In this document: piece after piece, positions 1 through 60,938 of the stretch
Numbering within the stretch: the first letter of the stretch is position 1
Layout: each line of letters begins with the position of its first letter
DNA from: an uncultured Methanobrevibacter sp.
GTDB lineage: Archaea; Methanobacteriota; Methanobacteria; Methanobacteriales; Methanobacteriaceae
DNA length: 60,938 nucleotides
Direction of reading: 5' to 3'
Assembly (NCBI GenBank): GCA_900314635.1
Contig: OMVY01000017.1
Coordinates: 1-60,938, forward strand
Program-made: the position numbers and the translations under genes
Notes under the pieces: model-generated
What the model was told of the DNA's origin: nothing
What the model saw: only the letters and a program-made list of their open reading frames with translations
The model's database searches: none

Positions 1-98
1 TCTATCCTTATTTTCAAAAAATAAACAATTTAACGAAGAAAAAAAAGTTTTAACAAAAAATACTATTTTTTAAAATCACTCAAGTTTGATACAGTCCC
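1..98. mobile_element. Terminal end of an insertion sequence (element lies to the left)
   Basis: Bases 72-98 form a 27-base end whose reverse complement begins GGGACTGTATCAAACTTGAG. It matches 24 of 27 bases of the end found at 60841-60867, in the opposite orientation. I see no coding sequence in bases 1-71. They do not resemble the transposase tail next to the other end, so this is probably the 5' side of the element. The family is not identified. Confidence 0.55.
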
Positions 99-335
99 TC
101 GTATGAAAACTAGTCTTTAAAAAACCATGATATAATTTTTTATTAATATGTGAATTAAAATTCCATAGTTAAACAATGCTTTGAATCTGAATGCTCTTTA
201 AACTTGTTATTTATCTATCTTTCATTATAAAATTAAATTTCATGGTTTATCAAAAGTTTTTTAAATCTGGCGATTTTATAATAATTAAATATTATGAGAA
301 ACAAATAGAAAAATAATATAAATAAATACTTTAAT

Positions 336-367
336 CCGTAAAAATAGCAAAGAATTTATTTTTACGG
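336..367 (+). promoter_or_regulatory. Perfect 11-bp inverted repeat in the pdaD leader
   Basis: CCGTAAAAATA (336-346) and TATTTTTACGG (357-367) are perfectly complementary around a 10-base loop. The structure ends 28 bases before the pdaD start. It could be an operator or a leader hairpin. I see nothing else notable in 99-335, which is A+T-rich. Confidence 0.45.
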
Positions 368-395
368 CAAGATTGATTTAAAAATTCGTGATAAA

Positions 396-863
396 ATGAG
401 AATAGCTATTGTAAGTGGAAATGCGGAAGGCCCTACTGAGTTAAATGCTTTTGATAATGCTTTATATGAAGCGGAAATAGGTGATGTTAACCTGATTAAG
501 GTTTCAAGCATGTTGGAAGCGAATACCAAAGTTGAAAGACTGCCAAAATTGAAAGCCGGATCTATGGTGAATTGTGTATTGTCCAGCATAACATCAGATA
601 AACCAAATGACAAGCTGATTGCTTGCATAGCAGTAGCTATTGGCGATGAATTAGGATGTGTTATTGAAAAAAGCGCTATCAATGAAGATATTGAAAAAGT
701 CAAGGAAGAAGCAGTAAAAATGGTAAGATACATGATGGACAAGCGCAATGTGGAAATTAAAGAACTCATAGTTGAAGAAGCTCATCATACCGTTGAGGAA
801 AAGGGTTCTGCAATAGCTGCAGTTGTTTACATCAGGGATGACATCATTTCCAATAGAAATTAG
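396..863 (+). CDS. pdaD: Pyruvoyl-dependent arginine decarboxylase
   Basis: This enzyme converts arginine to agmatine, the first step of archaeal polyamine and agmatinylated-tRNA synthesis. The 155-residue protein has the family signature near the N-terminus (EGPTELNAFDNAL, about residues 11-23). The self-cleavage serine pair follows at residues 37-38 (IKVSSM), and in relatives the second serine becomes the pyruvoyl group. A conserved VEEAHHTVEEKG stretch lies near the C-terminus. The N-terminus is shorter than in the Methanocaldococcus enzyme as I remember it. The ATG follows GTGAT by three bases, a spacing used often in this window. Downstream, a short repeat (AAAAAAGCCATTTT, near 864 and 914) fills part of the gap. 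Confidence 0.9.
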   Translation: MRIAIVSGNAEGPTELNAFDNALYEAEIGDVNLIKVSSMLEANTKVERLPKLKAGSMVNCVLSSITSDKPNDKLIACIAVAIGDELGCVIEKSAINEDIEKVKEEAVKMVRYMMDKRNVEIKELIVEEAHHTVEEKGSAIAAVVYIRDDIISNRN

Positions 864-1019
864 AAAAAAGCCATTTTTAAATTAAAAAAAATAATTAATT
901 AAAAAAATATCTTAAAAAAGCCATTTTGAATAAAAATTTTAATAAAAAAATTCTTTAAATAACATTTTTCGAGCAAAAAAATAATTATTATTAACTTATC
1001 AAATTAAAAAGGGATCAAA

Positions 1020-2912
1020 ATGAAACGAGAGGACATAGATACTTGCAGGGATATAGCCACCACAGTATTCAAAAATGTGGAGAAATTGCTTGTTGATTTG
1101 GTAGGAAATGCAAAAGCAGGGGAATTCGTTAAAATAGGAGCAGATGGAACCCCTACCTCATATATTGATGTAGTGGCTGAAGATGAAGTCATTAAACTCC
1201 TTAAGGAAGCTGATTTTGTTTCTTATTTAATCAGTGAAGAAATCGGAGAAGTAAGATTAGGCAGAGGAAAACAAGAATCAATCCAATTAAGTGAGGAATT
1301 ACTTAAAACAAGTGAAAACGAGCAAGACGATTATTTCGATGAAATCATGGAAGAGGAAAATCCCGATGACCCTAAATTCATATTCTTAATCGACCCTCTC
1401 GATGGAACAAGCAATGCAGTTAAGAATATTCCAGCATATGGAATGTCAATTGCAGTAGCTACTGTTCCAAAAGGAAGGCTTGCCACATTGGATGATGTTG
1501 AAGTGGGTTTTGTAAAGGATTATGCAAGCGGAACATTTTATGAAGCGGTAAAAGGTCATGGAGCAAGAAGAAACGGCCAGGAAATGACACCAAGTCAGCA
1601 GACAGACCTTGCACGATTGAGTCTGGGGGGCTTTACAAAAAGCAAAACAGTTTCCGCATCCAAATTGGTTGATACAGCAAGAAGAATGAGGGTTTTAGGT
1701 TCTGTTGTATTGGAGCTCTCTTATATTGCAAGTGGCAAGTATGATGCATTCCTTGATTTGAGAGGAAGCAGAATCATCGACATTGCAGCTGCAAAACTCA
1801 TAGTGGAGGAATCCGGAGCCATTGTAACCAATAAATATGGAGAGGAGCTTCACAATAAGCTGAGCATTTATGAAAAGGAAGTTGTAGTAGCAGCTGGAAA
1901 CAAGGAACTCCACAGGAAAATCATAAGAATCATAAACAACGATGAGGTAGATGAAATCAAAAGAGTTGCAATTGTCAGCAGAATCGACGAAAACCGATCA
2001 ATTCTATTCTCTCTTAAAATATTCGAAACTCTTATCGAAAAGGGCATAGATACTGTAATAGATTATGCTCTTGCTAAAAAGCTTGTTGAGATTAAAAACA
2101 ACCAAAACAGACACAATATTATTGCAAAAACAATGAATCAGGCTCCAGAGATTGCCAAATATCTTGAAAACTTAAATTTCGATTATGATTTCATAAAATA
2201 TGCCGAGCAGCTTCCAAATTTAAACACCGACATGGCGATTATTTTAGGAGGAGACGGCACATTGCTTAGAACACAAAACTTAATCACCAGGGAGATTCCT
2301 ATTTTCGGAATCAACATGGGAACCGTAGGATTCCTAACCGAAATCGATGTTGAAAACACATTTTTAGCACTTGACCACATTCTAGCTGGAGATTCATATA
2401 AGGAAAAAAGAACACAGCTTATAGTATCCCATGAGAATCAAACCTACCGCGCATTGAATGAAGTGGTCATCATGACAGCAAAACCTGCAAAGATGCTCCA
2501 TTATGAGATTTCAGTTGATGGGGAAGTTGTAGAGGAGTTAAGGGCTGACGGATTGATTATTTCAACCCCTAGCGGTTCAACAGCTTATTCAATGTCTGCA
2601 GGAGGACCAATTGTGGATCCTAAGGTAGGGGCAATCATAATAGTGCCTATTTGCCCTTATAAATTGGGAGTTAGGCCGTTTGTAGTCTCAGATACCAGCG
2701 AAATCAAGATAAAATTCCTCAAGCGAGGTAAAAAAGCAGTATTTGTAATGGATGGTCAGACAAACAAGGAAGTGAACTATATGGAAGAGATTTTCATTAA
2801 AAAATCTGAGAAAGATGTTTACTTCATCAGGCTGAATAATAAATATTTCTACAAAAAAGTTACTGACAAGTTAACTGAAGGTGGAATAGACAGCATAAAC
2901 AGAGTTTTATAA
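1020..2912 (+). CDS. Bifunctional inositol-monophosphatase-family phosphatase / NAD kinase fusion
   Basis: The 630-residue protein joins two enzymes. Residues 1 to about 300 are an inositol monophosphatase / fructose-bisphosphatase domain with metal ligands in SEEIGE (72-77), DPLDGTSN (125-132) and RIIDIAAAKLIVEESG (251-266). Residues from about 313 onward are an ATP-NAD kinase domain with LGGDGTLL (409-416), NMGTVGFLTE (432-441) and SGSTAYSMSAGGP (518-530). Methanogens are known to carry this architecture, and the Methanocaldococcus relative has both NADP phosphatase and NAD kinase activity. The protein probably balances NAD and NADP in the cytoplasm. All key motifs of both halves are present, so neither half looks dead. 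It stands alone, with A+T-rich gaps on both sides. Confidence 0.9.
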   Translation: MKREDIDTCRDIATTVFKNVEKLLVDLVGNAKAGEFVKIGADGTPTSYIDVVAEDEVIKLLKEADFVSYLISEEIGEVRLGRGKQESIQLSEELLKTSENEQDDYFDEIMEEENPDDPKFIFLIDPLDGTSNAVKNIPAYGMSIAVATVPKGRLATLDDVEVGFVKDYASGTFYEAVKGHGARRNGQEMTPSQQTDLARLSLGGFTKSKTVSASKLVDTARRMRVLGSVVLELSYIASGKYDAFLDLRGSRIIDIAAAKLIVEESGAIVTNKYGEELHNKLSIYEKEVVVAAGNKELHRKIIRIINNDEVDEIKRVAIVSRIDENRSILFSLKIFETLIEKGIDTVIDYALAKKLVEIKNNQNRHNIIAKTMNQAPEIAKYLENLNFDYDFIKYAEQLPNLNTDMAIILGGDGTLLRTQNLITREIPIFGINMGTVGFLTEIDVENTFLALDHILAGDSYKEKRTQLIVSHENQTYRALNEVVIMTAKPAKMLHYEISVDGEVVEELRADGLIISTPSGSTAYSMSAGGPIVDPKVGAIIIVPICPYKLGVRPFVVSDTSEIKIKFLKRGKKAVFVMDGQTNKEVNYMEEIFIKKSEKDVYFIRLNNKYFYKKVTDKLTEGGIDSINRVL

Positions 2913-3000
2913 ATTCAATTTTTAAATAAATAAGTTATTGCTTATTTATTTTTTATCTATTTTTATCAACCAAAAAGAACTGATTTTGAGAAGTGAAAAA

Positions 3001-4671
3001 ATGAACGCTTTCCTTGTTGATTTAACTCATGGTGGAGTAAAAATATCATCCGAGCTTGCAAAAAGCGGGAAATATGAAAATATCTTTGCTTATGACCTGT
3101 ATGGCACCTTGAAAGAAGAAGATGAAACTTTTTTGAAAACATGTGGCGTGAGAGTCATAAAAGACCTGGATGATTTTAAAGAAGCAATTGAAACATATTC
3201 AAATTTCTTAAGTAATGAGAAAAATAAATCAGACAAGCACAATTTGAACATTAGCGAAGAATTTTCAGAAAATCTTCCAAACAAAAAAGAAAAAGATTCA
3301 AACTATCCAAGAAAGGACTTAATAATAAATCCAATTCATTCCCCTTTGAATATTTCAAATTTACTGGATGAGACATCTGATGATTTAAAATTAAGTATTG
3401 ATGAAAAAAATCAGTTTTCAAACAGTTTTGAAATTTTAAATCACCACACCGCAACAAAACTCGTTTTATCTTCCTGGCGAGAAAAAGCAATGAAAGAAAA
3501 TGTGGCCTGCATTGAAATAACAGGAGTTAAAGGAAAAACAAGCGTTGCTTACATGCTCAATGAAATTATGCTTGAAAATGAAAAGAACACCTTACTGCTA
3601 TCCAGTCTGGGAGCTCATTTGTTTAGAAACAATCAGAATGGAAGAGAGAGTGAAGATATCGTGCTGATGAAGAATATCAGCATAACCCCTGCGAATATCA
3701 TAAACACCATCCAGTATTCAAACAAGATTGTTAATCCGAAATACGGCCATGAAGAGAATTTTGAAGATTTCCTGAATTATGATGTCTCCATATTTGAAAA
3801 CTCCCTTGGAGTCTGCGGACTTGGGGATGTCGGGGTCTTGACAAATATCGTTGAGAACTATACGATAGCCAGAGGCTCATCAAATGCAAGAGAGGCTAAA
3901 AAACAGGTTTTTAATTGTCCGATGGTAGTCATTGAAGAGGAAACATTAAAAGAGCATTATCCAAAAGAATCTGAAAATTTCTGCGACAGGATCAATACTT
4001 TTTCAATATATGACAATTCTTCAAATGTTTTTGCTCAAAGCATTGATTATGACCTGAATCAAAGTGAAATAAAAGTCAGATATCATGATTTGAAGGTTTT
4101 AGGCAGCGAAAAATCAAAAAATGGGGAAATATGCATAAAAACCTTCGCTCCTGGCAGACACCATGTTTTAAATACTTTAACTGCTTTGACTGTTGCATTA
4201 ACACTTGGAATTGATGGTGAAGCAATCCAAAAAGGTTTGAAAAATTTCAATGGAATCGAAGGGCGCACACATTTAACTAAAGTGGGAGATTCACTAATTA
4301 TTGAAGAGATAAACCCTGGAATTAATACCAAAGCCATTGAAAGCTCAATAGGAATGATAAGAAACATTGAAGATTATCACATCATAATAGGAGGCAGATA
4401 CGGAATAACCTGTGAGGAAATTGATGAGGATAAATTATCTGATTTTCTGAACTCCTACATTATGGAAAATCCTGATGTGGATCTTATCTTAACCGATGAG
4501 CTCGGATTAAGTATTAAAAAGAAATTGGACAAATTAAATGATGCCAATAGCAAAAATCATGAGATAAAATATATTGAAAGTTATGAAGAGGCCCAAAATA
4601 AAGCAATAATGGAAAATAAAAACATATTATTCATTTACAGATCCAATTATTCTCAAATATCAAAGAGATAA
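3001..4671 (+). CDS. cfbE: Mur-ligase-family coenzyme F430 synthetase (CfbE)
   Basis: This is a Mur-ligase-like ATP-dependent enzyme of 556 residues. The P-loop is TGVKGKTS (174-181), preceded by an unusual N-terminal domain beginning MNAFLVDLTHGGVKISSEL. CfbE activates a propionate side chain of the F430 precursor so that ring F can close, which is the last step of nickel-tetrapyrrole synthesis for methyl-coenzyme M reductase. hemC, which makes the first tetrapyrrole, lies just downstream on the same strand and supports the assignment. The frame is open upstream to 2938, but I place the start at ATG 3001 because the conserved VDLTHGG begins right after it. A linker at about 70-140 is rich in N, K and S and probably poorly conserved. 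Confidence 0.75.
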   Translation: MNAFLVDLTHGGVKISSELAKSGKYENIFAYDLYGTLKEEDETFLKTCGVRVIKDLDDFKEAIETYSNFLSNEKNKSDKHNLNISEEFSENLPNKKEKDSNYPRKDLIINPIHSPLNISNLLDETSDDLKLSIDEKNQFSNSFEILNHHTATKLVLSSWREKAMKENVACIEITGVKGKTSVAYMLNEIMLENEKNTLLLSSLGAHLFRNNQNGRESEDIVLMKNISITPANIINTIQYSNKIVNPKYGHEENFEDFLNYDVSIFENSLGVCGLGDVGVLTNIVENYTIARGSSNAREAKKQVFNCPMVVIEEETLKEHYPKESENFCDRINTFSIYDNSSNVFAQSIDYDLNQSEIKVRYHDLKVLGSEKSKNGEICIKTFAPGRHHVLNTLTALTVALTLGIDGEAIQKGLKNFNGIEGRTHLTKVGDSLIIEEINPGINTKAIESSIGMIRNIEDYHIIIGGRYGITCEEIDEDKLSDFLNSYIMENPDVDLILTDELGLSIKKKLDKLNDANSKNHEIKYIESYEEAQNKAIMENKNILFIYRSNYSQISKR

Positions 4672-5060
4672 ATCTAAAAAAATTCCAATGAAGATTATTC
4701 GAAAAAATAGGAACTTATTATTTAAAAAAAAATCAAAAAAAACCTATAAGAAAATATCATTCAAAAAAAAATCAAAAAACCAAAAAAGAAAATATCATTC
4801 AAAAAGTCAAAAAACCAAAGAAAAATATTATTTAAAAAAGTCAAAGACTTAAATCAGATAGTTATAAATCATCAAATAAACATATTAAAAAGAAAATAGA
4901 AATATGATATTATCAATTGAATGTCATCAAAAAAATGAATTGAAGATTTTTATAAAAAAATGTTTTTGATATTTCAAATATATTATCAAGAAAAATTTAA
5001 TTTTCTATAATTTTAAAAATGTTAATAACATTACATTATCAAATTTAACAAGGCGAAACT
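4672..5060. other. Gap between cfbE and hemC with a degenerate tandem repeat
   Basis: No gene is visible. Three diverged copies of a 32-38 bp unit beginning AAGAAAATATCATTCAAAAA lie at about 4748-4848, just after cfbE. A perfect palindrome AATGTTAATAACATT at 5018-5032 sits 28 bases before the hemC start and could be a binding site. Confidence 0.5.
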
Positions 5061-5930
5061 ATGATTGTTGGAACTAGAGGAAGCAAACTTGCACTTGTAC
5101 AAACAGATTATATTAGAAAATGCTTATATGATATTACAGGCGAAGAAGTTGAGAAGAATATTATTAAAACAAAAGGAGATAAAATCACTAACTCCCAGTT
5201 ATATAATATGGACTCTAAAGGCCTTTTTACAAGAGAATTAGATAAATCCGTGCTTGAAGAGGAAGTGGATTTTGCTGTTCACAGCTTGAAGGATGTTCCA
5301 ACAGATTTGGATGAAGACCTTGAAATCGTGGCTGTTCCGCCTAGAGAAAAGCCTAATGAAGTTCTCGTTTCCAATTACAGCTGGAAGGAGCTTGAAGAAG
5401 GCTCCACACTCGGTACAAGCAGTTTAAGAAGAGAAGCTTTCTGCAAATTCCATGACAGGGAATTTGAACTAAAGCCTATCAGAGGCAATATTGAAACCCG
5501 GATAAAAAAGGTTACAGATGAAGAACTGGATGCTACAATCATGGCTGAAGCCGGTTTGAATAGATTAGGACTGCAGAAATATATCAAAACCGAATTTCCA
5601 ACAGATTATTTCATGCCAGCGGCAGGTCAAGGGGCTTTAGCAGTCATTACAAGACGAGACAGCGAAGTAAAGGAAACTATTAAGAAACTTGACGACTATT
5701 TCTCCCATCAAAGAGTCTTGTCTGAGAAAGTTATTCTTCAAGAAATGGGTGTTGGATGCCAATGGCCTATTGGAGCAATAGCTAATATAAAAGACAATAA
5801 ATTTGAGATCAATTCCATTTTACTCGACAAAAATGGAGAGGTATTATATAAGGAAAAATTAATCGGCAGCATTAGAGAAGCAGAAACCATGGGCCGTAAA
5901 ATAGGAAAGGAAATGCTTGACTATATTTAA
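5061..5930 (+). CDS. hemC: Porphobilinogen deaminase (hydroxymethylbilane synthase)
   Basis: The enzyme joins four porphobilinogen units into hydroxymethylbilane, the linear tetrapyrrole that leads to sirohydrochlorin, F430, corrinoids and siroheme. The 289-residue length fits the family. Recognisable blocks are VGTRGSKLALVQT at the N-terminus, HSLKDVPTDL near residue 75, GTSSLRRE near 118, the GNIETR block and PAAGQGALAV near 190. The cysteine that carries the dipyrromethane cofactor is Cys233 in GVGCQWPIGA. Its position after cfbE suggests a local tetrapyrrole cluster, though 389 bases separate the two and they may have separate promoters. Confidence 0.95.
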   Translation: MIVGTRGSKLALVQTDYIRKCLYDITGEEVEKNIIKTKGDKITNSQLYNMDSKGLFTRELDKSVLEEEVDFAVHSLKDVPTDLDEDLEIVAVPPREKPNEVLVSNYSWKELEEGSTLGTSSLRREAFCKFHDREFELKPIRGNIETRIKKVTDEELDATIMAEAGLNRLGLQKYIKTEFPTDYFMPAAGQGALAVITRRDSEVKETIKKLDDYFSHQRVLSEKVILQEMGVGCQWPIGAIANIKDNKFEINSILLDKNGEVLYKEKLIGSIREAETMGRKIGKEMLDYI

Positions 5931-6442
5931 AATTCCATTTTTCCTTTAAATTCTTTTATTTTTTAAAAAAAACATTATTTTTATTTATTAATCATTTTCA
6001 ATTAAAAAAAACCTTATTTCTATTTTTAATTATTTAAAGCTTTTTTAACTAGAAAAAAAAGCTTATTATCTCTTTTTAATTATTCGAATATTTTTAAATC
6101 AAAAAAGAAGTTCCTTAAAATTTTTCGATATTAAAAAAATATTGAATAAAAAAAATTTGAGTTGAAAAATAACTCAAAAAAATCATTACATGAAAAAATT
6201 AAATTTACATGTAATGAAAAAAAAATCAAAAATAGCAAAAATCGCTTAAAATTATAAATTAAGTAAATTAAAATCAATAATTAGAAATTAAAGTTTTAAA
6301 AATCCTTAAATTATAAAATAAGTCAAGCATATGACTTTTTAAAGAAAGAATAATAAAAATTTAGTAAAAAAATTATAAAAATTTGATAATCTTTATTAAT
6401 CATAACAAATAAAGATATTAATGAAAATTTGGAGGAATATCT
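5931..6442. other. Gap with three hairpins
   Basis: No gene is visible in this A+T-rich stretch. It holds three perfect stem-loops: TTTGAGTT/AACTCAAA (6156-6178), CATTACATG/CATGTAATG (6184-6216) and AAGTCA/TGACTT (6320-6337). The first two are each followed by a T-run only on the minus strand. The third is followed by T5 on the plus strand. Confidence 0.5.
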
Positions 6443-7390
6443 TTGAGAACTATAAATGTTGGAGTTATAGGTGTAGGAGCAATGGGATATAACCATGCTC
6501 GAGTATATTCAAAATTAGAAAATGCCAATCTGGTGGCTGTTGCAGATGTTGATGAGGAAACCTGCAATAAAGTATGCAAGAAATACAATACAAAAGGATA
6601 CTCCGTGATTGAGGATTTATTAAAAGACCCTGAAATAGAAGCTGTCAGCGTATGCGTGCCTACAACTTTCCACCACGAAGTTGTAATGCAGGCTCTTGAA
6701 TACGGCAAGCATGTTTTAGTGGAAAAGCCAATTGCCTTCACTTCCGAAGAAGCTGAATCAATGATCAAAGCTGCAGAGGAAAAAGGCTTGAAACTTGCAA
6801 CCGGGCATGTGGAAAGATTCAATCCTGCTGTTCAGAAAGCCAAGGAATTAATTGACAATGATGTTATCGGAGACATCGTTGCAATATCCGCAAAAAGAGT
6901 AGGTCCTTTCCCACCTAGAATAAAAGATGTGGGAGTTGCTATTGATTTGGCAATTCATGACTTGGATGTAATGAATTTCTTAATCGACCAGCCTGTAAGC
7001 CAGATTTATGCTACAATGAGCAGCATTCTCGACAAATCCGATTTTGAAGACCATGCTGAAATCATGATAAGCTTCGAGGATGAAACCACAGGAATTCTTG
7101 AAGTGAATTGGCTGACTCCATACAAACGTCGACAAATTGAAATCACAGGTACTGCAGGCATAATCACTGTGGATTACATCAACCAAAGCCTTGAAGTATA
7201 CGGAAAATTCGCTCAGGATATTCAAATCAAACCAATCGAACCTTTAATTGCAGAACTAGGCTCCTTCCTTGAAAAAGTGGAAAATGATGAAGAACCTGAA
7301 ATTACTGGAGAAGACGGCCTTAAAGCTTTAAAAATGGTTCTCGCAGCAAACAAGTCATCTAGAGAACACAAACCTGTTATCTGCAAATAA
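6443..7390 (+). CDS. Gfo/Idh/MocA-family NAD(P)-dependent sugar dehydrogenase
   Basis: The 315-residue protein has an N-terminal Rossmann fold with GVGAMG (10-15) and the family EKP motif at 94-96 (VEKPIAF). A C-terminal alpha/beta substrate domain follows, including GHVERFNP near residue 122 and a conserved LAIHDLDV stretch. These features and the length resemble the methanogen UDP-N-acetylglucosamine 3-dehydrogenase used for acetamido sugars of surface glycans. That specificity is an inference, and other sugar or inositol substrates are possible. The start is TTG at 6443, supported by a strong GGAGG seven bases upstream; no ATG fits that site. No sugar aminotransferase or acetyltransferase lies beside it here. 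Confidence 0.8.
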   Translation: MRTINVGVIGVGAMGYNHARVYSKLENANLVAVADVDEETCNKVCKKYNTKGYSVIEDLLKDPEIEAVSVCVPTTFHHEVVMQALEYGKHVLVEKPIAFTSEEAESMIKAAEEKGLKLATGHVERFNPAVQKAKELIDNDVIGDIVAISAKRVGPFPPRIKDVGVAIDLAIHDLDVMNFLIDQPVSQIYATMSSILDKSDFEDHAEIMISFEDETTGILEVNWLTPYKRRQIEITGTAGIITVDYINQSLEVYGKFAQDIQIKPIEPLIAELGSFLEKVENDEEPEITGEDGLKALKMVLAANKSSREHKPVICK

Positions 7391-7487
7391 ATAATAGTTA
7401 TTCAAATTTTTACTACACTTTTCAACCAACTTGAAGAAAAAACTCTAACCAATAAATATTATTAATAAAAAGAATTGAGGATAAAAA

Positions 7488-8099
7488 ATGAATCAAGAAC
7501 TTATCAATAGAGCTCATGAACTTAGAGACCACGGATTCACTACCGGGGAAATAGCAGATGAGCTCAACGTATCAATGGAAACAGCAAGATGGCTGAGCTT
7601 GCAAAGACCTGAAGAGAAAGCAGTTGAGCAGGCACCTGCAGATATTGCCATCAACTGGGAGAAAGTGGGCGGAAGCTCTCAAAGACTTAGGTTTATCTCA
7701 ATGGCGTTAGCTGATGTTGCCCTCGAACATGGAGATGTTGACATAGTGCTTGGAATTGCAGCAAGCGGAATTCCATTTGCTACATTAATGGCGGATTTCA
7801 TTGATGACTTAACTGAAACTCCTACTTCATTGGGTGTATTGCACCCTAACAAGCGTAGAGCAGGCAATGATAATGTTGAAGGAACCATAAGCAACAATTT
7901 CGGATCCGTTGAAGGAAAAAGAGCAGTTATTGTTGATGATGTAACCACAAGTGGAAAAACCGTCAAGGAAGCTATTGAAATTGTTAAAAACAATGGCGGA
8001 ACCCCTGTAGCAGTAGCTGTGCTAATCGACAAGTCAGGCATTGATGAAATCGACGGCATTCCTATTGAATCTTTAATCAAAGTAAGTCAATTAAATTAA
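7488..8099 (+). CDS. gfcR: GfcR-type regulator: HTH plus orotate-phosphoribosyltransferase-like domain
   Basis: The 203-residue protein begins with a helix-turn-helix (about residues 1-45, HGFTTGEIADELNVSMETA). It continues with a phosphoribosyltransferase fold carrying the PRPP-binding loop VIVDDVTTSGKT (147-158). Archaeal genomes annotate it as orotate phosphoribosyltransferase-like. In haloarchaea the same family (GfcR) is a transcription regulator of central carbon metabolism. The intact PRPP loop suggests it senses PRPP or a nucleotide. Its targets here are unknown. ATG 7488 follows GAGG. It ends facing the MATE gene across a repeat-bearing gap. Confidence 0.85.
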   Translation: MNQELINRAHELRDHGFTTGEIADELNVSMETARWLSLQRPEEKAVEQAPADIAINWEKVGGSSQRLRFISMALADVALEHGDVDIVLGIAASGIPFATLMADFIDDLTETPTSLGVLHPNKRRAGNDNVEGTISNNFGSVEGKRAVIVDDVTTSGKTVKEAIEIVKNNGGTPVAVAVLIDKSGIDEIDGIPIESLIKVSQLN

Positions 8100-8148
8100 A
8101 TACTTACTTCTTTTTTTTCTTTTTTAAATCTATTTAAATAACTATTTT

Positions 8149-8254
8149 TTAATTAAAGAATCCTTATTCTGAAAACATTTAAAAACTTTTTTAAATATGC
8201 CTATTTTTTCTTAATTAAAGAGCCATTATTCTGAAAACATTTAAAAACTTTTTT
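8149..8254. repeat. Two-copy 62-bp tandem repeat
   Basis: The unit containing AATTAAAGA..C..TTATTCTGAAAACATTTAAAAACTTTTTT occurs at about 8149-8192 and again at 8211-8254. It lies between the convergent gfcR and MATE genes. Each copy ends in a T-run on the plus strand, so it may give two termination sites for gfcR. Confidence 0.7.
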
Positions 8255-8288
8255 CTAAAATTTCTAGGATTTCCTGTCCAATTTTGAA

Positions 8289-9674
8289 TCAGCGCTTTTC
8301 ACCATTATTTTCAATCAAGCTTTTAATATACCTGTCAGCCCAAATCATAGTAATCGTATTTACCACAAGCTCGCCAGTGATAATTCCAAACCATGCCCCA
8401 TACTCTCCATAACCTAGGAAAACTGCGAAGAAATATGCGAATGCCAATGAGAAAACAGTTTCTCTTAAAATTGTTTGAAACATTGCAGTAATTCCCCTGC
8501 CTGTACCCTGGAAAACATAAGTTGATGTAGCTCCATATCCCATTGTAGGCAGAAACAACACAATAACGGATAGGAATGCAACTAAGCTTGGAGTCAGCCT
8601 TGAGCTGGTTCCGGCATATGTGAAAACCCCTGCAATCTGAGGAGCGAAAACAAATATCAGACAAGCTATGGCTATTCCAAAAATAGTTGAAATCTTAATT
8701 GAATATCTATGAGCTGTTTTAATATCTTCATATCTCCTAGCACCATAATTCGCACCTACTACTGAAATCAATGCGGTAGCTATGGCAAGCATTGGAGTGG
8801 TTCCAATGGTGACAACCCTCCATCCTGTAGAATAAACAGCCACAGCATCAGTTGAAGCTACTGTTGCAAGCAAAAGAGAGAAAATCCCTGCAAATAAAGC
8901 ATTGTTGATCAGTTCCAGGCTTGCAGGCAGCCCTACTTTCAAAATATCAAAAGAAATGTTCCAGTTAAATTTGAAATTGGATAAAAAGGGCTTTAGATAA
9001 GTGTTTTTCTTAATATAAAACCAATAAAGAAGAATCAGATTAACCAGCAAAAGAGAAATGACTGTTGCAGCCGCAGCACCTTTAACTCCAAGATTCAAGC
9101 CATAAATAAAAACAGGATCCATAATCATGTTTAAAATTGAAGAGAAAAGCATTGCATACATGGACCTGTTTGCATCTCCTTCACCTCTCAACACACCGTA
9201 TAAGGAGTTGGAGAGAATAATCAGGATGGAACCAAGTGATATTATAGTACCATACTCCAAAGCATAGCTGATTGTTCCACCAACACCCATTGCAATGAGA
9301 ATCGGCTTTAAAAAAATCATTAGGAATATTGTAGTCAAAATGGAAATTAAAACAGTAATTATTATTGAATGAATTGAACCATTGTCCGCTTTTTTCTTTC
9401 TGCCTTCACCTACATACTTGCTTAAAGCTGAAGCAGATCCCGCTCCAAGGCCGTTTCCAATACCCATCAATGCTATGAAGATGGGAGTTACGAATCCAAC
9501 TCCTGCAAGAGCATCGGCACCTAGTCCGGCTACCCATATTGCATCAATCAGATTATAAAGGCTTGTAATGAATAATGAGATAATCAATGGAATTGACATC
9601 CTCCACAATGCCTTTTCAGGATTCCCCAATAGTGAATCAACATTGTCTGTATTTCTTATCCCTTCATCATTCAT
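8289..9674 (-). CDS. MATE-family multidrug/cation antiporter
   Basis: This integral membrane protein has 461 residues and about twelve hydrophobic segments, the normal size for MATE exporters, which expel cationic drugs or metabolites in exchange for sodium or protons. The family hallmark near the N-terminus is YNLIDAIWVAGLGADALAGV. A symmetrical second half follows and includes VVGANYGARRYE. It is clearly paralogous to the protein at 31585-32931, and by eye the two are alike along their whole length. I chose ATG 9674 because GGGGAT lies seven bases before it. An ATG four codons upstream (9686) has no ribosome site. Substrate unknown. Confidence 0.88.
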   Translation of the reverse strand: MNDEGIRNTDNVDSLLGNPEKALWRMSIPLIISLFITSLYNLIDAIWVAGLGADALAGVGFVTPIFIALMGIGNGLGAGSASALSKYVGEGRKKKADNGSIHSIIITVLISILTTIFLMIFLKPILIAMGVGGTISYALEYGTIISLGSILIILSNSLYGVLRGEGDANRSMYAMLFSSILNMIMDPVFIYGLNLGVKGAAAATVISLLLVNLILLYWFYIKKNTYLKPFLSNFKFNWNISFDILKVGLPASLELINNALFAGIFSLLLATVASTDAVAVYSTGWRVVTIGTTPMLAIATALISVVGANYGARRYEDIKTAHRYSIKISTIFGIAIACLIFVFAPQIAGVFTYAGTSSRLTPSLVAFLSVIVLFLPTMGYGATSTYVFQGTGRGITAMFQTILRETVFSLAFAYFFAVFLGYGEYGAWFGIITGELVVNTITMIWADRYIKSLIENNGEKR

Positions 9675-9686
9675 AAATATCCCCAT

Positions 9687-10269
9687 TATATTAACAAACT
9701 AAATAATTCAATGAAAACTGCGCAAATATTCAATGAAAAAGCACCACTATCAAATGAAAACTGCGCAAATATTCAATGAAAAAAGTAAAATTATTCAATT
9801 TAACTGAAATTTTTTAAACAGTCATCATTAAAAAATCATTAATTAATAATATTGGTTTTTTTAGTTATTAAGTATTTTATTTGGCAAATTTTTTAAAAAA
9901 ATAATTTTACAAAACCATAAAATAAAAGATAAAAATTTGTGAAATATTATACAAAGTTAAGAAAATTAATATAATAAATTAAAAATATTTAAAATATAAT
10001 AATTGAAATAATTCAAACATATAAAATGGGATGCTAGAAATTGAACAATATATTAAGATTTTCATTAGAAAGTATTAAAAAAATAAACCAAATTATTAAA
10101 AAATTAAAAAAATATTCATTTTATTCAAAATTAAATGTAAATAAATATATAGGTAAAAAAATAAAAAATATAATATCATATTAATTTTAAGAAATGAAAT
10201 CGTTTGTAAAAATTAGAATTAACTAATTTATTCAAATATTTCATTGATTAAAATAATTGGAGATTTAAT
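9687..10269. other. Divergent gap with a 31-bp direct repeat
   Basis: The gap separates the divergent MATE and amino-acid ABC genes. Two exact copies of a 31-bp sequence containing AATGAAAACTGCGCAAATAT lie at 9710-9740 and 9753-9783, just upstream of the MATE start. The rest (9784-10269) is A+T-rich, and I see no gene or clear structure in it. Confidence 0.6.
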
Positions 10270-11106
10270 ATGAAAAAACTAGCGATTATATTAGGAGCGA
10301 TATTAGTTGTTCTATGTTTAATGGGCAGTGCATCCGCATTTGACTTAAACGACATAGGCAGTGCAATTGGACTTGGAGACAATTCCGGTTCTAACGACGA
10401 TTCAAAATTCATAGTTGGATTCGACGCAGAATTCCCACCATATGGTTTCAAAAACGATACCACTGGAGAATATGTTGGATTCGACCTTGACCTTGCGCAA
10501 GAAGTATGTGACAGAAACAACTGGACATTGGTCAAACAGCCAATAAACTGGGATGCAAAAGACACTGAATTAGATTCAGGCTCCATCGACTGTATCTGGA
10601 ACGGTTTCACAATCAACGGAAGAGAGGATGATTACACCTGGTCCGAACCTTACATTGACAACAAACAAGTAGTCATCGTAAAAAGCGATTCTAACATCAA
10701 CTCACTTGAGGATTTAGCTGGCAAGAAAGTAGAAGTTCAAGCTGACTCTTCAGCACTTGCTGCTCTTGAAGAAGACCAAAAATCCCTTGCTGACACATTT
10801 GAAGTCTTAACTCAGGTAGCTGACTACAACACCGCATTCATGGATTTAGAATCCGGTGCTTGTGACGCTGTAGCAATGGATATCGGTGTAGCTCAATACA
10901 AAGTATCCTCAGCAAGCAACCCTGACGACTACAAGATTTTAGACAAGGAGATTTCATCCGAACAGTACGGTGTCGGATTCAAGAAAGGCAACACTGAACT
11001 TAAAGACCAAGTACAGAAAACCCTTGATGAAATGAAAGAAGATGGAACCATCGATGAAATAGCAGCTAAATACGAAAGCTACGGTGTTCCAGGCTCACTT
11101 ATCTAA
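10270..11106 (+). CDS. Polar amino-acid ABC transporter, substrate-binding protein
   Basis: The 278-residue secreted binding protein has a signal peptide at residues 1-23 (cleavage after SASA) and a family-3 solute-binding fold. That fold shows GFDAEFPPYGFK, the typical substrate-facing FDLDLAQEV, and repeated Q.DSSALAALE elements in lobe two. It captures a polar amino acid outside the cell and hands it to the permease encoded next. A low-complexity D/S/N linker at about 33-45 follows the signal peptide. The start has GGAGAT seven bases upstream. The three-gene operon (binding protein, permease, ATPase) is complete. Ligand identity cannot be read from the sequence. Confidence 0.9.
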   Translation: MKKLAIILGAILVVLCLMGSASAFDLNDIGSAIGLGDNSGSNDDSKFIVGFDAEFPPYGFKNDTTGEYVGFDLDLAQEVCDRNNWTLVKQPINWDAKDTELDSGSIDCIWNGFTINGREDDYTWSEPYIDNKQVVIVKSDSNINSLEDLAGKKVEVQADSSALAALEEDQKSLADTFEVLTQVADYNTAFMDLESGACDAVAMDIGVAQYKVSSASNPDDYKILDKEISSEQYGVGFKKGNTELKDQVQKTLDEMKEDGTIDEIAAKYESYGVPGSLI

Positions 11107-11158
11107 TTTTAGGATTTAAACATTTGAAATTGTAAAATTTGTTATAGGGGAATAATTA

Positions 11159-11809
11159 ATGTATCTATTTAGCACCATGATTTCCGAATTGTCATTCGGT
11201 CTGATTACTTCAATAGAGATATTTCTATTAACCATTCTTTTCTCAATGCCTCTCGGCCTTGCCGTGGCGCTTGGAAGAATGAGCAAGATCAGACCTATTC
11301 AATGGATTATGAAAGCATACATTTCAATCATGAGAGGTACTCCATTGATGCTGCAATTAATCGTGATATTTTTTGCACCGTATTATGTATTTGGAATAGG
11401 CCTGTCAAGCGATTACAGAATGATAGCAGTCATTTTAGCATTCTCCATCAACTATGCCGCATACTTTGCTGAAATCTACAGGGGAGGATTCGAATCAATC
11501 CCGAAAGGCCAGACCGAAGCAGCTCAGGTTCTGGGCTATTCAAAATTCCAGACATTCTATATGATCAGACTGCCTCAAATGTTTAAAATTGTTCTCCCTT
11601 CAATAACAAATGAATTAATCACACTTGTCAAGGACACTTCACTTTCCTTTGTTATTGCAATTCCGGAAATGTTTACAGTAGCCAAGCAGATCGCAGCTGC
11701 AGACTCATCAATCATGGCTCTGCTAGTTGCCGGCGTATTCTACTACATATTCAACATCATTGTTGCATGGTTTATGGAATATGTTGAAAAAAGAATGGAC
11801 TACTACTAG
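11159..11809 (+). CDS. Polar amino-acid ABC transporter, permease
   Basis: This HisM/GlnP-type inner-membrane permease has 216 residues and about five membrane helices. The coupling-loop motif is [22 protein letters not shown] (about residues 120-141), where the ATPase docks. The [14 protein letters not shown] element near residue 55 is typical of the amino-acid subfamily. Only one permease is present, so a homodimer is expected. The gene begins 52 bases after the binding protein behind GGGGA and stops 10 bases before the ATPase gene. The three genes are almost certainly co-transcribed. Confidence 0.92.
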
Positions 11810-11819
11810 GAGGAATATC

Positions 11820-12503
11820 ATGAGTTTATTTGAAATGAAAAACATTAAAAAAAGTTTTGATGGAAAAGAAGTCTTGAAGGATATTTCTTTTAGCGTAGAG
11901 AAGGGTCAGGTTCTGGCAATAATCGGACCATCAGGATCAGGCAAGTCCACAATACTTAGAATTGCAACAGGTCTTGAAACCAAGGATGCCGGAGACATAC
12001 TCTTTGATGGAACTTTCGGACTTGTTTTCCAGGACTTTAATCTCTTCCCTCATCACAGCGTAATGAAAAATATTACCAATGCACCTGTAAAAGTGCAGAA
12101 AAGGGATAAGAAAGAAGTTAATAATGTTGCAAAAGACCTTCTTAAGAAGATGGGACTCGAAGACAAGGAAAACAATTATCCATCCCAGCTTTCAGGAGGA
12201 GAAAAACAGAGGGTTTCCATTGCAAGAGCCCTTGCAATGAATCCTGACATGCTGTTCTTTGACGAACCTACATCCGCACTTGACCCTGAGATAACCGGAG
12301 AGGTTTTAAAAGTCATTCAGGATTTGGCAAAAGAGCATATGACCATGGTAATCGTTACCCACGAAATGAACTTTGCTAAAAATGTCGCAGATCATATAAT
12401 ATTTATGGATGATGGATATATAGTTGAAGAAGGAACACCTGAAGAAGTATTCGGTTCAGATAATCAAAGAATGAAGGAATTTTTAGGTAAGTTCCAAGAC
12501 TAA
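11820..12503 (+). CDS. Polar amino-acid ABC transporter, ATP-binding protein
   Basis: The 227-residue ATPase energises the importer. It has Walker [10 protein letters not shown] (36-44), Q-loop Gln71, signature LSGGE (124-128), Walker B MLFFDE (144-149) and switch His181. It is shorter than the usual 240 or so residues. The stretch between ILFDG and GLVFQ, where relatives carry about 12-15 more residues, is missing, but all catalytic motifs remain. The start is ATG 11820 with AGGAGG just before it. An open frame reaches back to 11727 but overlaps the permease, so I reject that extension. Confidence 0.92.
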
Positions 12504-12629
12504 GTGTCTGTTTAATCAATTCTATACAAAAGATAAATGAATTAATTTATCTCTTGTTTTTTTCTTTTTTTATTTATTTTCTAATCTGTAAAAAAACTAT
12601 TTTTTAAAAATGATAATTACGACCAAATT

Positions 12630-12708
12630 GAAAAAATTTTGAGAATTTAAAAAAAGAGAATTATCAACCTAATAGAAAAAATTTTTAGGAATTTAAAAAA
12701 GAGAATTA
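12630..12708. repeat. Two-copy 45-bp tandem repeat between convergent genes
   Basis: A unit of the form GAAAAAATTTT..AATTTAAAAAA.GAGAATTA occurs at 12630-12663 and 12675-12708. It lies between the 3' ends of the ABC ATPase gene and the DGC-protein gene. It has A- and T-runs usable for termination on both strands. Confidence 0.6.
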
Positions 12709-12714
12709 GAAATA

Positions 12715-13098
12715 TTATAATATTTCTTTTACTTTATCATTTAAAGCATCTTTAACTATTTTTACACATTCTTCTCCTTCATCGTCAAGTCTGAAAGGAT
12801 CTTTAGAGGATTTTCCTGTACCTTCTAGCACTTCATAAACCAAGACTGTATCTCTAACTTCGATTCCTTTTGCAGCAAGTATCTTATTGACGCAACCTCC
12901 ACTGCAGCCATTTACAGCAATGATAGGATATTTTCTAAGCATTTCATTATTATTTCCTTCAATGTCCGCGGATGTGGAGCCCATGCATATGGATATCACA
13001 TTTTCATTTTCCGCTCTGCAATCCCCACAGGCAACTCTGCCCACAAGGCCATTTGCACTCATGCCATTGCATGGTGCAAGAGCTATTTTTTCCACCAT
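12715..13098 (-). CDS. DGC-type putative zinc-binding protein
   Basis: This small cytoplasmic protein (127 residues) has cysteine pairs arranged as in the DGC / putative zinc-binding family: APCNGMSANGLVGR near residue 8, CGDCRAE near 24, ISICMGS near 36 and VNGCSGGCVNKIL near 62. The spacing suggests a metal or cluster site. No enzyme activity is established for the family that I can name with confidence. It starts at ATG 13098 behind GAGGTAG and is followed on the same strand, upstream, by the HEAT-repeat gene 68 bases away, so the two may be co-expressed. Confidence 0.7.
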   Translation of the reverse strand: MVEKIALAPCNGMSANGLVGRVACGDCRAENENVISICMGSTSADIEGNNNEMLRKYPIIAVNGCSGGCVNKILAAKGIEVRDTVLVYEVLEGTGKSSKDPFRLDDEGEECVKIVKDALNDKVKEIL

Positions 13099-13166
13099 AA
13101 AACTACCTCATATTATAAAAAATTTAAAAAAATACAAAAATTTTAAAAAAATGACAATCTGATAGA

Positions 13167-13622
13167 TCATTTATGAATCCGGCTTAAGGCTATTCTTCGA
13201 ACTTCTCTATTGGATTCATTCTTTGCAATATCCTCAAGGACATTCCCATCACTAATGCGATTAATAGCTGCAATTCGAACATCCTTGCGGGAATCCCTGG
13301 CAAGTGTGATGAAAACCTTTTCTTCTTTCAAATTTAAATTATTTAAAGCGGCAATTCTGAGATTTGAATTTGGGTTGTTAAAGGCAATTTCTTTTAGAAT
13401 ATCCTCATCATCAATCAAGCAAACCGCTTTTTTTCGAACTTCAATATTGGAATCATTAAGTGCAAAATCCAATAGGGCATCATTATCCTTAATTTTAGAA
13501 ATAGCTTTCACTCTTACATCTTCATCAGGACTGTATAAATCAAAATCCTCCTGATTTTGATGAATCCTGATTATCTCTTGTTTTTTATCAAGTGATTTTC
13601 TAAATTTCTTAAAAAGACCCAT
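13167..13622 (-). CDS. HEAT-repeat protein
   Basis: The protein has 151 residues and a basic N-terminus (MGLFKKFRKSLDKKQ). About four 20-25 residue helical repeats follow, of the pattern D.DVRVKAI.KI.D...L..IA. Repeated arginine positions at VRVKAI, VRKKAV, LRIAAL, VRIAAI and VRRIAL mark HEAT or PBS-lyase-type repeats. Such short alpha-solenoids act as protein-protein scaffolds. The partner is unknown. The ATG follows GGTGAG. No catalytic residues are visible. Confidence 0.8.
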   Translation of the reverse strand: MGLFKKFRKSLDKKQEIIRIHQNQEDFDLYSPDEDVRVKAISKIKDNDALLDFALNDSNIEVRKKAVCLIDDEDILKEIAFNNPNSNLRIAALNNLNLKEEKVFITLARDSRKDVRIAAINRISDGNVLEDIAKNESNREVRRIALSRIHK

Positions 13623-13674
13623 TAACTCACCGAAATAAATTTAAAAAAGGCATCAATATCCAAATTTATAGAAA

Positions 13675-14304
13675 TCATGATTTTTTAGCCCATAACACCA
13701 GTCTTTTAGTGAATGGTTCTGCAACCACATTCCAAGCCATGAGAATCAATTGATTGCATACAATCATGATCATTATCTCTTTTATAGGCACTGAGAAGAT
13801 GAAAATTGCAAATATGAAGAATGCATTATCTACAAATTCTCCGATTGCAATGGCTGCAAGGTTCTTAAATGCTGAGTATGACTCAACATTCCTGTTGAAT
13901 ACTACTGTAAGCCTTGCATTTGTCAGATTGCCCAATAGATAACTTATGTATGCTGCTATCAATATCTTTGGAGTCTGGGTGAATACGAATGCCAGGCTTG
14001 AATCTCCTGTATACCACACTGGTGAAGGCAGGAACAATATGAGAGTAGTCATTAAAACAAAAAGGACATCGGTAGCAAGCCCCAGAATCATTGTCCTATG
14101 TGCTGCGTTTTCACCGTAGACCTCAGTAACCACATTGATTAAAATATAAACCAATGGATAGATCAATACACCTGCAGTAACTTCCATTCCATAAAAATTC
14201 AAATTAACCACCTTGATTGTAATCAAGTTGGATATTATGAATGCAGTACAGAAAAAGGCATTTATAATTATTCTCTTTTCAACATAATCTAAACTGAAAT
14301 TCAT
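13675..14304 (-). CDS. Queuosine/archaeosine-precursor transporter (YhhQ/VUT family)
   Basis: The 209-residue membrane protein has about six hydrophobic segments. The family pattern appears in SNLITIKVVNLNFYG near the N-terminus, in YPLVYILINVVTEVYGENAAH near residue 48, and in IAIGEFVDNAFFI in the second half. Bacterial members import queuosine precursors such as preQ0. In an archaeon the likely use is salvage of a 7-deazaguanine for archaeosine in tRNA, which is an inference. A run of ATGATAAG before the ATG resembles the GTGAT-type ribosome site. Confidence 0.85.
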   Translation of the reverse strand: MNFSLDYVEKRIIINAFFCTAFIISNLITIKVVNLNFYGMEVTAGVLIYPLVYILINVVTEVYGENAAHRTMILGLATDVLFVLMTTLILFLPSPVWYTGDSSLAFVFTQTPKILIAAYISYLLGNLTNARLTVVFNRNVESYSAFKNLAAIAIGEFVDNAFFIFAIFIFSVPIKEIMIMIVCNQLILMAWNVVAEPFTKRLVLWAKKS

Positions 14305-14552
14305 CTTATCATTTTCCAGGCCTACGATTGTTGAAAAATCATAAGCTATTGTATATTATTATATTATTAATGTACTATTTAAATGTTTAGTGAACAAATT
14401 CATACATTACAAATCACATTACAAAAATTTGATAAAAAGGAATGGAAATTATAAAAAATAGTCCAAAATAAGCATCAGAGCCAAATATAAAAAATTATCG
14501 TAAAAATTAAAAAAAGAAAAGAAGATATGGTCTAAAACCATATCATTTGAAT

Positions 14553-17154
<2,602 letters not shown>

Positions 17155-17706
17155 ATGAGGATTCTGATATCAAATCTAAAGGGAAAGGCATTGCTCAACA
17201 TAGCAATGAAAAATGGAGTGGACAAACTGATTTCAGTTTATTCCACATACAATGAAACAAGCCTTCTGGACCAGTACATTACAAAGGAGAACATTAAGCT
17301 TGAGACAACAAATGCCATTGAAGCCTGCCAGAGGCTGAGTGAAATTACAAGAAGAGCCATAAATGAAGCTGACGAAGTTTACGTTGCAACAGACGGCGAA
17401 TTCATAGGATCAATTTTGAATTTTGTAGCAAACAAGGAGGATGTAAACAGCATATATTATTATTTCAACAATCAAATCATCCATATGCCCAAACTCAGCT
17501 TGAACGTGTCCAAGACCAAGCTCAAGATATTGAAAACATTGCAAGACGGCGATCAGACAGCAATTCTTATTGGAAAAAATGTTTCCATATCCAGGTCTAT
17601 GGTTTACAAACACATCAACAGCCTTATGGAAGAAGGATTAGTTGCTCAGAGAAAACAATACGAGAAATTCTACCTCACCGACGCCGGAAGAATGCTCATA
17701 ATTTAA
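17155..17706 (+). CDS. Winged-helix regulator with a possible CARF-like sensor domain
   Basis: This protein has 183 residues. The N-terminal part (1 to about 110) reads like a small Rossmann fold: MRILISNLKGKALLN..., then alternating strands and helices, with EVYVATDGEFIGSILNFVA near residue 83. The C-terminal part (about 120-183) is a winged helix: a KTKLKILKTLQDGDQ helix, SRSMVYKHINSLMEEGLV as the recognition region, and a KFYLTDAGRMLI wing. This order resembles Csa3-type CARF regulators that sense cyclic oligoadenylate, but no cas gene is in the window. It could equally be an ordinary MarR- or ArsR-like regulator. The frame opens at TTG 17128, but ATG 17155 has AGTGAT three bases before it. 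Its last codons are copied downstream. Confidence 0.55.
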   Translation: MRILISNLKGKALLNIAMKNGVDKLISVYSTYNETSLLDQYITKENIKLETTNAIEACQRLSEITRRAINEADEVYVATDGEFIGSILNFVANKEDVNSIYYYFNNQIIHMPKLSLNVSKTKLKILKTLQDGDQTAILIGKNVSISRSMVYKHINSLMEEGLVAQRKQYEKFYLTDAGRMLII

Positions 17707-17766
17707 TTATGCCGGAAGAATGCTCATAATTTAATTACGCCCGAAGAATGATTATAATTTAATTTT
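17683..17766 (+). repeat. 28-bp tandem repeat built from the 3' end of the regulator gene
   Basis: Three head-to-tail copies lie at 17683-17710, 17711-17738 and 17739-17766. The first copy holds the last codons (AGRMLII) and the stop of the regulator. The second differs from it only at the last base and the third has a few more changes. Each carries GAAGAATG and TAATTTAATT. Confidence 0.95.
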
Positions 17767-17893
17767 TTAAAAGAGATGAAACTTTAAAAAACTTATAAAA
17801 ATAAAGACAAGTTTTATTAATAATCGAATAAATAGTATAAATTAGTAAGACTGAAGAAATTTGTTTTTTATCACAAATCCAAAGGTTGAAATT

Positions 17894-18127
17894 ATGCCAG
17901 ATGCTGATAACAAAGAGACATTGAATCCAATTGAGGAGATAAAAAAGGAATATCTTGAAAAAATAGATTATTTCGGAAACAGAGTGGATAAATATTATCT
18001 TTATAAGAAATACTCCAAGAAGTATAATTTAAATAGAAGGATTTTTTTATACATTCTCAATCAGGCCCATGCCGAGGTTGGAAGTCCTAAAAGGTATGAT
18101 CTGAACCGTCCTAAAAAAAATAGGTAA
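17894..18127 (+). CDS. Small basic hypothetical protein
   Basis: This small protein has 77 residues and is rich in Lys, Tyr, Asn and Arg. A central segment (DYFGNRVDKYYLYKKYSKKY) is followed by a helix and a basic tail (RPKKNR). There is no signal peptide, membrane segment or cysteine. I do not recognise a family; the charge would suit nucleic-acid binding, but that is only an inference. The frame starts at TTG 17861, but ATG 17894 has AGGTTGA before it and is preferred. It lies alone between the regulator and a 1.2-kb gap. Confidence 0.5.
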   Translation: MPDADNKETLNPIEEIKKEYLEKIDYFGNRVDKYYLYKKYSKKYNLNRRIFLYILNQAHAEVGSPKRYDLNRPKKNR

Positions 18128-19069
18128 TCATTTTAATTTTTCATTTTGATATTTACCATAATAATTTTACAAACCACCAAAAAATATCCCATAATATTCA
18201 TGGAACCATAATAACACCACCAAAGCATAATAAATCAAAATGAGTATAAAACCCAATAAATATTTTTTCCATTATTCAAAATATTATCTCTATTTTTAAA
18301 ACATTGATATTAAAATATTTTCATGTCAATTAAATTTAACTTTAAAAGTAAAAATAAGGATATATAAATAAAAAAAAGCCTTAAAAAATATTTTTAGCAA
18401 AATAAATAATATCTTCTATCTAAAGTCCCAATTATAATAATATTACAGAATAAAATAGAAAATTTTATATGTTATCAATACATACTATTATACGATGTGT
18501 AAAAAAATACATATCATAAAAATGAAATTACAACCATTTTATAATCTCCAATATAAAAATTTAATTTCATTATCACAAGATATTTGGAATTATCCTATTG
18601 ATAAAGCCCTATAAAATTACCTTAAAACTTTACTTTGTTTCTTATAAATATGTTAAATTACCTTAAAACTTCTTATTTATACCAAAATATAAATAACCCT
18701 AAATTACCTAAATATATAAAACTTGATTATCAATTGATAATTCCCAAATATCTTTAACTTTTTTTAAAATGATCCTAATCACACAATTATTTAAAAAAAA
18801 ACCACACCAACACCACAAAAAACCAGCAAAAAACTATTAAAAAAAAAATTATAATTTTTTCCAATATTTCCTTATTTTGAAAAAAAGAAACTTGAAAAAA
18901 TGTAAATTCATCAACAAAAACCAACAAAGAATGAAAAAAAGTACAAATTTAAAAATAGAAACTAAATTGAGACCTATTCCAACAAGTAATAATTTTTAGC
19001 TGATTTTTTAATATAATAGTAATATTTATTAATATAAAAAATGTAAAGTAATAATAAGGATTAACATCC
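18128..19069. other. Gene-poor A+T-rich gap
   Basis: No gene is visible. The stretch holds a 17-base direct repeat AAATTACCTTAAAACTT at 18614-18630 and 18655-18671, and a perfect 16-base palindrome ATTATCAATTGATAAT at 18726-18741. I see no open frame with a ribosome site. Confidence 0.5.
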
Positions 19070-19230
19070 ATTGGATTTTATGAACCGAATTTAAATTATT
19101 AAATTTTTTCATATTTAGAACATAGTTGGGTCTTTTATAATTAAATTATAAAGGATTGGATGACAAATTTTATCAAAAAAAGTAGAAACTAACAACAAAC
19201 ACGCTATGTTCTAAAATCCAATCTTTTTTT
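19070..19230 (+). ncRNA. Candidate structured RNA (or hairpin-type mobile remnant)
   Basis: Nested complementary arms define a stem. ATTGGATTTTA (19070-19080) pairs with TAAAATCCAAT (19212-19222), and TTTAGAACATAG (19114-19125) pairs with CTATGTTCTAAA (19204-19215), so the stems overlap by a few bases. An AT-only hairpin (19134-19152) sits inside. A T7 run follows at 19224-19230, and a TATA-like TTAATATAA at about 19029-19037 would place transcription start near 19060. No protein is encoded. A short transposon remnant with inverted ends is an alternative. Confidence 0.35.
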
Positions 19231-19343
19231 AAAAATTTTATTTCATACCCTAAACTATTTTTAAGAATTCTGTTTCAGAAAAACATTAACCTTCCCTTGG
19301 CTAATTTTTAAATGAAGTAAAAAAAGAATTTAAAAAAAATAAT

Positions 19344-20141
19344 TTACAAATCATCCAGAATCTCTCTAGGAGCTCCAGCCACTTCCACCAAATACTCTGC
19401 TTCAACAATATGAAGTTCTGATGGAATGACTATGCAATGAAGGGGTCCTCCAAAATCAAAATCAATCAAATCTCTGATATAACCTGCTTTTACAATATTG
19501 TCCACGGATCCAACTCTTGCAATTCCAACAGCCAATGTATCTTCCTGAATCATGCCCTCATAATCCAGATTGTCCTTTATTGTCATGAGGTTTTCAAGAC
19601 CCTCGTTGATGGTCATGTACTTGTCTTTATGGGCTTGAATGTCCAGAAGGACCAGGGTATGCATGTTCATTTTCAGATTCTCTTCAATGGCAATATACGG
19701 AGACTTCGGGAAATAATTGTATTCCAAATCAGGAAACGGAATTGTTGTAACCTTTCCAAACTTGTATGCCTGAAGACCTGAAATAGCCGGAGCTGATGAT
19801 ATGATTGAAGATCCATGAATCACCTGGAAGTCAATGCCTCTTTTCGCACATTCCACTAGGAAGTCTGAATGGGTTGTGGCAATCAACGGATCGCCGCCGG
19901 TGATAAGGGCGACATCCTCATCTTTTGCCTCTTCCAGAAATACTGATTCCTCCTCCACCTGAGTCCTGTCCAGGATAGTAATTTCTTTGCCGATCAGCTC
20001 TTCTATTGATTCAAAGCTGGAACCAAAGAGGCGGGAAGTAAAGAATTCCGCATAAACCTTATCCACATTCTTCAAGGTTTCCAAACCTTTTAAGGAAATG
20101 TCCTTGCTGTCAAATAATCCAAGTCCGACTAAATAAAACAT
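19344..20141 (-). CDS. dphB: Diphthine synthase
   Basis: This SAM-dependent methyltransferase of 265 residues modifies a histidine of elongation factor 2 during diphthamide synthesis. It has the tetrapyrrole-methylase-like fold: MFYLVGLGLFDSKDISLKGL at the N-terminus, VALITGGDPLIATTH near residue 78, HGSSIISSAPAISGLQAYKFG near 110 and a C-terminal GGPLHCIVIPSELHIVEAEYL. Length and blocks match archaeal Dph5. The ATG at 20141 lies about 40 bases after a structured leader element followed by U8, so expression may be controlled by premature termination. Confidence 0.93.
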   Translation of the reverse strand: MFYLVGLGLFDSKDISLKGLETLKNVDKVYAEFFTSRLFGSSFESIEELIGKEITILDRTQVEEESVFLEEAKDEDVALITGGDPLIATTHSDFLVECAKRGIDFQVIHGSSIISSAPAISGLQAYKFGKVTTIPFPDLEYNYFPKSPYIAIEENLKMNMHTLVLLDIQAHKDKYMTINEGLENLMTIKDNLDYEGMIQEDTLAVGIARVGSVDNIVKAGYIRDLIDFDFGGPLHCIVIPSELHIVEAEYLVEVAGAPREILDDL

Positions 20142-20181
20142 AATATCAACTAATAATTTTTAAAATGAGAAAATAACTAAT

Positions 20182-20245
20182 AAAAAAAAGGACGCCTACC
20201 TAACACAGGCCCACCATAAACCTGCTCATCACGTTAGGAGCATCC
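20182..20245 (-). ncRNA. Structured leader element of dphB with U-tract
   Basis: Read on the minus strand, GGATGC pairs with GCGTCC, CCTAAC with GTTAGG, and GCAGG with CCTGT around an 11-base loop. A seven-base bulge GTGATGA lies between the second and third stems. U8 follows directly. Two positions are G-U on this strand but would be A-C mismatches on the plus strand, so the RNA is read toward dphB. The segment is far richer in G+C than its surroundings. It could be a terminator-type regulator or an independent small RNA. I do not recognise a known riboswitch class. Confidence 0.55.
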
Positions 20246-20275
20246 TTTTTACACCATACATCACCACTTTATTTT

Positions 20276-20303
20276 AAAAAAAAAGTGTGCTACTTAAAGT
20301 AGC
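20276..20303 (-). terminator. Hairpin followed by U9 upstream of the dphB leader element
   Basis: On the minus strand the hairpin GCTACTTTAAGTAGC (20303-20289) is followed by ACAC and nine T's. With the element at 20182-20245 this makes two hairpin and U-tract modules in series before dphB. A TATA-like TTTATAAA at about 20349-20356 could be their promoter. Confidence 0.45.
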
Positions 20304-20455
20304 AATTAATATTTTTAATTTTATCATATTTAAGTTTAATCTGTCTCCTTTATAAATGATTATTTAAAGATAAAAATTTAAAAAAATAATTAAAAATCAA
20401 TATTAAGATAAATAAAAAATTTTAAGAATGGTTTTTACTTTTAATAGCCTTTAAC

Positions 20456-20584
20456 AAGAAAAAAAATATAATAATACACATCCCTTTTCAAAACCCTAAA
20501 AAAGAAAAAAATATAATAATACACATCCCTTTTCAAAACCCTAAAAAAGAAAAAAATATAATAATACACATCCCTTTTCAAAAC
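20456..20584. repeat. Three-copy 45/46-bp tandem repeat
   Basis: The unit contains AATATAATAATACACATCCC followed by TTTTCAAAACCCTAAA. Copies begin at 20456, 20502 and 20547, the last one partial. The first two are nearly identical. The array lies in the divergent gap between dphB and trm5. The rest of that gap, to 20786, shows no gene. Confidence 0.9.
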
Positions 20585-20786
20585 ATTATCAAAAAAAATA
20601 GCAAGACCCAATATTATAAAAACAGGAAATATCTAAAAAATATAATAATAAAAAAGCACATATTAATTATAGAAATATCCTAAAAATAAATTCATAATTT
20701 TAATGAAAATAAAGCTTGAATAAAACAATTTAAATCAAAACAAATGCTTTTTACTAATCCACAAAATCAATCATATTAAAGATAAC

Positions 20787-21869
20787 ATGTTAACAATAAA
20801 AATTAAAGTAAGAAATATAGAGTCTGCAAGGCAGATTATCGAATCTCATAAATTTATCAATCACGACTACAGAATCAAGGTTGAAGATGGATTCGGCTAT
20901 ATCCCAATCAAGGACGACATAGCTCAAGAGGAACTGGATTCTGTAATCAATGAAGTGAAAGATGCCCATGGCGAGGATTTCACCATTGAGCTTGTTGATA
21001 ACGACAGCGAATTCGATTCAATAAAAATCTATCCAAGAAGCATGATGGACTTATTGAAGGACAAGCTCAGCGAAGATGAAATAGCTGATTTGAATTCAGC
21101 ATATGACGTCATCGGAGATGTGGTCATTGTTGAGATTCCTGAAGAGCTTCAGATCCATAAAAAAGAGATTGGAGAAGCATTGCTCGCCTTTACCAAACGC
21201 AGAACAATATATATGAAGAAAAGCAAGGTTAAAGGAGTTACAAGGGTTAGAGACCTTGAATTGCTTGCAGGCGAAGACAATCCAATTACAATCCACAAGG
21301 AACACGGCACCCGGTTGAAGCTGGATGTCAAGAATGTCTATTTCTCACCTCGCCTGGCAACTGAAAGAAAAAGAGTGGCTGATCTTGTAAGGGACGGCGA
21401 AGAGATACTTGACATGTTTGCTGGAGTCGGACCATTCCCATTCGTAATAGCCAAGGAGAAATCCGTCGACATTACCGCTATAGATATCAATGAAGTGGCT
21501 ATCCAGTATTTAAATGAAAACATAAAAATCAATAAGGTGAAAGATGGATGCACTATAAGAGCCATTTGCGGAGACACCAACATTGTAGCTCAAAATGAAC
21601 TGAAGGGCAGGAAATTCGACAGGTTGATAATGAACCTTCCAGGCCTAGCACCTGAATTTCTAGACCTTGCGGTAAGCCTTGCCAAAGACGGCGGAGTCAT
21701 ACATTATTATGAATTTTCCAATGGATTCTCACAGGGAATTGAAGAAGCCCAAATAGCATGCGAAAAGCAGAACAAGGATGTTGAGATATTGAATACCCGC
21801 AAAGTCAAATCAACAAGCCCTGGAATGTGGCATGTTGTAATAGATTGTAAGATCAAAGACAAGAATTAA
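20787..21869 (+). CDS. trm5: tRNA (guanine-37 N1)-methyltransferase
   Basis: The 360-residue SAM-dependent methyltransferase methylates G37 next to the anticodon and so prevents frameshifting. An N-terminal D1-like domain (about 1-75) precedes an RNA-recognition region with KVKGVTRVRDLELLAGE. The Rossmann methyltransferase core follows: YFSPRLATERKRVADLV, motif I DMFAGVGPFPFVIA near residue 210, AIDINEVAIQYLNENI, and the catalytic NLPG near 283. All are typical of archaeal Trm5. The enzyme also makes the substrate for wyosine synthesis in archaea. It begins at ATG 20787 and appears monocistronic. Confidence 0.9.
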   Translation: MLTIKIKVRNIESARQIIESHKFINHDYRIKVEDGFGYIPIKDDIAQEELDSVINEVKDAHGEDFTIELVDNDSEFDSIKIYPRSMMDLLKDKLSEDEIADLNSAYDVIGDVVIVEIPEELQIHKKEIGEALLAFTKRRTIYMKKSKVKGVTRVRDLELLAGEDNPITIHKEHGTRLKLDVKNVYFSPRLATERKRVADLVRDGEEILDMFAGVGPFPFVIAKEKSVDITAIDINEVAIQYLNENIKINKVKDGCTIRAICGDTNIVAQNELKGRKFDRLIMNLPGLAPEFLDLAVSLAKDGGVIHYYEFSNGFSQGIEEAQIACEKQNKDVEILNTRKVKSTSPGMWHVVIDCKIKDKN

Positions 21870-22108
21870 TTATTTTCACCTAATGAGAAAAGATTAATCA
21901 AAATCTTAATTAAATGAATTTCACCAAATGAGAAAAAATAATAATCAAAAACCATATTGAAAAAGATATTTCTTTTTTTGTTAAAAAAATAGATAAATAT
22001 TTAAAACAGTGCTTATAAATTATATTTGAGTTAAGTTTTATTTAAATGAATTTTAATTCATTAAAATTTAAAATAAAAAAAACTCTAAAAATTTGTGAGG
22101 CCAAAAAT

Positions 22109-22333
22109 ATGGAAAGTGGAATCATACCTGCAATCATATCCTTTTTCTTACCAGGAATTGGGCAAGCATTAACAGATGGAAAACCAACAGGCAAATGGAT
22201 TGCAGTATTCATCATCGTATTGATTGTTGAAATCCTATTAAGTTTCCTTTTAGGATTAATCGGCAGCGTTATTAATGTAATAATTAGCATCATATTCGCT
22301 TATGACGCATATGCGAACTTAATTGAAATCTAA
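22109..22333 (+). CDS. Small membrane protein with two helices
   Basis: This membrane protein has 74 residues. It begins MESGIIPAIISFFLPGIGQA, a helix ending in the PGIGQ turn. A short polar loop (LTDGKPTGKW) and a long hydrophobic stretch that could span once or twice follow, and it ends FAYDAYANLIEI. The PGxGQ turn and the YDAY..N tail recall small TM2-like membrane proteins of archaea. No function is known to me. The frame is open from 22046, but ATG 22109 is preferred because GAGG lies eight bases upstream and the hydrophobic core starts there. Confidence 0.65.
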   Translation: MESGIIPAIISFFLPGIGQALTDGKPTGKWIAVFIIVLIVEILLSFLLGLIGSVINVIISIIFAYDAYANLIEI

Positions 22334-22449
22334 GTTCAAAAAAATTTAAATAATTTTTAATTCTTTTTCTTTTTTTTCTTTTTTTATAACTAGCAAATGT
22401 TTTTAATTAATTTAAAAAACTCTTCCAAAACTAATCTTTAAAGCTATTT

Positions 22450-23076
22450 TTAATTAGCAAAGTCCAGAATATCATTAGGAGAATCAATAGCTCTCAATGG
22501 ATATGGATTTGCATAGTCATTATCATTTCCCTGACCCCATTTGACAACAACCATATCGATACCAGCATTTTCTGCTGCAAGGATATCCACATCCTTGTCT
22601 CCAAAATAAATCACTTCATCCTTTGATATTCCCTCTTTTTCCACAATCTCATTAAGCCTGTAAGGATCTGGCTTGTCTGGAATGCCCTGCCTGTAGCCAG
22701 AAATATATTTAAAATCAATTTCAGGAAACACTCTCATCACATCATCCTTTATATTCTCCTCTTCACGATTAGAGCATATCGCAAGAGTCATGCCCTTATT
22801 GAGAAGAGTTTCCAGGACTTCATGGATTCCTTCATAAGCCTCGCTGTCTTCAGGAACGCTAGCATAGATTTCCACAAACTTGTCCAGGACCCCTTGGTCT
22901 GAGAAGTCTATATTGTTTCTTAAAAACTCTCTGAAATCATCATAATCCAAATCAGACAAGTCCTTGTCATATGTAGGCAGACCATAGTATTCAAAAAGCA
23001 GATTAAAGCATCTGATGGAATAGATAACACTGTCAATGAGCATGCCATCCAAATCAAAAATAAATAAGTTTTTCAT
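22450..23076 (-). CDS. HAD-family phosphatase, paralog 1 of 3
   Basis: The 208-residue haloacid-dehalogenase hydrolase resembles phosphoglycolate phosphatase. Motif I is FDLDGML with nucleophile Asp8 and acid Asp10. A four-helix cap fills about 20-85, motif II is LAICSNR near residue 110, and motif IV is YFGDKDVDILAAENAGI near 160. It is closely related to the products at 23189-23812 and 25647-26276. The usual Thr or Val after DG is Met here, as in paralog 3. Substrate unknown; a small phosphorylated metabolite is likely. It starts at ATG 23076. Confidence 0.85.
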   Translation of the reverse strand: MKNLFIFDLDGMLIDSVIYSIRCFNLLFEYYGLPTYDKDLSDLDYDDFREFLRNNIDFSDQGVLDKFVEIYASVPEDSEAYEGIHEVLETLLNKGMTLAICSNREEENIKDDVMRVFPEIDFKYISGYRQGIPDKPDPYRLNEIVEKEGISKDEVIYFGDKDVDILAAENAGIDMVVVKWGQGNDNDYANPYPLRAIDSPNDILDFAN

Positions 23077-23188
23077 AGGATTATATTGTATTTAAGAGTT
23101 AATAAATTTTTAAAAAAAAAGAAGTATATTCATAAAATCCAATAAGATCTTATAAATAAATGATAAAAAAAGAAAATGTGTAAATCAA

Positions 23189-23812
23189 TTAAATATCTAG
23201 AATGTCATAAGGACTTTCCAGAAGCTTGAATACATAGGGATTATTGAAATCCTCCTCTTTTCCCTGTCCCCATTTTGCAAATGCAATATCAATGCCTGCA
23301 TTTCTTGCAGCCATAATGTCATTGTCCTTGTCTCCAAAGAAGATGACCTTGTCCCTGCTTATATTCTCCTTTTCAATGATTTCATTGATTCTGTAGGCAT
23401 CAGGCTTGTCGGGAACTCCCTTTCTGTAGCCTGAAATATACTTGAAGTCAATGCCTTTGAAAAATCCCTCGATACGAACCCTCAAATCCAACTCGGTGCG
23501 ATTGGTGCATATTGCTAGAATTTTCCCCTGATTTTGAAGCTCTTCAAGAACATCCATCACGCCTTCGAATGGAATGCTAGGTTCTAACATCTCTTCATGA
23601 TATATTTCCAGAAACCTTTTTACATGAACATCATCATTAAAATCAAGATATTCAAATAAATGCTTTCTGAATTCTATATAATCATACTCTGATTCATCCT
23701 TGTCATATGTTGGAAGGTTCAAATCACGCAATAACTTGTTGAAAAGTGTTATTGTGAAGGACAGACTGTCCAGCAAGGTTCCATCAAGGTCAAAGATATA
23801 CAATTCCTTCAT
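23189..23812 (-). CDS. HAD-family phosphatase, paralog 2 of 3
   Basis: This hydrolase of 207 residues has the same architecture as its neighbour downstream. It has the canonical motif I FDLDGTLLDS (Asp8, Asp10), LAICTNR as motif II, the shared segment FKYISGYRKGVPDKPD, and FFGDKDNDIMAARNAGI as motif IV. Compared with paralog 1 it keeps the normal Thr after DG. The two genes are 112 bases apart on the same strand and probably arose by tandem duplication. Its start at 23812 lies six bases from a three-copy 58-bp repeat that fills the divergent gap to trkH. Confidence 0.85.
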   Translation of the reverse strand: MKELYIFDLDGTLLDSLSFTITLFNKLLRDLNLPTYDKDESEYDYIEFRKHLFEYLDFNDDVHVKRFLEIYHEEMLEPSIPFEGVMDVLEELQNQGKILAICTNRTELDLRVRIEGFFKGIDFKYISGYRKGVPDKPDAYRINEIIEKENISRDKVIFFGDKDNDIMAARNAGIDIAFAKWGQGKEEDFNNPYVFKLLESPYDILDI

Positions 23813-23817
23813 AGAAA

Positions 23818-23991
23818 TACTTGTCTTTTAGAATTTATAAAATTATTGAAAAAATGAATTTAAAAAAAAGACCAATACTTGTCTTTTGGAATTTTTAAAA
23901 TTAATTGAAAAAATGAATTTAAAAAAAGGCCAATACTTGTTTTTTTAGAATATATAAAATTAATTGAGAAAATAAATTTAAAAAAAAAGGT
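23818..23991. repeat. Three-copy 58-bp tandem repeat
   Basis: Copies lie at 23818-23875, 23876-23933 and 23934-23991. The unit begins TACTTGTCTTTT, continues AAAATTAATTGA and ends in an A-run. It fills most of the divergent promoter gap between HAD paralog 2 and trkH, so any promoter element inside it would be present three times. Confidence 0.9.
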
Positions 23992-24081
23992 AATAATTAA
24001 TACAGTTAAAATTAATAACTAATAATCCTTTGTTTTAAATTTAAACAACATTTAAATAGTTAAAAACCAAAATAATAATCC

Positions 24082-25515
24082 ATGGCAAGTCAAAAAAGTC
24101 TGCGTATCATATTACACTACCTGGGATATATCATGCAGGGACTGGGGATTGTACTTCTCTCCCCGATTATCGTAGAGCTGATTTATGGAGATTATTTTAA
24201 CTGCATATACTTCATAATCCCCTGCATGATTTCATTTGCACTAGGCACCCTTTTTGTAAGATCCTACAAAAATAATGAAATGCTGAAATTGAAATATGCC
24301 ATGGTTGTTTCATCTCTTGCCTGGCTTTGGGCATCACTAATCAGCGCAGTTATCATGGTGTTCTATGTGAATGCACCATTCATAGATGCATTCTTTGAAA
24401 ACATGTCCGCATGGACAGGAAGCGGACTTACTCTTTTTGCGGATGTTGAAATCCTGCCATACTCAATTTTATTTTTAAGAAGCCTGGAACAATGGATTGG
24501 AGGCTTGGGAGTGGTTGTCATCTTTGTAACCGTTCTCATAAGGTCTGGAACTTCAGCAGCCCGGCTGTACAAGTCTGAAGCCAGGGAAGAAAAATTATCC
24601 CCGAATATCAGAAACACCCTCAGGAAATCACTACAAATATACCTGCTTTTCACAGGACTTGGGCTGGCTCTTTACATACTCGCGGGGCTTCCTGTTTTTG
24701 ATGCGATAAACCTTACATTCACAACTATCTCCACAGGAGGAATGAGCATTAAAAATGCGAATGTGGGATTTTATCATGACAACATAGTCTATGCAATAAC
24801 CATGTTTCTGATGATTCTAGGCGCTACAAGCTTTACAGTGCACTACAAGATAATCAAGACAAGGGGAAAATCATTTTTCAAGGACATACAGGTCCAGGTC
24901 ATGCTGTCCCTTATCATTCTAGCAACACTAGGCGTCATATTCCTAACAAGAAACGAACCTGTTGAAACATTGTTCCATGTGATTTCCGCAATCACTACAA
25001 CTGGAGCCAATATCTCTTCACCTGCATACATGACAACATGGCCCAGTCTGTCACTGATGGTATTGATGGTGTTGATGATGATTGGAGGTTCTTCCGGTTC
25101 GACTGTAGGAGCCATGAAAATCATTCGTGTGATAACCGCCATCAAGGGAATAAATCTAACATTGACCAAGCTGATATCACCTCAAGGCAGGGTTTTAAGC
25201 GTGAAGATTGCCGGCAAGAAGCTGAAGGAAACTGAAATAAGGGAAGCTACCGCTTATATCTTTTTATATCTTGTGTTCCTGCTCTTTGGATGGGGAGTGT
25301 TCCTGTATTTTGGATATGATCCGTTTCAGTCACTCTTTGATATCATTTCAACACAGGGTAATGTGGGACTAAGCCTTGGCGTTATCGGTCCGGGATTACC
25401 TGATGCCATCAAAATTGTATTGACCTTTTTAATGTGGATTGGAAGACTGGAAATCATACCTGTTTTAATACTGATTCGAGCATTCGCACTGGCTTTAAAG
25501 GATTCCATAAGATAA
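24082..25515 (+). CDS. trkH: TrkH-family potassium uptake protein
   Basis: The 477-residue membrane channel subunit imports potassium or sodium. Four selectivity-filter loops are visible: SAWTGSGLTLF near residue 112, TTISTGGMS near 215, ITTTGANIS near 307 and STQGNVGLS near 423, each after a pore helix. The protein has the expected 8-10 membrane segments. TrkH channels normally pair with a cytoplasmic TrkA/KtrA subunit, and none is encoded in this window. I see no clear ribosome site before ATG 24082. The gene sits inside a group of three HAD paralogs, two upstream and one downstream, all on the other strand. Confidence 0.9.
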   Translation: MASQKSLRIILHYLGYIMQGLGIVLLSPIIVELIYGDYFNCIYFIIPCMISFALGTLFVRSYKNNEMLKLKYAMVVSSLAWLWASLISAVIMVFYVNAPFIDAFFENMSAWTGSGLTLFADVEILPYSILFLRSLEQWIGGLGVVVIFVTVLIRSGTSAARLYKSEAREEKLSPNIRNTLRKSLQIYLLFTGLGLALYILAGLPVFDAINLTFTTISTGGMSIKNANVGFYHDNIVYAITMFLMILGATSFTVHYKIIKTRGKSFFKDIQVQVMLSLIILATLGVIFLTRNEPVETLFHVISAITTTGANISSPAYMTTWPSLSLMVLMVLMMIGGSSGSTVGAMKIIRVITAIKGINLTLTKLISPQGRVLSVKIAGKKLKETEIREATAYIFLYLVFLLFGWGVFLYFGYDPFQSLFDIISTQGNVGLSLGVIGPGLPDAIKIVLTFLMWIGRLEIIPVLILIRAFALALKDSIR

Positions 25516-25646
25516 AAATACAAAGAATCAAGAACACAAAAAGCTAAAAAATATAAAAACTAAAAAAACAAGAAAAAACCAAATAAAAAAACATAAACAC
25601 GAAAAAATCTAAACTGGAAAAAAATAATAAAAATTAAAAGAAATAA

Positions 25647-26276
25647 TTAAAACTCAATATCCAGTATTTCAATGGGATCATCTATGAGAGTGAAAATATA
25701 AGAATCCCTGTAATCCATTTCATTGCCCTGACCATATGTTGCCATAACCATCTTAACGCCTGCATTGCGTGCAGCGATTATATCAACGTCCTTATCGCCG
25801 AAATATAAAACATTTTCCTTTTCTATGCCCTCTTTTTCAATTATTTCATTCAACCGGAATGGATCAGGTTTGTCAGGAACGCCTTTTCTAAAACCTGAAA
25901 TATATTTAAATCTTATTCCTGGTAAAAATCTTTCGCTAAAGTCTTCCAGCACATTCTGCTCACGATTGGAACATATCGCCAGGGAGATGCCACTATCCTC
26001 CAATTCATTTAAAACATCAATCATTCCATCATAAGCCTTTGTTGTTCTGAAATCAGACTCATTGCAGAGTTCTATATATCTTGGATAAACAGGAGTGTCC
26101 TTGCTTGAGGAATTATCCCTTAGAAATTGTCTTAAATCTTCATAAACAAATGAATCAAGGTCTTCATCGAATGAAGGCTTGCCAAATTCTCTTAAAGCTT
26201 GATTGAGACAAGCTATTGAATCATGAATAGTATCTACAAGCATTCCATCAAAATCAAAAATATATAATTTATTCAT
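25647..26276 (-). CDS. HAD-family phosphatase, paralog 3 of 3
   Basis: This paralog has 209 residues. Motif I is FDFDGMLVDT (Asp8, Asp10), motif II LAICSNR, and the shared block is FKYISGFRKGVPDKPDPFRLNEIIEKEGI. Motif IV is YFGDKDVDIIAARNAGV. It carries Met in motif I like paralog 1 and lies on the far side of trkH, so trkH separates members of what looks like one expanded family. The conserved FKYISG...PDKPD segment may shape a shared substrate site. Substrate unknown. Confidence 0.85.
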   Translation of the reverse strand: MNKLYIFDFDGMLVDTIHDSIACLNQALREFGKPSFDEDLDSFVYEDLRQFLRDNSSSKDTPVYPRYIELCNESDFRTTKAYDGMIDVLNELEDSGISLAICSNREQNVLEDFSERFLPGIRFKYISGFRKGVPDKPDPFRLNEIIEKEGIEKENVLYFGDKDVDIIAARNAGVKMVMATYGQGNEMDYRDSYIFTLIDDPIEILDIEF

Positions 26277-26492
26277 AAAGATTAATATGGGTTTTAAGGC
26301 TTATAAAACTTGTTTTCGAATTAAATATGGAAACTTAATTGAATATCACATTAAGTGATTTCAAACCAAACATGCGATAAATTTAAAAAGATTTTTATAT
26401 CATTTTTATCAAAATAAGATTATATAATTAATAAAAAGCAAGAATACGATTAAAAATCGCTTTATTTTAAAATAAAAAAAAAAGTGAAAAAA

Positions 26493-28097
26493 ATGAATGC
26501 CAATAAACAGGAATCATGGCTGCCCCTTGTTCTAGTAGCTTTTGCTTCTTTTATAATAACCCTTGATGCGACTTTTATGAATGTGAGTATTTCCCAGCTT
26601 ATTCTCGATTTAAATACTTCATTAAGCACAATTCATCTCATCATTAGTTTTTATACCCTTACAACTGCTTCATTAATGCTGATAGCTTCGAAACTTCAGG
26701 ATATAATAGGAAAGAAAAAAATATTCATGCTTGGAGCATTAATCTACGGAATCGGAGCCATCATAGCCGCTTTGAGCCAGAACTCCGCAATGCTGTTTAT
26801 AGGATGGTCCCTATTAGAGGGAATTGGAGGAGCACTAATGACTCCTGCGATAATATCCATCATAATCGGGACTTATGATAAAAACAGAAGAACCTTCGCT
26901 CTTGCATTTGCAAGTGCAATTGGAGGAATTGCAGCAGCAATCGGACCAATGTTTGGAGGATTTGTAACTACTTTTCTATCATGGAGATTTGGATTCGCAT
27001 TCGAGCTTGCAGTAATCATCATCATATTCGCTTTTTCTAAAAATATCAAAAATTTCAAGCCCCAGTCCGGAAAAACAAATTTTGATATAATTGGGGGAAT
27101 TTTTTCAATCTTCACTCTTGTCCTGCTTGTCTTAGGGGTTTTGGAACTGAAGAAAAACGTACTGCTAAGCATAGTCTTATTCATCATATCCATTATAATG
27201 CTCAGATTATTCATATCATATGAAATGAAATTGAAGGCCAGTGGAGCCATCCCTCTTGTGGATATGGGCATCTTTAAAAACAATAACCTGCTTGCAGGCA
27301 TGGCAATAAGATTCATCGCCATGATTGCAATGATGGGATGTCTGTTTGCAGTAAGCGTATTTCTACAGGGAGCATTGAAGTTCAACGCATTTGATACTGG
27401 AATCAACCTGATTCCCGCAACAGGAGGAGTTCTAATATCCGCACTGCTTGCAGAAAGGCTTTCCAGGATATACAGTCACAAGATTCTGATGTCTGTCGGA
27501 TTCGTGCTGGCCATTATCGGAGCAATAATTCTAAGATTCCAGTTCGGATTGCATGTCAGCTTCCTTGACATAGCTCCAGGACTATTTCTCCTAGGCATTG
27601 GATTAGGCCTGGTGATTGCTCTTGGAATTGACATATCCATTAAAGGAATGGATGAGGAATCTCAAAGCACTGCATCAGGACTATTAACAACAAGCCAGAC
27701 ACTGGGAAGCTCAATAGGCACTGCAGTCATCGGATGCATTCTCATTATCGGAGCAACTGCAGGAATAGCCGATGCAGTAGATATTTATGTGCCTGATGCC
27801 AACCAGACACAATTCGAAGTCGGAACAGGAAATTATTTGGAAAAACTAGGAAATTTAAATGAAAGCAGCATCCTGTCCCAAGATGTAAAAGCTAAAATCG
27901 CCAACATAGTTCTGGCAGATGCCATGAAGATGGTGATGGACTTTACAGCCATTCTGCTTCTAATCGGACTGATTCTGACCCATGCAATAGACAACAGAAG
28001 AGTGATAGGCCGAAGGATAAGGCGGTTGAGAACTGAGAGATTGAATGGGCCTAAAGTGAGATTAGATAGACAAAAACTATCAAAAGACCGCAAATAA
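26493..28097 (+). CDS. Major facilitator drug exporter, DHA2 (14-helix) type
   Basis: The 534-residue membrane protein has about fourteen hydrophobic segments. The DHA2 hallmark near the N-terminus is FASFIITLDATFMNVSIS. The loop motif ASKLQDIIGKKKIFMLGA (about residues 69-86) follows, as does motif C-like GGIAAAIGPMFGGF near 150. Proteins of this class export drugs or metabolites by proton antiport. The C-terminal tail is strongly basic (RRLRTERLNGPKVRLDRQ). GTG 26484 is in frame, but ATG 26493 is the more likely start. The last codons and the stop are part of a 79-bp tandem duplication. No adjacent regulator is present. Confidence 0.88.
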   Translation: MNANKQESWLPLVLVAFASFIITLDATFMNVSISQLILDLNTSLSTIHLIISFYTLTTASLMLIASKLQDIIGKKKIFMLGALIYGIGAIIAALSQNSAMLFIGWSLLEGIGGALMTPAIISIIIGTYDKNRRTFALAFASAIGGIAAAIGPMFGGFVTTFLSWRFGFAFELAVIIIIFAFSKNIKNFKPQSGKTNFDIIGGIFSIFTLVLLVLGVLELKKNVLLSIVLFIISIIMLRLFISYEMKLKASGAIPLVDMGIFKNNNLLAGMAIRFIAMIAMMGCLFAVSVFLQGALKFNAFDTGINLIPATGGVLISALLAERLSRIYSHKILMSVGFVLAIIGAIILRFQFGLHVSFLDIAPGLFLLGIGLGLVIALGIDISIKGMDEESQSTASGLLTTSQTLGSSIGTAVIGCILIIGATAGIADAVDIYVPDANQTQFEVGTGNYLEKLGNLNESSILSQDVKAKIANIVLADAMKMVMDFTAILLLIGLILTHAIDNRRVIGRRIRRLRTERLNGPKVRLDRQKLSKDRK

Positions 28098-28220
28098 AAA
28101 AAAAACAAGACAGCAGAATTTTTAACTGCTTTAAGCTTTTTAAAATAGACAAGAGCCATCAAAATACTGCAAATAAAAAAAAACAAGACAGCAGTATTAT
28201 TAACTGCTTAACCTTTTTTT
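28069..28220 (+). repeat. 79-bp duplication of the exporter gene's 3' end
   Basis: A segment covering the last ten or so codons, the stop and the following hairpin (28069-28147) is repeated at 28148-28220. The copies share GCAAATAAAAAAAAA, ACAAGACAGCAG and TTAACTGCTT. The second copy is no longer in frame with the gene. Confidence 0.85.
28190..28220 (+). terminator. Hairpin and T7 terminator after the MFS exporter gene
   Basis: AGCAGT (28190-28195) pairs with ACTGCT (28203-28208) around a seven-base loop. Seven T's follow at 28214-28220. A weaker version of the same hairpin is in the first copy of the duplication. It lies between convergent genes. Confidence 0.6.
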
Positions 28221-28229
28221 AAAGAAGTA

Positions 28230-28622
28230 TCAAATGACCATTTTGTCATTGAATACAAAAACAAAGTCTTTGTAATACATTGGAATGGCAGAGTTATTGA
28301 ATGTTTGAAATTCCAATTTTCTACGCCTTAAAACATAATCCACCACTACATTAAGCTCCATTCTAACCTCAACATACTTTCGAGTGATTGAGATGTTGAA
28401 TCTGATTTTTTCTATGTCCTCGTGATGAATCTGATCTGTTCTAAAGACTTTGGATATGTTGAAAAATTCAAACATGCATGGAAGCTTCTCGCTGTCAAAA
28501 TAAGCTATGGCATCCTTGTCCAGTTTAACTGAAAAATCATGATCATGAGCATCTTTTCTAAATAGAACCAATGAATCACTTTCACTATCAAAAGTCCAGT
28601 TAACAACAGTAATATCAACCAT
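28230..28622 (-). CDS. Hypothetical protein, possibly DUF2283-like
   Basis: The product has 130 residues and starts at ATG 28622 behind a strong GGAGG. The open frame continues upstream to 28691, but no ribosome site supports a longer form. The N-terminal pattern (WTFDSESDSLVLF..., then a beta segment FSVKLDKDAIAYFDSEKLPCMFEFFNISKVF) resembles the short beta fold of DUF2283 proteins. This is a weak likeness read by eye. The second half is basic and strand-rich. There is no signal peptide or membrane segment. It follows the flavoprotein gene on the same strand, with 74 bases between them. Confidence 0.5.
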   Translation of the reverse strand: MVDITVVNWTFDSESDSLVLFRKDAHDHDFSVKLDKDAIAYFDSEKLPCMFEFFNISKVFRTDQIHHEDIEKIRFNISITRKYVEVRMELNVVVDYVLRRRKLEFQTFNNSAIPMYYKDFVFVFNDKMVI

Positions 28623-28696
28623 AATATCCTCCCATGCACAACAATTCTTAAAAAAACTAAATTCTTTAAAAAAACTTAATTCCACCATCACATAGT

Positions 28697-29314
28697 TTAT
28701 TTGAAAGGCCTTATAAAGTTTGTAAATTCTTTTTCTTCTAAAACAGGCTTAGGTTCGTTTTCTATAGCCTTCAACATCCAAGCCATGTTTCGAGCCAAGG
28801 TTCTCATGGTATGGAGACCTTCCTTGTCCTGCCTAACTTCCTCTGGAGTGTTTCCATGAACTGCATTCCAGTATGTGCTTGATACAACAGGCATTCCGGA
28901 TATAGTGAAATATTTATTCAGCCTGTCAAAGCTTGCAGTAGAACCTGAACGCCTGCAGCTTATTACCGCTGCTCCAGGCTTGTGAGAGAACCTGCCTCCA
29001 TTTTGATAAAACACACGGTCTAAAAGTGCACATAACGCACCATTAGGACCTGCATAATAAACAGGAGAGCCGACAATGACAGCATCGCTATCGATGATCT
29101 TTTGAATCATTTCATTAGCTGGATCATCGTCAAATACACAGAAACCATCTTCAACACATTTTCCACATGCTATGCATCCCCTAACAGGTTTGGTACCTAT
29201 CCAAAAAATCTCACTGTCGACATCGCACTTTTCAAGCTCGTTTTTGATTTCAGTCAATGCCTCATTTGTACATCCGTTTTTATGAGGACTTCCATTAATA
29301 AGAAGTACTTTCAT
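28697..29314 (-). CDS. Iron-sulfur flavoprotein / NADPH-dependent FMN reductase family
   Basis: The 205-residue flavodoxin-fold protein has the FMN phosphate loop NGSPHKNGCTNEAL (7-20). A compact cysteine motif C-x2-C-x2-C-x5-C (Cys47, 50, 53, 59) is of the kind that binds a 4Fe-4S cluster in iron-sulfur flavoproteins. The second flavin contact GSPVYYAGPNGALCALLDR lies near residue 80. Such proteins move electrons in methanogens and can reduce oxygen, peroxide or quinone-like compounds. The start is at 29314, with GGTGAT three bases upstream. Overlapping palindromes (ATGTACAT, TACATGTA) lie at 29384-29394 in its promoter region. Confidence 0.85.
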   Translation of the reverse strand: MKVLLINGSPHKNGCTNEALTEIKNELEKCDVDSEIFWIGTKPVRGCIACGKCVEDGFCVFDDDPANEMIQKIIDSDAVIVGSPVYYAGPNGALCALLDRVFYQNGGRFSHKPGAAVISCRRSGSTASFDRLNKYFTISGMPVVSSTYWNAVHGNTPEEVRQDKEGLHTMRTLARNMAWMLKAIENEPKPVLEEKEFTNFIRPFK

Positions 29315-29383
29315 TAAATCACCAAAATATTTTTAATTATCATTATTTATTGTTTTTATAATATTTAAATTAAAATATTATAT

Positions 29384-29394
29384 ATGTACATGTA
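29384..29394 (-). promoter_or_regulatory. Overlapping palindromes upstream of the flavoprotein gene
   Basis: ATGTACAT (29384-29391) and TACATGTA (29387-29394) are overlapping perfect palindromes, 70-80 bases before the flavoprotein start and next to TATA-like sequence. They could be an operator. The rest of the gap up to 29605 is A+T-rich without a gene. Confidence 0.3.
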
Positions 29395-29605
29395 TATGAT
29401 ACTAGACTAAATCAGGATATGCAAAAATGATTAAATTAAAAATACGAACTATTAAATTATAAAAAAAGTAGGAATTATTTAATTTAATAAATCGTTGGAT
29501 TAATTAAAAAAACTTTATTGCTATAGGGAAAAAATCAATTAAATATGAATAAAAAATTCACAGCCTTTAAAAATAATAAAAAAAATAAAAAGTGTAAATT
29601 AAAAA

Positions 29606-30487
29606 CTATTTTAAATTTAAAACATCATCCCATGTCTTATCGAAAGGTCCTTCGGTTTCCAGTTTCAAAGCAGCTACTTTAGATGCAAAATCAGCACATT
29701 CTGCAGCATCTTCGTTTTCCATATGCTTGATTACATATGCTGCCATGTAAGTATCTCCAGCACCTGTTGGAGAAATCTTTTCCTTTACTTCATATGCATC
29801 AATATCATACAATTTATCCTCATCATTTCTATAAATTAAAGATCCTTCCTTATTTTGAGTGATGATAACTTCATTTGGACCCAGTGATGCCAATTCCCTT
29901 GCAGCGTCACCTGCGGATAAATCTGGATATAAAAACTGCGCCTCATATACATCCAAAAATAAAACATCAACATAATCCAATATGTCTTCTAGAACATTAG
30001 GTTTTACCTGCCTTACCCTGCCGCCTTCAGACTTTTCCCTGAGCAATCCCTGAAGGGATAGAAAAACCGGCAAGCCTGATTCATTAAGATATCTGAGCAA
30101 ATCCATATCCAGGTCGGTTAAAACAAGAGGATTTAACAAAATCGCATCAAATTCATCAATATCCACATTTACCGCATTGAAGTTTGAAAGGGTAATTGGA
30201 ATATTAGCAAAATTGGATTTTTGAATCCTTTGGCTGTCATTCAGGTATTCATTTTCAAATATCAATGTTTCATCCTTGATGACTGCTAAAACATTGTCCT
30301 TGTTTGGGAAATCATTTAATAAATTCCAATCCTCCATATTCAAGGTGGTTAGAATGACATGATCGACATTCAAGTTTTCAAATACAAAAGACTCGTAATA
30401 AACAGCTCCGCCAACTGCGGATTCAGTTATTCCATTATAAATATTAACATCCTTGGTAATAGGCCCGATGATTAAAAACTTCGCCAT
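29606..30487 (-). CDS. PfkB-family sugar or nucleoside kinase
   Basis: The 293-residue carbohydrate kinase of the ribokinase fold has an N-terminal G-rich ITESAVGGAVYYESF (20-34), where the substrate sits. The C-terminal anion-hole and catalytic motif is TGAGDTYMAAYV (241-252), with the catalytic Asp in GAGD (242-245). Archaeal members phosphorylate ribose, nucleosides, fructose phosphate or similar compounds. The substrate here is open. The nitroreductase gene upstream is 28 bases away on the same strand, so the two are probably co-transcribed. Confidence 0.85.
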   Translation of the reverse strand: MAKFLIIGPITKDVNIYNGITESAVGGAVYYESFVFENLNVDHVILTTLNMEDWNLLNDFPNKDNVLAVIKDETLIFENEYLNDSQRIQKSNFANIPITLSNFNAVNVDIDEFDAILLNPLVLTDLDMDLLRYLNESGLPVFLSLQGLLREKSEGGRVRQVKPNVLEDILDYVDVLFLDVYEAQFLYPDLSAGDAARELASLGPNEVIITQNKEGSLIYRNDEDKLYDIDAYEVKEKISPTGAGDTYMAAYVIKHMENEDAAECADFASKVAALKLETEGPFDKTWDDVLNLK

Positions 30488-30515
30488 TATATCACATTAA
30501 ATAAAATTAAAATTT

Positions 30516-31292
30516 TTAGTCCAGATGGTAGATGCTGTCCTGACCTTCGTCCCAGTGACCTATCTCGCCAACAGCCAAGTGGAAGTGAAGCTTCGCAATT
30601 CCAAAATCAACAGCTTCCCATCGTCCAACAGACTCATCGAAATGAGCCCTCAAAACACCATCCTTGTAAGAGAAGCTTACAGGCTGTAGATTAATAGCGC
30701 TTGGCCCATCTATAACTGCATCCAAACCCTTTTTTATCCAGTCAGGAATGTCATTGAAATCCACATCACTGTCAATAAGCTTTTTCGGCTTTTTATTGCG
30801 GCTGACAAGTGTCCTTCTGATTGTTCTTTGCTTTAATGGCACTTTTTCCATTTCATAACCAATTGGAATGATCGCATCATTTCTTTGACCTTCCAAAGCG
30901 GTATCTGCGACTAATTCCTTCTTGTAAGTGCCTGCAACCCAGCATGTTCCAAGTCCTAAGTGCGCAGCAAGCAGAATGATCTCTTCAGCATACCATCCAT
31001 AGTATTCCTGAGCCAAATAGTTAACTTCGCTGGAGATTGTCACATAGTAATGAAATGTTCCTGCAAACATGCTTGATGAAATTCCAACTTCCTTGCCTGC
31101 ATCTTCACAAGGGCCGTGGAGTTCAAGATAAAACTTTTCATTGTTCTTGTTGATTTCATCAATAGCTTCCTTGAGTGCATCTATTTTTTCTTCTTCGATT
31201 TCCTGATCTAAATAAGCCCTGCTAGAAATGCGCCTATCCATTGCAGCCATCTTATCTTCATAAGAGAGGTTTGACAATGTCATGACATCCAT
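30516..31292 (-). CDS. Nitroreductase-family FMN oxidoreductase
   Basis: The protein has 258 residues. The N-terminal MDRRISSRAYLDQEIEEEKI (about 18-37) has the RxSxR FMN-binding signature of nitroreductases. A central AAHLGLGTCWVAGTYKKE segment and an IPIGYEMEKVP segment contact the flavin. The fold appears duplicated, with FNDIPDWIKKGLDAVIDGPSAINLQPV in the second half, as in TM1586-type single-chain nitroreductases. It probably reduces an electrophilic or quinone-like substrate with NAD(P)H. It lies directly upstream of the PfkB gene. Confidence 0.8.
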   Translation of the reverse strand: MDVMTLSNLSYEDKMAAMDRRISSRAYLDQEIEEEKIDALKEAIDEINKNNEKFYLELHGPCEDAGKEVGISSSMFAGTFHYYVTISSEVNYLAQEYYGWYAEEIILLAAHLGLGTCWVAGTYKKELVADTALEGQRNDAIIPIGYEMEKVPLKQRTIRRTLVSRNKKPKKLIDSDVDFNDIPDWIKKGLDAVIDGPSAINLQPVSFSYKDGVLRAHFDESVGRWEAVDFGIAKLHFHLAVGEIGHWDEGQDSIYHLD

Positions 31293-31416
31293 AAAAACAC
31301 CTTAAAAATTATTAATTATTAATTGAAATCTATTCTTCAAATATAATTTCTATGCGATACTATATAAATTTTAAAAAATATTAAAAATTTTACTTTTACT
31401 TATATAAGTGAAAACA

Positions 31417-31616
31417 AGTTAATTTTTCCCTTATCTTATTAAACAACTGAAGTTAATTTTTCCCTTATCTTATTAAACAACTGAAGTTAATTTTTCCCTT
31501 ATCTTATTAAACAAAGTTAATTTTTCCCTTATTTTATTAAACAACTGAAGTTAATTTTTCCCTTATTTTATTAAACAGCCGAAGTTAAGCTTGCCCATAT
31601 TTTATTAAACGGCCTA
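31417..31616. repeat. 34-bp tandem array derived from the 3' end of the second MATE gene
   Basis: Units begin at 31417, 31451, 31485, 31515, 31549 and 31583. The spacing is 34 bp except for one 30-bp unit that lacks CTGA. The last unit contains the gene's own final codons and stop. The others carry altered copies in which AGCTTGCCCATA has become AATTTTTCCCTTA. The array fills most of the gap after the gene. Confidence 0.92.
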
Positions 31617-32931
31617 CATACCAGTTGGACCATGCAAATGTCAGCATGCATGCAAAGAGGGATCCTGCAATTATTCCCCACCATGCACCATGTTCTCCAA
31701 GTCCTAAAGTAATAGCAAAGAGATATGAAAAGATTATTGAAAAAATCAACTGCCTGAAAACTGTTTGAACCATTGCTGTAAGTCCCTTGCCCAATCCTTG
31801 AAATGTCAGTGTTGCTGGAGCCCCTATGGCGGAGAAAATGAAATATGGAATCATTGTCACCAGAAATGCAGCCATTGGAGCAGCCAAATGAGCGCTGTTG
31901 TCTGAATAGCTGAATACATAAACTATTTGAGGAGCAAAGAGATAAATCAGAACTCCGACAACAACTGCACAGGCTACTGCAAGAAGAATGCTGTATCTTT
32001 GAGCTATGCGAATATTTTCATATCTTCGTGCTCCGAAATTAGCCCCTACAACAGATACAAGTGCTGTTGAAATTGCAACTGTCGGCATCATGCCTATGTT
32101 AACCACTCTCCAGCCTGTTGAATAAACGGCAACAGCATCAGTGCCTGCCACAATAGCTAGAATAGCTGAAAAAAACGCGGCGAAAGTGGCTGTCATAATC
32201 ATCTCCAAACTTGCTGGAATCCCCACTCCAAGAATGTCCAAGCTGATTCGTCTGCTGAACTTGAAATTGAAAAGGTAGGGATTGAGATAAGTGTCCTTTT
32301 TTACAAACATCCAATAATAAAGAACCAGAAGCACGGAGCCTGTTGAAATTAATGTTGCCAAAGCAGCCCCTGCTACTCCAAGGCCCAGCACGTAAATTAA
32401 AATAGGATCAAGAATAATATTCAAAACGGCTGATAAAATCATGGCATACATTGTTCTCTTTACATCACCTTCCGCCCGGAGTATGCCGTACATTGCATTT
32501 GGAAGCACGAAAAGGATGGTGCCCATAAACATTATCACGCCATACTCATGAGCATATGGCAGTGTGTGAGCAGCACCCATGATTGTCAAAACAGGATCCA
32601 AAACCAAAAGCAGGAGGACAGTTACAATTATGGAAATGATGATGGTTAGAATTATTGAATGGACTGCACCATTATCCGCCTTGGCTTTGTTGCCTTCGCC
32701 TATATAGCGGGAAATAGCTGCTGTGGCTCCTCCTCCAAGGCCGTTTCCAAGTCCGATGAGCACTAAAAATAAAGGAATGACAAATCCAACACCTGCAAGT
32801 GCATCTGCACCTAAGCCTGCAACCCATATTCCATCTACAAGATTATAAATGCTTGTAATAAGCATGGAGACAACCAACGGTCCTGACAAGCTTCTTATTG
32901 CTGCTTTAGGGTCTCCAAGCAGGATTTCCAC
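31585..32931 (-). CDS. MATE-family antiporter, second paralog
   Basis: This MATE exporter of 448 residues (from GTG 32931) has about twelve membrane segments. It shares YNLVDGIWVAGLGADALAGVGF and VVGANFGARRYENI with the paralog at 8289-9674. The start is uncertain. GTG 32931 overlaps the only nearby GGAG, so it has no usable ribosome site. The open frame continues upstream for about 20 codons (GGRIISEDSTKG...), with residues that align to the paralog's N-terminus, but holds no ATG or TTG. Two ATT codons (32953-32958) follow GGGGG by four and seven bases and are possible alternative starts. Its last codons seed a 34-bp tandem array downstream. Confidence 0.85.
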   Translation of the reverse strand: MEILLGDPKAAIRSLSGPLVVSMLITSIYNLVDGIWVAGLGADALAGVGFVIPLFLVLIGLGNGLGGGATAAISRYIGEGNKAKADNGAVHSIILTIIISIIVTVLLLLVLDPVLTIMGAAHTLPYAHEYGVIMFMGTILFVLPNAMYGILRAEGDVKRTMYAMILSAVLNIILDPILIYVLGLGVAGAALATLISTGSVLLVLYYWMFVKKDTYLNPYLFNFKFSRRISLDILGVGIPASLEMIMTATFAAFFSAILAIVAGTDAVAVYSTGWRVVNIGMMPTVAISTALVSVVGANFGARRYENIRIAQRYSILLAVACAVVVGVLIYLFAPQIVYVFSYSDNSAHLAAPMAAFLVTMIPYFIFSAIGAPATLTFQGLGKGLTAMVQTVFRQLIFSIIFSYLFAITLGLGEHGAWWGIIAGSLFACMLTFAWSNWYVGRLIKYGQA

Positions 32932-33024
32932 TCCTTTTGTACTGTCTTCGCTAATAATTCTGCCCCCAATTCCATATAAACTTTTAAATAGAATAAATCA
33001 TTTTTCCAAACTATGATGAAAACA

Positions 33025-33993
33025 TCATTCTTTTTCAAGGAAGTATTTGAAGTCTTCCCACTCATTATTTAATAAGAACACTCCTTTTTCAGTAATCACT
33101 CCACTAATCAAGTCACATGGAACAATATCAAATGCAGGATTGATTACTTCAGTGCCTTCAGGACATATCCTGCAGCTTCCATAATGAGTCACCTCATCTG
33201 CGGAACGCTCCTCGATTTCAGTATCGAAAATTGAAATCTGGTCGTCGAATGTGCTTGTCGGAGCTGCCACATAAAATGGAATGCCATATCTTTTTGCGGC
33301 AAGAGCAACCATCAGAGAGCCTATTTTATTTGCAATTCCATCATAAGCCACCCTGTCAGCGCCTATGACTACCTTGTCCACCTTGCCTATGCTCATCAGG
33401 TAGCCGCTTGCAACATCGGGAATCAATTTTACAGGAATGTTCTCCTGCTGCATTTCCCAAACACTCAAGCGGGCGCCCTGTCCCCTAGGACGTGTCTCAT
33501 CACACAAGACGTTTATGTTCTTTCCTTCATCATGTGCAGCCCTGAAAACACCTAAAGCGGTTCCATAATCCACACAGGCAAGAGCTCCCGCATTGCAGTG
33601 AGTCAAAACAGTATCTCCATAGTCGATAAGCTCGGCGCCATATTTGCCAATGGCTCTGCACATTGCCATGTCCTCTTCAGCCATCTTATGGGCTTCCTCA
33701 AGTATGTCATCGGATGCCATGACCCTGTCTACAGCCCACATGAGATTGACTGCAGTAGGGCGAGCCGCCCTCATTTCCTTTGCAGCTTTCTCCATATCCT
33801 CTCCTGAGAGGTCTGCAAGAGCAAGCCCGTAGGCAGCTGAAACTCCAATAGCTGGAGCTCCCCTCACAATCATGTCCTTGATAGCCACTATTACCTCCTG
33901 ATATGTCTCACAGTAGATATATGTCAGTTCATCAGGCAATTTGGTTTGATCAATAAGCTTTAATTTGTTATCTTCCCATTCCAGTGTTTTCAT
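33025..33993 (-). CDS. mtnA: S-methyl-5-thioribose-1-phosphate isomerase-like protein (MtnA / eIF2B family)
   Basis: The 322-residue sugar-phosphate isomerase has MIVRGAPAIGVSAAYG near residue 41, THCNAGALACVDYGTA near 131, a cysteine just before ETRP in VLCDETRPRGQGARLS (162-177) and the GADR block with Asp213. MtnA opens methylthioribose phosphate in methionine salvage. Archaeal relatives also act on other ribose phosphates such as ribose-1,5-bisphosphate. The blocks favour the MtnA subgroup, though YDGIANK replaces the common NGDVANK. ATG 33993 is chosen because GATGAT lies just before it. The frame is open to 34020. Confidence 0.82.
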   Translation of the reverse strand: MKTLEWEDNKLKLIDQTKLPDELTYIYCETYQEVIVAIKDMIVRGAPAIGVSAAYGLALADLSGEDMEKAAKEMRAARPTAVNLMWAVDRVMASDDILEEAHKMAEEDMAMCRAIGKYGAELIDYGDTVLTHCNAGALACVDYGTALGVFRAAHDEGKNINVLCDETRPRGQGARLSVWEMQQENIPVKLIPDVASGYLMSIGKVDKVVIGADRVAYDGIANKIGSLMVALAAKRYGIPFYVAAPTSTFDDQISIFDTEIEERSADEVTHYGSCRICPEGTEVINPAFDIVPCDLISGVITEKGVFLLNNEWEDFKYFLEKE

Positions 33994-34445
33994 AGTATCA
34001 TCTTTAAAAAAACAACTCAATAATTTCTATTTGATAGCAATTATTGGAAAAAATTTATATTATTATTTTATTTTTTAAATTAAAAATAGTTATTTATTAA
34101 AATAAGATTCATCATATAATATTTTTAATTTTGCAAAATTTTTCAGCCAATAAAATGAATAAATTGCATTTATTCTCTAAAATCAAATAAGTTTTGAAAA
34201 CAATATTATTTTACAAAATTAGATTAAAAAGATGTGAATATGATAAAACTAAAATATAAAAAAGATAATAAAAAATTAGAACAAATAACTCTAAAAAAAT
34301 GAAAATAGAGAATTTAAAAAAAAGATAATGAAAAATTAGAAAAAATAAATCTAAAAAAATGAAAATAGAGAATTTTAAAAAAAAGATAATGAAAAATTAG
34401 AAAAAATAAATCTAAAAAAAATGAAAAAAGAAAAATATAAAAAAA
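33994..34445. other. Gap after modC with a three-copy 60-bp tandem repeat
   Basis: Copies of a unit beginning AAAGATAAT.AAAAATTAGA start at 34261, 34321 and 34382 and run to the modC stop. Each holds CTAAAAAAATGAAAATAGAG or a close variant. On the minus strand this gives several T-rich tracts after modC. The part from 33994 to 34260 is A+T-rich with no visible gene. Confidence 0.8.
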
Positions 34446-35483
34446 CTAATCTTCAAGCAAGATGATGTTTTTAGGATTTACACTTAGATATTTCGGAATT
34501 TCAAATTCGTGCTCGTAGATTCCCTTGTCGTATTTCCACCACAAGCCATTTTCAAGTGTTATCTCCCATTCAAAAGGCTTTTCCACCATTATTGAATTTT
34601 CAGTATTGAAAACATTGATATCCTCCCTGTTGCAGGCATGGAAATCATGAGCCCTTATTCCAATATGGGTTATATTATCAGAAACCTCTTCTGCAGTTTC
34701 GAATGTAACCCCCCAGTTCAGGGATCTGACATGATGGTCATCAATTATTTCAATTTCGGAAATGTTCTTGCACCCTGTCAGCCTTGCAACTTGAACCTTT
34801 CTCGGATTTTCAAATATGTCGTAGGTATCCCCCTTTGCAATGATCTTGCCCTTGTCCAGTACGATGAGCTCATCACAGAACTGGAACGCCTCGTCACGGT
34901 TGTGGGTGACCATGATGGAAAATCCTTCAAAATCCCTCAGCAAATTAAGAAGCTCGATACGCAACTGGTCTTTTAAGAAAGTATCCATGGCGCTGAATGG
35001 CTCATCCAGCAATATGACATCCGGACTGTATGCCAGTATTCTAGCTAAAGCCACCCTTTGCTGCTGGCCTCCTGACAATTGCCTAGGATATCTTTTCTCC
35101 AATCCCTCAAGGTGAAAGCGCTTGATCATTTCAGATACTTTCTTGCCGTCATCCTCCTTGGATAATCCACAGGCAACGTTTTCCTCAACAGTCATATTAG
35201 GGAAAAGAGCATAATTCTGAAAGAGATATCCTACATTTCTCTTCTGGGGCTTTAAATTAATTTTATTGCTTGAATCAAAATAAGTGGTTTCTTCTTCACC
35301 AGTCAAGCTTATAAATCCATTATCCGGGTCGACAATTCCTGCAATGGATTTAAGGGTCATGCTTTTTCCGCAGCCTGATGGCCCTAGAATACCCAAACGC
35401 TTGTTTTTCAATTCGAAATCAACATTCAAGTCAAATTCATTAAGCTCCTTTTGGATATTTACTTTCAATAGTTTGTTGCTCAT
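34446..35483 (-). CDS. modC: Molybdate/tungstate ABC transporter, ATP-binding protein
   Basis: The 345-residue ATPase has Walker A GPSGCGKS (34-41), a Q-loop in YLFQNYALFP, signature LSGGQ (136-140) and Walker B VILLDEP (156-162). The C-terminal region (about 255-345) is a small regulatory beta domain like the TOBE/MOP domains that bind molybdate or tungstate in ModC and WtpC. It is the last gene of a minus-strand modA-modB-modC series, and the adjacent nifB suggests that the metal is molybdenum. Gaps of 145 and 274 bases separate the three genes, unusually wide for an importer. Confidence 0.88.
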   Translation of the reverse strand: MSNKLLKVNIQKELNEFDLNVDFELKNKRLGILGPSGCGKSMTLKSIAGIVDPDNGFISLTGEEETTYFDSSNKINLKPQKRNVGYLFQNYALFPNMTVEENVACGLSKEDDGKKVSEMIKRFHLEGLEKRYPRQLSGGQQQRVALARILAYSPDVILLDEPFSAMDTFLKDQLRIELLNLLRDFEGFSIMVTHNRDEAFQFCDELIVLDKGKIIAKGDTYDIFENPRKVQVARLTGCKNISEIEIIDDHHVRSLNWGVTFETAEEVSDNITHIGIRAHDFHACNREDINVFNTENSIMVEKPFEWEITLENGLWWKYDKGIYEHEFEIPKYLSVNPKNIILLED

Positions 35484-35628
35484 AGTCCCTCTCCTTAAAT
35501 AAAAAAAGATTTTTTAGTTATAATACCCCTCTCATAACAAATATTATAAGTAAAAAATCTCTTTATAAAATAAAAATCAAAATAATGTTTTAATTCAAAT
35601 ATATCAAAATATTAATATAATGCAATAA

Positions 35629-36303
35629 TTATTTCCACTGCCTGTCCTGACGTATGGCAATATAATCCATAATGGAAATAGCTATGAATGCTATGACGAC
35701 AATGACAACCACATAATTGAATGCACTTCCCATATTTCCTGCAGCCACATCAGAATAAACCGCCATAGGAAGTGTTCTAGTTTGTCCAGCAATATTTCCC
35801 GCCAGCATTGCAGTTGCTCCGAATTCACCTAGACCTCTAGCATAGGCAAGTATCCCTCCGCTGATTATTCCCGGCAGGGCATTTGCAAAGAGCACTTTCC
35901 AGAAAATTTTCCATTCAGACATTCCCAGAGTACGTCCAGCATCCAAGAGGTTTGTATCCACTTGTTCAAATGCTCCTCTGGCGGAACGGTACATCAAAGG
36001 AAAAGACATGACGACAGCGGCTATGACAGTCGCATACCATGAAAAAGCTATTTTTACAGCAAAGAAGTCTATGAAAAACCGCCCTATTGGCCCTCTAACA
36101 CCGAATATCCATAAGAGGAAGAAACCCACTACTGTAGGAGGCAGTACAAGAGGCAATGTGAAAACACTGTCCAACGCTATTTTTATTTTGTCGTTCTTCA
36201 TCTTGACAATGCCCCAAGCAACAATCAAACCTATGAAGAATGTTACAAGGATTGACAAGCTTGCGGTTTTCATTGAAATAAAAATAGGGGACCAGTCCAT
36301 CAT
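35629..36303 (-). CDS. modB: Molybdate ABC transporter, permease
   Basis: The 224-residue membrane permease has about five or six helices. The subfamily-typical FTLPLVLPPTVVGFFLL lies near residue 48, and the coupling loop DAGRTLGMSEWKIFWKVLFANALPGI lies near 121, with GLGEFGATAMLAGNI after it. These blocks are characteristic of ModB and WtpB. It would work as a homodimer with the ATPase encoded downstream and the binding protein encoded upstream. The start at 36303 reads MMDW, and either Met could be used. Confidence 0.9.
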   Translation of the reverse strand: MMDWSPIFISMKTASLSILVTFFIGLIVAWGIVKMKNDKIKIALDSVFTLPLVLPPTVVGFFLLWIFGVRGPIGRFFIDFFAVKIAFSWYATVIAAVVMSFPLMYRSARGAFEQVDTNLLDAGRTLGMSEWKIFWKVLFANALPGIISGGILAYARGLGEFGATAMLAGNIAGQTRTLPMAVYSDVAAGNMGSAFNYVVVIVVIAFIAISIMDYIAIRQDRQWK

Positions 36304-36577
36304 ATAAAAAACTCCACAATATAAATATTTACAAATAGCTTATTAAATCTATTTATTTTTATGATTGATAAATGAAAATTTTTAAAGTAATTGGGAATAT
36401 TGAATTAATTTATTAACTTGATGAAATATAAAAAATGAATTTATAATCTTAAAATTTTAAAAAATAGAACATCTTTAAGCAGGAAAATAAAATATAAAAT
36501 CTCAAAGCATAATTAATATGATATGAATAGATATGAAATCTATCCATCCTATTAATTATTTATTGAAAAATCCCGAA

Positions 36578-37402
36578 TTATTCTTCGTGAATGGTGAAAC
36601 CATATTCTTTAAATACGTCTTGAGCTTCTTGGGTTTGTAAGAAGTCCATGAATTTCTTTGCTGCATCTGCGTTTTTAGAGTCTTTGACTACAGCTACAGG
36701 GTAAATTACAGGAGTATCTAAAGCATCTTCAGGAGCTTCACAAATTACTTTTACATCTTCGTTGGATTTAGCATCAGTAGCATATACAATACCGCAGTCA
36801 GCAGATCCTTGAGCTACTTGGTTTAATACAGCTGTAACATCAGTACCTAATGATAATTTGGATTCAACAGAGTCCCAGATTCCGAGATTGGTTAATACTT
36901 CTTTAGCATATTGACCAGCAGGTACGGATTCAGGGTCACCGATAGCGATGGTTCCTTCAACATCTTTTAAATCTTCAAATGAAGTTATGTTGGAATCTGA
37001 ATCTTTAGGAACAATTAAGACAACTTTGTTTTCTAAAGTTTGAACATTGGTACTGTTGTCAATTAAATCCTCATCTGCTAAAGCGTTCATCTGCTTGTTG
37101 GATGCTGACATGAATATATCTGCTTCCAGACCGTTTTCGATTTGGGTTTGCAGGTCTCCGCTTGAAGCGTAGGTAGGAGTTACTTTTATATTAGGATATT
37201 TTTCATTAAACATTGGGATTAATTTTTCATCATAAACATTTTTTAAACTAGCTGCAGCAGCTAAGTTAACCTCTCCTTCTGAGTCATCTCCAGCATTAGG
37301 GCTTAAGAAGTCAAAGAAGCCGGCACTTACTACAGAACTAGTGCAGACAACAGCTATTAAAGCTATAACAGCAACAAGTAATATTTTTTTCATATTTTTC
37401 AT
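36578..37402 (-). CDS. modA: Molybdate ABC transporter, substrate-binding protein
   Basis: This secreted binding protein has 274 residues. The signal peptide spans residues 1-27, ending VVSA. The mature part shows NLAAAASLKNVYDEKLIP, TYASSGDLQTQIENGLEADIF (the S and SG positions contact the oxyanion in ModA) and a C-terminal IIYP-like VIYPVAVVKDSKNADAA block. It captures molybdate, possibly tungstate, for the ModBC channel. AGGAG lies seven bases before ATG 37402. A 274-base gap, without any gene I can see, separates it from modB. Confidence 0.9.
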   Translation of the reverse strand: MKNMKKILLVAVIALIAVVCTSSVVSAGFFDFLSPNAGDDSEGEVNLAAAASLKNVYDEKLIPMFNEKYPNIKVTPTYASSGDLQTQIENGLEADIFMSASNKQMNALADEDLIDNSTNVQTLENKVVLIVPKDSDSNITSFEDLKDVEGTIAIGDPESVPAGQYAKEVLTNLGIWDSVESKLSLGTDVTAVLNQVAQGSADCGIVYATDAKSNEDVKVICEAPEDALDTPVIYPVAVVKDSKNADAAKKFMDFLQTQEAQDVFKEYGFTIHEE

Positions 37403-38023
37403 ATTGTTCTCCTCTTTAATATTTTAGGAATCTTACTACAAGTAAATCAATAATTAAAAATTTGAAAATCAATCGAAAATTTATTTTTACATATCAACTA
37501 ATAATTTTTTAAATTTTTAATTAATATTCAATGCAATTATGCAGTATAAAGAAATTGTGCCAATAATATAAAATTGAATAACCTTAAAAAAATATTAGCT
37601 AATACTTAACAATTTTTCAATATTTTTTTCCAATATGAATATATTTAATTATCGAGTAGTAATTATAGTTTATACTTTCATTAATATAAAGTTTTTTATA
37701 TTAATTTGATATTTTTTACATTAAGAAATTAATTAAATATCGCAAATAAAACAGTTTCTATACCCATACATGCAATGAGTATTTGAAGTTATAAAAAAGA
37801 AAAAATTCCAATAAAATCTTATGAAAACTAAAAAGAAATAGCATGCTTTGAAATAAGCAAAAAATAAAAAAAAGACTTTAAAAATAGAAAAATCAAAAAA
37901 GAGAAAAAACACTTAAAAAAAAACAAGTGAAAATAAAATACCCTAAAAAAAAAACAAGTGAAAATAAAAAATAGCAAAAAATAGGAATAAAAAATCCTAT
38001 TTTAAAAAAATAATGAAAATCAC
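37403..38023. other. Gap between nifB and modA with a 24-bp inverted repeat
   Basis: A perfect 10-bp inverted repeat (TTAATATAAA at 37681-37690, TTTATATTAA at 37695-37704) lies about 280 bases upstream of modA and overlaps TATA-like sequence. Near nifB, two copies of AAAAAACAAGTGAAAATAAA occur around 37918-37970. No gene is visible. Confidence 0.5.
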
Positions 38024-39022
38024 TTAAAAGTGACTTTGAGGAGCTGTCCCATGACCTAAGTTATGATCATGCTTCTTATTCCCGGGAATTCCATAAGCGT
38101 CTGCCCTGCATTGAGTGCAGGCTCTAAATACTGGCAGAATCTCTTCTACAGAATCACGGGCGTCTTCCATCATTGCACAGTCAGGTCTTGGAGTGTCCTT
38201 GAATTTGTTCAATGGAATAAGCGGCAGAACATTCATCAGGCTTGCTCCGCAATCCTTGACGGTTTGGGCAATTTCCACGATGTGCTGGTCGTTTACACCA
38301 GGAATCAAAACAGTATTGACCTTTACAACAACTCCAAGGTCTGTAACCTTCTTGATTCCTTCCAATTGATTACGTAAAAGGATTTCAGCACCTTCTCTGC
38401 CTTTATATACTTCTCCTTCATATATTACAAATCCATAAATGTCTTTGCCTATTTCAGGATCAACAGCATTTACAGTAACAGTAAGAGTATCTATGCCAAG
38501 TTCTGCTATTCTCTCAGCATACTTTGGAAGAAGCAATCCATTTGTGCTCATGCATTTAATCATTTCCGGCTTTTCTTCAGTGATTTTTTCAAAGAATTCA
38601 AATGTTGCATCATTTGCCAGGGAATCTCCAGGGCCAGCCACACCTACAACTGAAATAGGCAAATCCTCTGAAGTTACATTTTCAACATGTGCTACAGCTT
38701 CATCAGCACTTAATATCTCACCTGCAACGCCAGGCCTGTTTTCATCCCCATTGATTGATCTGATACAGAAATTGCATCCTATATTGCATTTCGGAGCAAT
38801 AGGAACATGAACTCTACCTACCTTGTCGTGCAATTTCTCATTATAACAAGGGTGCACTTTTGTAATATGAGCAAATTTAGGACTCATTGCATGTTTCTTT
38901 TTTTCACTCCATCCAGCATCCTTGTCATGAAGGTTAATATGATTTCTCTGGGCAATATCCTCTGCTTCGCTGAATCCACCGGATTTCTCATTCACCCATT
39001 TGTATTTTTTTGTCTCTGTCAT
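38024..39022 (-). CDS. nifB: Nitrogenase cofactor biosynthesis protein NifB (radical SAM)
   Basis: The 332-residue radical-SAM enzyme assembles NifB-co, the 8Fe-9S-C precursor of the nitrogenase cofactor. The N-terminal HPCYNEKLHDKVGRVHVPIA precedes the radical-SAM cysteines Cys79, Cys83 and Cys86 (PKCNIGCNFC). RSINGDENRPGVAG and VVGVAGPGDSLAN follow, and the C-terminal RACTQCRADAYGIPG holds cysteines for an accessory cluster. As is usual in methanogens, no NifX-like domain follows. modABC lies directly downstream on the same strand. nifHDK are not in this window, so diazotrophy cannot be judged from it. Confidence 0.9.
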   Translation of the reverse strand: MTETKKYKWVNEKSGGFSEAEDIAQRNHINLHDKDAGWSEKKKHAMSPKFAHITKVHPCYNEKLHDKVGRVHVPIAPKCNIGCNFCIRSINGDENRPGVAGEILSADEAVAHVENVTSEDLPISVVGVAGPGDSLANDATFEFFEKITEEKPEMIKCMSTNGLLLPKYAERIAELGIDTLTVTVNAVDPEIGKDIYGFVIYEGEVYKGREGAEILLRNQLEGIKKVTDLGVVVKVNTVLIPGVNDQHIVEIAQTVKDCGASLMNVLPLIPLNKFKDTPRPDCAMMEDARDSVEEILPVFRACTQCRADAYGIPGNKKHDHNLGHGTAPQSHF

Positions 39023-39171
39023 TTTTATATCCCCGTAGTCTTAATAAATTGATTTTATGGTTTAATAATTATATTTTAATCAAAATTACCTTAATCTAGA
39101 TTTCAACATCAAATGAATAATGAAAAATTAACATCCAAAAGAAAAATCATTATTCGTACATCCGAAAACTA

Positions 39172-39185
39172 ATAACTATAGTTAT
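39172..39185. promoter_or_regulatory. Perfect 14-bp palindrome upstream of nifB
   Basis: ATAACTATAGTTAT lies about 150 bases before the nifB ATG and about 100 bases beyond TATA-like sequence. It is a possible operator for a nitrogen or metal regulator. It does not match the GGAA-N6-TTCC site of the methanogen regulator NrpR. Confidence 0.35.
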
Positions 39186-39308
39186 ATGAGTCAACTTATT
39201 ATTTAAATGTTTCTATACCATAAAACAATCTTAAGTTCAATGAAATTCTATTAAATTATAATTAATAATCAAAAAATAGAATATTGAAGCACTAAGGCTT
39301 CATATTGC

Positions 39309-39875
39309 TTAAATATAAAATTTATCAACTTTCAATTCTTCAATATAACCGCGGGCTTGTTCAACCCAGCGGTCTTGAATAAGCTCGTCAGTTGCGACAA
39401 CAGCAACAATGTCACCTTCAGACATGTCCTTGATAATCTTGAATCCTTCAGGAATTATTCTAAATACCGCATCGTAGATTCTTCTTTTAAGATTCTCATA
39501 AGGATTTTCAACCACCAGATTCTCAAGGTCCAACATTCCTTGCATCACAAGCACATATCTGCTTGGCTGGTGGACATTTTCACGTCCAAGCTCATACCAA
39601 AGCTTCTTCAAGATGTTTGGAAGGAAGGTTTCATTATTGATCAACACAGTTGTTGTATCTTCATCCTTGTCGTATTTAACATCAGCAACATGCTTCAAGA
39701 GAGTTTCCGCTGAAGTCTTTCTCATTTTGATTGCAAGAATGATGAAGACCTCTTCAGGATTGACATAGGCTTTCATGTCTGCAATGGAAGGAGGCAGTGC
39801 CAGGTCTTGAAAAATCTGTTTGATGATCATGTCGTAGACTTCTGCTCCATCCGGATCGTTTGATTCTATATACAT
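39309..39875 (-). CDS. Methanogenesis marker protein 17
   Basis: The 188-residue protein starts at ATG 39875, four bases after GTGAT. It begins MYIESNDPDGAEVYDMIIK and contains EDTTTVLINNETFLPNILK and a C-terminal EGDIVAVVATDELIQDRWVEQA. These match the methanogenesis marker 17 family as I know it. The family occurs only in methanogens and relatives and has been reported in the ATP-dependent activation complex of methyl-coenzyme M reductase. It is the last gene of a five-gene marker cluster. There is no signal peptide or membrane segment. Confidence 0.82.
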   Translation of the reverse strand: MYIESNDPDGAEVYDMIIKQIFQDLALPPSIADMKAYVNPEEVFIILAIKMRKTSAETLLKHVADVKYDKDEDTTTVLINNETFLPNILKKLWYELGRENVHQPSRYVLVMQGMLDLENLVVENPYENLKRRIYDAVFRIIPEGFKIIKDMSEGDIVAVVATDELIQDRWVEQARGYIEELKVDKFYI

Positions 39876-39910
39876 AAAAATCACTTCTTAAAAACTAAAG
39901 TTAAAGAAAC

Positions 39911-41149
39911 TTATTGTTCATTCCTATGTCCCATACCAGATACAAGAAGTGCGGAACCTACAGCACCAATGTGTTGTGAGTATTCTGGAACAATTACTTC
40001 GATTCCACCTAAAGTTTCACTTACAGCCTGGACAAGACCTGAAATCAAACTGGTTCCTCCTACCTGGATTAAAGGTTCGCGTATATCGATTTCCTGAAGC
40101 TGCTGCTCATATACCTGCTCGGATACTGAGTGGCATGCTGCCATAGCCACATCCGCTTTGCTTCCGCCAGCTGCAAGAGTGGTTACCAGGTCTTGAATAC
40201 CGAATACAATACAGTAACTGTTTAAGGAAGCTTTTCTCCAGTCCCCTTGAACCGCAAGAGGTCCGAGTTCGGTGATGTCGACATCCAGACGACGGCTGGT
40301 CATGTCTAAAAATCTTCCGGATGCACCTGCACAGATACCTCCCATGGTAAAGTTGTCAGGTATTCCGTTATTTACAGTGATAACCTTGTTGTCCATACCG
40401 CCGATATCCAGAACAGTGGCTTCTCCTTTTTGACAATCTGCCAGATATACTGCTCCTTTAGCGTTGACAGACAATTCCTCCTGCACGAGCTCTGCCTTGA
40501 ATTCCTGGCCCATGGTGAACCTTCCATAACCAGTGGTTCCGATTCCATCCAGATCACCCCATGAGTAATTGGTGTTTGAAAAGGCCTCGTCAGCTGCTAT
40601 TTTAGCTGATTCAATAATATCCTTTGTTGATGTCCATCCGGTACCGATTACCTTGTTGTTTTCCATCAATACAGCTTTTGTAGTAGTGGAACCAGAGTCA
40701 AGACCAAGGGTGAGACCCTCCTGCTTTTCTCTAGCCAGAATGCTTCTGCGTGTTACAGTGGTTGCCAGCGCTTCCATACGAATGAACAATTCATCAGCTT
40801 TTGTTCTTTCAGTAAATGAATATGTGACAACAGGAATGCGTGTGTTGTTTTGAATGAAACGTCTTACTTCATTTCTTACAAGTGCTCCTTCAGCACATCT
40901 GAAACAAGTTGCAATGAATACTGCATCAGGCTTGCATTTTCCTTCAACAATAGACATCGCCCTTGCAATCATTAATTTCAAACTTGAAGATTGAGCTGAG
41001 AAACCGAATTTCTCATATGCCTCGTTGATAAAATCGAGGTCTATTTCAGGGAGTATGATTTCAGCGCCGAATTTTAAAGCCGCTTTTTCAATCTCCTTTT
41101 GGATACCGCTGTATTCAGTACCGCATGAAACGAGTGCAATCTTTACCAT
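39911..41149 (-). CDS. Methanogenesis marker protein 15 (ASKHA-type ATPase)
   Basis: This methanogen-specific protein has 412 residues. An N-terminal domain with conserved cysteines ([14 protein letters not shown] near residue 81) precedes a BadF/BcrA-like ATPase core. That core has phosphate-1 loop [13 protein letters not shown] (148-160), the phosphate-2 region [12 protein letters not shown], and [14 protein letters not shown] with a cysteine likely to hold a bridging iron-sulfur cluster. Homologous ATPases drive low-potential electron transfer to radical or corrinoid enzymes. A role in reductive activation of methyl-coenzyme M reductase is therefore plausible but inferred. Its ATG directly abuts the stop of the marker 5 gene, so translation is coupled. 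Confidence 0.85.
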
Positions 41150-41632
41150 CTAATCATCCCCTTCCTCTTCAGCAAATTCGCCTGCTTCTTCCATCTCGGT
41201 CAGCTTGTCTAAAAATGCATGCAAATCATTGATCATTTCCATTGTTTCATCCTGATTGGTTGGATATGTCAATTCCACTTGTGGAATGTCTCTTTTACGC
41301 AAGCAGAATATGGATAATTCGTTTGTTCTCGCACAGCCCACACATCCAAAGCCGAATGGGGCGTTATCAACAATAATAGCGGCTTGCGCTTCATCTATGA
41401 TAGGTCCGATAATTGACATTCTTCCCCTTACTCCTGAAGGTACCTCAATAGCTGCATATTTCAATCCTTTAATAGGATCATCTTCAGTAATGTTCATAGG
41501 AGGAGAATCAATCTCTGGATCTTTAATCTTTTGTCTTATCTGTTTTTGAAGAGCTAAAGGCTGATGTCCCTTCCTTTCAACCAAATCCGCAATTACTAAT
41601 GAATTTGGTGGATAAATAGCTACTTTTACCAT
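41150..41632 (-). CDS. Methanogenesis marker protein 5
   Basis: The 160-residue cytoplasmic protein begins [26 protein letters not shown]. It contains [44 protein letters not shown], where the GCVGC pair may bind metal. It ends in an acidic tail ([13 protein letters not shown]). Length, motifs and position in the cluster match methanogenesis marker 5. The molecular function is unknown to me. Its stop (TAG) is followed immediately by the ATG of marker 15. Confidence 0.85.
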
Positions 41633-41744
41633 AATATCATCTCATAATCATAATTTTAGAAAACATAATTTCAAGTAAAACCATTAAAATAAAAAATCAA
41701 TTCAAATTAATCTTAAAAGAGAATTTCAAATCACATGTTTTCTA

Positions 41745-42242
41745 TTATTTTCCCTCTTGTTTTTTCTCTTCCTTGAAAGAGTTTTCAAGGACTTCCTTAA
41801 ATAAATCTAATGAAACAGGTTCCTTTTTCTCAATATGAACCTCTTTAGGATGTTTTAAAGCTTCGCCAACATAATCGAGAATCAAGAATTCCTTCTCCAT
41901 CTGGTGGAATCCCTCTCTTGGCCCGTGTCTGTGACCCCTGCATTTTCTAGGGTCTCCAGGAGCAAAACCTCTCTCCTTAGTGAAAATTCCATAAGGGTCA
42001 AGCTTTCTAAGCTCTTCAACAGCTTGGCGAACATATTCGTCTTTTCCACTAACCATCGCACCATAGCAAGTCCATTTAATGGTGAGTGGCAAATCAAGAA
42101 GGTGCAGGAAGTTAACAACTTCGCTTTCACTTACATTAGCTTTTGGTCCTAAAATAATCATCCTGGTTGATACATCAGGATCCATGTCTTCAGAACCAAC
42201 TTCCGGAGTAATACATAAATTATTTCCTACAGGCCTGGCCAT
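41745..42242 (-). CDS. Methanogenesis marker protein 6
   Basis: The 165-residue protein has a central [20 protein letters not shown] segment, rich in His, Arg and Cys, near residue 96 and a [38 protein letters not shown] block. These are typical of methanogenesis marker 6. The C-terminus is a charged tail ([10 protein letters not shown]). The gene starts at the base after the stop of marker 3 (TAA then ATG), so the two are translationally coupled. A 112-base gap separates it from marker 5 downstream. Function unknown; the His and Cys cluster suggests metal binding. Confidence 0.85.
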
Positions 42243-43799
42243 TTAGCTCTCCTCCTCTTCATAAACTTCATAAACATAAACAGTATCTCCATCCTCGATG
42301 GATTTCAGGTCTTCCAAATCGGAAATAACCCTGCCCACAACATTAGTGGCATTGAACGGTTCTCCGGTAGGTCCGAATTCATCGCTGTCGACTGTTCTGA
42401 TACCTACCAAACCAACATTCTTACGGGACATGTTGGTAATTCCGATAGTGCCTGCTATGTATGAATCGTCAATTACGTTTTCAGGAACAAGTCCCTTGGA
42501 TTCATCCTTGTCTCCGTCAAACATGTAGATATTCATGTCAGGAACTGCAAAGTAGACCTTCAAACTTCCAACAGGTTTTTCAGCAAGTCCTGTGAGTTTT
42601 TCAAAGTACCATCTGGATCTAGGAGCGTCATCTGTCAATTCGACTTTGATCAGCTTGTTTGCTGGTATGCCGAAGGTTTCCACCTTCTTGTTTTCCAGAA
42701 TTGCAATGGTGTTTTCAGGTTCCTGGACAACAACGATTGCATCATCATCAGTTGTGCCTGTGCGCACATGTTCAATACCCAGACTTTTGAGTTTCTCTTC
42801 TGACTCCTTTTGAGTCATCATCATAAGCATGATGCGCTCAGGATTGCTTCTAACTGTAATGAAATCTCCTTCTCGAGCAATATCGAATAATTCCATTCCG
42901 CTTTCGACAGTTGCTATTGTGGTATGGGATTTCACATTCACACGGTCTTCCCTGTAGACGAAAACCTTTCCTTTTCCATGACCTTCACTTCTCAAGGTGA
43001 CAGTTCCTCTCCTGCGCTCTGTAACATCTTCAACGTCTTTTCCCAATCCTTGAAGCTCATAGAACCCTACAAAGGAGTTGGATTCAAAGCTGACCTCAAT
43101 CTTATTGTTTCTGATTAAAGAGAAAAGATGTTCGACGGATGCCGGAGATTTAGGATTAGGCTTGAACAGGACATAGGTGAACAGCTGGTTTCCCTCCTCG
43201 AGAACAACATCCAAGTCAGAACCGCCAGCACTATCACGTACAGTGCTTCGCTCAATTACCGGCTCTATATCAAGGATCTCATCGGATGAGGTTAATGAAA
43301 ACAATGTCTTGCGTCCACCGATAACCTTGGCAAAGACACCGTTGTCACTATATTTAGGAACACCATAAACATTGGACACATCATCTTTGATAAAGATTAT
43401 ATGAGTGGCTTCATTGGAAAATCCTGACAAGCTGATTAGAACATCATTGTCATGATATTGGAATTCATCATGAGAAGGCTCAAAATTAGATTGAACTGGA
43501 CCCATAGCTACTTCAGTGGAAGAATCCCAGCGAATGGTGCTGCTTATGAATTTCTTGTAATTGTCTTTAAAGAAACCAACCAGCGGCTGAAGTTTATCAT
43601 CGGAAGATAATTCGATGAGGACGCTTCCCTTGGGAGTCTTTATCTTATATTTCAGGATATTGCTTTGTATTTCGCTTTCTCCCTTTATAAGACAAACAAT
43701 GCTTCCCTTGCTGTAAGGAGCTTTAGAAATCTCAATAGCTTCTCTAATAGTAGAACCCTCTGGAATTTCTGTCATATCTCCATTAATTTTAATTAGCAT
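42243..43799 (-). CDS. Methanogenesis marker protein 3
   Basis: This is the first gene of the marker cluster, 518 residues long. The N-terminus (MLIKINGDMTEIPEGSTIREAIE) looks like a small ubiquitin-type beta-grasp domain. The C-terminal half includes FAVPDMNIYMFDGDKDESKGLVPENVIDD, TIGITNMSRKNVGLVGIR and GPTGEPFNATNVVGRVI, a cyclophilin-like barrel pattern. Marker 3 has been reported as a component of the methyl-coenzyme M reductase activation complex together with markers 7 and 17. Marker 7 and AtwA are not in the window. The promoter should lie just upstream of 43799. Confidence 0.85.
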   Translation of the reverse strand: MLIKINGDMTEIPEGSTIREAIEISKAPYSKGSIVCLIKGESEIQSNILKYKIKTPKGSVLIELSSDDKLQPLVGFFKDNYKKFISSTIRWDSSTEVAMGPVQSNFEPSHDEFQYHDNDVLISLSGFSNEATHIIFIKDDVSNVYGVPKYSDNGVFAKVIGGRKTLFSLTSSDEILDIEPVIERSTVRDSAGGSDLDVVLEEGNQLFTYVLFKPNPKSPASVEHLFSLIRNNKIEVSFESNSFVGFYELQGLGKDVEDVTERRRGTVTLRSEGHGKGKVFVYREDRVNVKSHTTIATVESGMELFDIAREGDFITVRSNPERIMLMMMTQKESEEKLKSLGIEHVRTGTTDDDAIVVVQEPENTIAILENKKVETFGIPANKLIKVELTDDAPRSRWYFEKLTGLAEKPVGSLKVYFAVPDMNIYMFDGDKDESKGLVPENVIDDSYIAGTIGITNMSRKNVGLVGIRTVDSDEFGPTGEPFNATNVVGRVISDLEDLKSIEDGDTVYVYEVYEEEES

Positions 43800-44126
43800 G
43801 AAATTGCCTCTTTTTAAATACTAATAAATTTATAATCTTTAAATCTTATAAAATAATTAAAAAATTCATTATTTTATATTGATATTATTTATGAAATTTA
43901 TAATATAAAATAGTTATTACTTGCATTTGTCAGGCAGATTCTAAAACTTTGTTGATATTCCATGAAAGTTAAATATTATATATAAAATAAGAAATAAATC
44001 AACAAAGTTTTTTAAAGATCCATTTGTTATGATTTAATGTATCTGTAAAAAGTTTTAAAAAAAATTTAATTTTCAAACTTCTTTTAAAAAGGACCTCAAT
44101 CATGATTTTAAAACAGAATAAACAGA
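43800..44126. other. Gap upstream of marker 3 containing a 14-bp inverted repeat
   Basis: AAAACTTTGTTGAT (43943-43956) and ATCAACAAAGTTTT (43998-44011) are perfect inverted arms separated by 41 bases. T6 follows on the plus strand (44008-44013). The structure could be a terminator, a small RNA or a miniature element with inverted ends. No gene is visible here. Confidence 0.5.
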
Positions 44127-45413
44127 TTATCTTAAAACACCTATTGGCAATACTTTTACACCATCCTCACGAGTATATGCATATTTTGTTCCAGTAACTA
44201 CTGCTAGGAATTTTGGCTCTTTCATTTTTAAATTTTTTTCACGGATGTTCCTTTTAATCAGCCCTTCAAGCTTCAATAAATTTTCCGCACCCTCATCTAT
44301 CTTGTTGCTGCCTAGTTTAAATTCTATCAATGCATAATCCTCATTTTTCAAGTGTATGATGCAGTCTGCTTCCAGCCCATGCTTGTCACGATAATACGAA
44401 ATGGTTCCTCCTTCATCATATGTGTAAATACTTAAATCCCTAATACATAATGTTTCAAAAATAAATCCAAAGGTATTCAAATCAAATAGCAGTCCTTCCG
44501 GATTTAAATTCATTGCAGCAACTGCAATTGATGGGTCTATGAATTCTCTTTTTGGTCCTGACCTCATTGCAGATGCTGAGCGTATGTTCGGATTCCAAGA
44601 ATCTATATCATCAATAACAAACAATCTTGTCAAGGCATTATGATAACTAACAAAAGTGTTTTCACTGAAATCCACATATTTTTCTTTAATATCTTTTATG
44701 ATGGTTGTATTTGAGGCAAGTGTTGAAATATTTCTCGCATATGATTTTATGAACCTATCAACTTTTTTTGAATCCCTTTTAACATTATCTATTGCAGATA
44801 CATCTATTTCACATATATTCTGCAGATAGTTCTCCACTACAAACAATTGAGCCTTTTCAGTTTTTTTATTTAAAGATTCAGGCCATCCGCCTCTGCATGC
44901 TGCAAAAATCAAATCTTCGATGCTTAAATCTGATTCAATTCCATCAATATCCATTTCTGGATTCTTAAAAAGATCAGTTAATTTTATTTTACCATTTGAC
45001 TCCCTGCTTTCATATAAACTCATAGGTTTCATCAATATTCTGGAAATGCGTCCTGTTCCACTATGCATTATATTTTCATCATCAATAACTGTTGAACCTG
45101 TTAATAAATACAATCCATCTTCTCCGATTTCATCAACACTTGTTCTTACAGCATCCCATAATACAGGTATGTTCTGCCATTCATCAATCAAGCGGGGCTT
45201 TTCACCTTCCAAAAGCTTTGAAGGCTTAAAAGAAGACAATTCCATATATGAATCAATATTATCAGGGTCTTGCAATTGCAGCACGCTTTTTGCAAATTTC
45301 TTGGCAGTTGTAGTTTTACCACACCATTTTGGACCAACAATTACTATTGCACCAATCATATTCAAACGTTCTTCGATGATATTATCAAGATATCTTGGCA
45401 AATAATCTTTCAT
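44127..45413 (-). CDS. AAA-type ATPase with DUF4143 nuclease-like C-terminus
   Basis: This ATPase has 428 residues. It begins MKDYLPRYLDNIIEERLNMIGAIVIVGPKWCGKTT, with Walker A at 27-34 and a Walker B-like RLIDEWQ (74-80) typical of the AAA_14/DUF4143 group. The C-terminal domain contains GLEADCIIHLKNEDYALIEFKLG, a D...E-x-K pattern like PD-(D/E)xK nucleases. Families of this build are common in archaea and host-associated bacteria, often as lineage-specific expansions, and their role is not settled. ATG 45413 is chosen because GGGAG lies nine bases upstream. The upstream region is a 23-bp satellite array. Confidence 0.82.
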   Translation of the reverse strand: MKDYLPRYLDNIIEERLNMIGAIVIVGPKWCGKTTTAKKFAKSVLQLQDPDNIDSYMELSSFKPSKLLEGEKPRLIDEWQNIPVLWDAVRTSVDEIGEDGLYLLTGSTVIDDENIMHSGTGRISRILMKPMSLYESRESNGKIKLTDLFKNPEMDIDGIESDLSIEDLIFAACRGGWPESLNKKTEKAQLFVVENYLQNICEIDVSAIDNVKRDSKKVDRFIKSYARNISTLASNTTIIKDIKEKYVDFSENTFVSYHNALTRLFVIDDIDSWNPNIRSASAMRSGPKREFIDPSIAVAAMNLNPEGLLFDLNTFGFIFETLCIRDLSIYTYDEGGTISYYRDKHGLEADCIIHLKNEDYALIEFKLGSNKIDEGAENLLKLEGLIKRNIREKNLKMKEPKFLAVVTGTKYAYTREDGVKVLPIGVLR

Positions 45414-45437
45414 TAAAATAACTCCCATTAGATGCAT

Positions 45438-45748
45438 TAATCAATTAATTTTCTTAATATATCTCTAAATCCATTAAGGTAATTTTCCCTATTTCATTAA
45501 CAGATTTTTCCCACTTTCATCAATATATTTTTCCCATTTTCATTAAGGTAATTTTCCATATTTCATTAACAGATTTTTCCCACTTTCATTAATATATTTT
45601 TCCCATTTTCATTAAGGTAATTTTCCATATTTCATTAACAGATTTTTCCCACTTTCATTAATATATTTTTCCCATTTTCATTAATATATTTTTCCTAGTT
45701 TCATTAAGGTAATTTTCCCTAACCATTAACATATTTTTCACAAAAAAA
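45438..45748. repeat. 23-bp satellite array with 69-bp higher-order period
   Basis: Twelve or so head-to-tail 23-bp monomers run from 45472 to about 45747. Three monomer types alternate: CATTAAGGTAATTTTCC (A), CATTAACAGATTTTTCCC (B) and CATTAATATATTTTTCCC (C). The trio repeats three times with a 69-bp period (starts 45472, 45541, 45610), then an extra C, an A and a B-like unit follow. Every monomer holds a T4-T5 tract, most followed by CC or CCC. A weaker trace continues toward the ATPase start. No unique spacers exist, so this is not a CRISPR array. Confidence 0.92.
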
Positions 45749-45977
45749 CCATTGAAATTTTGTAAAAATAGCTAAAACCCCAATAAATAAAAAAAAGAAA
45801 GGATTTCAACAGATTTCAAAAAAGCAGAAAAAAGTTTTATTTTTAGAAAAATTTCAAAAAATAATTAAAAAAAAAGAAGAAAATTTAAAAAAATAATAAA
45901 TCACAAAAGAAGATAAGTTTAAAAAAATAATAAATCCCCAAAGAAGATAAGTTTAAAAAAAATTAAAAAAAAGGAAA
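45749..45977. repeat. Two-copy repeat after sstT
   Basis: TTAAAAAAATAATAAATC followed by AAAGAAGATAAG occurs twice, around 45883-45921 and 45922-45960, just downstream of the sstT stop. The rest of the stretch is A-rich with no gene. Confidence 0.55.
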
Positions 45978-47228
45978 TTATTTAGCAAATTCCCCAAGGA
46001 AGTTAATATCCTCACCATTATTCATTCTTTCCTTATACTCCGCAGTTGAAGTCAGTATCGCGTCTCCTGCAGAATTCAAGGCAGTTTCAAATGAATCCTG
46101 AACTACACCAATAATGAATCCAATAGCTACAACGTGCATGGAAATGTCCTGTGAGATTCCGAATAATGAACATGCCATTGGAATCAAGAGCAGAGACCCT
46201 CCAGCTATTCCTGAAGCTCCGCAAGCTGCAAGAACAGTTATTATGCATAATATGACAGTTGTCGGGAAATTAATCGCAATGCCCATTGAATGGCAGGTTG
46301 CAAGTGTCATTATTGTAATGGTGATTGCTGCACCTTCCATATTGATTGTGGAACCTAAAGGAATACTTATACCATAGAAATTCTCATCCAATCCAAGTCT
46401 GCGGCAGAGCTCCAGATTAACCGGAATGTTTGCAGCAGAACTTCTTGTGAAGAAGGCAGTGATTCCGCTTTCCTTGATGCATGTCAAGACCAAAGGATAT
46501 GGATTGCGCCTTAATGTGATTGCAGAGAGGAATGGATCGGTCACCAATGCAACAATGAGCACGCATCCGACAATCAATGCCAGAAGCTGGCCATAGCTTA
46601 TGAATATATCAAGCCCGTTTTCAGTAATTGTTTTAAAAATAATACCCATGATACCAAAAGGAGCCAGCTGGATAATCATCCTCACACAATGGGAAATCAT
46701 ATCTGCCAAATCTCCTAAAAGCTCCAGTGTTTTTTCGTTTCCTACTTTTTTAAATGACAGTCCAAACACTATCGCCCAAAATAGAATACTGATATATTTT
46801 CCTTCTATTAATGCGGTGACAGGATTTGAAATCATATCAGTCAGGATTTTTGAAAAAACACTTCCAATTGCAAGTGGCGCCCCTGATGTAGATGGATCAA
46901 CAGAAGCTGTCAGAGGCACTGATACAGGGAACAAAAAGCTTGCAGTTACAGATACAATCGCTGCCAGCATCATACTCAACAGATATAATGTGATAACCAG
47001 CTTGAAACGTGAACCTAGATTGCTGCTGGTTTTTGGAATTACAGACATTATGATAAAGAACACTAAAAATGGAGCTATTGCCTTCAATATTCCAACAAAC
47101 AAATCTCCAAGTATTCCTATGCCTGATAACTGAGGAACTGTAAGCGCAAGTATGGTACCCACTATCAAACCTAGAATAATTCTTAAAATCAAACTTGTCT
47201 CAGACCATTTTTTTATATATTTCATCAT
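45978..47228 (-). CDS. sstT: Serine/threonine:sodium symporter SstT
   Basis: The 416-residue membrane transporter of the dicarboxylate/amino-acid:cation symporter family has about eight helices and two re-entrant hairpins. Diagnostic blocks are FFTRSSAANIPVNLELCRRLGLDENFYGISIPLGSTINMEGAAI and LAACGASGIAGGSLLLIPMACSLFGI in the transport domain. The overall sequence resembles bacterial SstT, which imports serine and threonine with sodium. ATG 47228 is four bases after GTGAT, and the following ATG is also possible. No neighbouring gene suggests a pathway. Confidence 0.9.
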   Translation of the reverse strand: MMKYIKKWSETSLILRIILGLIVGTILALTVPQLSGIGILGDLFVGILKAIAPFLVFFIIMSVIPKTSSNLGSRFKLVITLYLLSMMLAAIVSVTASFLFPVSVPLTASVDPSTSGAPLAIGSVFSKILTDMISNPVTALIEGKYISILFWAIVFGLSFKKVGNEKTLELLGDLADMISHCVRMIIQLAPFGIMGIIFKTITENGLDIFISYGQLLALIVGCVLIVALVTDPFLSAITLRRNPYPLVLTCIKESGITAFFTRSSAANIPVNLELCRRLGLDENFYGISIPLGSTINMEGAAITITIMTLATCHSMGIAINFPTTVILCIITVLAACGASGIAGGSLLLIPMACSLFGISQDISMHVVAIGFIIGVVQDSFETALNSAGDAILTSTAEYKERMNNGEDINFLGEFAK

Positions 47229-47281
47229 AATAATCACAAATCAAAACAATGTATATTTATTTAATTGTTATAATTATTAAA

Positions 47282-47397
47282 TATTATGAATTTTTAAAAA
47301 AAAAGAGAAAATAAGTAAAAAAATTAAAAAAGGCAATCATTTAATAATGAATTTAAAAAAACAGAAAAATAAATAAAAAAATTAAAAAAGGCAATCA
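47282..47397. repeat. 58-bp duplication beginning at the stop codon of the PARG-like gene
   Basis: Two copies lie at 47282-47339 and 47340-47397. On the minus strand each begins TGATTGCCTTTTTTAATTTT, and in the gene-proximal copy the TGA is the true stop codon. Both contain long T-tracts in the direction of transcription. Confidence 0.85.
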
Positions 47398-48237
47398 GAC
47401 AATATTAAAAACCCTTTTGAATGTTGAGAGATTCTTAGATTCACCTTGAGAGCTATAGATTGCAAATTCAATTGTCTCAAATGAATGAACATACTCTTGA
47501 ATAATCTCATATGCCGCCTCGGCAACTACTTCCGGAGGATTTTTAAACGCTCCACATCCGAATGCTCCCAAAATCAAGACTTCTGCCTTCTCCCTAAGTG
47601 CCACATTGAATATCTGACGGAATCTATTGATATGGAGTTCCTTAAGCTCTTCAGCTTTTATCTTAGGAGATCCGTCTCCAAAATAGGATTTCTTTCTGTA
47701 CAGATTGGGAGCTGCACAGGTAATTATGTCAACGCAATACCACTTGTCTTCATCCATCAGTTGTGGAGATAAAGTATCTGATTTGAAAACATGGATATTT
47801 GGAGTGTATATGCAGTCATCATTGTAATTGTTATCCATCAATCCGCTTCTCTTTTTCTCCTGATGTATTAAATAGAAGTTCTCAATGAGGTATTCGTCTA
47901 CAAGACATGGCAGAAGAGTACTGCACCTGCAAATTGATTCCTCCTGTGCGTGAGCGCCATACATAACTCCTCCTCCAGGATCAATAGGGTTAGCGAAGTT
48001 AAGAGCAGCTACTTTCCTATCCCCATATCCCCCAGCCGCTTCAAGTGTTCTTTTGGTGGAAAATACGATTTCCGCAGGCTTGTCAAACCGGTTTATTGAG
48101 TCTATTTCAATATCCTCTCCTTCCAGGTACAAATGCTGGTTTTCTATGGAATAATCAATTGACTGTCTTAACTTTTCATTATTCTCACACATGTTCAAAG
48201 TATCACTGATGATTCTTACATTTTCTTCATGAGACAT
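47395..48237 (-). CDS. Microbial-type poly(ADP-ribose) glycohydrolase (TIGR02452-like)
   Basis: The 280-residue macrodomain-like hydrolase has ALNFANPIDPGGGVMYG (78-94), followed by AHAQEESICRCSTL (95-108). The Gly-rich loop and the paired glutamates of QEE (98-100) form the catalytic signature of bacterial-type PARG. Further blocks are CDVIT-like YCVDIITCAAPN and LILGAFGCGAFKNPP. It should remove ADP-ribose from proteins or nucleic acids. GGTGAT precedes the ATG. It is transcribed away from the restriction-modification operon across a 248-base gap, a context often seen with defence genes. Confidence 0.85.
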   Translation of the reverse strand: MSHEENVRIISDTLNMCENNEKLRQSIDYSIENQHLYLEGEDIEIDSINRFDKPAEIVFSTKRTLEAAGGYGDRKVAALNFANPIDPGGGVMYGAHAQEESICRCSTLLPCLVDEYLIENFYLIHQEKKRSGLMDNNYNDDCIYTPNIHVFKSDTLSPQLMDEDKWYCVDIITCAAPNLYRKKSYFGDGSPKIKAEELKELHINRFRQIFNVALREKAEVLILGAFGCGAFKNPPEVVAEAAYEIIQEYVHSFETIEFAIYSSQGESKNLSTFKRVFNIV

Positions 48238-48370
48238 TTTATCACCCTTCCTTAAAAAGTTTTAATAAATCATTATACAATAGGATATATAATTTTTCAT
48301 ATATAATAACTACTTTTATAAGAAAAGAATTTAAAACTGCTTTTTGGATAAGTTTCAAGAGGATAACATT

Positions 48371-48387
48371 TAGTTTATAATAAACTA
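48371..48387. promoter_or_regulatory. Palindrome in the divergent PARG / hsdM promoter gap
   Basis: TAGTTTATAATAAACTA is a perfect palindrome (7-bp arms, TAA centre) about 134 bases upstream of the PARG gene and about 100 bases upstream of hsdM. TATA-like tracts lie on both sides (about 48275-48305 and 48457-48466). It could be a shared operator. Confidence 0.35.
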
Positions 48388-48485
48388 TCTAGAGTACTAT
48401 TCCTATAAACATGTGAAAAATTATAATAAACATTATAAGATGTGCCAATAAAAATAATATATATTATAATTTTTGGGGTGAAAAA

Positions 48486-50486
48486 TTGACCAACATAAGT
48501 GAAATTTCAGGATTTATATGGGGAATAGCAGATTCTGTATTGAGAGGAACATACAGAAGAAATGAATATCAAAAAGTAATTTTACCTTTCACAGTTCTTA
48601 AAAGATTTGACAGTGTATTGGAATACTCTAAAAAAGATATAGTTGATACATATGAAGCTAACAAAAGCAGAACAGGAGTTTTAGCACCGATATTAATGTC
48701 AAAAGCTGTTGATGAAAATGGTCGAGAATTAGGATTTTATAACTACTCACGCTTTGATTTTGAAACATTGCTGCAAGACCCTGATAATATAGAAGAAAAT
48801 ATTAAATTCTATATTAACAGTTACAGCAACAATGTAAAAAATATTCTCGAAAACTTTGATATTGAAAGACAAATAGAAAAATTATCTAGAGCAAACTTAT
48901 TATATTTGCTAATAAAAAAATTCAACGAAACAACACTTGATTTATCACCTAAAAATATCTCCAATCATGACATGGGGACAATATTCGAAGAGTTAATACG
49001 CAAGTTCTCTGAAACATCAAATGAAGAAGCGGGAGAGCACTTTACCCCAAGAGATGTGGTAAAACTAATGACTGAACTTTTATTTGCAGAAGAAGGAGAA
49101 AGTTCTGGAAGTATTAAATTAGTTTATGATCCCGCTTGTGGAACTGGTGGAATGTTAACCAGCTGTCAAGAATTTATAAGTAAAAGTAATCCTGATATTG
49201 ATGTTGTTTTATACGGTCAAGAAATAAATGATGAGATTTATGCAATATGTAAAGCCGACATGCTTATGAAAGGAGAAAATGCGGAAAACATCAAAGGACC
49301 ATCAAGCACATTATCTGATGATCAATTAAAAGATAATAAATTTGATTATATTATTTCCAATCCGCCATATGGTCGGGACTGGGAACAAGACAAAGAAGTT
49401 GTAGATGCTGAAGCAGAAAAAGGATTTGATGGAAGATTTGGTGCAGGACTTCCTCGTAAAAGTGATGGTCAATTATTATTCATTCAGCATATGATTTCCA
49501 AGATGAAAGACAATGGCAAATCAAGAATTGCAGTAATTACAAACGGTTCACCATTATTCACAGGAGATGCAGGTTCTGGAGAAAGCAATATACGCAAATG
49601 GATATTTGAAAATGATTATCTTGAAGCATTAATTGCATTACCTGATCAATTATTCTTCAACACAGGAATTGGAACATATGTATGGGTATTAACCAATGAA
49701 AAAACTCCACAAAGAGAAGGTAAAGTGCAGTTAATAGATGCACGTGAAGAATATGTTGGAATGAGAAAATCACTTGGAAATAAAAGACACACACTTCCAG
49801 AAGAATCAATCAATAAAATAATAGATACTTATCAAGACTTCACAGAATCTGATAAAGTGAAAATATTTGATAATGGGGATTTTGGATATACTAAAATCAC
49901 CGTTGAAAGACCAATGCAGCTAAACTATCAAGTAACACCTGAAAGACTTGAAAACTTATACTCTTATAATCAATTTAAAAAATTAGCTGAAAGTAAAAGT
50001 GAAGATCCTGAAATAAAAATGGCTGAGGAAGAAGAAGGTAAAAAACAACAAGAAGCTATTAAAGAAGAATTACTTACAATTGGTGATGAATTATATACTG
50101 ACTGGGATACCTTTGAAACAAAAGTTAAAAATGCTCTTAAAAGTTTTGATTTAAAACCTGCATTCATAAAAAATGTTATTGAAAAATTATCTGAACACGA
50201 TGATACTGCAGAATATGTAACAGATAGAAGTGGCAAACCAAAAGCAGACAGTAATTTAAGAGATACTGAGAAAATACCTCTTGTTCAAAATATTGATGAT
50301 TACTTTGAAGATGAAGTGTTAAAATATTATTCAGATGCTTGGTATGATGAAAGTAAGAATAAAATAGGTTATGAAATTAACTTTACGCAATACTTCTATG
50401 TTTATGAACCTCCAAGACCTCTTGAAGAAATTGAAGCAGATATAGCTAAAGTAACTGCAGAAATACAAGAGTTACTCAAGGATTGA
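48486..50486 (+). CDS. hsdM: Type I restriction-modification DNA methyltransferase subunit
   Basis: The 666-residue N6-adenine methyltransferase has an N-terminal HsdM helical domain (about 1-150, with FTVLKRFDSVLE). SAM-binding motif I is DPACGTGGM (215-223) and the catalytic motif NPPYG starts at Asn292. The C-terminal third is long, charged and partly coiled-coil (EEEEGKKQQEAIKEE...), probably for HsdS and HsdR contacts. It protects host DNA and builds the complex with HsdS. The start is TTG 48486 with GGGGTGA just upstream. Six bases separate it from hsdS. By eye its codons are more A+T-rich than in flanking core genes, consistent with transfer. Confidence 0.93.
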   Translation: MTNISEISGFIWGIADSVLRGTYRRNEYQKVILPFTVLKRFDSVLEYSKKDIVDTYEANKSRTGVLAPILMSKAVDENGRELGFYNYSRFDFETLLQDPDNIEENIKFYINSYSNNVKNILENFDIERQIEKLSRANLLYLLIKKFNETTLDLSPKNISNHDMGTIFEELIRKFSETSNEEAGEHFTPRDVVKLMTELLFAEEGESSGSIKLVYDPACGTGGMLTSCQEFISKSNPDIDVVLYGQEINDEIYAICKADMLMKGENAENIKGPSSTLSDDQLKDNKFDYIISNPPYGRDWEQDKEVVDAEAEKGFDGRFGAGLPRKSDGQLLFIQHMISKMKDNGKSRIAVITNGSPLFTGDAGSGESNIRKWIFENDYLEALIALPDQLFFNTGIGTYVWVLTNEKTPQREGKVQLIDAREEYVGMRKSLGNKRHTLPEESINKIIDTYQDFTESDKVKIFDNGDFGYTKITVERPMQLNYQVTPERLENLYSYNQFKKLAESKSEDPEIKMAEEEEGKKQQEAIKEELLTIGDELYTDWDTFETKVKNALKSFDLKPAFIKNVIEKLSEHDDTAEYVTDRSGKPKADSNLRDTEKIPLVQNIDDYFEDEVLKYYSDAWYDESKNKIGYEINFTQYFYVYEPPRPLEEIEADIAKVTAEIQELLKD

Positions 50487-50492
50487 TTTAAA

Positions 50493-51821
50493 ATGAGTTA
50501 TAAAACTTATGAGGAATATAAAGATTCAAATATTGATTGGATTAAGAAAATACCCATTCATTGGATGCCGTATAAATTAAAGCATGTTATTAATGAATTT
50601 GTTGCTGGTGGAACACCAGAATCATCAAACGACTCATATTGGGATGAAAACAATGATGGAATTCCTTGGGTCGCTATTGGAGATATGAATGATAATGATT
50701 ATATTAATTCAACTGCGAAGAGCATTACAATAGAAGGATTGGCCAGTAAAAACTTAAGAATATTGAAAAAAGGGACATTAATTTACTCCATATTTGCATC
50801 ACTTGGAAAAACATCAATTTTGAATATTGATGCTACAACTAATCAAGCAATATTGGGTTTAATACTATCTAATAAGATTGATACTATTTATTTAAAATTT
50901 TATTTAGAAGCATTGAAAAGTACAATATCTGGTTTCTCTAATGAAAACACTCAAGAGAACTTAAATTCCAATATCGTAAAAAATATGGAAATTGCTATGC
51001 CTAAATCATTAGAAGAACAAAAACAAATAGCGAACTACTTAGACAAAAAAACTGCAAAAATCGATGAAACAATTTGCAAAAACAAGCAATTAATCAAATT
51101 ACTTGAAGAAAAAAGAACTGCATTAATTAATCAAGTTGTTACCAAAGGTTTAAATCCAAATGTTCCAATGAAAGATTCAAGTGTTGAATGGATTGGTGAG
51201 GTTCCTGAACATTATCTAATAATGAAAATATCAAATATGTTTAATAATATTGGTAGTGGTACAACACCAAAGTCATCTAATGAAGAATATTATACAGATG
51301 GAACAGTAAATTGGCTAATTACTGGAGATTTAAATGATAATTATATTTATGAAACATCCACACAAATAACAACAAAAGCATTACATGATACTTCTTCATT
51401 GAAAATATATCCTCAAGATTCATTAGTTATTGCAATGTATGGTGCAACAATTGGTAAATTAGGTATATTAAAAATTAAAACATGCACTAATCAAGCTTGT
51501 TGTGTTCTCTCAAAAGGTAACAATCAAAATATTAAATATACCTATTATTGGTTCTTAGGTTATAGGAATGAAATCATCTCTTTAAGTTATGGTGGGGGGC
51601 AACCGAATATAAGTCAAGATGTTATAAAAAATTTAAGAATTATTGTGCCTCCATTAAATGAACAAAACCAAATTGTTAACTATTTAGATATTGAAACTAC
51701 AAAAATAAATAAGTCAATATCAAAAATCCGAGAAAATATCAATCTTTTAGAAGAATACAAAACTTCTTTAATTCATCATGTTGTTACTGGTAAAATTGAT
51801 GTGAGAGGTGAGGAAATATGA
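50493..51821 (+). CDS. hsdS: Type I restriction-modification specificity subunit
   Basis: The 442-residue subunit has two target-recognition domains. The first follows NIDWIKKIPIHWMPYKLKHV, the second follows VEWIGEVPEHYLIMKISNMF (about residue 230). After each comes a conserved helix pair (LDKKTAKIDETICKNKQLIKLLEEKR and LDIETTKINKSISKIRENINLLEEYK) that sets the spacer between half-sites. The two helices are near-repeats, as expected for a bipartite target. A G6 run at 51594-51599 encodes the GGGQPNI motif. The gene overlaps hsdR by four bases (ATGA). The recognition sequence cannot be read from the protein. Confidence 0.93.
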   Translation: MSYKTYEEYKDSNIDWIKKIPIHWMPYKLKHVINEFVAGGTPESSNDSYWDENNDGIPWVAIGDMNDNDYINSTAKSITIEGLASKNLRILKKGTLIYSIFASLGKTSILNIDATTNQAILGLILSNKIDTIYLKFYLEALKSTISGFSNENTQENLNSNIVKNMEIAMPKSLEEQKQIANYLDKKTAKIDETICKNKQLIKLLEEKRTALINQVVTKGLNPNVPMKDSSVEWIGEVPEHYLIMKISNMFNNIGSGTTPKSSNEEYYTDGTVNWLITGDLNDNYIYETSTQITTKALHDTSSLKIYPQDSLVIAMYGATIGKLGILKIKTCTNQACCVLSKGNNQNIKYTYYWFLGYRNEIISLSYGGGQPNISQDVIKNLRIIVPPLNEQNQIVNYLDIETTKINKSISKIRENINLLEEYKTSLIHHVVTGKIDVRGEEI

Positions 51822-54694
51822 GTTCAGATACTTCTGAAAAAGGTTTTCAAAATGACATAATAAATTATCTTACAAGTACAGGTTATGAGAAAAGAACAAC
51901 TAAAAATTTTAATGTTAGTTCATGCTTAGATGTTGAATTAGTTTTAAGATTCATTAAAACTACACAACCTAAAGCTTGGAATAAATTTGCCAAGCATAAT
52001 AAATCTAACCCTGAAACTAATTTTATCAAATCACTAGTCAGACAGATCAACAGGAATGGAACAATACATGTTTTGAGAAATGGTTTTAGTGATATTGCTA
52101 ATTTTAATTTGTTTTATCCAATACCTAACAATAATTTAAATCCTGAATTAAAAGTTAAATTCAATCAAAATATATTTTCAGTTGTTGATGAATTAGAATA
52201 CGAAGATAAAGAAAAAGGTAACAGATTGGATTTGGTTATATTTATCAATGGTATTCCAATTTCCACTATTGAACTTAAAAATACTTTCACTCAAGGTGTA
52301 ACGAATGCTATCAACCAATACAAAAACGATAGGGATCCAAGAGAGGCAATATTTAGAAATTCTTTGGTACACTTTGCTATGAGCAATGAGAAGGTTTATA
52401 TGACTACTAAACTTGCCGGTCTTAAAACAAGATTCTTACCATTCAATAAAGGTATTGAAAATCCTGATGTTAAAAATGATTATAAAACTTCTTACATGTA
52501 CACTGAGATACTTCAGAAGAATCAGCTATCAAAGTTAATTAATAATTTTATTTTTGAAGAGGATGATATTGTAATCTTCCCTCGTTTCCATCAATTAGAT
52601 TGTGTCAATCTTTTATTAAATGACCCCCAACCAGGACATAACTATCTTATTCAGCACAGTGCAGGTTCTGGAAAAACTAAAACAATAGCTTGGCTGGCAC
52701 ACGGATTGTTAAATAAATTTGATAACAATGACAAACGAATTTATGACATGGTTATAGTAGTATCAGATAGAAAAGTCATTGATAAACAATTACAGGACCA
52801 AGTTAAAGCTATTGAGAGAAAACAAGGTGTTGTTGAAAAAATTGACCAGGACTCAAGACAATTAGCCGAAGCCATTAAATCCGGAACAAATATTGTTGTT
52901 ACTACATTACATAAGTTTTCTTATATTTTAAATGAAATTAATGATGTACAAGACCGTAATTACGCCATTATTGTTGATGAAGCCCATTCCTCACAAACAG
53001 GGGCACACGCAAAACATTTGCGTGAAGGATTAACTAGTGCTGAAGTAGACTCTGACACTTTAGATGAAGCTGAAGATGAATTTGATGAAGAATTATTACA
53101 GCAGATGGAAAAAAGCAGAAACACACCTAACTTATCATTCTTTGCTTTTACTGCAACTCCTAAAGCAAAAACATTAGAACTGTTCGGTAAAAAAGACCCT
53201 GATTTTGGAGACTTCAGACCACATCATTTATACAGCATGAAACAAGCTATTAAAGAAGGTTTCATTCTTGATGTTCTAGAGAATTATCTAACTTATCCAA
53301 CATATTTCAAATTAGTTAAAACTGTTGAAGATGACCCTGAATTCAATGAAGAGAAAGCCAAAAAGGTTTTAAGAAAATTTGTAGAAATGCATCCTCATGC
53401 CATCAACAAAAAAACAGACATCATGCTAGATCACTTCATGAATTCTACTAAAAATAAAATCCAGGGAAAAGCAAAAGCAATGCTTGTTACAAGTTCAAGA
53501 AAAGAAGCAGTATTATATAAATTGGAATTTGATAAACAAATCAAAGAAAAGAATTTAGGTATTAAAACACTGGCTGCTTTCACAGGAACTATTAAACATG
53601 ATACTGTTGATTATACTGAAGCAAATATCAATGACACATCAAAGGATATCAAAGAAGCATTCAAAGAAGATGTTTATAAAATACTTATTGTAGCTAATAA
53701 GTTCCAAACTGGTTTTGATGAGCCTTTGCTTCAAACAATGTATGTTGATAAGAAATTAAATGGTGTTGCAGCAGTACAAACATTATCACGCTTAAACCGT
53801 ATTGCTCCACATAAAAATGATACATTAGTGCTTGATTTTGCAAATGATACTGATGTAATCAGAAAAGCATTTGAACCGTACTATGGTGAAACATCACTTG
53901 AAGAAGAAACCGATTATCATAAGCTCTATGATTTAATGGAAAACCTTTATGATTTCTATTTATTTGATCAAGAGGAAGTTGAAGAATTTGTTAAAGCATA
54001 TTTGAAAGGTGTTTCTCAAGCAGAGTTATATTATCTATTATCAGAACCGAAAATAAGATTTGAGGGAAGCGATAAGGAAGATCAGGTCGAATTCAAGAAA
54101 AAAATCAGAAGATATCAGAGCATATATTCCTTCATGTCACAGTTATTGCCATTCAGTGATTTGAACTTGGAAAAATTATATATTTATCTTAAATTCTTAT
54201 CTAAAGTACTTCCTACAATTAATAATCCTTTACCATTCAATGTGCTGGAAGATGTGGACATGGATTCATATAAAATAGATACTCGTGATGAAGGCACATC
54301 AATAATACTCGGTGAAGGAGAAGGTAGTCTAAAACCATTATCTCCATCTGATCCTGGATACAGACCAGAAGAACAAACTAAATTATCTCAAATCTTAGAA
54401 AGCCTTAATGAAGCATTTGCTACAGACTTTTCTGAATCAGATAGAATAATTGTAACACAAATAACTAGCCGCATGCTATCTGATGAAGAATTGATGAATA
54501 AAGTTCGCAATAATCCAAAAGAAAGTGTTGCAGCAATATTTGACCGGTTCTTCACTAATGAACTAGTCCATATATTTAAGAGTAATAAAAGTTTCTATGA
54601 AAAGATTTTTTCTAATGAACAACTAAAGGACAAATTAAAAAATGATTTATTAGACTTTGTTTACGAGGAACAAAACAAGCAGATAGAGGCATGA
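51818..54694 (+). CDS. hsdR: Type I restriction endonuclease, motor subunit
   Basis: The 958-residue protein has an N-terminal PD-(D/E)xK nuclease region with RLDLVIFINGIPISTIELKN (about 137-156). The SF2 translocase motor follows, with Walker A HSAGSGKT (280-287), DEAH (387-390), FFAFTATP near 444 and ANKFQTGFDEPLL and LSRLNRIAP in the second RecA domain. A C-terminal helical domain completes it. It cuts unmodified DNA after ATP-driven translocation. All nuclease and helicase motifs are intact, so the system looks functional. It begins inside the hsdS stop (ATGA). Confidence 0.93.
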   Translation: MSSDTSEKGFQNDIINYLTSTGYEKRTTKNFNVSSCLDVELVLRFIKTTQPKAWNKFAKHNKSNPETNFIKSLVRQINRNGTIHVLRNGFSDIANFNLFYPIPNNNLNPELKVKFNQNIFSVVDELEYEDKEKGNRLDLVIFINGIPISTIELKNTFTQGVTNAINQYKNDRDPREAIFRNSLVHFAMSNEKVYMTTKLAGLKTRFLPFNKGIENPDVKNDYKTSYMYTEILQKNQLSKLINNFIFEEDDIVIFPRFHQLDCVNLLLNDPQPGHNYLIQHSAGSGKTKTIAWLAHGLLNKFDNNDKRIYDMVIVVSDRKVIDKQLQDQVKAIERKQGVVEKIDQDSRQLAEAIKSGTNIVVTTLHKFSYILNEINDVQDRNYAIIVDEAHSSQTGAHAKHLREGLTSAEVDSDTLDEAEDEFDEELLQQMEKSRNTPNLSFFAFTATPKAKTLELFGKKDPDFGDFRPHHLYSMKQAIKEGFILDVLENYLTYPTYFKLVKTVEDDPEFNEEKAKKVLRKFVEMHPHAINKKTDIMLDHFMNSTKNKIQGKAKAMLVTSSRKEAVLYKLEFDKQIKEKNLGIKTLAAFTGTIKHDTVDYTEANINDTSKDIKEAFKEDVYKILIVANKFQTGFDEPLLQTMYVDKKLNGVAAVQTLSRLNRIAPHKNDTLVLDFANDTDVIRKAFEPYYGETSLEEETDYHKLYDLMENLYDFYLFDQEEVEEFVKAYLKGVSQAELYYLLSEPKIRFEGSDKEDQVEFKKKIRRYQSIYSFMSQLLPFSDLNLEKLYIYLKFLSKVLPTINNPLPFNVLEDVDMDSYKIDTRDEGTSIILGEGEGSLKPLSPSDPGYRPEEQTKLSQILESLNEAFATDFSESDRIIVTQITSRMLSDEELMNKVRNNPKESVAAIFDRFFTNELVHIFKSNKSFYEKIFSNEQLKDKLKNDLLDFVYEEQNKQIEA

Positions 54695-54720
54695 ATAAAT
54701 TTTTAATGTTTGGAGATAAC

Positions 54721-55284
54721 ATGGAGATTTCAGTCTTAGATATGAAAAAGGAAATTGAAGAAATCTATGAAAGATTGGAAAAGGTCACACCAGTTGATTT
54801 CGATTGCGGAAGCCTTTGCGGCGAGGCGTGCTGCGTTTATGATTTGAAAAACCCTGAGGAAGAGCTTGCCCTTTATCTCCTGCCTGGAGAAGAGCTGATG
54901 TATGAAGACAGCGACAGCTTTGACTTATACTACTTTGACAGAGATGAAATAGAATATCCCCCATCATGGGATGATGTGGTATATCTTGTCAAATGCAGAA
55001 ATCCTCCAAAATGCGATCGAAGCATAAGACCTATCCAATGCAGAACATTTCCCTTGGTTCCCCACATAGATGAAAATGGAGATTTCCATCTTGTTTTAGA
55101 TGAAACCGAATTCCCATACGAATGTCCAATAGCAAGTCAGCATATGAAGTTCAATGATGATTTCTTAACCGTGACATTTGATGTATGGAAAAAACTCATT
55201 TCAAATCCTCTCATTTATGATTTTGTAGAAATGGATTCAAGATTAAGGGATGAGAGAACAAGGGATTATGAGATTGTGATTTAA
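54721..55284 (+). CDS. YkgJ-family cysteine-cluster protein
   Basis: The 187-residue protein has an N-terminal cluster C-x3-C-x3-CC (Cys29, 33, 37, 38). A second set is at Cys92, Cys98 and Cys107 (KCRNPPKCDRSIRPIQCRTFP), and YECPIA follows. This is the YkgJ / zinc-or-iron-chelating pattern, which may hold an iron-sulfur cluster or zinc. No function is established. The frame could start at ATG 54691 inside the hsdR stop, but ATG 54721 has GGAGAT before it and fits the cluster position. By eye its base composition resembles core genes rather than the restriction operon, so its position after hsdR is probably accidental. Confidence 0.75.
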   Translation: MEISVLDMKKEIEEIYERLEKVTPVDFDCGSLCGEACCVYDLKNPEEELALYLLPGEELMYEDSDSFDLYYFDRDEIEYPPSWDDVVYLVKCRNPPKCDRSIRPIQCRTFPLVPHIDENGDFHLVLDETEFPYECPIASQHMKFNDDFLTVTFDVWKKLISNPLIYDFVEMDSRLRDERTRDYEIVI

Positions 55285-55439
55285 AAATAATGAAATATTA
55301 TAAAAGTAGCTGATTTTAAAAATAAAGAAATTCTAATAAAAATAGTTTATTTAGAAAATGAATCCTGAAAAAATCCAATTTGAAATAATTAAAAAATAAA
55401 AAAGAGTAGTGAAAGCAAGTTTCACTTATAATAACTGAT

Positions 55440-55586
55440 TTTAAAGCAATGGAGAGTTCCTCCCACCATAACAACAGATTTAAAGCAATGGAGAGTTCCT
55501 CCCACCATAACAACAGATTTAAAGCAATGGAGAGTTCCTCCCACCATAACAACAGATTTAAAGCAATGGAGAGTTTCTCCTATTGG
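55440..55586. repeat. 39-bp tandem array derived from the 3' end of the zinc-ribbon gene
   Basis: Units start at 55440, 55479, 55518 and 55557. The first three read TTTAAAGCAATGGAGAGTTC followed by CTCCCACCATAACAACAGA. The fourth is the true gene end, including its stop and the last five to eight codons. Because 39 is divisible by three, the array also creates a meaningless open frame with a repeated LWWEELSIALNL. Confidence 0.95.
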
Positions 55587-56532
55587 AGTTGACTATCTCA
55601 AAGCCTTCTTTGAGCATGTTCAAGTCCTTGTCAAAGTGACCTGTAAGGGCAGAGCTTATTCCGCTCTCAATGATATAAAACATTGTGCTGTACTTGGCAT
55701 AATCTGAATAAACCCTGTTTTCTTCAATTATAGGTCTTTCATAGACAAAATTGTCTCCAAAGTCCTTTTTGAACTGAACAGCTATTTTTTCAATTAATTC
55801 TTCATCAATGAAAGGATTTAAAATCATGAAAATATCTTCAGCAAAAGTATTTCCCAATGTGAATAAATATTCCACATCCTCATTGTTCTCAATAAGATTC
55901 TTGAATAGGAAATTAAGCTTGCTTACATCCAGATACTCCTTTGGAATGAATTTCCTGCAAACTGAATATGCGCATACCTCGTTAATCAGCATGGCATCTA
56001 TGGAGCCTAGCGTATATGCTACGAATGCCTCAAGAGAATCATCTTTTTCCATATCAAGGGAATTTGAAAGAAGCTCTTCAAAAATTTCAGCAAACAAATG
56101 ATTGGACAGCTGATGAATATAGCTAGTTATTTGCTCGGATTCCAAGAGACTCTGGTCAATATTTATTAAATTGAAATAGTAATTTCCCAGTTTTGAAACA
56201 TCTGGATCGAAATTGACATCACAAAAGCTTACAGCAATAAGGGACAATTCCAAAAGGGCACTCATATCCTCTTTATTGTCTTCACATTTTTCCAAAAGAT
56301 TTAAATGATTCATATTTGCCTTTTGCGCGATATTGATTAAAAAATCAAGATATCTATGATAATCTTCAAGCAGATATTCCTGATAAGCATTGAAGCTTGC
56401 AAAATTAGCTGTATTTATTATCTTGTCAAAGCTGTCTGATTTAACATCCGCCTCAACTTCCTTACCGCATTTCATACAGAATCTTGCACCGTCGAAAATA
56501 ACTGCACCACAGTTTTCACAATATTTTGTAAT
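55558..56532 (-). CDS. Zinc-ribbon protein of unknown function with an apparent ATT start
   Basis: This protein has about 324 residues. A four-cysteine zinc ribbon (Cys5, 8, 19, 22 in KYCENCGAVIFDGARFCMKC) is followed by an acidic, helix-rich body without recognised motifs. The first ATG in frame (56475) would remove the first three cysteines of the ribbon. Between the in-frame TAA upstream and the ribbon there is no ATG, GTG or TTG, only GGA GTT GTT ATT ATT ACA AAA, with AAGGAG at 56541-56546. I therefore place the start at ATT 56532 (or 56535). A sequencing error is the alternative. Its final codons seed a 39-bp tandem array. Function unknown. Confidence 0.65.
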   Translation of the reverse strand: MTKYCENCGAVIFDGARFCMKCGKEVEADVKSDSFDKIINTANFASFNAYQEYLLEDYHRYLDFLINIAQKANMNHLNLLEKCEDNKEDMSALLELSLIAVSFCDVNFDPDVSKLGNYYFNLINIDQSLLESEQITSYIHQLSNHLFAEIFEELLSNSLDMEKDDSLEAFVAYTLGSIDAMLINEVCAYSVCRKFIPKEYLDVSKLNFLFKNLIENNEDVEYLFTLGNTFAEDIFMILNPFIDEELIEKIAVQFKKDFGDNFVYERPIIEENRVYSDYAKYSTMFYIIESGISSALTGHFDKDLNMLKEGFEIVNSNRRNSPLL

Positions 56533-56590
56533 AATAACAACTCCTTAAAGAATTATTAAATAATTTAAAATATATTCCGTTCACTACCAA

Positions 56591-57571
56591 TTATTGTTGA
56601 TTCATAACAAGTACTGGATTTGAATTCTGGTCGAATAAAACAAGTTTTTCATCACCAGATGATAAATAAAGTTTTTTCTCTTCTATAACATCACCAATGA
56701 CAGCAACTTCAAATGAATAAGGACTTAAAGCATCTATTATAGCTTGAGCATTCTCTTCTGGCGCTGTCATGACAAATGCTGCTCCAGGATAAGCCCTTAG
56801 CCACATATCCCAGTCCACGTTTTCATTTCGCGGAATCTTCTCAAGCTCAACGCTTGCACCGACGCCTGAGGATTCAAGAAGCATCTCCAAGGTTCCAAGT
56901 GTTCCCGGATTGCTTATGTCCTTTCCAGCACTTGGCAAATGTTCTTCAGCTATTTTTTGCATGACCTTGATCTGGTCTTGCACAAGCTTTGCATCCTTTT
57001 CATAAGTGGTGTCCCAATTCAAAGGAATTCCAGGATATTGTCTGCCGTCTGTGTCAATAGCTACAAGAACCTTGTCTCCAACTTTTGCACCGGAAGAAGT
57101 GATTAATGAGTCCTTGGAGGCAATTCCAGCAATAGCCACATCCAGTGAATTATATTCCGCATCAGGATGGAGGTGTCCTCCAACCATCGGAACATTGAAT
57201 TTGCGACAGCCATCTACAATTCCGGATAATATCTCGTCATATATCTCATCATTGTCCACAGCCATGATATTAACCATGGCTATCGGCTTTCCCCCCATGG
57301 CTGCAATATCATTCACATTGACAAGCACGGCGCAGTAGCCCGCCCAGTATGGGTCGACATTCATCAAATCGCCCCAGATACCATCAGCAGCCAGCAAAAC
57401 GACTTGATTATCACCTATGTCAATAGCTGAAGCATCATCTCCAAAATCAAGAAGAACATCACCGGTAATATTATAAACATCCCCCAGGGTTTTGGTAACA
57501 TTTTCAATTGAGTTTTTTCTGCTTACACCTTTAAAGCTTTGCAGTGATTTCACAAGTTCGCTTAATTCCAT
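56591..57571 (-). CDS. Methanogenesis marker protein 2 (AIR-synthase-like)
   Basis: The 326-residue protein has the PurM / selenophosphate-synthetase-type fold. It shows LDFGDDASAIDIG (ATP-side loop) near residue 42, LLAADGIWGDLMNVDPYWAGYCAVLVNVNDIAAMGGKP near 78, VGGHLHPD near 130 and a C-terminal glycine-rich domain. This matches the methanogenesis marker 2 family, restricted to methanogens and relatives. The fold suggests an ATP-dependent amide or phosphate chemistry. The substrate is not known to me. It is separate from the 39-44 kb marker cluster and lies 58 bases upstream of the zinc-ribbon gene on the same strand. Confidence 0.85.
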   Translation of the reverse strand: MELSELVKSLQSFKGVSRKNSIENVTKTLGDVYNITGDVLLDFGDDASAIDIGDNQVVLLAADGIWGDLMNVDPYWAGYCAVLVNVNDIAAMGGKPIAMVNIMAVDNDEIYDEILSGIVDGCRKFNVPMVGGHLHPDAEYNSLDVAIAGIASKDSLITSSGAKVGDKVLVAIDTDGRQYPGIPLNWDTTYEKDAKLVQDQIKVMQKIAEEHLPSAGKDISNPGTLGTLEMLLESSGVGASVELEKIPRNENVDWDMWLRAYPGAAFVMTAPEENAQAIIDALSPYSFEVAVIGDVIEEKKLYLSSGDEKLVLFDQNSNPVLVMNQQ

Positions 57572-57742
57572 TATAACACCTTATTCACATAAAATCGCAT
57601 AAAAAAAATAATTTTATCTATTTCTCTTAAAATAAAAGATTCAATTAATCAATCATTCATAAAAATCAATTAACTATCATTCTAAAAATAAATTAATTAT
57701 AAAAAAAACCAATTTATCAATCATCTCTTAAAATAAATTATT

Positions 57743-60196
57743 TTAATTATTTTCACCATCTTCCAAGTCATCATCAGACTTTACAAAACTGGCTTTTTCA
57801 TAAATTATTCCATCATCATCAAAATCTTCATCTTTAGATTTTTTAGAAGAATCTTCTGAAGCGTCCGGAAGACTTACTGCTTCATAATCAAGCCCATCAT
57901 CAAATTCCGGCTCTTTTCCTACACTTGATCCTTCATAATCAATATAAGACTCCCCATTATCAGAACTTTCATAACTGAATTGCTCTGCAGCAATGGAATC
58001 CTCTTCCATAGGTTCTGGATCGATATAAACCTCTTCAATTGATTCAGGAGGCAGTTCTGCAAAGAAATCATCTACAAAGTCATCATGGGAGTAATCATCC
58101 TCAATCTCTTGTTCTTCCACAAAGATTTCCTCGACAGGCACGCTCTCAACATAAACTTCATCGGGACTGTTTTCAATAAAGACTTCATGAGGAAGCTCAG
58201 ACTCTTCATACTCGTACACAGACTCCTGCTCAACATAAACAGCATCAGAATTATCATCCATATAAACTACATCAGAATTGTCATCTACATAAACTGCATC
58301 CGGGTCTTCTTCAACATAAATCTCACTAGGAACTTCAGACTCTGCAAAATCGTCAACAGATTCATGTTCAACATAAATGGCATCAGGATCTTCTTCTACA
58401 AAAAGCTCTTCATAATATGCAGGATCTTCCAAATCCTCACCGCTTTCTTCCAATTCCTCATAATAAGCAGGATCTTCCAAATCCTCACCGCTTTCTTCCA
58501 ATTCCTCATAATAAGCGGGATCCTCCAAATCTTCTATTGGCTCTTCACCATAAGACCTGCCTTCTGCAAACTCATCCTGAGGAACATCTTCAACAAAGAC
58601 TTCATGAGGAATCTCTCCCCCGGCAAAATCATCCTGAGGAACCTCCTCAACATAGACCTCATGAGGAATTTCTTCTTCAAATTGCTCTTCATGCACGCCT
58701 TCATCAAAATTGTCAATAAACTCATCCAGACCGTCATCGAATTCATCAACATAAGTCTCTTCAGCACCTAGGGAATCATCCAGATTACTGGTAACCAAAG
58801 TCTCTTCTAAATCAGCCCCTTTTTTAAATATGAAACTTGGGACTACTGATTTGACAACATCCTCAACATGGGATTGGAAAACATCAAAAGAAGCCTTTTT
58901 AAAATCATCCACATTATTGAAATCCTCTTCATAAGGAATTTCAAGAACAGAATTGGATGAAAAAAGTCTTTCATGAATATTATGGCCCACGATATCATCA
59001 AAATCAGGAGCTACTTCCAATATGATTGATTTGTCATTGACAAAACCTTTCTCAACCACCTTGTCAAGATCCCCATCGGTAATTCCTATTATCGGAATGT
59101 CGAATCTGTAAAGAATATCTGATGCGACAAGAGTGGTGTCGTCCCCTACTGTGACGACAAGGTCAAAATTCTTAAATCGGTAGATATCATAAGCCGCATG
59201 GTCCACATAAGCTATTTTAAAGGAATTTTCCTTGTTTTCCAAACCATTGGAGCTTGAATTCATCTCTACATCATTAATACTTACAAAATCACTATCCAAA
59301 ACACGTGGAATAACTTCCTTGGACTTTCTAAGAAGTCCTGTTTTAACAATGGCATTGCTTAAATTAACAGGACCTAATTTTTCAACGCCATGCTCCTTGA
59401 CAACTCCTCCGATGATATCAACTATAATATCATCACGTGCAAGCAGAATAGGAGCATCAGACTCGGAGTAGCCGATTACAAAACCGTTTACCAGGATATT
59501 CTCACCAGGGCTTGCCCCATGAATCCTGCGGTATGAAAACTGGGAGCCGTCATCCGGAAAATCAGCTATTCTCTCCCTGACTGTTTCTTCATCCGCAGCC
59601 TGGCTTATCTCTGAGAAATAGTTGTTTAAAACATCCTCTGGAGTATGCTTGGTTAAATTAAATTCTTCAATCAGATCATTGAACATACCTACAAAATCAA
59701 ATGAATCTTCATCGCTATCATCAGATCTTGAAAAGAGACCTTTTTTCTTCTGCTTGATTTTACGATTCACATCAACATTCCAGCTGATTATTGAACCATC
59801 CTCTTCCCCAGGCCTTTCTATTTGAACTACTGGTATGTCAGAGTCATAAAAAGACTTGTGATTAGTGGACAGGTAGTCTTCATTGGATATCTTCTTAAAG
59901 TAATGATTAAATGCAGTATATCCAAAAACATGCCCTGTTTCCTGACTTTTTCCATAATCCAGCAGGAAAATGACATCCACATTTTCAGTATTAAAAATTT
60001 CAAGGGACTCACTAGGCAGAAGTTTCATTGAAATATTAATTATATTTTCCAAGCCTGCGTCAATAACAGCAGTCCTACCCATGGTTCCGCCCAAACGACA
60101 ACGAACATTTCCATAATTTGACAAGTAGTCAATAATCTTCATCGCCCACCCGGAATCTATTATTCCAGGTCCATGTACAACAACACCAATTTCCAT
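57743..60196 (-). CDS. DUF2117-family archaeal protein with acidic repeat tail
   Basis: The protein has 817 residues. The N-terminal part (1 to about 420) begins MEIGVVVHGPGIIDSGWAMK and contains GGTMGRTAVIDAGLENII, a pattern I associate with DUF2117, an uncharacterised family of Methanobacteria. A Rossmann-like second half includes DLVVTVGDDTTLVASDIL. From about residue 500 the protein becomes almost wholly acidic with short repeats: EEIPHEVYVEEVPQDDFA pairs, three copies of a 16-residue DLEDPAYYEELEESGE unit, and DDNSDAVYVEQ units. The tail looks disordered. No signal peptide is seen. ATG 60196 is preferred to GTG 60205. Confidence 0.75.
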   Translation of the reverse strand: MEIGVVVHGPGIIDSGWAMKIIDYLSNYGNVRCRLGGTMGRTAVIDAGLENIINISMKLLPSESLEIFNTENVDVIFLLDYGKSQETGHVFGYTAFNHYFKKISNEDYLSTNHKSFYDSDIPVVQIERPGEEDGSIISWNVDVNRKIKQKKKGLFSRSDDSDEDSFDFVGMFNDLIEEFNLTKHTPEDVLNNYFSEISQAADEETVRERIADFPDDGSQFSYRRIHGASPGENILVNGFVIGYSESDAPILLARDDIIVDIIGGVVKEHGVEKLGPVNLSNAIVKTGLLRKSKEVIPRVLDSDFVSINDVEMNSSSNGLENKENSFKIAYVDHAAYDIYRFKNFDLVVTVGDDTTLVASDILYRFDIPIIGITDGDLDKVVEKGFVNDKSIILEVAPDFDDIVGHNIHERLFSSNSVLEIPYEEDFNNVDDFKKASFDVFQSHVEDVVKSVVPSFIFKKGADLEETLVTSNLDDSLGAEETYVDEFDDGLDEFIDNFDEGVHEEQFEEEIPHEVYVEEVPQDDFAGGEIPHEVFVEDVPQDEFAEGRSYGEEPIEDLEDPAYYEELEESGEDLEDPAYYEELEESGEDLEDPAYYEELFVEEDPDAIYVEHESVDDFAESEVPSEIYVEEDPDAVYVDDNSDVVYMDDNSDAVYVEQESVYEYEESELPHEVFIENSPDEVYVESVPVEEIFVEEQEIEDDYSHDDFVDDFFAELPPESIEEVYIDPEPMEEDSIAAEQFSYESSDNGESYIDYEGSSVGKEPEFDDGLDYEAVSLPDASEDSSKKSKDEDFDDDGIIYEKASFVKSDDDLEDGENN
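58419..58560 (-). repeat. In-frame 48-bp repeats in the DUF2117 gene
   Basis: Three copies begin near 58421, 58469 and 58517 with 48-bp spacing and encode the 16-residue DLEDPAYYEELEESGE unit. The first two are almost identical at DNA level, so they are recent or kept alike by recombination. Confidence 0.9.
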
Positions 60197-60292
60197 TAAT
60201 ACCACTCTGAATGGATATAATTATAAATCTTAATATAAGTCGACTCAAACCATAATGCAATCTCACTAAAAGCAAACCTACAAGTTTGATTA

Positions 60293-60796
60293 TTAGTTTT
60301 TTATTCTTCTTTTAAATATCTTTGAGCCGCAAATTTCACAATCATCAAAAGGATAATCTGCCGGATAATCCTTTTTGCAACCTTCACAAGTCTTTGTCCA
60401 ATTATATACTCCTTTTATTCCTTCAGTAATTATGCTGCCATATGGAATGCCGATAATCTTCAAAACATTCTGCATGGAATAGTCATCAGTCATGACCTTG
60501 ACATTATATCCTGAATCCGCTAAATCCAATGCAAGAGCCAGAAGCTTTTTATCAGGCCCTGAAAGTCTTAAATCATCTCCTGAATCGGCAATTATCCCAT
60601 CCAATTCTTGAACAAATTCTATTTCAGGTTCTCTTATAATAATTCTTTCTTCTTCTATAGCTTGATTCAATACCAGTCTTGATTTCAAGTCCTTGACTTC
60701 TTCGGTAATTTCTGAAACAGTGAAATTATTGGGATTTTGAAGTTCAAAGCCATTTATAAATGCTGAAGCATCCAAGACATAATATAAATCATACAT
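60293..60796 (-). CDS. nob1: rRNA maturation endonuclease Nob1
   Basis: This enzyme has 167 residues. An N-terminal PIN nuclease domain has VLDASAFING (catalytic Asp9), conserved Glu near 30 and VMTDDYSMQNVLKIIGI (acidic pair near 104). A C-terminal zinc ribbon CEGCKKDYPADYPFDDCEIC follows. This is archaeal Nob1, which makes the final cut at the 3' end of 16S rRNA. All acidic and zinc-binding residues are present. It is separated by 96 bases from the DUF2117 gene downstream on the same strand and may share a transcript with it. Confidence 0.92.
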   Translation of the reverse strand: MYDLYYVLDASAFINGFELQNPNNFTVSEITEEVKDLKSRLVLNQAIEEERIIIREPEIEFVQELDGIIADSGDDLRLSGPDKKLLALALDLADSGYNVKVMTDDYSMQNVLKIIGIPYGSIITEGIKGVYNWTKTCEGCKKDYPADYPFDDCEICGSKIFKRRIKN

Positions 60797-60840
60797 GATT
60801 AATATATTTAGCTTTTGAATTAATATATTTAATTATTTTA

Positions 60841-60938
60841 GGGACTGTCACAAATTTGAGTGATTTTTTAACAAACCATTTTCCTATCCCAAAATCTTAA
60901 TTTAAGACCAAAACGTGCCAATACTCCATTAAAAGTTC
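60841..60938. mobile_element. Terminal end of an insertion sequence (element continues to the right)
   Basis: The end GGGACTGTCACAAATTTGAG (60841-60860), followed by TGATTTT, is the inverted partner of bases 72-98. The C-terminal end of a reading frame stops one base after the 27-base end. The element continues beyond the window. Confidence 0.55.
60868..60938 (-). CDS. Probable transposase, C-terminal fragment (cut by the window end)
   Basis: The last 23 codons of a minus-strand frame read TFNGVLARFGLKLRFWDRKM and then VC-stop. The stop at 60868-60870 lies right beside the insertion-sequence end, where transposase genes commonly end. The family cannot be named from so short a piece. Confidence 0.45.
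   Translation of the reverse strand, partial: TFNGVLARFGLKLRFWDRKMVC

Follow-up and report, generated by a model that had tools for sequence, protein, structure and literature searches.

The DNA directly upstream of dphB, the diphthine synthase gene of an uncultured Methanobrevibacter sp., raises the question of whether this gene is governed by its own leader RNA or lies beside an independent RNA gene. Few RNA regulators have, to our knowledge, been described in archaea; our literature searches found no published report of the element described here and, in the searchable literature, no RNA regulator of the pathway that modifies EF2 with diphthamide. A putative leader that is almost unchanged in sequence throughout a genus of rumen methanogens, and is tied to one translation-factor gene, would offer a concrete site at which to test archaeal attenuation and the signal controlling EF2 modification. 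Here we analyse this locus within a 60,938-nt stretch of DNA (the window) and compare it with related genomes.

Anatomy of the element

The RNA element upstream of dphB comprises about 127 nt of the minus strand (20308-20182) and is larger than first described. It is composed of helices P1, P2 and the terminator-like P3, followed by a U8 tract, together with an unpaired strand. Counting the promoter and P1, the unit reaches to about position 20337, and the entire unit is kept in relatives. Its features, and those that follow it, are these:

20324..20337, minus strand: BRE/TATA-like promoter AAACTTAAATATGA, 29 nt 5' of P1
20288..20304, minus strand: P1 hairpin UGCUACU-UUA-AGUAGCA, at the predicted RNA 5' end
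20265..20287, minus strand: P2 hairpin CACUUU-UUUUUUAAAAU-AAAGUG, which holds a U9 run
20250..20265, minus strand: conserved unpaired strand GGUGAUGUAUGGUGUA, its first G common to P2 and its last A to P3
20185..20250, minus strand: P3, a long terminator-like stem with a one-sided bulge of 7-10 nt and a conserved apical loop, UUAUGGUGG
20182..20189, minus strand: U8 tract, predicted terminator (U7-U9 in 16/16 loci)
20142..20181, minus strand: 40-nt spacer from U8 to the dphB start codon, with no promoter-like score (2.0)
19344..20141, minus strand: dphB, diphthine synthase (Dph5); TIGR00522, 327.6 bits against a cutoff of 114.3

Much of what a first-pass annotation of this DNA had proposed is borne out by these features. 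The gene is indeed dphB by its TIGR00522 match, the hairpin with its U8 tract is present at 20185-20250 (U8 at 20189-20182), and the element is as compact and G+C-rich as described, the G+C content of 20190-20245 being 55%, that of the intergenic DNA around it 17% and that of the whole window 34%. The second hairpin and U9 that had been placed upstream also exist (20304-20288, then U9), except that this U9 is no simple terminator tail, being partly sequestered in P2 (CACUUU/AAAGUG). The stretch that separates the element from trm5 contains an A+T-rich repeat of 45 nt, ACACATCCCTTTTCAAAACCCTAAAAAAGAAAAAAATATAATAAT, three times in tandem (window 20452-20598).

The same annotation held that the RNA is read toward dphB. 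When positions 20150-20320 are folded, the minus strand reaches -47.2 kcal/mol (z -4.7), with 0/200 shuffles as good, while the plus strand reaches -30.5 kcal/mol (z -4.0), its stem not being followed by a U-tract. The minus strand is thus the better RNA, given both its lower energy and the missing U-tract on the other strand.

Conservation and compensatory change

Measured at the fourfold-degenerate sites of dphB, the window differs from its relatives at 53-73% of positions, close to saturation. Against this background, an alignment of the window with 13 closer relatives shows no difference in the blocks AAAATAAAGTGGTGATGTATGGTGTAAAAAGG and AGCAGGTTTATGGTGGGCCTGTGTT; between the window and these relatives the unpaired strand, the apical hairpin of P3 and the 5' arm of P3 as far as AAAAAGG are identical. 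Because such long blocks are identical despite the divergence of the neighbouring gene, their conservation exceeds neutral expectation. The unpaired strand is identical in 15/16 loci, the exception being L023, which is short of one U; in this divergent copy most of the helix sequence is altered, but GGTGATG-ATGGTGTAAAAAGG and the UGGUGG loop motif are retained. A conserved protein is disfavoured as the cause of this pattern, since the indels are not multiples of three.

The helices, on the other hand, change on both sides. By hand alignment, 5/7 pairs of P1 differ on both sides between the window and its relatives (UAGCUGU/ACAGCUA), and in P3 the window, L023 and the other copies differ from one another by two-sided changes in pairs 8, 9, 10 and apical pair 4; all of these compensatory changes are supplied by two diverged lineages, and an automatic alignment, which hid most of them, showed only 3 such pairs. 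In P2, pair 2 is A-U in the window and G-U in relatives, and the U-run is at least 8 long in 16/16 loci, with the hairpin rebuilt in a different sequence in L023. The spacer to dphB is 62-155 nt long in relatives and unconserved except for ATTAATCTATTTTTA. The first-pass annotation had staked its reading on conservation and covariation in relatives; the 16 loci show the conservation, and P1 and P3 the compensatory changes. Taken together, the alignments point to a conserved structured RNA, its fold maintained by two-sided substitutions in these two helices.

Distribution and linkage to dphB

Genus loci were fetched by dphB protein homology. The 15 genus genomes with an assembled dphB all have the element immediately before that gene, and four genus genomes without it likewise lack a full-length dphB match. 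A sixteenth copy lies on contig C27 of G054 (locus L054; public record RUG012, L124) alongside a second dphB, whose product shares 88% identity with that of the window; as that genome is placed in another genus, mis-binning of the contig is probable. In 16/16 loci the element occurs as a single copy per genome, on the strand of dphB and directly upstream of it. The single copy led us to reject a regulator of multiple genes.

Covariance-model searches of 139 family genomes, of 37 genomes with laxer filters and of 152 genomes of the class Methanobacteria found no convincing element elsewhere in the 152. The weak matches in other genera (best E 5e-4) we read as chance; several are ordinary hairpin and U-tract ends, such as that following a PPIase gene in L099. 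Scans of genome and viral contigs, with patterns too short to be specific, gave mostly chance matches, along with two records named Methanobrevibacter (M. olleyae SIG14, RUG012). In the other genera examined, the regions upstream of dphB contain no such element, and dphB there is often directly divergent from trm5. The expectation of a feature shared across Methanobacteriales therefore fails, the element being found in one genus.

Within that genus the upstream neighbour varies among trm5, a MATE exporter, a gene of aldo/keto reductase-ferredoxin type and an FMN reductase (names other than trm5 being our reading of translated gene ends), while element and dphB stay together. The window has the divergent dphB/trm5 order and branches first within the genus on the dphB tree (support 90/77), from which it follows that the element was probably already present in the genus ancestor. 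It defines an RNA family missing from Rfam. A separate observation comes from L101 (G024, another genus), in which dphB and trm5 are once more divergent and a hairpin of different sequence (z -5.7) occupies the region from about 130 to 50 nt before dphB; it lies downstream of a TATA-like box, ends in U8 and is possibly an independent terminator-type dphB leader.

Promoter and termination signals

A promoter matrix was built from 15 tRNA promoters of the window genome, and its random best-of-60 scores reach 7.9 at 95% and 10.1 at 99%; promoter and ribosome-site statistics cover the window and the fetched loci. In 14 relatives, boxes of the AACCTTTAAATAT type stand at -28/-29 of P1 with scores of 9.3-14.5. 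The copy in the window is weaker, at 5.3, and stands at the same spacing. Among ordinary genes of the window, 5/35 upstream regions reach a score of 9, with a median of 5.5.

U-tracts are the signal for archaeal transcription termination, for which a hairpin is not strictly needed (PMC8716108). From this rule and the TATA spacing, the transcript is predicted to begin at P1 and to end after P3, at about 127 nt. Since a hairpin is not strictly required, part of the transcription might also end at the U9 run in P2.

The element as a proposed attenuating leader

Each component of a leader is seen here: a promoter upstream, a terminator-like end formed by P3 and U8 before the gene, and dphB downstream in 16/16 loci. 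Because the same fold, with its own promoter and built-in stop, always precedes dphB, we consider that the dphB gene of rumen-type Methanobrevibacter is probably switched by RNA. To the more specific reading, in which the element is a 5' leader of dphB that attenuates transcription, we give an even chance. It is favoured by the constancy of the linkage between element and dphB while the upstream neighbour changes. In the window, moreover, a separate canonical dphB promoter is unlikely, as the 40-nt spacer cannot fit a BRE/TATA (about -36 to -23) together with a ribosome-binding leader. The absence of a spacer promoter is weak evidence in relatives, in which 62-155 nt leave room for one and ordinary genes score low.

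In such a leader, RNA polymerase would start about 29 nt after the TATA box and make an RNA consisting of P1, P2, the unpaired strand and P3. By default it would presumably stop at U8, giving only the short RNA of about 127 nt. An effector bound to the unpaired strand, the P3 apical loop or both would keep the AAAAAGG arm from closing P3, the rest of which would then be parted from the U-tract, allowing readthrough into dphB. Our preference for this putative effector is a protein or the translation machinery, with feedback on diphthamide synthesis.

Folding is consistent with parts of this scheme. P3 folds in all members, its closing stem being worth about 10-14 kcal/mol, and covering GGUGAUG...AAAAAGG strips away the base of P3 adjacent to U8 for that same cost (9/9 sequences folded). 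With the strand and the AAAAAGG arm covered, the remainder of P3 stays folded in 8/9 sequences and refolds in L014. Breaking P3 may nevertheless not stop termination, since the archaeal hairpin is not strictly needed (PMC8716108). A well-conserved competing antiterminator helix was not found; a candidate antiterminator that pairs the U-run with AAAAAG has just 6-7 bp and is weak and of low specificity.

Bacterial terminator-type attenuators and riboswitches share with the element their 5' position, a structured RNA and a terminator-like stem with a U-tract before a coding gene, whereas the element is archaeal and has neither a known ligand, a sequence or Rfam match, nor a well-conserved antiterminator helix. 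Closer to home, the U-tract terminators and regulated internal termination of M. maripaludis also place a U-tract stop inside a transcription unit; there the stop lies between operon genes, while here the U-tract ends a conserved fold in a leader (PMC8716108, PMC10450193).

Ligands, ribosomes and known RNA families

DphB uses SAM. The first-pass annotation had accordingly thought SAM or SAH sensing conceivable, and a metabolite riboswitch controlling dphB would suit the leader position, the folded RNA and the terminator. Searches of the window and relatives with Rfam covariance models returned nothing at gathering score, the below-threshold matches being unrelated; neither a riboswitch family nor any other was matched, and a SAM riboswitch or other Rfam family was rejected on this ground. 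The one-sided bulge of P3 varies in sequence, and while SAM riboswitches typically regulate numerous genes, the element is confined to a single gene of a single genus. We find no support for SAM or SAH sensing and regard a metabolite riboswitch as very improbable.

Archaeal C/D box sRNAs carry a box C, RUGAUGA, and a box D, CUGA. In the window and L010 alone, the bulge reads GUGAUGA and so resembles a box C; elsewhere it varies (AAUUUAUA, GUUCUAGA etc.), no CUGA box is seen, and there is no Rfam match at gathering score. A box C/D RNA or k-turn was rejected because the bulge is not conserved.

A ribosome could itself be the sensor if the minimal leader ORF AUG-GUG-UAA were translated, the ribosome covering the AAAAAGG arm, blocking the terminator and coupling dphB to EF2 activity. 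The sequence AUGGUGUAA after GGUGAUG is kept in 16/16 loci, including L023 with its lost U, and the stop codon abuts the P3 arm. RNA structure or binding would account for this conservation equally well, and the distance from GGTG to ATG is 4 nt (3 in L023) rather than the usual 5-8: among 28 GGTG-type starts in the genus loci it is 5 nt in 14, 6-8 nt in 12, 4 nt in 1, 3 nt in 0 and 2 nt in 1. Disfavoured by this wrong ribosome-binding-site spacing, the mini-ORF strikes us as distinctly improbable.

A second conserved RNA and the free-standing alternative

On the far side of dphB, past its stop codon, lies a second conserved fold of about 171 nt (window 19058-19228, plus strand; z -4.3), convergent with dphB and found at the same place in those genus loci that extend far enough. 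It is marked by the motifs GGAUUAACAUCC, AGAACAUAG...CUAUGUUCU, GUAGAAACUAACA and CCAAUCUUUUUUU and ends in a U-tract. The pairing of AGAACAUAG with CUAUGUUCU has some two-sided changes; in the whole RNA 4 pairs show them, a number as high being reached in 1/500 shuffles. A search for it used a 17-mer pattern. It has no Rfam match, and its model finds none near dphB in another genus. We regard it as a candidate conserved structured RNA, clearly free-standing in its arrangement.

The presence of such an RNA beside dphB raises the odds that the upstream element, too, is free-standing: an sRNA gene with its own promoter and terminator, placed upstream of dphB by chance or co-inheritance. Its unpaired GGUG motifs could let it act in trans, for instance as mimics of ribosome-binding sites or by binding a protein, with dphB then read from a weak promoter in the spacer. 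The stable-RNA-type promoter, the hairpins at both ends and the U8 end would suit an RNA of this kind, as would the peak of conservation in unpaired sequence, the resemblance of GGUGAU to ribosome-binding sites upstream of genes here, the longer spacers in relatives, and the similar style of the RNA across dphB (about 170 nt, a TATA-like box and a U-tract), which cannot be a leader. Against it stand the window spacer, whose 40 nt from U8 to the ATG would not accommodate a canonical promoter of dphB's own, and the 16 loci themselves, in none of which the element is separated from dphB although the upstream neighbours change. An independent sRNA gene is, in our judgement, a serious contender that probably does not apply.

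The two functions need not compete, as a terminated dphB leader could double as an sRNA. In Rli51 of Listeria, a leader that doubles as a trans-acting sRNA (PMC11394854), a short terminated 5' UTR RNA could likewise do both; Rli51 has no homology to the element.

To return to the attenuating leader, its boldest form would have two undescribed RNAs bracket dphB and the upstream one read the translation machinery through GGUGAUG, whether as EF2/diphthamide or as ribosome availability. We think this unlikely; if true, it would amount to a feedback circuit for diphthamide synthesis. The second RNA adjoins the first as a further family absent from Rfam. Elsewhere in the window, at 17128-17706, a Csa3-like CARF/HTH regulator (below the NCBIfam cutoff) lies beside a long intergenic region.
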